Shown in pieces: positions 1 to 42,506 of a stretch of DNA of 42,506 bases; the first letter of the stretch is position 1, and each line of letters opens with the position of its first letter. Under the pieces are notes generated by a model. The model saw only the letters and a list, made by a program, of their open reading frames with translations. It was not told the DNA's origin and did no database searches. The translations under genes were made by a program, and so were the position numbers. Source of the stretch: a virus; the IMG/VR virus record IMGVR_UViG_3300024255_001421, positions 1 through 42,506 of that record; one strand, 5' to 3'.

Positions 1-2
1 CT

Positions 3-3000
3 ATACAAATTAGTACATGTAGAGCAACAGGACATGACTTCTTAGACATTGGTACAGGGTCATTTAACCAAACAAACTATCCAAACGTTATTTTAGGTTT
101 CCCTGCAAGAGAAGCAGACCAAGCAAACGAAATAAATGAACGTAACAAAGGTAGAGTGTTCTTTGTAAGTACAGACCAAGATGGTTTCTTCCGTGTAGGT
201 AGATTCTTTACAGTTGACCAAGGTACAGGTACAGTTACATTTGCGGCAAGTATTGCATTGTCAGATGTAGACGGTATTGGCTTTAAACGTGGTGTTGTTG
301 TTACTGAGTTTTCAACAGACAGTGCAATGAGTGACAATGCTAATGACACTGTTCCAGTTGAAAGTGCTGTTAGAGGATATGTAAACAGACGTTTAGGTTA
401 TGATCAACAAGGTGTAGAAGTTAGTAATCCATTAGGACCAAGTGTTATTACACAGAATGGTGCTAAAGCATTTACTGGTGATCAAAGCATGGGGCAGAAT
501 AACTTAGTTGATCTTGCTCCAGTTGATTTACTATTAACATCAGGTTCAACCGCTGTAAACAAAGATTATGTAGACAGTAGATCAGAAGGTGTTAAGAAAG
601 CCAAAACACTAAGAGACGTTGAAATTAGTACTGGCGATGCAAATCAAATGTTAGGTTTGACAGGCACGTACTCTTTATACTTAGATGCTAATGCTGGTAA
701 TGCAGGTGCATTTGTACCAGGTAAAGTTCTTACTAATAGTGCCGCAACAAATAACTTTGGTACTGTTACAGGTAAGTATGACTTTTATGATAGCGGTCTT
801 GGTGATGTAGTTGTAGTTTACTTTACTAAAGGTCCAGACATTGCTAGTCTTACAGAATATAATTTAAACATAGGTGCTGGAACTATTAGCGGACTAAAAG
901 CTGGTGCTCCAGATGTTTATTCTAAAGCAAGTGCTGGGTCTGGAACAACAGACGGTCAGTCAAAGTATATTAACGGACCATTCCAAGAAATTATTAACAT
1001 TGGTGAAGAGCCATTCAATACAGGTACACCTGTAAGTGACATTAGTTTTACAACAAGACGTTTAGTTAATGACGATGATCCGAGTAATGTATCACTGCCA
1101 GATAGACCAACAGCATACTTTGATATGCAGATTAACGATGAAGTTATTATTAACGATGATGTGAATCCAACAGCGGCTATTGTACAAAGCAAATTGAACA
1201 TGAAAGAAGCAGATACTTTTGTAACTGCCGCAGGTGATCAAATTGTAATTTCAGCACAAGAAGTTGTACAAGGATTTACATATGAAGTTGTCCTACAAGG
1301 CACTACAAACTTTGGAGCATTAGGTGCTGGCGCTAGTACACCAGGCACAGTATTTACAGCAACCGCAAGCAATCCAAACATTACTGGTGGCGGTACTGTT
1401 AAAAGAATACAAAGCAACATTGTTGTTAAAGAACTAGTAAACACTGACACTTATACAACTAACCAAGCAAAACTAGGTTTGTCAGCATTTGATGGTGCTA
1501 ACTTTAAAGTTACTAGGGGACACGTTGGACTCAAAGACAACGGTATACCTAAATCAAAACTAGAGCAAATTGCTGCAGACACTGTACTAGGTAACTCAAC
1601 AAGTGCAGAAGCAAACGTTGCAGAAGTTGCATTTACTACAGTAGTTGACGAAGGTCAAGGTATACAACACACTGACTTTGCAACAACACAAGCAACAGGT
1701 GTAATGACTAGAACACTTGAAACAGCAGGCTCTGAAACTTACCTAGTAGTTAATGCTACTACAACTGGTGAAGCTAGTAGTTTTGTAAAAACTAATGGCG
1801 CAGGTGTAATTGATGCACAGGGCTATGCTCTAAACAACAACAGTGTGCTAACACAAATTGGCGCAGGAGCATCTGGTGTACTTACAATTACTTCTATACA
1901 GGGTGGTAAGAGTATACAAGCAACAGGTGGTGACTCAACTACTTCAGCATATACAACTATATTTGGTAACCTAAACGTAGGTGACCTTAAAGATCCAGAC
2001 GGCACTGACCCAGACAGTGATCCAGATATATTTGATCAAAGTGAGTTACATGCGGCGGCTGATGCGGCGTCAATAACAGCGGGCAATGCACCAGCTGGAA
2101 CAGTAACACCATTTGCGGCTTCACAATGGATGTACACAAACTTTATTGAAGCCCAAAACGAAAAAGGTGGTACATCAGCAGGTATTGCAATTGGTGCGTA
2201 CAGTGGTAAAACAGAAGCTGGTAAAGTTGCTATAGTTGTGTCAAACGGAACTACACAAAAGGCTATTACTTTTGGTATGTTTGATTCAACTGGTGATAAT
2301 ACTGAGGACACACTTGCAATTACACCAGATGATGACAATACTACTGATATTGGTGGAACAAACTTAAGATTTAAAACTGGTTATTTTGAAAACATGAATG
2401 TTGCTGCAAGTGTAACATCAGCAGGTATTACAGCAGGTAATATTAAAGTAGGTGAAACTAGTGATAATGAAATTGACACTACATCAGGTAATTTAACTAT
2501 TGATTCAGAAGGTGGTACTGTTACTATTGATGATATACTAAGTGTATCAGGTACTGCATCTTTTAGTAGTACACTAACTGTAACATCAACAACAACACTC
2601 AACGGTGATGTTAACTTAGGTAATGCCACTGGTGATGATATTAAGATAAACGGTAAAGTTAATACAGATATTATTCCAAAAGGTGCTACACATGATTTAG
2701 GTGATGGTACAAATACTTTTGCTAAAACATTTACAAGAGAACTAACAACAGGAGCTTCAGGAACAACAGGTACTATTACAGGTGACTGGAGTCTGTCAAG
2801 TGGTTCTAAATTACAATCAACCTACGCTGACTTGGCTGAAATGTATTCAGCGGACACAGAGTATGAAGTTGGTACTGTATTAGTGTTTGGCGGTGATGCA
2901 GAAGTTACTACAACTGACGCTAAAGGCGATCATAGAGTTGCTGGTGTTGTAAGTGCTGAGCCAGCGTTTGTTATGAATCAAGACTGTCCAGGCATTGCAA

Positions 3001-3200
3001 CATGTATTGCATTACAAGGTCGAGTTCCTGTTAAAGTAATTGGTAAAGTACAAAAAGGCGATATGCTTGTTTCAAGTGCTATACCGGGGTATGCTATTGT
3101 TAATAACACACCAAGTGTTGGTACTGTTATTGGTAAGGCAGTTGGTACTAAAGAAGATGATGCCAAAGGTATTGTTGAAGTAGTAGTGGGCAGAGTATAA
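3..3200 (+). CDS. Virion tail-fibre-like structural protein, 5' truncated
   Basis: The reading frame is open from base 3 of the window, so the gene begins upstream; the GTG at 156 is only an internal valine. About 1065 residues are visible. The body is rich in Ser, Thr, Gly, Asn and Val with irregular beta-type repeats, as in phage fibres. The last ~125 residues begin with STYADLAEMYSADTEYEVGT (near 2818-2875) and continue with Gly/Val-rich strands. That DLAE-type C-terminal module is common in fibre or appendage proteins of marine T4-like phages and resembles the region around the peptidase-G2-type domain; whether it self-cleaves cannot be told from sequence. The stop overlaps the next ATG (TAATG). 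Virion role is likely; the exact position on the particle is unknown. Confidence 0.8.
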   Translation: MQISTCRATGHDFLDIGTGSFNQTNYPNVILGFPAREADQANEINERNKGRVFFVSTDQDGFFRVGRFFTVDQGTGTVTFAASIALSDVDGIGFKRGVVVTEFSTDSAMSDNANDTVPVESAVRGYVNRRLGYDQQGVEVSNPLGPSVITQNGAKAFTGDQSMGQNNLVDLAPVDLLLTSGSTAVNKDYVDSRSEGVKKAKTLRDVEISTGDANQMLGLTGTYSLYLDANAGNAGAFVPGKVLTNSAATNNFGTVTGKYDFYDSGLGDVVVVYFTKGPDIASLTEYNLNIGAGTISGLKAGAPDVYSKASAGSGTTDGQSKYINGPFQEIINIGEEPFNTGTPVSDISFTTRRLVNDDDPSNVSLPDRPTAYFDMQINDEVIINDDVNPTAAIVQSKLNMKEADTFVTAAGDQIVISAQEVVQGFTYEVVLQGTTNFGALGAGASTPGTVFTATASNPNITGGGTVKRIQSNIVVKELVNTDTYTTNQAKLGLSAFDGANFKVTRGHVGLKDNGIPKSKLEQIAADTVLGNSTSAEANVAEVAFTTVVDEGQGIQHTDFATTQATGVMTRTLETAGSETYLVVNATTTGEASSFVKTNGAGVIDAQGYALNNNSVLTQIGAGASGVLTITSIQGGKSIQATGGDSTTSAYTTIFGNLNVGDLKDPDGTDPDSDPDIFDQSELHAAADAASITAGNAPAGTVTPFAASQWMYTNFIEAQNEKGGTSAGIAIGAYSGKTEAGKVAIVVSNGTTQKAITFGMFDSTGDNTEDTLAITPDDDNTTDIGGTNLRFKTGYFENMNVAASVTSAGITAGNIKVGETSDNEIDTTSGNLTIDSEGGTVTIDDILSVSGTASFSSTLTVTSTTTLNGDVNLGNATGDDIKINGKVNTDIIPKGATHDLGDGTNTFAKTFTRELTTGASGTTGTITGDWSLSSGSKLQSTYADLAEMYSADTEYEVGTVLVFGGDAEVTTTDAKGDHRVAGVVSAEPAFVMNQDCPGIATCIALQGRVPVKVIGKVQKGDMLVSSAIPGYAIVNNTPSVGTVIGKAVGTKEDDAKGIVEVVVGRV

Positions 3201-3355
3201 TGGCCGAAAGTAAAAGCACAAAAGGTAAAAGTTCTACAGATGAAAATGGAAAACGATTAACAGTAGTCGCCAATCGTGGACCAAGGTTACAAGTAAAAAT
3301 CAACGGTGATCCAAAAGATACAGCCGCTGAAGCACTTAAAAAAATTAGGCGATAA
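3200..3355 (+). CDS. Small basic hypothetical protein (51 aa)
   Basis: ATG overlaps the TAA stop of the upstream fibre gene by one base (TAATG), which points to translational coupling. The product begins MAESKSTKGKSSTDENGKRL and ends AAEALKKIRR. It is highly charged, with a Lys/Ser-rich, probably disordered start and a short central beta-like stretch (LQVKINGD). No family was recognised. Its stop lies on the GATAAATA late-promoter box of the next gene. A small accessory virion or assembly factor is possible but unsupported. Confidence 0.6.
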   Translation: MAESKSTKGKSSTDENGKRLTVVANRGPRLQVKINGDPKDTAAEALKKIRR

Positions 3356-3358
3356 ATA
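3351..3358 (+). promoter_or_regulatory. T4-type late promoter box GATAAATA
   Basis: GATAAATA lies 19 bases before the ATG at 3378 and is followed by an AGGA Shine-Dalgarno. T4 late promoters use TATAAATA, read by a gp55-type sigma factor, and T4-like cyanophages use NATAAATA. It probably drives the co-directional fibre genes from 3378 to 18304, which have 1-3-base gaps or overlaps and no further box at their starts. Confidence 0.75.
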
Positions 3359-3377
3359 TAGTAAATAGGATGACATA

Positions 3378-6300
3378 ATGGCCAACAGATTTCCACTAGT
3401 AGTAGACACAACAGCAGGTAACCAGTTTAGAGAATTACCAGATGGTGATAATCTACTACTTACAAACAGTAGCATTGTAAATGCTCTTGATATACAAGCA
3501 TTAGGAACAGTTACAGCATCGCAACTGGTCGTCAGCGGCACTGTATTTAGAAATGACTACAACGACTTACAGAATAAACCTACTATTCCAACTTCGATAT
3601 TACAGTTAGGAATAGGTGACGGTACAAACGGTCAGTTTCTAACAACAAACGGTGCTGGCACAATAAGTTTTCAAAACATTCCTTCACAAGATCCTACACT
3701 AGGTGGTGAATTATCCGGAACAGCAAGTAATGCTACAATTAATGCAAACTCAATTGGTATTGCACATTTAGATGTAGATGACGGAACTATTGGTCAAGTT
3801 CTTGCTACAGACGGTTCAGGTAACTTACAGTTTATTGATATGACAGGTGGCGGCGGAGGTGGAGGCGGTGCTTCTAACTTCTTAGAGCTATCAGGGCAAA
3901 TTGGATTATCACAAATTGATGACGACTTTATTACTCCAGTAAAACTTAAAGACAACAGTCAAGTACCTACAGCAGGACAATACTTAACTGTATCCGCAGG
4001 CGGTGACTTTGAATATTTAGACATTCCTACAACTAACCCACAATGGAACGATGTACAAAACAAGCCAAACATTCCTGCAACACTTACTGATTTAGGTATA
4101 GTTGAAGGTAGCGATGGCGATATTCTAAAAACAGACGGTGCAGGTAATTATACATTTACAGCATTTGGTAGTATTGAAAACATAGAATTTAGTGGTACAA
4201 CAATTAGAACTGTACCAGACAATAGCAATTTAAGTATTGATCCTAAAGGCAATGGCTATCTTAGTATAGTAGGCACTAACGCTGTTGTACTACCAGTAGG
4301 TGATACTTCACAAAGAACTCCAAACGTTGCAGGTGCTATGCGTTTGAACAGCCAACTAGGAATATTTGAAGGTTACGATGGTAGTAACTGGAACGGTTTA
4401 GGCGGTGTAAGATCAGTAGACGGACTAACATATGTTAGTGCTGAAACAACACCAGGCGCAAGTGACGATACAATTACTTTTGTTACTAATGGGCAAACAA
4501 GTGCAACACTTACAGAAACTAAACTAGAATTAAATCAAGCTGTTGGTGTAAAAATTAAAAGTACACAATCTGCTGTAGATTTTGAAACAGGCGCATTAAG
4601 TGTAGACGGCGGTGTAAGCATCAAAGGTAACTTAATTGTTAGTGGTGCTGTTACTGTAAACGAAGAATTTAACACAAGTGTTAAAGTTGATGGTACAACA
4701 TTAAGTGCTACACAAACAAATCAGTTTTCAATAGCACCAGCAGAAATAAACTTCTTTAACACCTCAATGAAAGTAAGAATATTTGGCGCAAGTGCTGACA
4801 ATATTGATCAAGATCAAACAAACTTAGGTGTACAAGTAAGCAGAGTAGGATTTGGTACACCAGATGGAAGCGGCAATGAAGTTACATTTAGTTATCGTGT
4901 TGCACAAATGGATCAAGTTTCAGGTAAGATTAGTGCTGTTACAGCGGCGGCTGATATTACTATAGAGCCAGAAGAAATTACAGATTTTAACAATAATAAA
5001 AACATACAAGTAGTAGTAAGCAGAGCATCAAGTTCACATAACGTATTAATATATAGAAAAGTTGGTGCTGAAGTTGATTACACATTACACAGTGTTTTAG
5101 GACCAAAAGAACTTGGTGTATCTTTAAGCAACATTGTATTCACTGACTACTATGACTTTGATGTTACTCCTTGGAGCAAAAGAACTAATCAAGGATTATT
5201 TAATGCAAATAGCGGACTAGTACATGTTCCATTAGTAGCGCCAGGCAGTCCAAAATTAGGTTGGGTTGATACTGAAATTACAAATGTCAATTCTGAAACA
5301 AATACACTTACAGTAGCAAATCAATATTATGCAACAACAAGTACAATTGAAGTTGTTGTCGACGATACTGTAGCTGTACAAACAGCAATTGATGCGGCTA
5401 AAGCACAAAACAGAAACAGCCTAAGTTTAGAAAACAGAACTTACTTTATTAAAAGACTAGAACTACCATCTGGATTTACATTAAAGGGTAGCGGTGACCA
5501 AACAAGAATTATCAAACAGTATTGGTCAACAGAACAAGCAATTGGCGACAATGCTATTGTAAGACCTAAGTCAGGATACGCAAGTTACAGTAACATTACA
5601 ATTAGAGATTTACGTATAGACGGTAACGCACAGAATCAATACTTAGCAAGTGATACAACTAATGACTATTTAAACTATGCTGTATATTTGTATGGTAACG
5701 ATTTGTTATTTGAAAATATAGAATTAGATAATGTTGTAGGTGGCGGTATTTACGCATATGATTCAAGTATTACACAGAACCTTACTGTACTAAACAGTGA
5801 AATTACAGGCGGTGGATTAACTTACAGTTTTGACTGGTTTCCATTGTTTGCTGATGAATGTAGATCAGTTAAAATTGCTCACAACACATTTAGAGATTTT
5901 CCAGGGCCAGTACGTATTAGTGCTGTACAAAAAGGTATAGTATCTCCAAACATTGTTGATAACTGTGGTGAAGGTATTTTTGCATATGGTGCAACAAAGA
6001 TTGTACTAACACCAAACGTACTACTAGGACCTGCAGGTGAGTTTATTGCTAATCCAGATGTGTTGAATTCAGAATACGATAGTGTAAACATACTACTTGA
6101 AAGCGGCGTTGACTTTAATAGTCCACAGTACGTATACCAAGAAAATGGTGCGTTCTTTGACTTTACAGCAAACCAAGGACGTTTAACTGGTATAATTAAC
6201 GAGCTTACTAAAACAAACAATGTTGAAGAATTAAGCACAGATTATTCAGAAACACTAGGTGGTGATGACTACATTGCATTTACAAATGGCGGCGATGCTA

Positions 6301-6722
6301 ATGGTGCGTTTGCATTCCGTATTGTAACATCAAGAGTTAGTGACTTACTTAGTAGAGCAAGTTATACACAACTAGTAAATGCTAATGCAAATTCGCAAGG
6401 ACTAGTTTATAGAATTGTGGCAACAGAATATGTTCCACAAAAAACAATACAAGGAAACGGTAATCAGTTAGCAGGTAGTCATTATGAAGTACCTCTTACT
6501 GACGTAAGCGGACTAAACTTAGAGGATGTAGTAAGGTTAGTCGGACACAGTACAACTCCACCCACAGGCGGAGTTGATGGAACGATAAAAACAATAAATA
6601 CGATAAGCAATACTATTGGTATTGATTTTGGAAGTGCATTTGGTGATATTACTGTAGTAGGTAATGGTGGTCAACTAGCACTACAAAACAATTTCGTAGT
6701 AGCCAAAGGGAAAATTAACTAA
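3378..6722 (+). CDS. Tail fibre protein with beta-helix domain (1114 aa)
   Basis: First gene after the late box at 3351. The N-terminal third has two copies of a DLQNKPTIP/DVQNKPNIP motif (residues ~61 and ~222), each followed by a LGI-GDG-TNG type strand repeat, a pattern common in long phage fibres. A run of glycines at ~157-164 is a probable flexible hinge. Residues ~660-890 look like a right-handed parallel beta-helix of the pectate-lyase/tailspike kind: AVQTAIDAA, then TLKGSGDQTRI, then stacked short strands (ITIRDLRIDGNA, LLFENIELDNV, LTVLNSEITGG). Such folds in tailspikes bind or cleave surface glycans; no catalytic residues are assigned here. The stop overlaps the next start (TAATG). 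Structural role confident, enzymatic role open. Confidence 0.8.
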   Translation: MANRFPLVVDTTAGNQFRELPDGDNLLLTNSSIVNALDIQALGTVTASQLVVSGTVFRNDYNDLQNKPTIPTSILQLGIGDGTNGQFLTTNGAGTISFQNIPSQDPTLGGELSGTASNATINANSIGIAHLDVDDGTIGQVLATDGSGNLQFIDMTGGGGGGGGASNFLELSGQIGLSQIDDDFITPVKLKDNSQVPTAGQYLTVSAGGDFEYLDIPTTNPQWNDVQNKPNIPATLTDLGIVEGSDGDILKTDGAGNYTFTAFGSIENIEFSGTTIRTVPDNSNLSIDPKGNGYLSIVGTNAVVLPVGDTSQRTPNVAGAMRLNSQLGIFEGYDGSNWNGLGGVRSVDGLTYVSAETTPGASDDTITFVTNGQTSATLTETKLELNQAVGVKIKSTQSAVDFETGALSVDGGVSIKGNLIVSGAVTVNEEFNTSVKVDGTTLSATQTNQFSIAPAEINFFNTSMKVRIFGASADNIDQDQTNLGVQVSRVGFGTPDGSGNEVTFSYRVAQMDQVSGKISAVTAAADITIEPEEITDFNNNKNIQVVVSRASSSHNVLIYRKVGAEVDYTLHSVLGPKELGVSLSNIVFTDYYDFDVTPWSKRTNQGLFNANSGLVHVPLVAPGSPKLGWVDTEITNVNSETNTLTVANQYYATTSTIEVVVDDTVAVQTAIDAAKAQNRNSLSLENRTYFIKRLELPSGFTLKGSGDQTRIIKQYWSTEQAIGDNAIVRPKSGYASYSNITIRDLRIDGNAQNQYLASDTTNDYLNYAVYLYGNDLLFENIELDNVVGGGIYAYDSSITQNLTVLNSEITGGGLTYSFDWFPLFADECRSVKIAHNTFRDFPGPVRISAVQKGIVSPNIVDNCGEGIFAYGATKIVLTPNVLLGPAGEFIANPDVLNSEYDSVNILLESGVDFNSPQYVYQENGAFFDFTANQGRLTGIINELTKTNNVEELSTDYSETLGGDDYIAFTNGGDANGAFAFRIVTSRVSDLLSRASYTQLVNANANSQGLVYRIVATEYVPQKTIQGNGNQLAGSHYEVPLTDVSGLNLEDVVRLVGHSTTPPTGGVDGTIKTINTISNTIGIDFGSAFGDITVVGNGGQLALQNNFVVAKGKIN

Positions 6723-9700
6723 TGTCAAGTTTAAACAATATTAACAACAACGCTTCGGTTGTAAACGTAGGTAGAACTACTCCAGTTACACCCGGCGCAC
6801 AACCTGCATCAAACAGTATTCCTGTTGTAGTTGCTACAGACCAAACAGCGATACCAGTCGTTGAACAAAACAAAATACAATCAGAAGTTGCACTTTCACT
6901 ACTAGGTATACCTAGATCAGAAGTTGCACTAGGTATATTTGCTGACGTTAACACATACGATGTTAACCCAAGTGAGTGGTCCAGTGTTCCAGAAGATTAT
7001 TCCGAAGTTGGAAGTTCAGCAACACAGTACTCAGGTGTTGGAGGTCCGCAAGCATGGGGTATTTTACACTTACCTGAAGAGTCAGGTGCACAAGTTACAG
7101 CACCAGCAGACGAAACAGCAGTACTTACAAGTAAGAGATTTTTTAGATATCAACCAGGACGTGTTTCAGCAGCTACATTTGGTATTAAGAGTTCGTTTGC
7201 TTCAGGCAACGTAGTAGGTGCAGGACAAAGAGCTGCAACAAGAAACCCAGATGTTAAAAAGTATGGTATCTTTGATAAATTTGACGGATACTATTGGGAA
7301 ACAAGAGACACAGGACAAGGCGATCAGTTTGCTGTTGTAAGACGTACACAATCTATTATCAGAAAGAACCCTTTGCAATTTGGTAATAGTGCAGGACAGC
7401 AATTAGAAGATCACGCACTAGGTGGTAAAGCACCATCTATTGCTGAAAGTAAATTTAACCAGTATCCTACAGCAACAAAATACTTGACAGAAAACAAATT
7501 TGATTTAATTGATAAGAGTGTAATTAGTAACACAGCAGTTAAATGTCAAAGAGACTTAGGTTACTTCTTAGAATCTGTTGGTACAGATATTACACTAGGT
7601 ACAAACTATGGTTCAACATTCCAAGGTTTAGCAGAGTCTAACTCAAACGAATATCCGTTACCAGTAAGTGTTACTACAGCAATTGATAATTCAGAAATAC
7701 AAGTTAAAGCACTAGCAGGTGTAGATGCTACAGCAGACGCACTTGTTGACACATGGTACAACAATTTAAGAGCTGTTGCTGTTGACGCAGGTACAAGAGT
7801 TGATTATGCAAGTGCAACGCAAGCAGAGCAAATTGCTTTCCTAAAGGCTGTTACATTTACAAATCCAACTAGTGGCGGTTCAGCAAGTAGAGAAGCTGTT
7901 AAAGACCAACTAGTTGCAAACAGAGATTTTATTGCGGCAGAGATTAATGCATGGGTAACAGATAACTATCCAAGTGCAAGTCATAACACAAACAAATGTA
8001 CACGTGATGTATTGTTTGTTCTAAACGCTGTAGCATACGATGTACTATATGGCGGAAACAGTGCTACATATGACGCAGGTAGGTTCTTCTTTTACGATGG
8101 TTTTAGTAAGAGTGATCAAACAGCAGACTACATTACACAAACAGTAGCGGCATACGGACGTTTAGTTGCAATTATTGATGACATTGTTAAAAACGTAACT
8201 ATTACTAAAACAACTGGTAACAGTGAAACACAAAGCACAGGCAACGGTGTAGCGGCACAAGCAGAAGCTGATGCGGCTGTAGCGTTTGCAACAATTATTA
8301 GAGATGTTATTGACGAAGGCGATATACTATTAAGTTTACCAGTAACAAGAACATTGCCAGATACATCATGGGGTGCAGCTTCAGCTACAGCGGCACAGAC
8401 TGCTATTACAGCAGCTACAAAAACTATTGTAGAAACAGTAGCACCTGTAACATTTACAGGCGATGATTTAAAATGTAAGAGAGATTTAGAATTTGCACTA
8501 GATGCTTATATCAACGATTTACGTTGGGGCGGCAACGGTCACATTATAGCAAATGCGGCAACTTACGACACAGCAATACTAACAGATGCAGAGCGTGAGG
8601 GCGAAACACATTACTTCTTTAGAAATAAGTTACGTGAAACACTAGCAAGCATTAACGAAACAGGCGCCAGAACAAAAATAGGCGACCTTGCTAAGTTTCA
8701 AATACAAGCGGTTACAGCAAACGGTGCTACACCATATCCGGCACAGCCAGGACCAGATGGAACTACAGGAGCAATTACAGATGCACAGATTGCTTCTGCA
8801 ACATACGGGCAACGTAGTAAAGTAGAAACAATCTTTAGTGTGTACGCATTGTATTACGGTTACCTAATAAGTCAAAGTTTAAATTATGATGCAGTAACAG
8901 AATTGCCAGAGGGTGCTGTTGAAGCAGACTTTGAAAGAGTACTTAAATTTAAATGTATTAGAGACGTTAAGTATGTAATGAATGGTTACGGCAGTGACTT
9001 ACAGTATGGCGGCAACGCAGCTACAACATACAACGCATTTAAATACTACAGCGACGGCGCATTAAAAGTTTACTCACAAACAAGTGGAGGAGTTGTTGCA
9101 GAGATTGCTAGACACCAATTCTTAAAAGACCTGCTTACATCAAATAGTTTAGTTAATGTTGAAAGAACAGATTCACAAGTTGTACAAATTAAGAGTTTAA
9201 CAACAAGGTTTGCTTTAACATCAACACAAAGAAATAAACTAATTACACTAACAGATACAATTATTAATAACTTTACAACTGAATACAATGGGTCTGTTGA
9301 TTACGGATCAGCAGGACAGTTTGGTGACTTAGTAATTTTACGTGATGGGTTAATTATGGTACATGCAGGTGTATACGATCCTACACTACTTAAGAAGCGT
9401 GTTAAAACACCAGCACAAATTGACACAACAAATAACACATTGACACTTGCAGAAGGAAGTGTTATAATAGGACAGTATGTAAACTACTATGGTGATTGTC
9501 CAGAACTTACAGATGGTAAAACATACTTTGTAAGTGAAGTACAAGGTCCTAAGGGTAATACAATTACACTAATGGATCCTGCGGTTGCTGACTTTGATCA
9601 GTTTGATGTAACACCAAGTAACAACACACCAATTACACTTACAGGTGCAGGAACTAATCACTTTATTGAAACACCAGTACCGTTTATTCATCCACTAGAA

Positions 9701-11461
9701 TATGCAAAGTCGTTTGGACTTGCAGGTGTTGAAGAACGTTACGATGGCATGTTCCCATACATGTACACATCATCTGGTACGTTACCAGCAGATCCAGCAG
9801 ACGTAATTATAGGATATGTTGATACAGCAATCGACACAAGTGTTGATGCGGCATCATTAAGAACACAAATAGATAACTTAAACTTCAAGTATAAAACTTG
9901 GGTAAGAGATCATGTTGATCCAACATACTATTCAGTATATGAATACAGAGTTGGTAGAACTAGATTCTCAGGAGATGCGTTAGACGGAAAAACACGTAAC
10001 AGTGTTTACAGTGATAACGTATTAGATAAAAAAGCAGGTGAACTATTCTTAGGCACAGGCGTGTCAGCACAGGAACAAACATCAGTTTGGGACATGGACT
10101 TTAGTAAGGTGACCATGCTTAAAGTTGAATTTAGTTGGTATGGTGCTGTTGGTGCATTGTTCTTAGCATATGTTCCAGTAGACAATGGCGAAGCACGTTG
10201 GGTAAGAGTACACCATTTACGTTGTTCAAACCAGTTAAAGATATCTTCACTAGGTAATGCTACACTTCCAATTACGTATCTAGTATACGGTGGTGGTAGT
10301 GAAACACGCTTTGGTGTTCCAAATGCTAATAGGTTGCAAAACCCATATGGTAGTTACTCAGAAAGCCTTGTTAAGTATGGTGCTTCTTACTACATTGATG
10401 GTGGTGACCGTGGTACAGTTAGATTGTTTAACCATAGTTCCGAAACACCTACAGACATTAGTGGTTCAAAGTACAAATTAGGTGTTACTAATACTAACGC
10501 TAATGACCCAGTTTCTCCGTACTTTACAGTAACTAACTTAGATCCTGATACAACAGGATTTGATGCACCAGCGGCAAGTACATACTACATGAACGCAAGG
10601 ATAATTACAGGTAACTCACAAGACCAAAACGTAAAAGTTATTTGGGTAGATGGCAATGATTTATATCTTAATAAACCAGTAAGCCAAGTATCAACATTAA
10701 ATGTAATTGTAGATAGACCAGCACTTGTATACGGATTAAAAACAAAAGACAACATTACATCAGGTAATGGCGATGATGTTAGAAACAGAGTACAGGTATA
10801 TCCAACACGTTTAAGTGTAGGTAGTGATGGTAGCACTAACGCTAAAGTTACACTAATTAAAACACCTTTATTCCAAACAACATTAGGAACTACAGGTAAT
10901 TTTGCACTTAATGCAACTGTAGATATAAATCAACAATACTTACTATCTACAACAAACACAGATTATCTTTCACAAAATGGAGACTTTACTTACGGTTACT
11001 TCCGTGCAAGTTTAAATGGCTCAGAAACACTTATAAGTGTATTAGGAAGATTAGAGAAAGCAAACGACAACTACTATTTTTATCCATCAGACATATACAA
11101 TGGTACATTAGAATTTGCTTCAGGCACAACATTCTTAAAAGAGGGTGTATTTGATCCAGACGGAACTGTACTTACTTCAAGTGAAACAACTTTTGAAAAA
11201 GAACGTTTAAGTTCAGTTGAAGTTGCACTAAGAGCGCAGACTCCAATACCTGGAACAGGTACTGAACTAGCAAGTTATTACGTTGCACCGGGTGCTGAAG
11301 AATTTGACTTAGCAACTTATTTCGACTATAACAAAGAGTATATAAGTTACCCACTTACAGATCAGCTAGAGACTCTATTCTTAGCAACATTTAGTAATAA
11401 TACTAATAGCAATACACCTTTAGTTTCGTTGAGTGCGAGCTTGACATGGGAGGAGCAATAA
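6722..11461 (+). CDS. Giant virion structural protein with four-fold Cys repeat insertion (1579 aa)
   Basis: Start overlaps the upstream stop. It is a paralogue of the next gene: both share LLGIPR(S/A)EV near the N-terminus (residue ~60 here), YQPGR(V/I) (~143), KVTM(L/Y)K(V/I)EF with WYGA(V/I)GA (~1129), a YIDGGD block (~1221), and EKERL plus YVAP near the C-terminus. Between the YQPGR block and the KVTM block this protein carries an extra ~850 residues. That insertion has four similar units, each opening with K-C-x-R-D-(L/V) at C275, C426, C585 and C745 and continuing, in three of them, with an aromatic-GGN motif. Units are ~150-160 residues long. Large structural proteins with this core occur in T4-like marine phages; baseplate or fibre location is inferred. 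A consensus sigma70-like promoter lies inside the coding region at 9440. Confidence 0.8.
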   Translation: MSSLNNINNNASVVNVGRTTPVTPGAQPASNSIPVVVATDQTAIPVVEQNKIQSEVALSLLGIPRSEVALGIFADVNTYDVNPSEWSSVPEDYSEVGSSATQYSGVGGPQAWGILHLPEESGAQVTAPADETAVLTSKRFFRYQPGRVSAATFGIKSSFASGNVVGAGQRAATRNPDVKKYGIFDKFDGYYWETRDTGQGDQFAVVRRTQSIIRKNPLQFGNSAGQQLEDHALGGKAPSIAESKFNQYPTATKYLTENKFDLIDKSVISNTAVKCQRDLGYFLESVGTDITLGTNYGSTFQGLAESNSNEYPLPVSVTTAIDNSEIQVKALAGVDATADALVDTWYNNLRAVAVDAGTRVDYASATQAEQIAFLKAVTFTNPTSGGSASREAVKDQLVANRDFIAAEINAWVTDNYPSASHNTNKCTRDVLFVLNAVAYDVLYGGNSATYDAGRFFFYDGFSKSDQTADYITQTVAAYGRLVAIIDDIVKNVTITKTTGNSETQSTGNGVAAQAEADAAVAFATIIRDVIDEGDILLSLPVTRTLPDTSWGAASATAAQTAITAATKTIVETVAPVTFTGDDLKCKRDLEFALDAYINDLRWGGNGHIIANAATYDTAILTDAEREGETHYFFRNKLRETLASINETGARTKIGDLAKFQIQAVTANGATPYPAQPGPDGTTGAITDAQIASATYGQRSKVETIFSVYALYYGYLISQSLNYDAVTELPEGAVEADFERVLKFKCIRDVKYVMNGYGSDLQYGGNAATTYNAFKYYSDGALKVYSQTSGGVVAEIARHQFLKDLLTSNSLVNVERTDSQVVQIKSLTTRFALTSTQRNKLITLTDTIINNFTTEYNGSVDYGSAGQFGDLVILRDGLIMVHAGVYDPTLLKKRVKTPAQIDTTNNTLTLAEGSVIIGQYVNYYGDCPELTDGKTYFVSEVQGPKGNTITLMDPAVADFDQFDVTPSNNTPITLTGAGTNHFIETPVPFIHPLEYAKSFGLAGVEERYDGMFPYMYTSSGTLPADPADVIIGYVDTAIDTSVDAASLRTQIDNLNFKYKTWVRDHVDPTYYSVYEYRVGRTRFSGDALDGKTRNSVYSDNVLDKKAGELFLGTGVSAQEQTSVWDMDFSKVTMLKVEFSWYGAVGALFLAYVPVDNGEARWVRVHHLRCSNQLKISSLGNATLPITYLVYGGGSETRFGVPNANRLQNPYGSYSESLVKYGASYYIDGGDRGTVRLFNHSSETPTDISGSKYKLGVTNTNANDPVSPYFTVTNLDPDTTGFDAPAASTYYMNARIITGNSQDQNVKVIWVDGNDLYLNKPVSQVSTLNVIVDRPALVYGLKTKDNITSGNGDDVRNRVQVYPTRLSVGSDGSTNAKVTLIKTPLFQTTLGTTGNFALNATVDINQQYLLSTTNTDYLSQNGDFTYGYFRASLNGSETLISVLGRLEKANDNYYFYPSDIYNGTLEFASGTTFLKEGVFDPDGTVLTSSETTFEKERLSSVEVALRAQTPIPGTGTELASYYVAPGAEEFDLATYFDYNKEYISYPLTDQLETLFLATFSNNTNSNTPLVSLSASLTWEEQ
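9440..9468 (+). promoter_or_regulatory. Consensus sigma70-like promoter inside a structural gene
   Basis: TTGACA at 9440-9445 and TATAAT at 9463-9468 are separated by 17 bases, with TGT directly before the -10 (extended -10). It lies within the coding insertion of the 1579-aa protein, encoding ordinary residues (LTLAEG then VIIG). No gene starts just downstream, so it may be a chance match in AT-rich coding DNA or a cryptic promoter. Confidence 0.3.
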
Positions 11462-11464
11462 TAA

Positions 11465-14400
11465 ATGCCTCAAATCAAAATAGGTTTCGACAGAATACCT
11501 ATACCAACAGCAAAGAATTTTGTACCTCTTTATGACATTGTAAAAGGTGTTCCGCTTAGAGATTCAAATGGACAGATTATTGTTACGGAAGATGAAGGTC
11601 CGGTAGAAGCTCTTTCCAAAGCAGAAAACAGTACTAGTGTTGTTATAAACAATAGAGTAGTCGAAAACACACAACTAAACATTGTAGAACAGTTTGCTGA
11701 AACATCGCAAGTTAGTACAACACTACTAGGTATACCTAGAGCAGAAGTACAACTTAGTTTGTTCAGTGACGTAAGTACATATGGTGTTAATGAAGAAGAA
11801 TGGGAGTTCTACCAATACAATGGAGTATTTGGTAGACCAGCAGGTTGGTACAACAGACGCAATAGAACATTTGGTAATCATTTCTACACTAGACTAGTTG
11901 AAGAAACAAATGAGCAAGCACTTGTTGTTGAAAGTTTTCCAGTAGCATTTACTTTTCCTCCAGGGCCAAATTATACAAGCGGTGGATACAATCCTGCGGT
12001 ATTTGCTAGATTCTTAGCATTTATTGATTTAGGTAACGACTTATATACAACATACGTTGGCAGTAATGAGATTTTTGCAAAAGAAAATTTCTTAGATCCA
12101 GCGTTATGTTTTACACAGGATGGCGATGTTGAATATCCAGATGATGAACAACTAGGATATGATAAGATTGAAAATTGGTGTCAAGCATGGATGAATATGC
12201 GTGATGGTCTTTTGCTAGACCCTAACACTAACACACCTATTAGATTTCCTACAGGATACGATGCAACAAACACAAGACCAGGTGCAAGTGATACAGCAAA
12301 CTACTTTGGGTTACTACAAAGTAAAAAAGCATACAGATATCAACCAGGACGTATTTCAGGATTTACATTTGGTTTTAGAGCAAGCCGAGATGAAGCAAGT
12401 ATTGACAACATTATCGAATGGGGTATAGGTAATCCTACAGACGAATATGTTTTCCAAATAAGAGGTCCACAGTTTAATATTGTACGTAGAAGTACAGTTA
12501 GATTGCCTAACGAAGTATTACAACGTATGGGCTTCAACAATACATCACAACAAACTGTAACAAGTAGAGAACCATTTAACGAATCTGAATTTTCTGAGTT
12601 AGTAATTACAAGAGACTTTTTTAACGGAGATCCATTAGATGGTAATGGTAGATCAGGATACTTGTTAGATCCTACTAAAGTTACTATGTACAAAATTGAA
12701 TTTGGTTGGTACGGTGCTATTGGTGCTAAGTTTTATGCTTACATACCAACAGCCACAGGCGATGCACGTTGGGTGTTAATGCACACATTAACTATTGAAA
12801 ACCAATTAGGCGAACCGTGTTTACAAGATCCATATTTTAAATTTAGATATCTACAAGATATTAGAAACACAAGTAGCATTAGAGAGCCACAATTCCTTTA
12901 CAAGTATGGTGCTTCATGTTATATTGATGGTGGCGACAATAGTGCAGGCAAATACTACTCATACACAAGTGACGACAAAGTAGTTAACAATGCAAGACAA
13001 ACAAGTGTTGCAGGCATATATCCTAAACGTGAAATTAAAAACAGCGACGGTATTGGCAAGCCTAATAAGAAAAATGTTTATCCTGTAGATTTAAAAATAA
13101 ACTGTGATCAACTTACTGAAGTACAAGTAGTTGAAATAGACGGATGTCCTGCATTTGGACATCACTATGCACCAAGTTTACACAGTAATACAAATGGTGT
13201 TACAAGAAGTATAAACATCAATGGTGCAGGCAACGAAATTACAACTAACCCGCAACCACAAGTTAACATAACTAATATTAGTCAAGCAAGTTGTGGTATT
13301 GTAACTACAGATGTTGCACACGGATATTTTACAGGACAAAAAGTTACAATAGAAAATGTTGTAGGCATGACAGAAGTTAACCTACAAACATATTACATTG
13401 AAGTGTTAAGCGATACAGAATTTGCTTTATACAGCAATCCTGAATACGATGCAGAAGTAGATACAAGTGGCTTTGCTGCATATGTAAGTGGCGGCACATC
13501 AGATGGTGATCCAATATTTAGAGTAAAAGACGACGATAGTAAACTTATTGTACCAGGCATTAATAGTTGCTATGCCGCAAGAACAAGCGAAAGTACAGCA
13601 AACATTGAACGTATTGGTTTTGACGCATTATATGAAAAGAGTTCTACAGGCACTATTGATACACAAGTTATTTTAAATGGACAGTTAGTTGACCGTAGTA
13701 CTGTAGATACTTCCGCTGTACGTTTTACAAGTTACTACGATTCTATTGCAGGTAGTACATATCCTATAACAGGTGACGGATTTGATTGTAACTTTTTAAA
13801 TCCAGTTGCTCAAGAAGGCACACAGTTTTGTGAATTTATTATTGGTGTAACAGAAAACAAACCTGTAATTGTTACACGTAATAATGCACTAGGTACTCCA
13901 ATACCAGAAATTAAATTTTTACAAAGTAATGGTATTACAGAAGTAGAACCAGACTTAGATGATATATTATATGCTGAATTTACACACAGTAGTTTGTACA
14001 GAGACAGAGACGGCTACGAAGAAAGAGAAGGCGATGCACCGCTTGGTATAAAATATGACATTGATTATAGATTACCTCGCCCTACAGGAACTGATAGCGG
14101 CACATGTTCAGGCATTAATGTGTCAATTGAAGAAAGATTAGCATTTACAGTTACGTATAGTTCTACTGATCCAGTAAGCGGAAGTCCGAGTGACGTTGTT
14201 ATATTTGACAACGAACCAAGCGAACTAATAAATGGGTTTAACCTTGTTGGCGGTGAGTTTGGAGACGGAGATTCTCCAAGTGGTATTAGATTTACTAGCA
14301 CACTAAAAACATATATTGACAGTAACAACGATGAAAAGTATTATGCAGATATAGACGGTGCTCCTAGTAGTGCAGCATTTACTCTTAAATTAAGTCCTAT

Positions 14401-14908
14401 AAGAATTAAAGATAAAACGATTACAGGTGATCCGTTAAAAGGTGTTAACAAAGTACAAATATTCAGTTTCCAACCTAAGCCATTATATCTAGTTGTGTTT
14501 ATGCGTGACAATGCTAAAATGAACAATGTAACTATTACAGAATATATCAATGGAACAACTAGAGCATTTTGTCCAGAGTGGGTAGTAAACAGCGGTATTG
14601 ACGTTGTGTTCTCCGGAGGTGCAAGTTCAGGAGTACCTGCAGCTAATTACTTAGAGAAAGAAAGATTAGCAAGTACAAGTGTTGATGTACAAAACTCGCA
14701 ACCATTGCGTCCAGGTAAACTAAAAGATACTTTATATGTTGCACCAAATAGAAATAATACTATAGCATTAGATAGTGTGTACGGACCAGATAGGACAACT
14801 ATTACTCCAGGAATATTAAATACAACAGCAACATTTATTACAGCAAGAAGTTTAGAAAATAATGATGTTAACTTAGTAAGTGCAAGTGTGACTACGAAGG
14901 AAGATTAA
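11465..14908 (+). CDS. Giant virion structural protein, paralogue of upstream gene (1147 aa)
   Basis: Begins three bases after the upstream stop. It shares the core of the 1579-aa neighbour: LLGIPRAEV at ~87, YQPGRISGFTFG at ~292, KVTMYKIEFGWYGAIGAKF at ~405, GASCYIDGGD at ~482, and the C-terminal EKERLAS and LYVAP motifs. Only about 110 residues separate the YQPGR and KVTM blocks, so it shows the family without the repeat insertion. The N-terminus includes a DIVKGVPLRDSNGQ segment. The middle and C-terminal parts are beta-rich and poorly recognised. The adjacent order and shared core suggest tandem duplication, with both proteins in the same appendage or baseplate structure. No enzymatic motif was seen. 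The stop overlaps the next start (TAATG). Confidence 0.8.
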   Translation: MPQIKIGFDRIPIPTAKNFVPLYDIVKGVPLRDSNGQIIVTEDEGPVEALSKAENSTSVVINNRVVENTQLNIVEQFAETSQVSTTLLGIPRAEVQLSLFSDVSTYGVNEEEWEFYQYNGVFGRPAGWYNRRNRTFGNHFYTRLVEETNEQALVVESFPVAFTFPPGPNYTSGGYNPAVFARFLAFIDLGNDLYTTYVGSNEIFAKENFLDPALCFTQDGDVEYPDDEQLGYDKIENWCQAWMNMRDGLLLDPNTNTPIRFPTGYDATNTRPGASDTANYFGLLQSKKAYRYQPGRISGFTFGFRASRDEASIDNIIEWGIGNPTDEYVFQIRGPQFNIVRRSTVRLPNEVLQRMGFNNTSQQTVTSREPFNESEFSELVITRDFFNGDPLDGNGRSGYLLDPTKVTMYKIEFGWYGAIGAKFYAYIPTATGDARWVLMHTLTIENQLGEPCLQDPYFKFRYLQDIRNTSSIREPQFLYKYGASCYIDGGDNSAGKYYSYTSDDKVVNNARQTSVAGIYPKREIKNSDGIGKPNKKNVYPVDLKINCDQLTEVQVVEIDGCPAFGHHYAPSLHSNTNGVTRSININGAGNEITTNPQPQVNITNISQASCGIVTTDVAHGYFTGQKVTIENVVGMTEVNLQTYYIEVLSDTEFALYSNPEYDAEVDTSGFAAYVSGGTSDGDPIFRVKDDDSKLIVPGINSCYAARTSESTANIERIGFDALYEKSSTGTIDTQVILNGQLVDRSTVDTSAVRFTSYYDSIAGSTYPITGDGFDCNFLNPVAQEGTQFCEFIIGVTENKPVIVTRNNALGTPIPEIKFLQSNGITEVEPDLDDILYAEFTHSSLYRDRDGYEEREGDAPLGIKYDIDYRLPRPTGTDSGTCSGINVSIEERLAFTVTYSSTDPVSGSPSDVVIFDNEPSELINGFNLVGGEFGDGDSPSGIRFTSTLKTYIDSNNDEKYYADIDGAPSSAAFTLKLSPIRIKDKTITGDPLKGVNKVQIFSFQPKPLYLVVFMRDNAKMNNVTITEYINGTTRAFCPEWVVNSGIDVVFSGGASSGVPAANYLEKERLASTSVDVQNSQPLRPGKLKDTLYVAPNRNNTIALDSVYGPDRTTITPGILNTTATFITARSLENNDVNLVSASVTTKED

Positions 14909-17292
14909 TGGCAAATATAAAATTTGGTCTAAACGTAAACAGGAGTCTTGCAGACGTTGCAGATCCTGGAGCGGCCTTAGCAAACATAGGGATTAATATA
15001 AATGACCTTGATATTATTAGGGGAGCAGCTGGTGACTTGGGTATTACAGCAGATGATGTAAAAGCACTAAGTGGACTAGGTGTACCTGTACAAAACTATC
15101 TAGTTAAACTATATCAAGATACATTACAATATTCAAGTATTATTGACGAAACAGCAGGCACAGGTTCGTCACTAAAAGGTAACTTAGTTGTTAACGGCGT
15201 ACTAGGTGCTGGAGCAATTAAATATCAATACATTGACGATGATAATACTACACTTAAATTTGCTGACATTAGTACAAGTCGTGTTAGTAGTTGGAGTAGT
15301 ACAGATAGTCCTGCTACAGATACTAGCCCAATTTTTTACGGTAGTCAAATTGAAGTAGACGGACCAATTGAAACTAACACCCTTGAAATATTAAAGCCTG
15401 CAGACTCAGTACGTTTTAGAAGTTCAGAAGTACCAACACACAAGATACAAGCAACCATTGGCGGACAAACTGTATACTTGTATGCTATGAAAGGCATACC
15501 ATTAGTGTTTGACGGGTTCTTTAGAAACTTGGACAGTGACCTTAGACTAGTAACAAGTGGTGCTGTAAGTTGGCGTGTTGTAAACAAACAATTTGATTAC
15601 TTAACAAAAGAATATGAAAACGTAGGCGGCTCTAATACAACACGTAGTTTCTTAAGATATAGAGACACAGGAGCGGCTTCAAAAGCTGTAGAAATATATC
15701 ATAATCCAAACAACATTCTTACACTACCATTATCAGGAATAGGTTTAGCAGAACTTCCATCAGCTGCATTAGAAAACTGTCAAAATTTATATGTTAACAA
15801 CAACATTATAAAAACGTTCCCGGACTTTACACAGTTTGTTCCTAATGTTAGATTATTAGATGTTAGAGAGAATAACTTTACATTAGGTGACGATCCTACT
15901 TTACGTAAATTTAATTCAAGTGTGTTAGCACGTATACCTACAACAGTTAGAGAAATAAGATTTGGTAATACATTTAATGGAAGTATTACAGCAGACTTAA
16001 CAACACTTACAAACTTACTAACACTAAACTTAAATGGTCACAACAGAGGTGGATCATTTAACTACTATGATCAAGACGGTGAAGATCCTACAGGCTCATG
16101 TCCTGAAGTTTCCAACACATGTCAAAACTATTTTATCTACAGAAACAGTTTTAATGCTGTTCCACAAAGTGTAAAAGATTTACCAGACCTTAGACAGATT
16201 AATTTGTATAGCAATACTATTACTGACGATAACATGCAATTTGCAAGTAGTGTTATCAACTATATAAACATAGGCGGTAATCCGGGTATTAACATTCCTA
16301 ACTGTGCAAATAAAAATTCACTACAGGATTTTTATGCTCATTACAATAGTGCAGCTAATGTACCTGCAGATAGAAACTTATTTACTACAAGCTCAGGAGC
16401 ATATAAGTTTGCAAACTGTGGATCTCTAAGACTTATATACTGTTACGGTAGTGCATATACAGGACCAATACCAAAGTTTGCTGGAAACTCACAATTATAC
16501 TATTTCCAAGGACAATACACAGCACTACGTGGTGGACGTTCAGACACAGAGCAAGATTATGTATTATACGATGATGTATTTGACGATTGTGCAGATGCTA
16601 TGCGTTACTTCCAAGTAGCAAGTAGTAGTTTGTTAAATGCGCCTATGCACCCAGATTGTTTTGAAAAGCCAACAGGTATGATTGGTATTGTGTTTAGAAG
16701 TTTCAATGCAGGAGTAAGTGGTGCGTTCCCAAGTTTAAATACAATGCAGAACTTGCGTTATATTGTAATGCTACAAAATAACTTTACAGGGCCATTACCA
16801 AACTTTTTTAATAACCCTAACTTATATTACTGTCATTTATATGGCAACCAATTTAGCGGTGCTATACCTGTGATACAAAGCAATGCACTAATGTACTTCT
16901 ATGTGCATAGTAATCAGTTAACATCATTCGGCGGATTAGAAACACCTAATCTAAGAAGATTGTTTATAAGTTATAATCTAATTACTGGTGCTATTCCTGA
17001 TATGAATAATCTTACATTGTGTTATGACTTTTATATGAATAACAATAACTTTACTGACTACACAGCAGGCGCACTAGTAGCATGTAGATCGTTATACAGA
17101 ATTGATATTAGTAACAATCCAAACTTACCAGCGGGTGCGGTAAATAATATTGTAGCAGACCTTGTTGCTAACTACGAAAATAATCCACGTGGTGGTATTA
17201 GTGTAAACTTAGCAAACACATCAACACCTACAGGTGATGCTGTAGAACAAATTGAGTTCTTAAGGTCCAAAGGTTGGAACATGAGGTTATAA
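14908..17292 (+). CDS. Virion protein with leucine-rich repeats (794 aa)
   Basis: The first ~250 residues resemble other phage fibre starts (NVNRSLADVADPGAALANIG, and a THKIQATIGGQTVYLYAM segment at ~175-195). From about residue 270 onward the sequence becomes leucine-rich repeats: LPLSGIGLAELPSAAL, then LLDVRENNF, LLTLNLNGHN, LRQINLYSN, NNFTGPLPNF (~625), NQFSGAIPVI and NLITGAIPDM. The G-x-(I/L)-P ending of several units is the pattern typical of plant-type LRRs rather than bacterial effector LRRs. LRRs are protein-binding scaffolds, so a host-receptor-binding role is plausible but inferred. The gene lies inside a run of fibre genes and is probably expressed late with them. Confidence 0.75.
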   Translation: MANIKFGLNVNRSLADVADPGAALANIGININDLDIIRGAAGDLGITADDVKALSGLGVPVQNYLVKLYQDTLQYSSIIDETAGTGSSLKGNLVVNGVLGAGAIKYQYIDDDNTTLKFADISTSRVSSWSSTDSPATDTSPIFYGSQIEVDGPIETNTLEILKPADSVRFRSSEVPTHKIQATIGGQTVYLYAMKGIPLVFDGFFRNLDSDLRLVTSGAVSWRVVNKQFDYLTKEYENVGGSNTTRSFLRYRDTGAASKAVEIYHNPNNILTLPLSGIGLAELPSAALENCQNLYVNNNIIKTFPDFTQFVPNVRLLDVRENNFTLGDDPTLRKFNSSVLARIPTTVREIRFGNTFNGSITADLTTLTNLLTLNLNGHNRGGSFNYYDQDGEDPTGSCPEVSNTCQNYFIYRNSFNAVPQSVKDLPDLRQINLYSNTITDDNMQFASSVINYINIGGNPGINIPNCANKNSLQDFYAHYNSAANVPADRNLFTTSSGAYKFANCGSLRLIYCYGSAYTGPIPKFAGNSQLYYFQGQYTALRGGRSDTEQDYVLYDDVFDDCADAMRYFQVASSSLLNAPMHPDCFEKPTGMIGIVFRSFNAGVSGAFPSLNTMQNLRYIVMLQNNFTGPLPNFFNNPNLYYCHLYGNQFSGAIPVIQSNALMYFYVHSNQLTSFGGLETPNLRRLFISYNLITGAIPDMNNLTLCYDFYMNNNNFTDYTAGALVACRSLYRIDISNNPNLPAGAVNNIVADLVANYENNPRGGISVNLANTSTPTGDAVEQIEFLRSKGWNMRL

Positions 17293-17293
17293 A

Positions 17294-18304
17294 ATGGCAA
17301 CATCAGCAGTACAAGGATTTTTAAAATCCGCAAACTTATTAGAAAATACGCAGGACAGACAGTTACTTAATAACTTAGGTGAAGCACCTATTGCTGATGA
17401 TATTAGTTTGTTCATTAACAATAACCAAAACGTATCAAGACTTACTATTGCAGATGCTGAGTATAATTTTATTACAGGACTTGTAACAATAGTAAACAAT
17501 ACAGCAGAACAGCAAGCCGCAAGAAGTGGTGTTTTTACAAACGGTGACCCTGTTAAGATACTGTATGTAAATGAGACTGTATTACAAGATGATTTATTTG
17601 TTACACAAAGTAATGGTGAAACAACATTTGGCTTTGCAACTGATGTAGAAGGTGATAGTCAATTTACATTTGATCCTCCTGCAGAAGGGTTTATTGTACA
17701 ACGTTCTGATGCTGTAGTATTAAATAACTTAACATTCTTAGGTGCTGTAGAAGATACAGCAGGATTTAGTAGTGGGCTTGGTGCAGGAGCATCAGGTGGA
17801 GAGCCTGAAGGTGCATCTGGTATCGATACTGATGACACATATGCTAACCAATTTTTAGAAATTTATCAATACTTAGACATTGCAAAATATCAAGCAGACA
17901 AAAAGTTTGTAAGTGATAAAAATGTTGCAACAGATGATGACTTTAGAATGGAAGGCTCATTTAGTATTAACGACCCTTCTGATATGATTATTACTGAAGG
18001 TGTAAATTTAAACAGCCCGGGTTTATATATTACAAACCCTGCAAGTCCATTAACAAACATTCAACGTATTAGAGCATTTAGTGATACATCAAATCCTTGG
18101 GAAGTTGTAGGCACAGGTGTTAACACAAAATTAACAACACAAGCTGCTTCAGCACAAACTGGCGATTTAAAACTTAACAATGGTATAATAATTGACGGCG
18201 TGTCTCCAATCACAGAAAGTGGAAACGTAAACAACGTTTCTTTCACTCATAAAGCAAAAGTTAAAATAGACGGTATTGATTACTTTTTATGTTTAACTAG
18301 TTGA
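17294..18304 (+). CDS. Virion structural protein (336 aa)
   Basis: Starts one base after the LRR gene stop. The N-terminus (GFLKSANLLENTQDRQLLNNLGEAPIA) is a short helical adaptor-like segment also seen in neighbours, where a list of fibre genes each begin with a helix and a LGEAP/NIGI-type turn. A Gly/Ala/Ser-rich linker (SSGLGAGASGGEPEGASG) sits near residue 160. The C-terminus ends FTHKAKVKIDGIDYFLCLTS, like the THKIQATIGGQTVYLY segment of the LRR protein and the C-terminal ITFNGTVYKVLASTS of the opposing gene. Its last 12 bases overlap the end of the convergent gene. No enzyme motif; a fibre or baseplate component by context. Confidence 0.7.
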   Translation: MATSAVQGFLKSANLLENTQDRQLLNNLGEAPIADDISLFINNNQNVSRLTIADAEYNFITGLVTIVNNTAEQQAARSGVFTNGDPVKILYVNETVLQDDLFVTQSNGETTFGFATDVEGDSQFTFDPPAEGFIVQRSDAVVLNNLTFLGAVEDTAGFSSGLGAGASGGEPEGASGIDTDDTYANQFLEIYQYLDIAKYQADKKFVSDKNVATDDDFRMEGSFSINDPSDMIITEGVNLNSPGLYITNPASPLTNIQRIRAFSDTSNPWEVVGTGVNTKLTTQAASAQTGDLKLNNGIIIDGVSPITESGNVNNVSFTHKAKVKIDGIDYFLCLTS

Positions 18305-20563
18305 TGCTAGTACTTTATACACTGTTCCATTAAACGTAATAGGTATTGTTCTATCATACGCTAATGCGTCTCCTAAACTAAGCTCTGTTGTCGTTGTATT
18401 TTCTGCTACAAAGTCTCTTACTTTAAGTATAGCACTTGCGTTGGTCATTTGAAGCCCAACAGTAGCACCTGTGCCGTCTGTTGTTCTAAGACCATCTAAG
18501 GTACCCACAAATGGCGGTGCTGTGTTTAATGGTATAACACATGCTTCTTTGTCTTGAGTTGTGTTTGAAGGACAAATAACAACGGTAGTACCTGCAACCA
18601 TATCGTCACCTGCTTGTACAGGCTTGTTTAATGTTACTGTATTGTTAATAGGATCAATAGCAATAATTTTAGTTAAAGTGCTAGTGTCAGTAGGATCAAT
18701 TTCTTCTGTGTAAGGTCTACTTTGAAATACATTGTTTAATCCAAAGCCGTCTACATTGTTTAGTGTAAGTACTGTATCACCAGGTACCGCTGTAACAGCA
18801 ATTTCTTTACCTACAGTTCCTATACAAAAATTATTAAGACTGTTGTTTCTTAAACCTTTATCACTATAAAAATATACTTGTTCTAATCCACTTAACCCTA
18901 ATGCAATGTTTGTAGTGAATTCTCTAATATTTACAATTTCTGTAATTCGTATGTAATCTGTGCCAGCAGGATTATTTTCTGCTACAACAACTGTACCTAC
19001 TTTAAGATCTGCTGTGTCGTCTACAGTAACACTTGTACCAGATGACGTGCCTGCTTGTACATCTAAAAATCCTCTGTGATCCATAAACTTAACAGGAACT
19101 GTTGCATCACCTGTTGCTGTAGAATTAACAATGATTATATTGTTACGTGATAAATCTGTAACTGTTGTGCCTTTAGTATAAGCCGGTGTAATAACTTGGT
19201 TACCAATTTCAATGTTGTCCGTATACGGGCTAGTTGATGTTGTACTTAATATGTTACTATCTTGTTCAAACGATACTGTATATTCTGCCCGTAACGCATT
19301 GACAAATCTTCTTGGAGGACTGTATGTTACAGTTAGTGGACTTACACTAAGCCATCTTGCATACTGTGTACTAAAGTTAACATCTTGTGGTCCTATTTCA
19401 CCACCGCCTGTTAAAAGTCTATTATCATAGAATCCTTTAAAACTATCTTCTTCAAACTCATCTGGCACTTGTTGATACAAATACCAATATGGCCAGTCGC
19501 CACTATCTTTAATATTTGTAGATAAGTTACAATCTATATACTTGTTAAAGTAATTCTTAGTAGGATCACTATACCAATATGTTAAACGTATTTCAATAGG
19601 AACGTATTTTTCTAAATCAGATTCAGTATGACTAAATCTAAATGAATCACTACCAATTTTGTTTTTAATACTGTAAGTAAGTTTTGCACCATTAGGAACT
19701 GTTATTGCTTGGTTAAGAGTAATAGTTGTATTACTAGTGCCGTCTACAAAAAGTCCTGAACTTATTTCTGCTGAAAGTATTGCTACGCCATTTTCATCTT
19801 CTGCGGCAATAACTTCATCACCTATTATTACAGTACGGGCATCAATTGCATCAACAGTAACACTTAGTTCATTATTCATTGCACTTAAATGTTCTATTTG
19901 GCGATCTTCTGCAAATGTATTTTGTACAACTTGAAGGGCACCAAAACGGTCTGCTACTTCAAACATTACTAAACCAGTAGTATCAAAACTAAATGTACTT
20001 GGACCACTAGCATCTGGCACATAAAATCCTTGCCATTGTATTAGTCCGTTTGCTCCACCTAGTGTGTCATCTAGTTTATTACTAAATTCAAATACACCGT
20101 TGTTCCAAAACTGTTTTGTAACTTGAGGTGTTTCGCCTGTTTGTATTATATTAGCACCTGTAGTATTTTTACTTAGACTAGTACTAATTTGATCAGTATC
20201 ATAAAATTTTGCTATAAGGCCATCTCCTCCATTAAAAAATGGTGGATCATTAGTTGTAGCAATAATAGTGTCTAATTGATTTTTAACAGTAATAACTGGA
20301 GAAGCAATTCTATCAACTAATTCACCATCTTCTAATACTGTATTTTTAACAGCAAGTCCTGCCATTAAACCAATATCTCTATTAGTAACTGTACTATTAC
20401 TAATACCTTTAATAGCGTCTAAATCACCGCCTGTAAATACTTTGTTATCAGAACCAACTACAAGGTTGTTTAGAACGTTGTTGAGTGCCTGATCTTTTGA
20501 TGTAAGATCTGCTAGATTTAAATCTCTACGTAGTCCTATGTTCTTAAATGAAGGTCTTGCCAT
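18293..20563 (-). CDS. Virion structural protein on opposite strand, possible PA14-like domain (756 aa)
   Basis: The only minus-strand gene in the structural block. It has its own late promoter (20582-20589, minus strand) and an AGGGAG Shine-Dalgarno. The N-terminus, MARPSFKNIGLRRDLNLADL followed by KDQALNNVLNNLV, is a helical adaptor-like start. Residues ~113-215 (GGDGLIAKFYDTDQ, then a WNNGVFEFSN and GFYVPDASGPSTFSFDT run) resemble a PA14-like carbohydrate-binding beta-barrel; this is a weak match by eye. The rest is beta-rich with Val/Thr/Asp strands. The C-terminal ITFNGTVYKVLASTS resembles that of the convergent neighbour. Probable fibre or receptor-binding protein; the inverted orientation suggests a rearranged or exchangeable cassette. 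Confidence 0.75.
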   Translation of the reverse strand: MARPSFKNIGLRRDLNLADLTSKDQALNNVLNNLVVGSDNKVFTGGDLDAIKGISNSTVTNRDIGLMAGLAVKNTVLEDGELVDRIASPVITVKNQLDTIIATTNDPPFFNGGDGLIAKFYDTDQISTSLSKNTTGANIIQTGETPQVTKQFWNNGVFEFSNKLDDTLGGANGLIQWQGFYVPDASGPSTFSFDTTGLVMFEVADRFGALQVVQNTFAEDRQIEHLSAMNNELSVTVDAIDARTVIIGDEVIAAEDENGVAILSAEISSGLFVDGTSNTTITLNQAITVPNGAKLTYSIKNKIGSDSFRFSHTESDLEKYVPIEIRLTYWYSDPTKNYFNKYIDCNLSTNIKDSGDWPYWYLYQQVPDEFEEDSFKGFYDNRLLTGGGEIGPQDVNFSTQYARWLSVSPLTVTYSPPRRFVNALRAEYTVSFEQDSNILSTTSTSPYTDNIEIGNQVITPAYTKGTTVTDLSRNNIIIVNSTATGDATVPVKFMDHRGFLDVQAGTSSGTSVTVDDTADLKVGTVVVAENNPAGTDYIRITEIVNIREFTTNIALGLSGLEQVYFYSDKGLRNNSLNNFCIGTVGKEIAVTAVPGDTVLTLNNVDGFGLNNVFQSRPYTEEIDPTDTSTLTKIIAIDPINNTVTLNKPVQAGDDMVAGTTVVICPSNTTQDKEACVIPLNTAPPFVGTLDGLRTTDGTGATVGLQMTNASAILKVRDFVAENTTTTELSLGDALAYDRTIPITFNGTVYKVLASTS
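18295..18302. repeat. Palindrome AACTAGTT at overlapping convergent stops
   Basis: An 8-bp perfect palindrome inside the 12-bp overlap between the plus-strand gene ending at 18304 (TGA) and the minus-strand gene ending at 18293 (TAA). Both proteins therefore end in similar residues (..LTS and ..STS). No T-rich terminator tract is evident on either side. Confidence 0.5.
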
Positions 20564-20581
20564 ATAATACTCCCTGTACAG

Positions 20582-20589
20582 TATTTATC
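20582..20589 (-). promoter_or_regulatory. Late promoter box, minus strand
   Basis: TATTTATC on the plus strand reads GATAAATA on the minus strand, 18 bases before the start codon of the minus-strand structural gene. It matches the box seen before the plus-strand late genes. Confidence 0.75.
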
Positions 20590-20595
20590 AGCTTT

Positions 20596-20603
20596 GATAA
20601 ATA
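20596..20603 (+). promoter_or_regulatory. Late promoter box, plus strand
   Basis: GATAAATA, 24 bases before ATG at 20628, followed by AT-rich DNA and an AGGAA Shine-Dalgarno. It is the right arm of the inverted repeat. Confidence 0.75.
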
Positions 20604-20627
20604 CAATATATAATAGGAAACTAACAA

Positions 20628-21317
20628 ATGGCTGTAGAACTAGTAAACATAGGTAGAATTGCAAACGATGGTACAGGTGATGACCTACGTGAAGCATTTA
20701 TCAAAATCAATAGAAGTTTAGAAGATCTAGACTTGCGTATTGACGATAAAACTGAAGGTGTCAACTTAGGCACAGGTGCAGGCGTCTTTAAACAACGCAC
20801 AGGATACAATTTAGAATACAAAAGTCTTGTAGGAAATAACGATATTGTTGTTACAAACAACCCTACAGAGATTGCACTTAGTATAGATACAACCCTAGGG
20901 GCAAGACCTATTGTTGCTGATACTGGTACAGTAACTATACCAGCAAGAGGAACACTTAGATTACAAGGTTCAGGCGGAATTACAACTACAGCAGATGACG
21001 CAAACGGATCAGTAACTATTGCAGGTAATGCTACTTTAGAATCAGACACTAGTCCGTCATTATCAGCAAACCTTAATGCTAATGGATTTGCTATTACCAA
21101 CGTAGGCACACTTATAGGTAGTAATGTTCAAAGTCTTGTGTATGATGTTGATATCCGCACTATAAACGATTTATATATTAACTTAGACTTTGGCGAATTT
21201 GTAGAGAATACAAATAACTTCGTTGACTTCTTTAAGGGATTAGTTAATGCTGATTACGGCACTCTAACTGGTCCGACATTGATAAACACGGACGACGGGC
21301 TATTACCAACATTGTAA
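20628..21317 (+). CDS. Short virion structural protein with fibre-type N-terminal motif (229 aa)
   Basis: The N-terminus reads VNIGRIANDGTGDDLREAFIK then IN, a G-D-G/T-G-D-x-(L/I)-R-x-AF-x-K-(V/I)-N signature that recurs at the start of many fibre-type proteins of marine myoviruses and also in the gene starting at 42125. It may be a docking or trimerisation helix. The rest is beta-rich (VTIPARGTLRLQGSGGI, GFAITNVGTLIGSNV), ending in an acidic segment. It has its own late promoter. No enzymatic motif; small adaptor or fibre part by context. Confidence 0.7.
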   Translation: MAVELVNIGRIANDGTGDDLREAFIKINRSLEDLDLRIDDKTEGVNLGTGAGVFKQRTGYNLEYKSLVGNNDIVVTNNPTEIALSIDTTLGARPIVADTGTVTIPARGTLRLQGSGGITTTADDANGSVTIAGNATLESDTSPSLSANLNANGFAITNVGTLIGSNVQSLVYDVDIRTINDLYINLDFGEFVENTNNFVDFFKGLVNADYGTLTGPTLINTDDGLLPTL

Positions 21318-21322
21318 ATTAC

Positions 21323-21330
21323 GATAAATA
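21323..21330 (+). promoter_or_regulatory. Late promoter box GATAAATA
   Basis: Located 19 bases before ATG at 21350 and followed by AAGGA. It separates the 1119-aa gene from its upstream neighbour. Confidence 0.75.
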
Positions 21331-21349
21331 GCTATGTAAGGATTTTTAT

Positions 21350-24300
21350 ATGGCAAGTATCTGGACACAACCAAACAACTACAAATTAAGAACACTTGTA
21401 GAAAGAGTGAAACTTGAGACAGGAGATTTTATTTTACCTGTGGACTCAAGTGCGACTATAACATTATTAGCAGGTGACTTACCTCCTGGACTAAGAATTG
21501 TCGGTACCGAAATAACTGGTACACCTTTTGAAGTTGAAATAGTAAAAGTATTTAAATTTGTTCTTAGAGCAAAAGTAGGAACTACTGTAGAAGATAGAAC
21601 TTTTACAATAGATGTTACAGGACCAGATGAACCGTTTTGGATTACACAACCAGGACTTTTGCCAATTGGCGCAAACGAAAATTTATTTGTTTTAGACAAT
21701 CAAATTATTGACTATCAGTTCTTAGCAATTGATGCTGATACAGCTGCAGGTCAAACATTAGAATACTATATTGTTCCTGGGGAGGGCACCTTACCGCCAG
21801 GACTTACACTAACAAACACAGGTAGAATACAAGGTGTTGTAGAACCTTTGCTTGCATTAGATAAAGAAGCAGCTAAAGGCGGATTTGACACAAGTCCATA
21901 TGATGCTTATCCTAGCGATTTTTCAATTAAAGCAGATAGAGGTTTTGATAGTTATTTTTATGACAATGTGCGTTACGATACGCAATCAGATCCACAAATA
22001 CCAAAGAAACTAAATCGTTACTATGAATTTAAAGTAACTATAAATGACGGTGTAACAGAGAATCCACCTAAAAGAAAATTTAAGATATATGTTGTAGGTG
22101 ACGATTTCCTAAGAGCAGACAACACTATCATGAAAGTTTCAAATGGTGTGTTTAAAGCAGACAACACAAACATACGTCAACCTAAATGGTTAACACCTGC
22201 AGACCTTGGATACAAAAAATCAAATAATAATGCTACTGTTTACTTAGATGTTTATACTAGTGATACATTACAAGGTAACTTGTTATACAGTTTAGACGAT
22301 GTTAACAACGACAATAGCGAAAGTATTTTACCACCAGGATTAAAACTAGATACTCTTAGTGGAGAACTAACTGGTCCTATTCCTTATCAGCCACAAAGTT
22401 TTAAAGACTACAAATTTACTGTTCGTGCAACACGTTACACAAACGACATAGATTATGCTGTAGTTACAGGCACATTTTACGAAGATACATTATCAGGCAA
22501 ACGATCATTTAAAGTATACAAACTTCCTCTTAATGTACAAGACGGAATAACACTTAATGACGGTATTGATGACCTAAATGATTTAAAAGATCAAAACATT
22601 ACATTAAATGGCAGACCTTACAAAGTAGAGTCAGTAGATGGTTCAGATGACGACTTCGATATAATCACACTCACTGAAACACTACGACCATTCTTAAGTT
22701 TTACTCTGTCACAAGACAGTCAAGCAAACAGTCAAAGTATATTTGTTGAAAAACTAAACAACTTTGAAAGACAACAATGGAAAGATAAAAAACTTGTTTA
22801 CGATAACCAAAGTAGTACACCAGAAACTTACACAATACAAAGTGTATATGGTTACAAGCGTTGGCAGATCGCAAGTGCGACAGGCGATATTTCTATCAAC
22901 TTTGAAGCTGGTGGCACAACGGCATTACCGTTTGGTCAAAACGAAACGCTATCTCAGAGTGTGATAAGAATATTCGAAGGTACAGATTTACCTGTTTTTG
23001 TAGACGCGGGCGCGACAGCAGGAAGTATAACTTTCTGGGCTCCAGATAATGCACTTACAAAAGAAGCAAGAATTAAGACTATCTTTACAGGTAGTGATTT
23101 AGTTTATACATTACTAGATGGTAATAAAGATCTAGTATATTTTGACAAACCATTAGAACCAGGCAGAACTTATATTACAGGACAAACTGTTAGTCTTGCA
23201 TTATATGGAGATGGATTCTTTGAGAAAGAATTAATTACATATGCAAATGCTGATGTAAACAATCCTAGTACACCTAAAACATTTACTATTAGAATACTAG
23301 GTGAAGTAGACAGTGAGATTGAATGGATTACGCCTGCAGACTTAGGAAGCATTACAGCAAACTTTAACAGTACAAAGCGTGTTACAGCAAAAACAAACGT
23401 ACCTGATACTAGACTAATATATACTATTGTGTCAGGACGCCTGCCAAACGGGCTTAGATTAGCTTACACAGGCGAAATAATAGGTAAAGTAACACAGTTT
23501 GGTACACTAGAAAATTTAGGACTAACAACATTCGATAATGCTGACTTTAGTTTAGACGGTGGCACAACATCAATAGATAGATCATATACTGTTAAAATTA
23601 AAGCAGAAGATAGATTTGGTTACAGTGCTATTGAAAGAGACTTTGTAATAGATGTAATTGACCAAGACGATACCCTTTACAGTAATTTGTATATTAGGCC
23701 AATGTTAGAGCCTACAATTAGAAAAGAGTTTAAACGTTTTGTAAGTAATCCAGATATATTTCCAACTACATCAATATATAGAGCAAGCGATCCTAACTTT
23801 GGAATACAAACTAAAGTTAATATGTTAGCATATGCCGGTATTGAAACTAAAAATATTGATGAGTATGTAGCAGCTACAGCAAAGAATCATAAACGTAGAA
23901 ATTATAAAATAGGTGATGTAAAAACAGCCATTGCAAAAGAACCAGGTAGTAATGATATTGTATACGAAGTTGTATACTTAGAAATTATTGATCCTCGTGA
24001 CAGCAAAAAAGGCAAAGTTGCAAATAACTTTATAGCACACCCGCAACCAGGAATAACAGCAGACAGTGTAGAGTACGAAGTTATTGATGATACAACAGCA
24101 CAAGACAGTGGTTATGATGTTGCAAAAGTCGACGGACGTTTTAGAGATATAGACGTTACACTTGATCAAGGCGATGGGTTTAGCGTTGGTCTGCGTACAG
24201 GTGATGTAATACAAGACGTTGATAATGATGATATTGATGTTACACTTAGAGATGGTGTAACAGAAGTAAATATTGATGTTGATATAAGTGACTCAGAACC

Positions 24301-24709
24301 TATTAGACAGCGTTTAAGACAGAACGGTACAAATACTGTAAAAGCAGATACCGATGCTGTAATAGTAAACAATGCTAATGAAGTAAACATGTATATTAGT
24401 AATACAACTAATATGCGTGAGCAACTTGAAAAAATTGGCAAGAGCCAAAGACAATACTTACCGTTATGGATGCGTACAGGTCAAGACGGAAGTATTTCAG
24501 AACTAGACTATGTAACAGCAATACCTTTAGCATATTGTAAAGAAGGTAAAGCAAAACTAGTACAACAAAATGTTAAAAATGCACTTACAAATGGCGAGTT
24601 CGATTTTAAACAAATTAACTTCGATGTTGACAGATACATTGTAGACAGTGCAACAGGAATACAAGATGAAAGATATATTGTCTTTCCAAATTATATTTTT
24701 AATGTATAA
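21350..24709 (+). CDS. Large virion protein with Ig-like putative repeats (1119 aa)
   Basis: Begins MASIWTQPNNYKLRTLVERV. It contains at least four copies of the LPPGL-x-L ... G-x-(I/L)-x-G-x-(P/V) signature of He_PIG/cadherin-like Ig folds, near residues 45, 148, 327 and 698 (the last as LPNGLRLA). Each is in a beta-rich segment with a DRTFTIDV or RKFKIYVVGD type closing strand. A Tyr/Arg-rich linker (DSYFYDNVRYDTQSDPQIPK) lies near residue 205. The C-terminal third has an Asp-rich beta segment (DGFSVGLRTGDVIQDVDNDD) and ends RYIVFPNYIFNV. Ig-like domains are common in myovirus appendages and can bind surface polysaccharides weakly. Baseplate or fibre role inferred from context and its own late promoter. 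Confidence 0.8.
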   Translation: MASIWTQPNNYKLRTLVERVKLETGDFILPVDSSATITLLAGDLPPGLRIVGTEITGTPFEVEIVKVFKFVLRAKVGTTVEDRTFTIDVTGPDEPFWITQPGLLPIGANENLFVLDNQIIDYQFLAIDADTAAGQTLEYYIVPGEGTLPPGLTLTNTGRIQGVVEPLLALDKEAAKGGFDTSPYDAYPSDFSIKADRGFDSYFYDNVRYDTQSDPQIPKKLNRYYEFKVTINDGVTENPPKRKFKIYVVGDDFLRADNTIMKVSNGVFKADNTNIRQPKWLTPADLGYKKSNNNATVYLDVYTSDTLQGNLLYSLDDVNNDNSESILPPGLKLDTLSGELTGPIPYQPQSFKDYKFTVRATRYTNDIDYAVVTGTFYEDTLSGKRSFKVYKLPLNVQDGITLNDGIDDLNDLKDQNITLNGRPYKVESVDGSDDDFDIITLTETLRPFLSFTLSQDSQANSQSIFVEKLNNFERQQWKDKKLVYDNQSSTPETYTIQSVYGYKRWQIASATGDISINFEAGGTTALPFGQNETLSQSVIRIFEGTDLPVFVDAGATAGSITFWAPDNALTKEARIKTIFTGSDLVYTLLDGNKDLVYFDKPLEPGRTYITGQTVSLALYGDGFFEKELITYANADVNNPSTPKTFTIRILGEVDSEIEWITPADLGSITANFNSTKRVTAKTNVPDTRLIYTIVSGRLPNGLRLAYTGEIIGKVTQFGTLENLGLTTFDNADFSLDGGTTSIDRSYTVKIKAEDRFGYSAIERDFVIDVIDQDDTLYSNLYIRPMLEPTIRKEFKRFVSNPDIFPTTSIYRASDPNFGIQTKVNMLAYAGIETKNIDEYVAATAKNHKRRNYKIGDVKTAIAKEPGSNDIVYEVVYLEIIDPRDSKKGKVANNFIAHPQPGITADSVEYEVIDDTTAQDSGYDVAKVDGRFRDIDVTLDQGDGFSVGLRTGDVIQDVDNDDIDVTLRDGVTEVNIDVDISDSEPIRQRLRQNGTNTVKADTDAVIVNNANEVNMYISNTTNMREQLEKIGKSQRQYLPLWMRTGQDGSISELDYVTAIPLAYCKEGKAKLVQQNVKNALTNGEFDFKQINFDVDRYIVDSATGIQDERYIVFPNYIFNV

Positions 24710-24714
24710 TACTA

Positions 24715-24722
24715 GATAAATA
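24715..24722 (+). promoter_or_regulatory. Late promoter box GATAAATA
   Basis: Lies 19 bases before ATG at 24742; followed by CAGGAG Shine-Dalgarno. Confidence 0.75.
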
Positions 24723-24741
24723 ATATACCAGGAGAAAACAG

Positions 24742-25335
24742 ATGGCCAGTAATATAGTAGATACAACAATTGACGAAACATATCCTGTCGCAGGTGTCGA
24801 CAACGATAGTCAAGGATTTAGAGATAATTTTAATATTATCAAAGCAAACTTTGTATCGGCAAAAGCCGAAATTACAGAGTTACAAAGTAATGCGGTTCTT
24901 AAGAGTGCATTAACAGGTGAAACATTAGATAACGACTTTGGCGGTAATGAAGTTACAAATGCAGTGTTTAAAGATTGTGCAGAAGGCGTAAGTGCTAACG
25001 GTACTATTAACACACTACAGAACATAAGTTACTTAAATGGTGGATATCAAACAGGTACTGTTACAGGCAATCTTACTCTAACACTTGCTGATTGGCCGTC
25101 AGCTGGATATGCTAGAATGGTTGTAGAACTAGCAAGTGATACTAGCGATGCTAGAACAATTACATTTAGCGGTGAAAACACAGCACAGTTTAAGAAAATA
25201 TCTACTGACTCTTGGGCATCAACAACAGCAACTGGTGTAGTAGCAACAGTTACACAGTCTAAAGAAATTTACGAATTTTGGACACACGATGGCGGATCAA
25301 ACATCTATGCTAAAATTGTAGGAACGTTTATTTAA
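24742..25335 (+). CDS. Small virion structural protein (197 aa)
   Basis: The N-terminus has the phrase YPVAGVDNDSQGFRDNFNII, then a short helix (AEITELQSNAVL). This D-N-D-S-Q-G-F-R-x-N-F pattern recurs at the start of phage fibre or adaptor proteins. The C-terminal ~110 residues are beta-rich (TGNLTLTLADWPSAGYARMV, then EIYEFWTHDGGSNIYAKIVG), resembling a fibre-head or knob domain. It has its own late promoter, and its stop overlaps the next ATG by one base. Likely a minor virion protein; not identified to a T4 gene. Confidence 0.7.
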   Translation: MASNIVDTTIDETYPVAGVDNDSQGFRDNFNIIKANFVSAKAEITELQSNAVLKSALTGETLDNDFGGNEVTNAVFKDCAEGVSANGTINTLQNISYLNGGYQTGTVTGNLTLTLADWPSAGYARMVVELASDTSDARTITFSGENTAQFKKISTDSWASTTATGVVATVTQSKEIYEFWTHDGGSNIYAKIVGTFI

Positions 25336-25568
25336 TGTTTAATCCTTTAGTTGATGACTTCTCACTTCTATCAGATAGAGAAGTAGAAGAAAAACTATTT
25401 GATTTAAAAAGAAAATACTGGCAGACGCGAAACCCTTCCGTTCAAGAACAAATTTCAGTTATCATGAATATGTATTCAGAAGAAATGCATGTACGTAGTG
25501 CAAAAGCAATGCAAAAAACTAATGATGATTCGGAAAAAGGACTTGACAATCTGATTAATATCAGTTAA
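25335..25568 (+). CDS. Conserved small helical protein (77 aa)
   Basis: Coupled to the upstream gene by TAATG. The product begins MFNPLVDDFSLLSDREVEEK and continues LFDLKRKYWQTRNPSVQEQI, a charged helical pattern that I recognise as a recurring hypothetical family in marine T4-like phages; function unknown. The end is acidic (DDSEKGLDNLINIS). Its last codons carry the -35 of the sigma70-type promoter for the next gene. No membrane segment or catalytic motif was seen. Confidence 0.65.
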   Translation: MFNPLVDDFSLLSDREVEEKLFDLKRKYWQTRNPSVQEQISVIMNMYSEEMHVRSAKAMQKTNDDSEKGLDNLINIS

Positions 25569-25571
25569 AAT
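25543..25571 (+). promoter_or_regulatory. Sigma70-type promoter (TTGACA-N17-TAAAAT)
   Basis: TTGACA at 25543-25548 and TAAAAT at 25566-25571 with a 17-base spacer. The predicted start of transcription (~25578) coincides with the first ATG of the next gene, so that mRNA would be leaderless or would use the ATG at 25584. No late box is present here. Confidence 0.55.
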
Positions 25572-25577
25572 ACTTGT

Positions 25578-26108
25578 ATGCTTATGAAAACTGACGACTT
25601 AGGAATTCCACGATTCTCTAATAAGGATCTAATAGACATGATATACAGCGGCAACGCTGATAAGTGTCATGTTGTTCTATGTGAGCAATCGGACGATGTA
25701 GACAAGTTCAATGCCGCTATGGAAGAACAAGGCTTTGACAAACTCCAAAAGTATATCCCACTAGATGTAGATCAAAAGACTTTTGACAATGTATGTCAAA
25801 GTGAATGGTTTATGCCTGATGGATATAAAGAGCTAGATGTTGAAGCACATTTATTAGGTAAGATAGGCGACAACCCTCTGTTACCAGAGTGGGCCAGATG
25901 CTTAGAAGAATTAGAAGCATATAAACAACGTGATATGTATCCACTACTACGCTATATGATATATCTTGTAGACTATATGCGTGAGAATGATATTGTTTGG
26001 GGAGTAGGTAGAGGTAGTTCAGTAGCAAGTTATGTGCTATATTTGATAGGTGTACACAAAGTTAATTCAATTCAGTTTGACCTGGATTGGCGAGAGTTCT
26101 TAAGATAA
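25578..26108 (+). CDS. DNA polymerase III alpha (family C) core-like fragment protein (176 aa)
   Basis: Start could be ATG 25578 or 25584. Residues ~105-176 align by eye with the start of the family C polymerase core: a helix EELEAYKQRDMYPLLRYMIY, then WGVGRGSSVASYVLYLIG, then FDLDWREFLR. These match the bacterial region that reads GPGRGSGAGSLVAYALGI and FERFL. The protein ends just before the point where the bacterial enzyme has its catalytic PDFDVD aspartates, so it cannot be a polymerase alone. The N-terminal ~100 residues are not recognised. T4-like phages replicate with a family B polymerase, so this is likely a repurposed DNA- or protein-binding module. Similar short proteins occur in other marine myoviruses. 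Promoter class suggests early or middle expression. Confidence 0.65.
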   Translation: MLMKTDDLGIPRFSNKDLIDMIYSGNADKCHVVLCEQSDDVDKFNAAMEEQGFDKLQKYIPLDVDQKTFDNVCQSEWFMPDGYKELDVEAHLLGKIGDNPLLPEWARCLEELEAYKQRDMYPLLRYMIYLVDYMRENDIVWGVGRGSSVASYVLYLIGVHKVNSIQFDLDWREFLR

Positions 26109-26111
26109 ATA
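26104..26111 (+). promoter_or_regulatory. Late promoter box GATAAATA
   Basis: Overlaps the stop of the Pol III-like gene, 22 bases before ATG at 26134, and is followed by a TAGGAGAG Shine-Dalgarno. It probably serves the 26134-27313 genes. Confidence 0.75.
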
Positions 26112-26133
26112 CGTATATAATAGGAGAGTTATT

Positions 26134-26550
26134 ATGGCAATGAGACAAAAAGGTCAAAAGACCTACACAACAATGCAAGGCAAACAAGTTGATATGGATC
26201 TGTTGCGTAAGAAGAATGAACTTACTCCTGCAGTAGGAAATGCTCGTGTAAATGCACGTGGCGATGAACTAGGCGCAGGTGGTAAAATTGTTCGTAAGCG
26301 TGAACAAGTAATTAAAGATTATTACAAAGGATCTATGCCAGTAGCCGAAGAACCTACCATCAGTGTAAGTAATGTTGTTGCTGAAGAAGCACCTGTAGCA
26401 CAAAAGGCTGTAAAGTCTAAAACTACTACAAGAGCACAGCAAAAAGTAGAAGCTGCACAACCAACAGAAACTGAACTCAAAGAGTTTGACGACATGGAAG
26501 ATGGTTGGGTAGAAGACGAAGACGGCAACTTTGTACAAAAAGGTGACTAA
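26134..26550 (+). CDS. Conserved late hypothetical protein (138 aa)
   Basis: The N-terminal half is conserved-looking and basic (MRQKGQKTYTTMQGKQVDMD, then KNELTPAVGNARVNARGDEL, then GGKIVRKREQVIKDYY). I recognise this pattern from hypothetical proteins of T4-like marine phages. The C-terminal half is a low-complexity Ala/Glu/Lys/Thr linker ending in an acidic tail (DDMEDGWVEDEDGNFVQKGD). Such a basic-head, acidic-tail layout suits a virion or assembly protein. It is directly behind a late promoter and its stop overlaps the co-chaperonin start (ACTAATGG). Function unknown. Confidence 0.65.
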   Translation: MAMRQKGQKTYTTMQGKQVDMDLLRKKNELTPAVGNARVNARGDELGAGGKIVRKREQVIKDYYKGSMPVAEEPTISVSNVVAEEAPVAQKAVKSKTTTRAQQKVEAAQPTETELKEFDDMEDGWVEDEDGNFVQKGD

Positions 26551-26951
26551 TGGCTAAGAACATTAATAAAATTATAGGCACACCCCAAGCGATTGGTAAG
26601 CGTCTACTTATAACCGAAATGGACTTCGGTGAACAAGTTACAGAAAGCGGTTTAATTATCGCAGGTGACGATGGTAAGACTAGAGGCATTTATCCTCGCT
26701 GGGGTAAAGTATATTCTAAAGGCCCTAGAAATACAGATGAATACGAAGTAGGACAATGGGTATTAGTCGAACACGGTCGTTGGACAAGAGCATTAGATGT
26801 CGAAACACCTGAAGGTGAAATTACATTTCACATGGTAGACGAAGATGGCGTTCTAGGCTATTCAGATGAAAAACCCGGTGGACTACGTATAGGCTCAGAA
26901 TATACAGACGGTCCTGCAACAATTGATCCTGGATCATTTATTACACAATAA
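26550..26951 (+). CDS. GroES/gp31-like co-chaperonin (133 aa)
   Basis: Matches the Cpn10 fold: an opening strand GKRLLITEMDF, a mobile-loop-like stretch (GEQVTESGLIIAGDDGKTRG), then IYPRWGKVYSKGPRN and YEVGQWVLVEHGRW, which correspond to the GxVxxVGxG and VKxGDxVLF strands of GroES. At 133 residues it is longer than GroES (~97) and near T4 gp31 (111), with an extra C-terminal segment (GVLGYSDEKPGGLRIGSEYT). T4 gp31 replaces GroES on GroEL so that the large capsid protein gp23 can fold; the same role is inferred. It sits in a late unit with a conserved hypothetical and MazG. Confidence 0.8.
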   Translation: MAKNINKIIGTPQAIGKRLLITEMDFGEQVTESGLIIAGDDGKTRGIYPRWGKVYSKGPRNTDEYEVGQWVLVEHGRWTRALDVETPEGEITFHMVDEDGVLGYSDEKPGGLRIGSEYTDGPATIDPGSFITQ

Positions 26952-26959
26952 GGTAGAAC

Positions 26960-27313
26960 ATGACAAACGTATTTAGAGACATTGATACATTCGCTGTGGC
27001 TTGTGACCAACCACCAAGTGAAGCAAACTACAAAATGTATCTTGATTTAATTCGAGAAGAAGTAGGCGAACTAGAAGACGCTATTGCGGACAACGACAGA
27101 ATCGAACAGTTAGATGCACTAATTGATATTCTAGTTGTTACACTAGGCGCTGTTCGAGCAGGAGGCTTTAAAGGCCAAGAGGCTTGGACTGAAGTAATGG
27201 ACACAAACTTTGCTAAAATAGATCCAACTACAGGCAAAGTTATCAAACGTGAAGATGGTAAAGTACTAAAACCAGAAGGCTGGAAAGCCCCTGAACTTAC
27301 CAAATTTATCTAA
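26960..27313 (+). CDS. MazG-like nucleotide pyrophosphohydrolase (117 aa)
   Basis: All-alpha NTP-pyrophosphatase pattern: LDLIREEVGELEDAI gives the metal-binding E33-E34-x-x-E37, and LDALIDILVVTLG gives D52 and D56 in the following helix. The C-terminal NFAKIDPTTGKVIKREDGKV then LKPEGWKAPEL is the ending of the phosphoribosyl-ATP pyrophosphohydrolase-like/MazG group found in phages. The family hydrolyses (d)NTPs to monophosphates. In phages it is linked to nucleotide-pool clean-up and possibly to alarmone control; substrate not determinable here. It has an AAGGTAG-type ribosome site nine bases upstream. It is last in the late unit, just before the sigma70 promoter of the next operon. Confidence 0.8.
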   Translation: MTNVFRDIDTFAVACDQPPSEANYKMYLDLIREEVGELEDAIADNDRIEQLDALIDILVVTLGAVRAGGFKGQEAWTEVMDTNFAKIDPTTGKVIKREDGKVLKPEGWKAPELTKFI

Positions 27314-27321
27314 AAAAACAC

Positions 27322-27350
27322 TTGACATATTCCCTTGTAGACGTTATAAT
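27322..27350 (+). promoter_or_regulatory. Consensus sigma70 promoter (TTGACA-N17-TATAAT)
   Basis: TTGACA 27322-27327, 17-base spacer, TATAAT 27345-27350, in the short gap after mazG. A Shine-Dalgarno AAGGAG and ATG (27380) follow. It is a strong host-type promoter, probably early, for the chain of overlapping genes from 27380 to 30939. Confidence 0.85.
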
Positions 27351-27379
27351 ATACATAATAGCGTTTACAAGGAGAATCT

Positions 27380-27544
27380 ATGAGAATACCTAATCAAAGT
27401 TCTGGAATTGGTACAACAGGCCTCACTGGCATTGTTCTATTAATTGCACACATTACAGGGTACATAACAGGATGGGCTTGGCCCTTGCTGTATGTGCTAT
27501 TAATTATTAGCGGCATTGGACAAGAAAACAGGAGTCTAAAATGA
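27380..27544 (+). CDS. Small two-span membrane protein (54 aa)
   Basis: Begins at ATG after AAGGAG, ~25 bases after the predicted transcription start, so it is the first protein of the sigma70-driven operon. MRIPNQSSGIGTTG leads into two hydrophobic stretches (IVLLIAHITGYITG and WPLLYVLLIISGI) separated by WAW, with a short polar tail. Two membrane spans are predicted by eye. Its TGA overlaps the next ATG. No family recognised. Early phage membrane peptides often alter the host envelope, but this is not shown. Confidence 0.65.
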   Translation: MRIPNQSSGIGTTGLTGIVLLIAHITGYITGWAWPLLYVLLIISGIGQENRSLK

Positions 27545-28077
27545 TGCACGGAATGGTTGACTTAGAAACCTTAGACACTAGGCCTAGTTGTGTTGTTCTA
27601 AGTTTAGGTGCAATTAAGTTTGATCCAACAAGTAACACTGAACCACATAGTGAGCTGTATTTTAAAGTTTGCGTAGACGATCAAGATCGTTTGGGCAGAA
27701 CTGTTAGCGATGACACTATTGAATGGTGGAGCAAACAAGATGCAAAAGCACGTGAAGAAGCATTTGATCAAACAGGTGCTATTAGTGTAGAAGAAGCACT
27801 AAAGCGTTTAGCTAAATGGTCTGTTGGTGTTGATACTATTTGGGGTCAAGGTTATGGATTTGATTTAACTATCCTTGAAGATATGTGTAGAAATATTGGT
27901 AAGCCAATACCATGGAACTTTTGGCAAATTAAAGACAGCAGAACATTATTCGGCTGTTGTAAAACTGATCCACGTAAATTGCTAGGACAAAATGATTTAC
28001 ACAATGCACTTGCTGATAGTTATTTCCAAGCAAGAGGCGTTCAATTAGCATACAAAGAGTTAGGACTACTAAAATGA
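27541..28077 (+). CDS. dexA: DexA-like 3'-5' exonuclease, DEDDh type (178 aa)
   Basis: Motifs of the DnaQ/RNase H-like exonucleases are present: HGMVDLETLDT gives ExoI acidic residues D7 and E9, GYGFDLTILEDM gives ExoII D108, and LHNALADSYFQA gives ExoIII H154 and D159, five residues apart as in DEDDh enzymes. The short form and WGQGYGFD context resemble T4 DexA (exonuclease A, 227 aa). The enzyme degrades DNA or RNA from 3' ends with two metal ions; in phages it may degrade host nucleic acid or process ends. The start overlaps the upstream membrane protein (ATGA) and the end overlaps the next gene (ATGA). Confidence 0.75.
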   Translation: MMHGMVDLETLDTRPSCVVLSLGAIKFDPTSNTEPHSELYFKVCVDDQDRLGRTVSDDTIEWWSKQDAKAREEAFDQTGAISVEEALKRLAKWSVGVDTIWGQGYGFDLTILEDMCRNIGKPIPWNFWQIKDSRTLFGCCKTDPRKLLGQNDLHNALADSYFQARGVQLAYKELGLLK

Positions 28078-28247
28078 TGAGCCACAAAGCTAAAGAAGGC
28101 AACATGACTGAAGAACAACTAAAAGCGTATTTAGATAAAGGCGGAAAGGTTACTGTTTGTCCTCCAGGCGCACGTACTGAAAACATCGATTTCAAAGGTG
28201 GCTTCTATGGTAGGAAGCCAACAAAGAAAGAGGAAGAACAACAATGA
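28074..28247 (+). CDS. Small hypothetical protein (57 aa)
   Basis: ATG at 28074 (or 28077) overlaps the exonuclease stop, and its TGA overlaps the clamp loader ATG (ATGA), so it sits translationally coupled between the two. The product opens MMSHKAKEGNMTEEQLKAYL, then DKGGKVTVCPPGARTENIDF and GGFYGRKPTKKEEEQQ. One Cys, a charged tail, no membrane segment. The KGGKVTVCPPGAR stretch resembles small phage proteins with a short beta core. Function unknown. Coupling to gp44 makes a replication-accessory role possible. Confidence 0.6.
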   Translation: MMSHKAKEGNMTEEQLKAYLDKGGKVTVCPPGARTENIDFKGGFYGRKPTKKEEEQQ

Positions 28248-29158
28248 AAGAACTATGGGTTGAAAAGTATCGTCCGAAAACAGTTAATGGTTATGTGTTT
28301 AGAGATGACGCACAGCGTAATCAAGTAAATACATGGATTAAAGAAAAAACTATTCCGCATTTGCTGTTTAGTGGTAATGCAGGTATTGGTAAAACAACAC
28401 TTGCAAAATTATTGTTTAATGAATTAGAAATACAAGATTTAGATATTCTTGAAATAAACGCATCGCGAACAAACTCAGTAGATGATGTGCGTGATAAAAT
28501 TGTAAACTTTGTACAAATGATCCCATTTGGGGACTTTAAGGTTGTGTTACTAGATGAGGCAGACTATCTTAGCCCAAACGCTCAAGCGGCGTTGCGTGGT
28601 GTTATGGAAGAGTATCATACTACTTCTCGTTTCATTCTTACTTGTAACTATCCAAATCGTATTATTCCCGCTTTGCATAGTAGGTGTCAAGGTTTCCACA
28701 TTGCTAAAATTGACCAAACTGAGTTTACAGCTAGAGTTGCTGAAATACTTATTACCGAAGGTGTTACTCCTGATTTGGATACGCTCGATACCTACGTAAA
28801 AGCAACATATCCAGACTTGCGTAAATGTATCAATACTGTACAAATGAATGTACAGGACAACAGTTTGCTAAAGCCCAATGAAGGCGACACTGGCGAAGCT
28901 GATTGGAAACTTGATATGGTCGAACTGTTTAAAGCAGGTAAGATTCAAGAAGCACGTAAAATGCTATGTGGTGCTGTACGTCCAGAGGAAATGGAAGAGA
29001 TCTATCGTTGGTTATATGACAACATTGAGTTGTTCGGATCTGAGGAACAGCAAGATCAAGCCGTGCTAATTATTAAGCAGGGGTTAGTAGATCATACACT
29101 GGTCGTTGACCCGGAGATTAACCTAGCGGCAACGCTAATTAGACTAGGACGACTATGA
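28244..29158 (+). CDS. 44: Sliding clamp loader large subunit (gp44-like, 304 aa)
   Basis: AAA+ ATPase of the RFC/gp44 class. It has the WVEKYRPKTVNGYVF start typical of clamp loaders, Walker A GNAGIGKT (44-51), Walker B with LLDEAD (D104-D107), a sensor-1 region ILTCNYPNRI, and the SRC box (S146-R147-C148) whose Arg is the trans-acting finger. The C-terminal third is a helical collar. Length 304 compares with 319 in T4. It loads the gp45 clamp onto primer-template DNA with gp62. No gp62-like gene follows in this window; instead a 46-aa membrane peptide overlaps its stop. Part of the sigma70-driven operon. Confidence 0.9.
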   Translation: MKELWVEKYRPKTVNGYVFRDDAQRNQVNTWIKEKTIPHLLFSGNAGIGKTTLAKLLFNELEIQDLDILEINASRTNSVDDVRDKIVNFVQMIPFGDFKVVLLDEADYLSPNAQAALRGVMEEYHTTSRFILTCNYPNRIIPALHSRCQGFHIAKIDQTEFTARVAEILITEGVTPDLDTLDTYVKATYPDLRKCINTVQMNVQDNSLLKPNEGDTGEADWKLDMVELFKAGKIQEARKMLCGAVRPEEMEEIYRWLYDNIELFGSEEQQDQAVLIIKQGLVDHTLVVDPEINLAATLIRLGRL

Positions 29159-29295
29159 GTAGTAAAATAAAGAAAGATCTAAAAGCATTAGGTCTAATTG
29201 CAGGAACTAAGAAAACCAACCAAATGATAAAACTAGGAATTATTGGTAGCATAATATTGATAGCAATATTTTTAACCGTTGGAGTAAATGGTTGA
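29155..29295 (+). CDS. Small membrane protein with C-terminal span (46 aa)
   Basis: ATG overlaps the clamp loader stop (ATGA), and its TGA overlaps the TTG start of the ferredoxin (TTGA). The N-terminus is basic ([20 protein letters not shown]), and residues ~25-43 are a single hydrophobic span ([20 protein letters not shown]). This layout predicts a basic cytoplasmic N-terminus with a tail anchor. No family recognised. It is too short for a signal peptide plus mature protein. Confidence 0.6.
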
Positions 29296-29639
29296 GTTAC
29301 TTAGTAACAGACAACTGTATTAAATGCAAGCACACCACTTGTGTTACAGTCTGTCCAGTTGACTGTTTTTATGAAGCAGACAACTTTTTAGCAATTAATC
29401 CAGATGAATGTATTGATTGCGGCGTATGTGTACCGGAGTGTCCTGCTGAAGCTATTGTAAGTGAATCAGATTTATCTCCGGAACTACGCGAAAAATGGGA
29501 TGAGATTAATCGTAGAGTTTCAGATTGGAACGTTAACATAATTGACGAAAAAGAAGCATTAGCGGATGCTAAGGAATTTGACGGTTATCCAAACAAGTAC
29601 GAAGAATTCGGTATTATACCAATTAAGGATATAACGTGA
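29292..29639 (+). CDS. fdxA: 7Fe ferredoxin, FdxA type (115 aa)
   Basis: TTG start, chosen because it gives the exact FdxA N-terminus ([20 protein letters not shown]) and overlaps the upstream stop. Nine cysteines (9, 12, 17, 21, 25, 40, 43, 46, 50) reproduce the Azotobacter FdI pattern: C9, C17 and C50 would bind a 3Fe-4S cluster, and C21, C40, C43 and C46 a 4Fe-4S cluster. CPVDCFYE and [17 protein letters not shown] are near-textbook. The C-terminal ~60 residues include the family's helix plus a [11 protein letters not shown] ending. It is a small soluble one-electron carrier. A ferredoxin in a phage operon with clamp loader and ThyX is an unusual auxiliary gene; its redox partner is unknown. 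Intact and probably functional. Confidence 0.9.
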
Positions 29640-29857
29640 TATCACCATGTATATCTGAGTGTGATAACAACGGAGAATTTTGTCCTGCTTGTGGTCGCAC
29701 AATGGAAGAAAAGTTTGAATGGAAGGGCGGCGCTGATTTAAGTCGCAAGAAACAAATTTTGGAAGACTGCGGAAGCCGTTTACCAAAAAAAGACTTTGAG
29801 TATTGGGAAGAAATGTACGAGCTCAAAGTTGCCGAAAAAACGAGAGAAAAACTATGA
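29636..29857 (+). CDS. DUF1289-type Cys protein (73 aa)
   Basis: GTG start overlaps the ferredoxin TGA (GTGA). The first 28 residues are [20 protein letters not shown] followed by TMEEKFEW, which fits the DUF1289 signature PC-x3-C ... C-x2-CGRT-x2-E ... W, with C5, C9, C16 and C19. DUF1289 is a small bacterial family of unknown function, often predicted to bind a metal or Fe-S cluster. The rest is charged and helical ([20 protein letters not shown]). Direct coupling to a ferredoxin strengthens a metal or Fe-S link, but this is inference. Confidence 0.75.
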
Positions 29858-30045
29858 CTACACGGAATGAGATAACTGGAGATGAACTACGAAGTAAGAC
29901 TTCTACAGAAAAGTATCGAGACAACTACGACAAAATTTTTGGTAAAAAAGATCAAAAGGTAAAACAACAAGATTTAACAGAGCTTAATGGTGACGGCAAT
30001 AGAGACCGTGGCCGCAATGGAGAGGACCTAACTAACAATGGCTAA
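29854..30045 (+). CDS. Small hydrophilic protein upstream of thyX (63 aa)
   Basis: The ATG at 29854 overlaps the preceding TGA and is preferred to an upstream in-frame start inside the DUF1289 gene. The product reads [20 protein letters not shown], then YRDNYDKIFGKKDQKVKQQD, ending in an Asn/Gly/Arg-rich tail. The ITGD-x-(L/I)-x-(S/T)-K ... Y-x-DN(Y/F)DxIFGKK pattern is a recurrent small phage protein of unknown function. Its C-terminus overlaps the thyX start by eight bases. Probably partly disordered; no Cys. Confidence 0.65.
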   Translation: MTTRNEITGDELRSKTSTEKYRDNYDKIFGKKDQKVKQQDLTELNGDGNRDRGRNGEDLTNNG

Positions 30046-30715
30046 ACTAGTAAGTTACAGCAAAGCAGCACCTGAATTCGAAGCAGAAGGTTTAACAGAC
30101 CTACAAGAACTAATTGCATTTTGTGCAAAGGTATCGAACCCTGCCGCACAGATTAATACAGAAACAAGCGAACGCTTGATTAAGTATTTGATTAAACATG
30201 CACATTGGTCACCACTTGAGATGGTTAACGCTGTTATCGAAATTGAAACTACAAGAGACATTGCACATCAAATTGTGCGGCATCGTAGTTTTGCATTCCA
30301 AGAGTTTAGTCAACGTTATGCTGAACCAGGCGAAATGGGTGAAGTGTTTATCACAAGTGAAGCACGTTTACAGGATAATAAAAACAGACAAAACTCAATT
30401 GAAGTAGACTTGTCAGAAGAAGGCATGGCTGAGCTGGTTGTTAAGTGGGAAGAAATGCAACAGGATGTATGTTATACTGCAGGTAAAGCATATGATTGGG
30501 CTATTGCTAATGGCATTGCTAAAGAAGTAGCACGTAAAGTATTACCCGAAGGTCTTACTAAAACAAGACTGTATATGAACGGTACATTGCGTAGTTGGAT
30601 ACATTATATTGAATTACGTAGTGCAAATGGTACACAAAAGGAACATATGGATGTCGCAAAAGCATGTGCAAAAGTTATTGCTGAGATATTTCCGTTAGCT
30701 GAGGACTTGTGCTAG
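30038..30715 (+). CDS. thyX: FAD-dependent thymidylate synthase ThyX (225 aa)
   Basis: Contains the ThyX signature as RHRSFAFQEFSQRY (R81-Y94), which matches RHR-x7-S-x2-RY, and upstream H-W-SPLEM for substrate/FAD binding. The C-terminal TRLYMNGTLRSWIHYIELR then NGTQKEHMDVA carries the dUMP-binding region. Length 225 is typical. It methylates dUMP to dTMP using methylene-THF with FAD and NADPH, supplying thymidylate for the AT-rich genome. It overlaps the small upstream gene by eight bases and the following gene by seven, and lies in the sigma70 operon two genes after the ferredoxin. Confidence 0.92.
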   Translation: MAKLVSYSKAAPEFEAEGLTDLQELIAFCAKVSNPAAQINTETSERLIKYLIKHAHWSPLEMVNAVIEIETTRDIAHQIVRHRSFAFQEFSQRYAEPGEMGEVFITSEARLQDNKNRQNSIEVDLSEEGMAELVVKWEEMQQDVCYTAGKAYDWAIANGIAKEVARKVLPEGLTKTRLYMNGTLRSWIHYIELRSANGTQKEHMDVAKACAKVIAEIFPLAEDLC

Positions 30716-30939
30716 GGCACAGTTACTACGGCAAAGTTCTTCCAGACCAATTTAAATATGTAAAGAAATTTGCGTGGTCGCCTACTATATCTAATAGTGG
30801 CAAACGTATATGGTTGTCTAACTATTATATTAGACATACATTCTATGACAACAATGGAAGACCCCCTATAAAAGGGCCTAGTTGGGAATGTATCTTTACT
30901 AAGAATGAATACTTACTAATACAAATAAAGGGAGCTTAA
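30709..30939 (+). CDS. Hypothetical protein (76 aa)
   Basis: The GTG at 30709 overlaps the thyX end. The product is rich in Tyr, Trp, Lys and Ile: MLGHSYYGKVLPDQFKYVKK, then FAWSPTISNSGKRIWLSNYY and ending NEYLLIQIKGA. It looks like a small beta-rich soluble protein with no Cys-based motif. Its final codons and stop form the left arm of the terminator hairpin at 30930-30946. No family recognised. Last gene of the operon. Confidence 0.6.
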   Translation: MLGHSYYGKVLPDQFKYVKKFAWSPTISNSGKRIWLSNYYIRHTFYDNNGRPPIKGPSWECIFTKNEYLLIQIKGA

Positions 30940-30946
30940 TGCTCCC
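30930..30946. terminator. Bidirectional terminator between convergent transcription units
   Basis: GGGAGC, TTAAT, GCTCCC form a perfect 6-bp GC-rich stem. The minus strand is followed by TTTATTTGT and the plus strand by CCTATCCTTTT. It lies between the stop of the 76-aa gene (inside the hairpin) and the stop of phoH on the other strand, so it can end both transcripts. Confidence 0.75.
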
Positions 30947-30962
30947 CCTATCCTTTTAACAG

Positions 30963-31685
30963 TTATTCGTCTCCATATATTTGGAGGACCTCTTTAACAG
31001 CCTTATGTCTTTCAATGTCTCCTTGTTCAAACTGGACTATGTCCAAATAAGATACGTTACTTGGTTGCAACAGTTTCATAAAGTTTAATAAACCGTTGTC
31101 CTTGAGCCTATCTGCTTGCGCTAAATCGCCTGTGACAGCCATCATTGAGCCTTCGCCTAGTCTTGTAAGTAACATTTTCATTTGGTTATGTGTAGTATTC
31201 TGCATTTCGTCAGCTAATATAAAACTCCTTTTAAATGTTCGACCTCTCATAAATGCTAAAGGTGCGATTTCGATGATTTGTTCTTCAATCATTCCTTCAA
31301 TTTCTTTAGCACTAAAGTACTCACGTAACACATCAAAAATAGGTCTTGTCCATGGTGCCATTTTTTGTTCTAATGTACCTGGTAAGAATCCTAAATCTTC
31401 GTCTGCTGATACAGCAGGCCTTGTTACGATTATACGATCAATTACTCCATCCTTAAATAGTTTTACAGCAACTTGCACAGCCAAAAGAGTTTTGCCTGTT
31501 CCTGCTGGACCGACGCCAAAGACTATGTCTTTTGTAGGATCTAGCAGTTTTAACACGTATGCTTCTTGATTTCTATTTCTAGGTAGTATTTGTATTTGTT
31601 TTTGTGGTTTTTTGTGGATATTAATGTCTACGACATTTTGAAAGTTGGGATTTGCGTTATTACGCTGTTTCCTTTTTGCTCCCAT
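30963..31685 (-). CDS. phoH: PhoH-like ATPase (240 aa)
   Basis: P-loop ATPase of the PhoH family: Walker A GPAGTGKT (59-66), the family-specific TRPAVSADEDLGFLPG loop, MRGRTFKRSFILADEMQN with the Walker B acidic pair, and GDLAQAD near residue 195. The basic N-terminal ~40 residues are variable. PhoH is one of the commonest marine phage auxiliary genes; links to phosphate stress and RNA metabolism have been proposed, with no settled function. It is the only minus-strand gene in this half of the window, with a strong AGGAGG site and a 5'-UTR hairpin. No Pho box was seen upstream. Confidence 0.9.
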   Translation of the reverse strand: MGAKRKQRNNANPNFQNVVDINIHKKPQKQIQILPRNRNQEAYVLKLLDPTKDIVFGVGPAGTGKTLLAVQVAVKLFKDGVIDRIIVTRPAVSADEDLGFLPGTLEQKMAPWTRPIFDVLREYFSAKEIEGMIEEQIIEIAPLAFMRGRTFKRSFILADEMQNTTHNQMKMLLTRLGEGSMMAVTGDLAQADRLKDNGLLNFMKLLQPSNVSYLDIVQFEQGDIERHKAVKEVLQIYGDE

Positions 31686-31712
31686 TAAGTTTCCTCCTAT
31701 GGAATTTTGTGG

Positions 31713-31732
31713 TGTAGAAAGTATCTTCTACA
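31713..31732 (-). promoter_or_regulatory. Hairpin in the phoH 5' untranslated region
   Basis: TGTAGAA (31713-31719), a 6-base loop AGTATC, then TTCTACA (31726-31732): a perfect 7-bp inverted repeat about 28 bases upstream of the phoH start. It could be an operator or an mRNA hairpin controlling phoH. Its function is not known. Confidence 0.45.
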
Positions 31733-31787
31733 AAAGTATTTACCATTTGGTACGTATCGTAAAACTGTCTGTTATGAATTCAAGTCT

Positions 31788-31795
31788 GATAAATA
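31788..31795 (+). promoter_or_regulatory. Late promoter box GATAAATA
   Basis: 19 bases before ATG at 31815, followed by GCGGAGAG. Serves the 31815-34973 set of virion-like and lysis genes. Confidence 0.75.
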
Positions 31796-31814
31796 AGTAT
31801 AGCGGAGAGTACAG

Positions 31815-32333
31815 ATGCAAGATACTTTAGATTTAATAAAAAACGTAGAAAACATATACAACAGTGACAATGCCTTTCAAGTACTTAAAGACTTTGAAAG
31901 AGTGTTAGATGAACTAGACTTATATGTTTACGAAAATTGGAAAGATGGTGAATTACTATCAGGTCCTAACATAACAAGACATTGGATTGCATGTTCCTTT
32001 ATATGGGACAGAGATCAAATGCCAGATCCTATGGGTGGCAAGAGATTAACAGATTACGATTGTAAAGTATCTTATAAAAAAGATGATATGATTGTACCTC
32101 GTAAAATTAAACAGCCAAGCGATATGCGTTCAGGCACTAAAAAAGGTAAATTAGATAGGAAGCCTATTTGGGTAGTTAACATCGAAATGCCTAAGAGCTT
32201 GTTACAAGACATATATGGTGGTTATAAAGAAACAGTTCTTTCACCAGCAAATGATCAAACTACACAAGCACAACAAGAACCACAACAGGCTGACGTTGAA
32301 GCACAACCAGAAGGCATGGAGGAACTAGCATAA
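31815..32333 (+). CDS. Conserved late hypothetical protein (172 aa)
   Basis: First gene behind the late box. The N-terminal part is helical and acidic (LDLIKNVENIYNSDNAFQVL). The core has WIACSFIWDRDQMPDPMGGK followed by LTDYDCKVSYKKDDMIVPRK, a motif I recognise from hypothetical proteins of T4-like marine phages. A second conserved block is IWVVNIEMPKSLLQDIYGGY. The C-terminus is a Gln/Ala/Glu-rich low-complexity tail. Its stop overlaps the next start (TAATG). The late promoter and coupling suggest a structural or assembly role with the next gene, but no T4 counterpart was identified. Confidence 0.65.
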   Translation: MQDTLDLIKNVENIYNSDNAFQVLKDFERVLDELDLYVYENWKDGELLSGPNITRHWIACSFIWDRDQMPDPMGGKRLTDYDCKVSYKKDDMIVPRKIKQPSDMRSGTKKGKLDRKPIWVVNIEMPKSLLQDIYGGYKETVLSPANDQTTQAQQEPQQADVEAQPEGMEELA

Positions 32334-33052
32334 TGGGATTACTTGCCGCAGATTTAAAAAATATGGTATACGACATATTTGAGATTGACTCATTCAAAAG
32401 TAAAATGGGCGATGACAGAGATATTGTTACACTTGCATTCAGTGTTAGAGAAAAAGAAGCCGCAAAAGACTTAGAAAACTTTTTAGAAAAAGGTTACGAT
32501 TTTGTACTAGATGCAGACGCTACGGCAGGCGAACAATCAGACGGTACATACAAAGTATTTGTTGAAATGGAACGTAATAGTCATATACCAGATCAAATTA
32601 TGGAAATTGCAGACGGTGTTTGTAAACTTGCAGACTGTGAAGGCTTAAAGTATAGATACTATAAAGATTTTAAATCTAAGGATTTATCAACAGATTCTAT
32701 AATTGAAGAAGTTCCTTTAGATAACAATACATATGATATATTAATATCAGAGACTAGTTTAAATAACTATAAAGATTTCTTTAATAAAAGTTATTTAGAA
32801 GAGTCGTTCATGACAGGTGATGTTCTTACACTGAAAAAGGTGTACGCAGACCCAATCCAATTCCAAGTCAAAGACTTCGGCGAAACTGTAGAAACAATAA
32901 AGAACATTACTGAAAGAATCAATACAAATGACTTTGCAGAAGTTATCTTTTTGAGCAAATACCTTGGTGATTATAACATAACTAAGTTTGGTAATAAGTT
33001 TTCACTAGACAACAACGGATCTACACTAGTTGTAGAGAGACTACAAAAGTAG
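32333..33052 (+). CDS. Conserved late hypothetical protein (239 aa)
   Basis: Starts on the upstream stop (TAATG). The N-terminus, MGLLAADLKNMVYDIFEIDS, precedes a regular alpha/beta protein of 239 residues with DIVTLAFSVREKEAAKDLEN and TYKVFVEMERNSHIPDQIME. Acidic throughout, no membrane span, few Cys, ends LVVERLQK. No enzymatic motif. Paired expression with the 172-aa protein suggests a complex. Located just upstream of the endolysin in the late unit. Function unknown. Confidence 0.65.
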   Translation: MGLLAADLKNMVYDIFEIDSFKSKMGDDRDIVTLAFSVREKEAAKDLENFLEKGYDFVLDADATAGEQSDGTYKVFVEMERNSHIPDQIMEIADGVCKLADCEGLKYRYYKDFKSKDLSTDSIIEEVPLDNNTYDILISETSLNNYKDFFNKSYLEESFMTGDVLTLKKVYADPIQFQVKDFGETVETIKNITERINTNDFAEVIFLSKYLGDYNITKFGNKFSLDNNGSTLVVERLQK

Positions 33053-33071
33053 CACAACATTAGGAAGTAAC

Positions 33072-33941
33072 ATGGAATTTGAATTTACTAAAGAACAGCT
33101 TGGAAAAATTATCCCAGGCAACAAAGACGTAGATGCATGGTACGAAGCACTAGTTGCAATTATGCCAAAATACGAAATTACTACAAAAAGACGAGTAGCA
33201 CACTTTTTAAGCCAGTGCGCTCATGAATCAAACAACTTTCGTAGCCTACAAGAAAACTTAAATTATAGTGAAAAAGCACTTAATGCTGTATTTGGTAGAT
33301 ACTTTGGCGCAGCGCCTAAGCGTAATGCAGCCGAGTATGCACGTAATCCTGAAAAGATTGCAAACTACGTATACCAAGATGAATTCCGTAAGTACAAAAT
33401 GGGTAATGTTAATGAAGGTGATGGTTGGTTGTTCCGCGGACGTGGATTAAAACAATTAACAGGCCGTGAAAACTATACACGTTTTGGTGCAAGCATAAAC
33501 ATTAGTGCTGAAGAAGCTGCGGTATATGTAGCAACTCCAAAAGGCGCTGTTGAATCAGCATGCTGGTTTTGGAATGCAAACAAACTAAACACTATTGCTG
33601 ATACAGATGACGTTGTTAAAATGACTAAAAAGATCAACGGTGGAAATATTGGACTAGCCGATCGTCAAACACGTTACTCAAAAGCAATGACAGTACTAGG
33701 TGACCCAGTATCATTAGAAATAGACTTAGGCGATGATGATTTTGAAATAGAAGACATTGGTGTTCTACGTAAAGGTTGCAGAGGCGAAGGTGTTAAATTA
33801 ATGCAAGAAGCATTAGGTATAGGCGCAGACGGTGTATTTGGTCCAGGTACTGAACGTGCATTAAAAGAGTGGCAAAAAGGCAAAGGTCTAGTAGTAGACG
33901 GAATTGCTGGTCCTGCAACACTCGGTGAACTATTAGGATAA
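33072..33941 (+). CDS. GH19-type endolysin with peptidoglycan-binding domain (289 aa)
   Basis: Two domains. Residues ~1-215 are a GH19 chitinase/lysozyme-like glycosidase: FLSQCAHESNNFRSLQENLNYS places catalytic acid E52 and second E61, and FRGRGLKQLTGRENYTRFG is the family's substrate-cleft block; ACWFWNANKLNTIAD follows. Residues ~230-289 (GVLRKGCRGEGVKLMQEALG, then GADGVFGPGTERALKEWQ) are a PG_binding_1 three-helix domain. The enzyme cleaves the glycan strand of murein at the end of infection. No signal peptide, so it depends on a holin. It is preceded by an AGGAAG site, and the spanin pair follows downstream. Confidence 0.88.
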   Translation: MEFEFTKEQLGKIIPGNKDVDAWYEALVAIMPKYEITTKRRVAHFLSQCAHESNNFRSLQENLNYSEKALNAVFGRYFGAAPKRNAAEYARNPEKIANYVYQDEFRKYKMGNVNEGDGWLFRGRGLKQLTGRENYTRFGASINISAEEAAVYVATPKGAVESACWFWNANKLNTIADTDDVVKMTKKINGGNIGLADRQTRYSKAMTVLGDPVSLEIDLGDDDFEIEDIGVLRKGCRGEGVKLMQEALGIGADGVFGPGTERALKEWQKGKGLVVDGIAGPATLGELLG

Positions 33942-33945
33942 AACT

Positions 33946-34176
33946 ATGTATATAGATGTAATAATGGAAGCATTAAAAGATCATTTTGGTGCTGATAAAG
34001 AATTTACCCCTTCGACACACTTTTTAGACCACTTAGACGGAGACGAGATAGACATTGTCGAAGTCACTGTAAAAGTAAGTGAAAAGTTAGAGATTGTAAT
34101 TCCAGAAGAAGACTGTTTTGACATTGCAACAGTTGGCGATCTTATTAAAGTTGTAGGGAAACAAGTGAATGTTTAG
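33946..34176 (+). CDS. Acyl-carrier-protein-like protein lacking the attachment serine (76 aa)
   Basis: Length, acidity and helix pattern fit ACP: helix 1 (YIDVIMEALKDHFG), loop, then LDGDEIDIVEVTVKVSEKLE and IVIPEEDCFDIATVGDLIKV, matching ACP's DSLDTVELVMALEEEF and IPDEDAEKITTV. At the 4'-phosphopantetheine site, DSLD is replaced by D33-E34-I35-D36, so the serine is Glu (codon GAG). It therefore cannot carry an acyl chain in the usual way. It lies between endolysin and spanins and overlaps the i-spanin start. Possible roles: a decoy or adaptor for ACP-binding host proteins. Fold assignment is fairly safe; function is unknown. Confidence 0.7.
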   Translation: MYIDVIMEALKDHFGADKEFTPSTHFLDHLDGDEIDIVEVTVKVSEKLEIVIPEEDCFDIATVGDLIKVVGKQVNV

Positions 34177-34654
34177 TAGTGTTCGAATAGCATTATTTTT
34201 AGTTATATTAGCAAGCGCCGGTGGCGGGTATTGGTACGTAAAAACATTACAAGCCGACCTTGCTACAGCAAAAGAAAATATACTAAAATTAAATGATGCT
34301 GTTTCTGAACAAAAGGCTGTTATAGAACAACAGGTCGCAGACTTTGAAGCCATTACTAGTATACGTAATGACCTTGAAGATACGAATAGAATGCTAGAAA
34401 CTGCAAATAGAAACTTAAATGAAAAGTTTAATAAACTAAATGCATCTGGCGAAAGACGAGACATTGGTGCATTGTCCACAACGAGACCAAAGTCAATAGA
34501 AAGAATTTTAAATAAAGATGAAGTTAACGAAAGACGTTGTTTTGAAATTATTCAAGGCGCAGAGTTAACTGAAGAGGAGTTAAATGCTACAAAGAAGTCA
34601 CAGATCAATACTGTTTGTCCTGAGCTTGCTAATCCTAACTACGTTCCTTACTAG
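34169..34654 (+). CDS. Inner-membrane spanin, Rz-like (161 aa)
   Basis: Starts MFSSVRIALFLVILASAGGG with a single N-terminal membrane anchor (residues ~5-24), followed by a ~70-residue coiled coil (LQADLATAKENILKLNDAVS then RNDLEDTNRMLETANRNLNE), the layout of i-spanins. A periplasmic domain with Cys residues (RRCFEII, VCPEL) ends NPNYVPY. It overlaps the ACP-like gene at its start, and its end overlaps the o-spanin gene in the +1 frame by 71 bases. Spanins fuse inner and outer membranes in the last step of lysis. Confidence 0.8.
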   Translation: MFSSVRIALFLVILASAGGGYWYVKTLQADLATAKENILKLNDAVSEQKAVIEQQVADFEAITSIRNDLEDTNRMLETANRNLNEKFNKLNASGERRDIGALSTTRPKSIERILNKDEVNERRCFEIIQGAELTEEELNATKKSQINTVCPELANPNYVPY

Positions 34655-34973
34655 TTGTAGTACGATTCAGCCGTTAGAAGTTTTCAAGACAGAAGTAGAA
34701 CGTCGACCTTTAAACTTGCCTTTGCCTGCACCAGCAGAACTTGAACAAGTTCGTTGGATTATTATTAACAGGGAAAATGCAGAGGAAGTGTTCTTAGACT
34801 TAGAGAGCAAAAATATTGACCCTGTAATAATAGGATTAACTGATGAAGATTACGAAAACTTCAGAATGAACTATGCACAAATTCGTGCATATATGATTAA
34901 ACAAAATAAGATTATTGATGCTTATAAAGAGTATTACGAAAGTGAAACTCAAGAGGTTGACAAACAAGAATAG
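34584..34973 (+). CDS. Outer-membrane lipoprotein spanin, Rz1-like (129 aa)
   Basis: Begins inside the i-spanin gene in the +1 frame, the classic Rz/Rz1 nested arrangement. The N-terminus MLQRSHRSILFVLSLLILTT leads to FLTSC, a lipobox (LTSC) with lipidated C25. After it comes a Pro-rich linker (LNLPLPAPAEL), as in o-spanins. At 129 residues it is longer than lambda Rz1 (60 aa precursor), with a helical acidic C-terminus (IRAYMIKQNKIIDAYKEYYE). It should pair with the i-spanin across the periplasm, indicating a Gram-negative host. Confidence 0.8.
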   Translation: MLQRSHRSILFVLSLLILTTFLTSCSTIQPLEVFKTEVERRPLNLPLPAPAELEQVRWIIINRENAEEVFLDLESKNIDPVIIGLTDEDYENFRMNYAQIRAYMIKQNKIIDAYKEYYESETQEVDKQE

Positions 34974-34985
34974 TTTTGTTATACT
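34957..34985 (+). promoter_or_regulatory. Sigma70 promoter with extended -10 (TTGACA-N17-TATACT)
   Basis: TTGACA 34957-34962, 17-base spacer, TATACT 34980-34985, with TGT just before the -10. The -35 overlaps the end of the o-spanin gene and the -10 lies in the gap before the iscU-like gene at 35009. No late box is present, so this copy is likely early or middle expressed. Confidence 0.7.
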
Positions 34986-35008
34986 ATTAAAATAATAACT
35001 AAAAACTT

Positions 35009-35437
35009 ATGGCATATTCACAAAAAGTAGTAGATCGTTTCGAAGACGTTCTAAACAATCCAGCAAAGCATGGCGTTGGTCGCTTTGATCCAAAAGATCC
35101 CAATATAGCAACAGGAATGACAGGAGCACCAGCGTGTGGCGATGTCATGAAACTTGATCTTAAAGTAGATCCTGACACCGATACTATACTAGATGTAAAG
35201 TTTAAAACATACGGCTGTGGCAGTGCTATAGCAAGTTCAACAATGTTTGTTGAAATGCTTACTGGTCTTACAATGTCTGAAGCATTAGAAATAAAAGATA
35301 AAGACATAGCCGAAGCACTGGAATTACCACCTATTAAGTTACATTGTAGTGTATTAGCAGAAGACAGTATTAAACAAGCCTTAAAAGATTGGGACGAAAA
35401 AAAATCAAAACGCAAACATAACGGAGGGCCTGAATAG
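35009..35437 (+). CDS. iscU: IscU-like Fe-S cluster scaffold, divergent copy (142 aa)
   Basis: Retains all scaffold residues: GAPACGDVM (C43, D45), YGCGSAIASS (C70) and KLHCSV (H112, C113), plus LPPIK, the HscA-recognition motif (LPPVK in E. coli). It differs from ordinary IscU in an N-terminal insertion (LNNPAKHGVGRFD in place of YENPRNVGKWD) and an extra basic C-terminus (KKSKRKHNGGPE). IscU receives Fe and S and builds 2Fe-2S/4Fe-4S clusters. It sits behind a sigma70-type promoter, unlike the second copy at 36465. Its TAG overlaps the GTG of the next gene. Likely functional; the insertion may change its partners. Confidence 0.88.
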   Translation: MAYSQKVVDRFEDVLNNPAKHGVGRFDPKDPNIATGMTGAPACGDVMKLDLKVDPDTDTILDVKFKTYGCGSAIASSTMFVEMLTGLTMSEALEIKDKDIAEALELPPIKLHCSVLAEDSIKQALKDWDEKKSKRKHNGGPE

Positions 35438-35625
35438 TGCCAGCAAAATTTAAACCATCACACACAGTAAGAGACAAGAATACTGGAAGAAATAAGGTAG
35501 AACACTTTTATTTAAAATCTACACCAAAGCAAGAACTATTAGACTACTTAGAAAACAGTAATGCAATGCCTAAAATAAAAGTTAAAGTAAAAAGAGAACT
35601 TGTTCGTAGAGGTCACACATGTTAG
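35437..35625 (+). CDS. Conserved small basic protein (62 aa)
   Basis: The GTG start overlaps the iscU TAG (TAGTG). The product is basic: MPAKFKPSHTVRDKNTGRNK, then VEHFYLKSTPKQELLDYLEN, ending VKRELVRRGHTC. The EHFYLKSTPKQEL ... ELVRRG pattern is a widely seen hypothetical of T4-like marine phages. A beta-hairpin followed by a basic helix suggests nucleic-acid or protein binding; unproven. It overlaps the next membrane-protein gene by seven bases. Confidence 0.65.
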   Translation: MPAKFKPSHTVRDKNTGRNKVEHFYLKSTPKQELLDYLENSNAMPKIKVKVKRELVRRGHTC

Positions 35626-35813
35626 AGATACTTGGCATTACATTTATCTTGTTTATAGCCCTAACTAGTTTTGTCGCATTAACATATTGCTTGTTTGATT
35701 TATTATATAGCAAAGCAGGTGGAACTAAAGGACTTGCAGAAGTACCTTTCACTAGTCCAATCAGCGGCAAAGTTCGTACAGCAAAACAATCACGTCAGGA
35801 TCACATAGTATGA
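35619..35813 (+). CDS. Small membrane protein (64 aa)
   Basis: Starts within the end of the previous gene. Residues ~1-30 (MLEILGITFILFIALTSFVA then LTYCLFDLLY) form one long N-terminal membrane span, followed by a polar tail (GKVRTAKQSRQDHIV). No signal-peptidase site is evident, so it is likely an anchored peptide with a short basic tail. Its TGA overlaps the next ATG (ATGA). No family recognised. Confidence 0.6.
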   Translation: MLEILGITFILFIALTSFVALTYCLFDLLYSKAGGTKGLAEVPFTSPISGKVRTAKQSRQDHIV

Positions 35814-35911
35814 TCAATTGGCTTAGTGATCTACTAGGCCGTTGGTTAGAACGTTCGTGGCAACGCAAAGCAAACAAGTTTCAAGAAAGATACCCCCGTT
35901 ACCGAAAGTAA
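35810..35911 (+). CDS. Amphipathic basic micro-protein (33 aa)
   Basis: ATG overlaps the preceding TGA. MINWLSDLLGRWLERSWQRK then ANKFQERYPRYRK: an amphipathic Trp-rich helix followed by a very basic tail, suggesting peripheral membrane or RNA binding. Its last codons form the terminator hairpin at 35898-35912, so the gene ends at the end of the transcript. Support rests on coupling and codon pattern only. Confidence 0.5.
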   Translation: MINWLSDLLGRWLERSWQRKANKFQERYPRYRK

Positions 35912-35922
35912 CACGTTTTTTT
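35898..35922 (+). terminator. Intrinsic terminator after the first iscU group
   Basis: GTTAC, CGAAA, GTAAC forms a perfect 5-bp stem (35898-35912), followed three bases later by seven T residues (35916-35922). The short stem suggests modest strength. A late box starts eight bases further on, so it separates the sigma70 unit from the late unit. Confidence 0.6.
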
Positions 35923-35930
35923 ATCAAAGA

Positions 35931-35938
35931 GATAAATA
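35931..35938 (+). promoter_or_regulatory. Late promoter box GATAAATA
   Basis: Directly after the terminator. The nearest downstream ORFs are very small (35983, 36111, 36245), so the transcript would carry a structured leader or a small RNA before them. A sigma70-like TTGACT-N17-TAAAGT (35942-35970) also overlaps this region but is weak. Confidence 0.65.
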
Positions 35939-35944
35939 TGGTTG

Positions 35945-35964
35945 ACTTATAAGGGTTTATAAGT
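35945..35964. repeat. Perfect inverted repeat ACTTATAA-GGGT-TTATAAGT
   Basis: 8-bp arms (35945-35952 and 35957-35964) around a 4-base centre GGGT, seven bases downstream of the late box. It would start the transcript with a hairpin or form an operator. A second perfect hairpin, TTCGAG-AACAC-CTCGAA, lies at 36014-36030. Confidence 0.6.
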
Positions 35965-35982
35965 TAAAGTAATATTTATTTG

Positions 35983-36090
35983 ATGAAACCTACGAAAAAG
36001 AACATAAGTACGCTTCGAGAACACCTCGAAATTACCACCCTGGTGAGTATATTTGTTTTAGCTCTTATGGGAGTAAACACACACATTTAA
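35983..36090 (+). CDS. Putative 35-aa micro-protein
   Basis: MKPTKKNISTLREHLEITTL then VSIFVLALMGVNTHI: a basic start and a C-terminal hydrophobic stretch that could be a membrane tail. There is no Shine-Dalgarno, and a hairpin (36014-36030) lies inside the frame, so this stretch could instead be noncoding structured RNA. The bases from 35939 to 36110 hold no other gene that I can support. Confidence 0.3.
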   Translation: MKPTKKNISTLREHLEITTLVSIFVLALMGVNTHI

Positions 36091-36110
36091 ACACAGAGAA
36101 GAACTTACAC

Positions 36111-36245
36111 ATGACACAGATGATTTTAAAATTAAAAGAAGACAAAAGGGTATGCGCCTTTTGCGATATAGTAGAGGCACTGTTTTTTATGGCAATGCCG
36201 ATTGCTTTACCCTGGATGATTATGCATCTCACCTACACGTACTAA
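36111..36245 (+). CDS. Small membrane protein (44 aa)
   Basis: ATG preceded by GAGAAG. MTQMILKLKEDKRVCAFCDI then VEALFFMAMPIALPWMIMHL: a basic cytoplasmic start with a Cys-Ala-Phe-Cys pair, then one membrane span ending TYTY. Its TAA overlaps the next ATG (TAATG), which supports real translation and sets the start of the next gene. No family recognised. Confidence 0.5.
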   Translation: MTQMILKLKEDKRVCAFCDIVEALFFMAMPIALPWMIMHLTYTY

Positions 36246-36418
36246 TGAAATATCAAAAAGCTACACCTGAGCAAGTCAAGGAGTGGCACGAAACAGACTA
36301 TTGGATGAAAATGGACTTTGATCCAATAGTTATGTTTGTTGCTATACCAACTATTATACAAGTAATGGTGGTTGGATTCATGTTCGGCGTAATGGCTATC
36401 AATAATTTGATTTTTTAG
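36245..36418 (+). CDS. Small membrane protein (57 aa)
   Basis: Start taken at ATG 36245, coupled to the previous stop; a longer in-frame start at 36152 would lie inside the other gene and adds unconvincing sequence. MKYQKATPEQVKEWHETDYW is a hydrophilic helix, followed by FDPIVMFVAIPTIIQVMVVG and FMFGVMAINNLIF, one long or two short membrane spans. A holin-like or envelope-modifying role is possible, without evidence. Confidence 0.55.
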   Translation: MKYQKATPEQVKEWHETDYWMKMDFDPIVMFVAIPTIIQVMVVGFMFGVMAINNLIF

Positions 36419-36432
36419 AGACATATTCAACA

Positions 36433-36440
36433 CATAAATA
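36433..36440 (+). promoter_or_regulatory. Late promoter box CATAAATA
   Basis: Fits NATAAATA, 24 bases before the GTG of the second iscU copy, followed by AAGAGGA. It suggests late expression of this copy. Confidence 0.65.
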
Positions 36441-36464
36441 CATACACTAAAAGAGGACGCAGCC

Positions 36465-36833
36465 GTGGCGTATTCAAAAGAAGTGTTAGACCATTACGAA
36501 AACCCTCGTAATGTTGGTAAGTGGGATCCCGCAGATAATATCGGAACTGGAATGGTAGGAGCTCCTGCCTGTGGTGACGTTATGCGTTTACAAATTAAGG
36601 TAGAAGAAGGCATCATTGTTGATGCTAAATTTAAAACCTATGGATGTGGTAGTGCTATAGCAAGTAGTAGTCTACTCACTGAATGGGTTAAAGGAATGAC
36701 CTTAGATCAAGCAAGCGAAATAAAGAACACCCAACTTGCTACAGAACTTGCCCTACCTCCAGTAAAAATACATTGTAGCGTACTAGCAGAAGATGCTATT
36801 AAAACAGCTATTGCAGACTATAAATCCAAGTAA
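36465..36833 (+). CDS. iscU: IscU-like Fe-S cluster scaffold, host-like copy (122 aa)
   Basis: GTG start. Near-canonical IscU: YENPRNVGKWDP, GAPACGDVM (C36, D38), YGCGSAIASSSL (C61), LPPVKIHCSV (H103, C104), and ends AIADYKSK. All ligands and the LPPVK chaperone motif are intact, and the length is close to the bacterial 128 residues. It closely matches proteobacterial IscU, suggesting a more recent host origin than the copy at 35009, with which it shares most core motifs. It has a late-type promoter and precedes the holin-like and DnaJ genes. No IscS, IscA or HscA is visible in the window, so host partners would be needed. Confidence 0.9.
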   Translation: MAYSKEVLDHYENPRNVGKWDPADNIGTGMVGAPACGDVMRLQIKVEEGIIVDAKFKTYGCGSAIASSSLLTEWVKGMTLDQASEIKNTQLATELALPPVKIHCSVLAEDAIKTAIADYKSK

Positions 36834-36873
36834 ATTCTACTAAATACACATAGTTAACAAAAGAGGGTAAACT

Positions 36874-37161
36874 ATGTGGGAAATGATTGAAAGAATGGCG
36901 GATGACCGCTTGTGGATTTACACAGCACTAGCGGGATCGTTATTTGGTGCAGGATTTTTGTTCTGGTTTAAAGATACAAGAATGGCAACATGGGCTGTAA
37001 CAAAGTTTGATTCCATTTTAGAGTACTTGGCAGTACGATGGGGTTGGACATGGTTACAAAATGATCCAAATGCTTGGCGTAAAAAATATCCACACGTAAC
37101 AAAAAAGATAGATGAGCTAGAAGCACGTCTTGTTAAATTAGAGGGAAAGAAAAAGAAATGA
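36874..37161 (+). CDS. Membrane-anchored protein upstream of holin-like gene (95 aa)
   Basis: Preceded by AAGAGGG. One span near residues 14-31 (WIYTALAGSLFGAGFLFW), a Trp/Arg-rich middle (EYLAVRWGWTWLQNDPNAWR) and a basic coiled C-terminus (VTKKIDELEARLVKLEGKKK). The WRKKYP ... KKIDELE pattern recurs in marine phage proteins near holins. Its TGA overlaps the start of the holin-like gene (ATGA). Role in lysis timing is possible; unproven. Confidence 0.6.
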   Translation: MWEMIERMADDRLWIYTALAGSLFGAGFLFWFKDTRMATWAVTKFDSILEYLAVRWGWTWLQNDPNAWRKKYPHVTKKIDELEARLVKLEGKKKK

Positions 37162-37448
37162 GCGACACTCAAACTAAAAAAGTAAACATTGAACTTGAAG
37201 TAGATACAACTACAATAGACAGTTCTAAGAACAAATATCAAAGTCTTATTGACATGGCTAAAGCCGTCGATGCTTGGAGAATTTTCCCAAGACTATTTTT
37301 AACAGTTTATATTATATTACTATACAAATGTGTAATTTGGTATATGGAACTAGGCTCTCCTACAATGGAACAATCAGGTTTAATTAGTATCGTAGTTGGT
37401 GCTGGTGCAGCATGGTTTGGATTGTACACCGGAACTAGTAAGAAGTAG
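37158..37448 (+). CDS. Holin-like membrane protein (96 aa)
   Basis: Hydrophilic N-terminal ~38 residues, then AWRIFPRLFLTVYIILLYKC and IWYMELGSPTMEQSGLISIV followed by VGAGAAWFGLYTG: two membrane spans joined by a short loop and a short basic end (SKK). I recognise the WR(I/V)FPRLF ... VVGAGAAWFGLY pattern from proteins annotated as holins in marine myoviruses. A holin would release the GH19 endolysin at 33072. It is separated from the endolysin and spanins by ~2 kb. Coupled to the upstream gene by ATGA. Confidence 0.65.
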   Translation: MSDTQTKKVNIELEVDTTTIDSSKNKYQSLIDMAKAVDAWRIFPRLFLTVYIILLYKCVIWYMELGSPTMEQSGLISIVVGAGAAWFGLYTGTSKK

Positions 37449-37471
37449 TACTCTAACAAATAAGTATTAGT

Positions 37472-38326
37472 ATGGATCACTATTCTGTACTAGGCGTTAC
37501 TAAACAATCTTCTGATAAAGAGATAAAAACTGCATTTAGAAAACTTGCGGCGAAACACCATCCTGACAAGGGTGGTGATCATCAAGAATTTATCAAAATC
37601 AAAGAAGCATACGAAACACTCAGCGACCCTGCTAAAAGACAACAATATGATAATCCTCAACCACAAGGATTTGGCGGCAATGGTTATCAAGGTGGGTTCA
37701 ACTTTCGAGATATGAATCCAGACATGCAGGACATTTTTGGACAAATGTTTCGTAATGGTACTGACCCTTTTAGAGCGCCACCAAGAAGAAACAAAGATAT
37801 TACAATAGCAGCCAAAATAACATTAGAAGATATTATTACTGGTAAAAATATGTTAGCAAGTTATAGGCTAAGATCGGGTAATAAAGAAACAGTTGACATT
37901 CATGTTCCGCCGGGCATGCGAACTGATGATGTTATTCGATACCAAGGCTTAGGTGATGACGCACTAAACTTTGCTAGGGGCGACTTACATGTTAAGATAC
38001 AAATTCTAAAACATGACCACTGGCACAAGGAAGGGCAACATGTTTACAGAGAATATTTAGTAAATGCTCTTGACTTAATTGTAGGAACCAGTATAATAGT
38101 ACACACGCTAGATGGTAAAAAATTAGATCTTAAGATACCACCAGGTACACAGTCAGGTGGAAGGTTTAATATAGCACAACATGGCTTGCCAGACAGAGGA
38201 AGTAACATCAGAGGCAATGCATATATAATAGTAAATGCTGATATTCCTAAGATTACTAACGAAGGAGTGTTAGACTACGTAAAAAGTATTAAGAAAATAA
38301 TAGAAAGCGACAATGAAACTACTTAA
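37472..38326 (+). CDS. DnaJ-like co-chaperone, type B (284 aa)
   Basis: J-domain in the first ~65 residues (MDHYSVLGVTKQSSDKEIKT, HPD at 30-32, then YETLSDPAKRQQYD), a Gly/Phe-rich linker (GFGGNGYQGGFNFRDMN), then two C-terminal substrate-binding domains (KDITIAAKITLEDIITGKNM, VDIHVPPGMRTDDVIRYQGL, LDLKIPPGTQSGGRFNIAQH). The Cys-rich zinc finger of DnaJ is absent, so it resembles CbpA/type B. It would recruit host DnaK through HPD. It overlaps peptide deformylase by 14 bases and follows the late iscU and holin genes. Virion-protein folding or helping Fe-S transfer are possible roles. Confidence 0.88.
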   Translation: MDHYSVLGVTKQSSDKEIKTAFRKLAAKHHPDKGGDHQEFIKIKEAYETLSDPAKRQQYDNPQPQGFGGNGYQGGFNFRDMNPDMQDIFGQMFRNGTDPFRAPPRRNKDITIAAKITLEDIITGKNMLASYRLRSGNKETVDIHVPPGMRTDDVIRYQGLGDDALNFARGDLHVKIQILKHDHWHKEGQHVYREYLVNALDLIVGTSIIVHTLDGKKLDLKIPPGTQSGGRFNIAQHGLPDRGSNIRGNAYIIVNADIPKITNEGVLDYVKSIKKIIESDNETT

Positions 38327-38816
38327 ATCACCGAACACATGGTTACAAAAGGAAGTAGAGCCTTTTGACTTTGACAAATATAATGCTAAAGAAGTATCAG
38401 AAAGTATGATAGCTCTTATGGCTAAAGAAGGCGGCATAGGACTTAGTGCTAACCAAGTAGGTTTGAACGCTCGTATATTTGTTATGAAGCCTCACTTACT
38501 AGAGGACAACAGTCCGCTTACTGTTATTAATCCTACTATTGATAAAGTAAGTATAAATCAGGAAACAATGCCTGAAGGTTGTTTAAGTCATCCTGACTTG
38601 TTTCTTAAAGTTCCAAGACCAAAAGGTGTAGTTGTAAAATTTCTTGACATTGATGCAAAAGAGTGTATAATGGAGTTATACGATTTAGATGCTAGATGCT
38701 TTTTACATGAATATGATCATCTTGCAGGCATCGAATTCACTAACCGAGTATCAAGATTAAAACTAGATATGGCACGAAAGAAACAAACTAAAATTAGGAA
38801 AACTATAAATGGTTGA
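38313..38816 (+). CDS. def: Peptide deformylase (167 aa)
   Basis: All three PDF motifs are present: GIGLSANQ (41-48), EGCLS (88-92, metal ligand C90) and HEYDHLAG (132-139, ligands H132 and H136, catalytic E133). It removes formyl groups from nascent proteins, using Fe2+ or Zn2+. Length is near the bacterial enzyme (168 in E. coli), whereas many cyanophage PDFs are shorter. The C-terminal helix is basic (KLDMARKKQTKIRKTING). It overlaps DnaJ at the start and ClpA at the end. A sigma70-like sequence in its coding region (38644-38671) may drive clpA. Confidence 0.9.
   Translation: MKLLKSPNTWLQKEVEPFDFDKYNAKEVSESMIALMAKEGGIGLSANQVGLNARIFVMKPHLLEDNSPLTVINPTIDKVSINQETMPEGCLSHPDLFLKVPRPKGVVVKFLDIDAKECIMELYDLDARCFLHEYDHLAGIEFTNRVSRLKLDMARKKQTKIRKTING
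38644..38671 (+). promoter_or_regulatory. Possible sigma70 promoter within def, upstream of clpA
   Basis: TTGACA 38644-38649 and TATAAT 38666-38671 with a 16-base spacer: both hexamers perfect, ~138 bases before the clpA ATG. It could give clpA expression separate from the upstream genes, or be chance within AT-rich coding DNA. Confidence 0.4.
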
Positions 38817-41049
38817 ACCAAGCAAAGAACTACAATTAGTATTTGAAAAGTCAATTAACGATGCAAAAAAACTTCAACACGAATATGTTACCGTAGAGCA
38901 TATTTTGTTTGCCATGCTTTGTGAAGAAAACTTTGAAAACGTTATCACAGGGTACGGAGCAGATCCCACTTTCTTAAAAAGTAACTTAGAAAATCATCTT
39001 AAAACAGCACTAGATGACATTAAAATTTTAGAACCTCAGAAGCCTAAAAAAACACAAGCCGTAGAACGTGTTCTTAATAGAGCATTTACACAAGTATTGT
39101 TCAGTGGACGTAGTAACATTGAACTAAGTGACGTGTTTATTAGTATCCTAAGCGAAAAGAAATCTATTGCAACATATTGGATTGAAAAAGCAGGTATTAC
39201 TAAAGATAGATTTGCTGATTATGTGTCAAGTGAAATGGAAGAAGACTATGAAGATGAAGAATTAAGTGGTGCAGCGGCTAAAGCACTACGTTCATTTACA
39301 ACTAATCTTAACGAAGAAGTTGCAAAGAATAAGATTGATCCAATCATTGGACGTTCTGAAGAGTTAGACAGCATTGCACTAGCACTAGGACGTAGACAAA
39401 AGAACAATGTACTACTTGTAGGTGATCCTGGTGTTGGTAAAACAGCAATCGCAGAAGGATTAGCATATAAAATTGTAAATGATGACGTACCAGAGTTCTT
39501 AAAAGAGTATGAAGTATATAATCTAGACATTGGTAGTATGCTTGCAGGTAGTAAGTATCGTGGAGACTTTGAAGAAAGACTAAAACTAGTTCTTAAAGGC
39601 CTACAAAAGAAAGGCAAAACTGTTATGTTTATCGACGAAGCACACATGATGAATGGTGCTGGCGCAGGCGGACAAGAAAGATCAAACGATTTGGCTAATA
39701 TGTTAAAGCCAGCACTTGCAAAAGGTAACTTAAAAGTTGTTGCTTCTACTACTTGGGAAGAGTTCCGTAAGAGCTTTGAAAAAGATCGTGCGTTGATGCG
39801 TAGATTTCAACGTGTTACAGTAGACGAACCAAATACTGAAACAGCAAAAGACATCCTACGTGGTATTAAGAAGTACTATGAGGACTATCACCAGACTGTA
39901 ATTACAGAGCAAGCAATTGAAGCGGCTGTAAAACTAAGTGTTAAGTATCAAACAGATAAAAAATTGCCCGATAAAGCAATCGACTTGATTGATGTTGCAT
40001 GTTCACGTTTTAATTTGAAAGATCCTGAGACTGAAAAACTAGTTACTGAAGAAGAAATTCAGTTTGAACTAGCAAAAATGATTAACATGCCTATTGAAAA
40101 CATTGCTGAAAAGGAATCAGGTAACTTACAACACTTAGAAACTAACATGAAGAAAAGTGTATACGGACAAGATCAGGCAATTGAAAATATTGTAGACAAA
40201 ATACTTGTTGCACAAGCAGGCTTGAAGCCAGATGATAAGCCCATTGGTAGTTTTATCTTTATGGGACCAACTGGTACAGGTAAAACTGAAACAGCAAAAT
40301 CACTTGCTGAAGAACTAGGCGTAAAACTTGTACGTTTTGATATGAGTGAATACCAAGAAAAACATAGTATTGCTAAACTTATTGGTTCACCTCCAGGATA
40401 TGTTGGCTTTGACGATGACGCAGGACAGTTAATTACAAAGTTACAAGAAAATCCTAACTGTGTATTACTATTAGATGAGATTGAAAAGGCACACCCAGAC
40501 GTTTCACAAATACTTTTACAGTTAATGGACAATGGTAAAGTAACAGGGTCAAATAGTAAAGAAGCTGATGCACGTAATTGTGTACTAATCCTTACAACTA
40601 ACCTTGGTGCAAGTGATGCAGAAAAGAATCTAATTGGATTTAACGATGAGTTTGAAGTTGAATATGAAGACAAAGCTCTTAAGAAGTTCTTTGCTCCTGA
40701 GTTCCGAAACAGACTTGATGCAACTATTGTGTTTAAGAAACTAAGCAAAGAGATTATGATGAAAATCGTAGGCAAATTCTTAGTAGAACTAAAAGACATG
40801 ATCAAAGACAAAGGTGTACAAATTACAGTGTCTGATGAAGCATTAGATTACTTGGTTGACAAAGGCTTTGATCCTAAGATGGGTGCAAGACCGTTAGCAA
40901 GAGTAATTGATAACGAAATCAAACGTCCTTTATCACGTCAATTACTGTTTGGTGATCTTAAAAATGGTGGTAATGTAAAAGTTACTGTGTCAGAAAACTC
41001 CAACAGTTTAGACTTAGAATGTGTTGGTGAAGCTCTTGTTAAACTGTGA
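38809..41049 (+). CDS. clpA: ClpA-like AAA+ unfoldase (746 aa)
   Basis: Full-length ClpA layout (E. coli ClpA is 758 aa). The N-terminal double repeat domain (residues 1-~150: HEYVTVEHILFAMLCE) recruits adaptors and substrates. D1 has Walker A GDPGVGKT (205-212) and Walker B FIDEAH (274-279). D2 has GPTGTGKT (486-493) and LLLDEIEKAH. The LIGFNDEF loop puts an IGF tripeptide (609-611) where ClpA/ClpX carry their ClpP-docking loop, followed by APEFRNRLDATIVF and sensor-2 GARPLARVID. So it could feed host ClpP, or act alone as an unfoldase. No clpP is in the window. It overlaps def at its start. Confidence 0.92.
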   Translation: MVEPSKELQLVFEKSINDAKKLQHEYVTVEHILFAMLCEENFENVITGYGADPTFLKSNLENHLKTALDDIKILEPQKPKKTQAVERVLNRAFTQVLFSGRSNIELSDVFISILSEKKSIATYWIEKAGITKDRFADYVSSEMEEDYEDEELSGAAAKALRSFTTNLNEEVAKNKIDPIIGRSEELDSIALALGRRQKNNVLLVGDPGVGKTAIAEGLAYKIVNDDVPEFLKEYEVYNLDIGSMLAGSKYRGDFEERLKLVLKGLQKKGKTVMFIDEAHMMNGAGAGGQERSNDLANMLKPALAKGNLKVVASTTWEEFRKSFEKDRALMRRFQRVTVDEPNTETAKDILRGIKKYYEDYHQTVITEQAIEAAVKLSVKYQTDKKLPDKAIDLIDVACSRFNLKDPETEKLVTEEEIQFELAKMINMPIENIAEKESGNLQHLETNMKKSVYGQDQAIENIVDKILVAQAGLKPDDKPIGSFIFMGPTGTGKTETAKSLAEELGVKLVRFDMSEYQEKHSIAKLIGSPPGYVGFDDDAGQLITKLQENPNCVLLLDEIEKAHPDVSQILLQLMDNGKVTGSNSKEADARNCVLILTTNLGASDAEKNLIGFNDEFEVEYEDKALKKFFAPEFRNRLDATIVFKKLSKEIMMKIVGKFLVELKDMIKDKGVQITVSDEALDYLVDKGFDPKMGARPLARVIDNEIKRPLSRQLLFGDLKNGGNVKVTVSENSNSLDLECVGEALVKL

Positions 41050-41701
41050 GACTAACAAACTTTTTTACCGTAAATACCTCTACAAGGTAGTGGTCAAGAA
41101 TCACGTTGCGACTATGTTTAGGGATAAAAACCTTAATCATGCTCGCAACGAGCTTGACCGTATGCAAACACAACTACTAGAAGAAAAGCGTATAACACAA
41201 ACATACGGTATACGTCAAACATATGTATCACAACAAGACTTTGAAAGTTCCAAACTTCTATTAAGTATCTTTTCTAGTGCTAAACCTTATGACTATAAAC
41301 TTAGAATAGAAGGCAGTAACATGAGCATATACTCTAATGAGTTAGACTTTATGCATAACATCTGTTCTAAAGTACAAGTACAAGAATTTTGGCAACCTAA
41401 TAACAATTATAAAGATAAATTAGACAAAGATATTATACTTGTTGATCAACCTTTTGATTATGAATTCAAAGTTACGTTTAATCAAAACACTATAGACCCT
41501 ACATTTGCTAACTGGGTAAAACGCAATACTAATAAAATTAAAATAGGTAACAAAGCGTTACAAGCGGCTACAGACGGCTACGCACAAGGTTTATACTTTT
41601 ATATTCGTAATGAAAAACTGTTACAACTAATTAGTTTAATGATCGGACACAATTTTCAAAGCGTACAAAGAATCGTGTGTAAGCAAGATCTAGATAAATA
41701 A
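41021..41701 (+). CDS. Conserved hypothetical protein, alternative starts (up to 226 aa)
   Basis: The frame opens within the clpA end; candidate starts are GTG 41021, GTG 41027 or TTG 41036, and the recognisable part begins FYRKYLYKVVVKNHVATMFR, so the exact start is unsure. It continues KNLNHARNELDRMQTQLLEE and SIFSSAKPYDYKLRIEGSNM. I recognise this pattern from hypothetical proteins of T4-like marine phages; function unknown. It is basic and mixed alpha/beta with no membrane span. The last codons contain the GATAAATA box (41693) of the next gene. Confidence 0.6.
   Translation: MLVKLLLNCETNKLFYRKYLYKVVVKNHVATMFRDKNLNHARNELDRMQTQLLEEKRITQTYGIRQTYVSQQDFESSKLLLSIFSSAKPYDYKLRIEGSNMSIYSNELDFMHNICSKVQVQEFWQPNNNYKDKLDKDIILVDQPFDYEFKVTFNQNTIDPTFANWVKRNTNKIKIGNKALQAATDGYAQGLYFYIRNEKLLQLISLMIGHNFQSVQRIVCKQDLDK
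41693..41700 (+). promoter_or_regulatory. Late promoter box GATAAATA
   Basis: Overlaps the end of the previous gene, only five bases before ATG at 41706. The T4 late start of transcription would fall near the ATG, so the leader is minimal or the start codon differs. There is no clear Shine-Dalgarno. Confidence 0.55.
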
Positions 41702-41705
41702 CTAT

Positions 41706-42113
41706 ATGCCAAGCAATAGTGAAACAATTTTAACAGCAAATACACACCCAGGAGGCGGTACTACTGAGACTGTCACAGGTGATAAATTCAAAGGAGACGG
41801 CTACTACGGACGTAGTGACGGCCTTCATACAGTACAAGTAGATCTTAACGGGTTTATTGGGAAAGTAGCTATGCAAGGAACACTTGCAACTAACCCAGTA
41901 GAAGCTGACTGGTTTACTTTAGTTTTAGACTCCGGTAAACAAAGTGTTGACACTACTGGTTTAGTTGCAACTCAAAGCATTACTTCTGTAGAATATACTA
42001 GTGCTACTACTAATACTAAAAACTATAATTTTACTGGAAACTATGTTTGGGTAAGAACATACGTTAGTAATTGGACTGACGGCACAGTTAACAGCATAAG
42101 ATTAAATCATTAA
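41706..42113 (+). CDS. Small virion structural protein (135 aa)
   Basis: Contains FKGDGYYGRSDGLHTVQVDL then NGFIGKVAMQGTLATNPVEA and DWFTLVLDSGKQ, ending FTGNYVWVRTYVSNWTDGTV NSIRLNH. This beta-sandwich-like module recurs as a minor virion protein in marine T4-like phages. Length suits a decoration or fibre-associated subunit. The late box is immediately upstream. It is followed by another structural gene, so the virion block resumes here. No enzymatic motif. Confidence 0.7.
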   Translation: MPSNSETILTANTHPGGGTTETVTGDKFKGDGYYGRSDGLHTVQVDLNGFIGKVAMQGTLATNPVEADWFTLVLDSGKQSVDTTGLVATQSITSVEYTSATTNTKNYNFTGNYVWVRTYVSNWTDGTVNSIRLNH

Positions 42114-42124
42114 GGGCGTAATAG

Positions 42125-42506
42125 ATGGCAAAGCAAACGATAAATTTAGGAACAGGCGAATTAACCGGAGACGGTGAAAGTATTCGTTCTGCGTTTGATA
42201 AAGTTAATGATAACTTTGACGAAGTATACGCAAGAGATTTAAACACAGACGCACAAACACTTTCGATAGATGGAAATACTATATCCATAACTGGCGGCAA
42301 TAGTGTTACTATTGCTCCAGCTGTTTCGCTAGACGGTGATCTTACAGGTAGTGTGTTTGGTGATGATAGTACATTACTAGTAGATGGAGTTAGCAATAAG
42401 ATTGTTGGTCCAGTAGATACAGCAAGTGTAGATGCAGTAAGTTTAAGAACAAGTGCGACAAGTATAGCACTTGGTAGAGATGCAGGTAAAACTAATCAAG
42501 CAAACC
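42125..42506 (+). CDS. Fibre-type structural protein, 3' truncated by the window
   Basis: 127 residues are visible from ATG 42125. The N-terminus INLGTGELTGDGESIRSAFD then KVNDNFDEVYARDLN is the G-D-G-E-S-I-R-x-AF-x-K-V-N-x-NF-DE motif of fibre-type proteins, related to the one in the 229-aa protein at 20628. After it come Gly/Ser/Val-rich strands (SITGGNSVTIAPAVSLDGDL, STLLVDGVSNKIVG, RTSATSIALGRDAGKTNQAN). It continues beyond the window. It probably shares the transcript starting at 41693. Confidence 0.75.
   Translation, partial: MAKQTINLGTGELTGDGESIRSAFDKVNDNFDEVYARDLNTDAQTLSIDGNTISITGGNSVTIAPAVSLDGDLTGSVFGDDSTLLVDGVSNKIVGPVDTASVDAVSLRTSATSIALGRDAGKTNQAN

Follow-up and report, generated by a model that had tools for sequence, protein, structure and literature searches.

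The perfect inverted repeat between two divergent genes of a T4-like phage is, in all probability, a back-to-back pair of T4-type late promoters, which would be used late in infection and would alternate or compete, with no permanent exclusion of one by the other. The initial annotation had already read the site as back-to-back late promoters, and this is borne out by the enrichment of the promoter box, by its position before start codons and by the comparison with related contigs.

The window, i.e., the whole stretch of 42,506 nucleotides (42.5 kb) that was analysed, represents part of a T4-like phage genome, and it encodes tail-fibre-like and virion proteins, a gp44-type clamp loader, thymidylate synthase, PhoH, an endolysin and an Rz-like spanin. 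We have also observed a 176-aa ORF (25578–26108) matching the DNA polymerase families phrog_11127 and phrog_405, apparently a polymerase fragment only, and two neighbouring genes (35009–35437 and 36465–36833) that each match the NifU-like Fe-S assembly family phrog_8429.

The inverted repeat, its octamers and the flanking genes

The repeat occupies positions 20581–20604 and reads GTATTTATCA-GCTT-TGATAAATAC. It had been described with 9-bp arms and a 6-base centre; the repeat is real, but its perfect arms are 10 bp long (20581–20590 and 20595–20604) around a centre of 4 nt, because A20590 and T20595 pair too. In a script listing of the 42.5 kb, every other perfect inverted repeat with a loop of at most 12 nt is shorter, and just one of them, at 20380–20405, has arms of at least 9 bp. 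Inside the arms, the octamer GATAAATA is found on the minus strand at 20582–20589, before the leftward gene, and on the plus strand at 20596–20603, before the rightward gene, and the two boxes are separated by the 6-bp spacer AGCTTT (20590–20595). Since an identical asymmetric box is placed on both strands, the palindrome is a by-product of the two boxes.

The same octamer is clearly over-represented in the window, with 9 copies against 2.7 expected, a number reached in none of 100 shuffles. The T4 consensus TATAAATA shows 0 copies in the window against 5.5 expected. Seven of the nine GATAAATA copies lie 15–30 nt upstream of the ATG of an ORF of at least 100 aa; for letter-permuted octamers, the same placement was found in 30 of 673 cases. 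Besides the pair, plus-strand copies are found at 3351–3358 (a single late promoter before the ATG at 3378), 21323–21330 (ATG at 21350), 24715–24722 (ATG at 24742) and 31788–31795 (ATG at 31815, the gene of a virion structural protein), each with 19 nt between box and ATG, and at 26104–26111, where the ATG at 26134 follows after 22 nt. That is, an octamer of the form NATAAATA stands close upstream of late genes here, as is characteristic of T4-type late promoters. In addition, GATAAATA is the one octamer, of 168 with its letters permuted, that forms a back-to-back pair with a spacer of 0–10 bp in the window. Considering that GATAAATA is enriched, is placed before ATGs and is the sole permutation forming a pair, chance can be set aside both for the octamer and for the pair, and we have rejected the idea of a chance palindrome.

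Two further plus-strand copies are placed differently. The copy at 41693–41700 has the annotated ATG (41706) just 5 nt downstream, so that the real gene start may lie downstream of this ATG, or the mRNA may be leaderless. The copy at 35931–35938 faces AATAAATA on the minus strand (35973–35980), and no ORF of at least 60 aa starts close downstream of it; a small RNA or a small ORF is possible in the region 35931–35980. These two copies tell that the box alone is no guarantee of a standard promoter.

The flanking ORFs, 18293–20563 on the minus strand and 20628–21317 on the plus strand, are divergent, and the octamer box of each is located in their shared intergenic gap and nowhere else. We have read Shine-Dalgarno-like sequences directly from the letters for both genes, GGGAG for the leftward one (20570–20574, minus strand) and AGGAAA for the rightward one (20615–20620, plus strand). 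Both products had been called fibre proteins, which is supported only in part. The rightward protein (229 aa, beginning with MAVELVNIGRIANDGTGDD) weakly resembles the baseplate-fibre connectors of T4 gp9/10 type (phrog_677, E 4e-5; PF07880 under its cut-off). On the other hand, the leftward protein (756 aa, beginning with MARPSFKNIGL) is specific to its clade: it matches no family in Pfam or PHROGs, a distant-homologue scan recovered only the same clade, and its structure prediction reached a mean pLDDT of 30, a useless model. Among the named phages in the collection, relatives of neither protein were found.

The leftward gene is the sole reversed gene of the tail/fibre block. Its far end lies in a tail-to-tail overlap of 12 bp with the preceding plus-strand gene (18293–18304). 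A consensus scan found no terminator at this junction, the nearest one on the minus strand being at 18240–18222, inside the plus-strand gene, and antisense read-through is therefore expected.

Conservation in related contigs

We have collected 15 viral contigs carrying the reversed-gene locus, which fall into at least three sequence clusters and reach down to 76% protein identity. The divergent gene orientation is identical in all of them. In 14 of the 15, covering three sequence clusters, the intergenic promoter sequence was read base by base, and both boxes, together with a spacer of exactly 6 bp (AG[CG]TTT), are intact in every one, while the outer flanks vary. The two boxes are thus conserved together with the divergent genes, as expected of a divergent late promoter pair. 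Moreover, since the outermost base pair of the arms has been lost in one cluster, it is the boxes that are conserved and not the palindrome; in other words, what persists is a pair of boxes with a constant separation.

More distant contigs without the reversed gene often carry just one box, GATAAATA or CATAAATA, upstream of the same rightward gene and at a similar distance from it (e.g., L036, L037, L048–L055 and L062–L064). A 152-kb relative (G001) has GATAAATA before many ORFs at the same spacing; among its proteins is a late sigma of gp55 type (phrog_234, E 9e-23), which was not seen in the 42.5-kb window, itself a fragment. Both the retention of boxes and spacer in the 14 contigs and the gp55 homologue of this relative support the reading as divergent late promoters.

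Predicted use of the two promoters

The boxes, their enrichment, their position and their conservation are properties of the sequence itself; promoter activity, start points and steric competition we infer by analogy with T4. The T4 late promoter octamer is located at -13 to -6 (PMC1524935), and in the late transcription complex, whose structure has been obtained by cryo-EM (PMC7892883), gp55 sits on the host polymerase and gp33 on the beta flap. The gp45 clamp lies farthest upstream in the complex and lengthens the footprint by 13 bp in that direction (PMC2988020).

With this geometry placed on the present site, each GATAAATA would span -13 to -6 and be recognised by a late sigma of gp55 type bound to the host RNA polymerase. 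Transcription should start ~6–7 nt past each box, near 20575 on the minus strand and near 20610 on the plus strand, with ~33 bp between the two predicted starts, and the predicted leaders of ~12 and ~18 nt would each contain a Shine-Dalgarno sequence. Both genes would be late, and both products would be made. Since the upstream half of each complex would fall on the other promoter, two late holoenzymes are unlikely to occupy the site simultaneously. One holoenzyme, with gp33 and its upstream gp45 clamp, would be on the site at any instant, and the two directions would alternate and compete; the behaviour to be expected is alternation, not a lasting choice.

Such an arrangement has counterparts in well-known phages. 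Like the T4 late promoters (octamer TATAAATA; gp55, gp33 and gp45), the boxes here precede late structural genes without a -35 element, a gp55-type sigma is present in a relative, and the octamer differs only at the variable -13 base. Unlike in T4, GATAAATA is preferred over TATAAATA here, and two promoters stand back to back. The closest T4 case is that of the divergent late genes 26 and 51, between which GATAAATA on the minus strand and TATAAATA on the plus strand stand back to back, 5 bp apart, although T4 has an additional overlapping TATAAATA on the minus strand and the genes are different ones. Actually, gp26 and gp51 are both made in every T4 infection. The T4 pairs gene 4/gene 53 and inh/segE (L197:7330-7392 and L197:42000-42064) also have divergent late-type boxes in one short intergenic region, but their boxes are crossed (TATAAATA-N6/7-TATTTATN), and therefore the start region of each promoter overlaps the box of the other. 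In the marine T4-like cyanophages S-PM2 and Syn9, the degenerate octamer NATAAATA likewise lies upstream of late genes (PMC2984593); in the part of that report dealing with late promoters, the motif is what is described, and back-to-back pairs are the feature here.

In the bidirectional promoters of E. coli studied by Warman, Grainger and colleagues, symmetrical DNA engages RNA polymerase both ways, with no interference at basal activity and with competition under strong activation of one side (PMC12825309). The two opposed polymerase orientations and the potential competition are common to both systems. However, the E. coli -10 elements are shared or overlapping and the start sites are 10, 18 or 23 bp apart (PMC12825309), while the boxes here are separate (6 bp), the predicted starts are ~33 bp apart and a phage sigma would be used, so that the present pair does not belong to that class.

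Could the direction be picked by replication? Clamp polarity, which differs between the leading and the lagging sister duplex, would then select the promoter on each DNA copy, giving a passing either/or, and we consider this unlikely. In its favour, gp45 activates late promoters of the T4 type in a single orientation, and which promoter polarity is activated in T4 depends on the strand that bears the nick or primer end (PMC2988020); moreover, two clamp-bearing complexes could not coexist here, because each promoter occupies the DNA upstream of the other. However, this polarity rule is common to every late promoter, and the back-to-back layout adds exclusion to it, not choice. Both clamp polarities should also cross any site in T4-like recombination-driven replication. 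The sequence bears no sign of such a choice. The gp45 family was not detected in the relatives' contigs G001–G003, which are incomplete fragments, and this counts against the favoured reading as well.

It is very improbable that each genome copy or cell stably expresses one of the two genes to the exclusion of the other. The initial annotation had proposed that the genes be transcribed in an either/or manner in a given genome copy, and a steric overlap of two holoenzymes is indeed expected, just as opposing E. coli polymerases compete under strong one-sided activation; the same study, however, found no competition at basal activity (PMC12825309). Promoter occupancy is transient and ends at clearance, each gene has one box, and no regulator or memory element is visible. 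In addition, T4 makes both gp26 and gp51 from its own back-to-back boxes. The proposal is thus unsupported, and alternation of the two promoters is the more probable behaviour.

A role of the repeat as an RNA hairpin, in termination or in processing, is hardly credible. Read-through RNA could form a 10-bp stem (-9.7 kcal/mol, z -4.9), but the stem is A/T-rich, where an intrinsic terminator has a G+C-rich stem followed by a U run; there is no U run, the site is not called as a terminator, and the outermost base pair is not conserved. The hairpin would be in neither predicted mRNA, since both starts lie downstream of the boxes. The weakest reading, with a negligible chance of being right, is the recombination or inversion site that had also been suggested: a perfect palindrome does stand at one end of the tail block's only reversed gene and might set its orientation, but it has no second copy, no matching inverted repeat flanks the gene at its far end (18293–18304), no recombinase is among the proteins annotated here, the orientation is constant in the 15 contigs, and the repeat is wholly accounted for by the two boxes.

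Spacing of back-to-back boxes at other loci

We have scanned viral contigs for TATTTATC-N0-30-GATAAATA and found a spacer of 3–6 bp in 30 of 80 pairs, compared with 2 of 80 for the crossed order GATAAATA-N-TATTTATC used as the control (Fisher p 1e-8). The short-spacer matches came mostly from one other locus, where a head-tail adaptor gene (phrog_211) and a virion structural gene (phrog_11591) are divergent; this locus is not seen in the phage of the window. Two motif-independent protein searches yielded 160 adaptor loci (L199–L278 and L280–L359), with the boxes upstream of the match start (locus 2501 in most). Back-to-back boxes are present in all 160 of these T4-like contigs if the Aeh1-type form GCTAAATA is allowed. 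In many freshwater contigs among L283–L358, the plus-side box is GCTAAATA with GATAAATA on the opposite strand, and therefore both box forms coexist at one site.

The spacers at the adaptor locus are distributed unevenly. Most are 4 bp (95 loci), 5 bp (22) or 6 bp (10), others are 16 bp (14), 1 bp (6), 17 bp (4), 0 bp (3) or 15 bp (3), and 14, 23 and 26 bp occur once each, while spacers of 2–3, 7–13 or 18–22 bp are absent among the 160. When spacers are traced on the adaptor-gene tree, a short one turns into a long one, or the reverse, by 10–12 bp in 8 of 10 inferred cases, and by 19 and 22 bp in the other two. Simple compaction would not be expected to leave out 7–13 bp, and an 11-nt tandem duplication accounts for a single lineage (L310, L282) and fails for the unrelated 16-bp spacers. 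The quantised pattern is suggestive, with recombination, shared ancestry and parsimony limiting what can be drawn from it.

The arrangement differs at other places. A third locus adds nothing on spacing, as 77 of its 80 sequences are without a back-to-back pair, and those inspected have a single late box, many of them behind a terminator-like stem. Relatives of the adaptor gene in cultured jumbo phages show either no divergence or divergent genes with degenerate boxes (Atu_ph07, Phosso). Our literature search found no reports on the spacing of back-to-back late promoters, and nothing relevant on PA5oct transcription.

One tentative and rather doubtful reading of the pattern is that the back-to-back late promoters of T4-like phages form a composite bidirectional element, in which spacers of 0–1, 4–6, 14–17 and 23–26 bp are allowed, 7–13 bp are avoided and changes amount to about one helical turn. 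If this is true, opposed gp55/gp33/gp45 complexes, or their clamps, would communicate through helical phase, and clamp polarity would pick the direction. The spacing at the adaptor locus is the most interesting by-product of this work and the part worth following, since it raises questions for the bench: do opposed late holoenzymes compete, and is the winner decided by clamp polarity or by helical phase?

Overall, the palindrome is very probably promoter grammar, being neither a switch nor a recombination site. The arrangement is already known, well preserved and ordinary, and this pair is a new example of it rather than a genetic flip switch. Pairs of nearly touching late boxes appear to be a common way of serving divergent late genes in uncultured T4-like phages.
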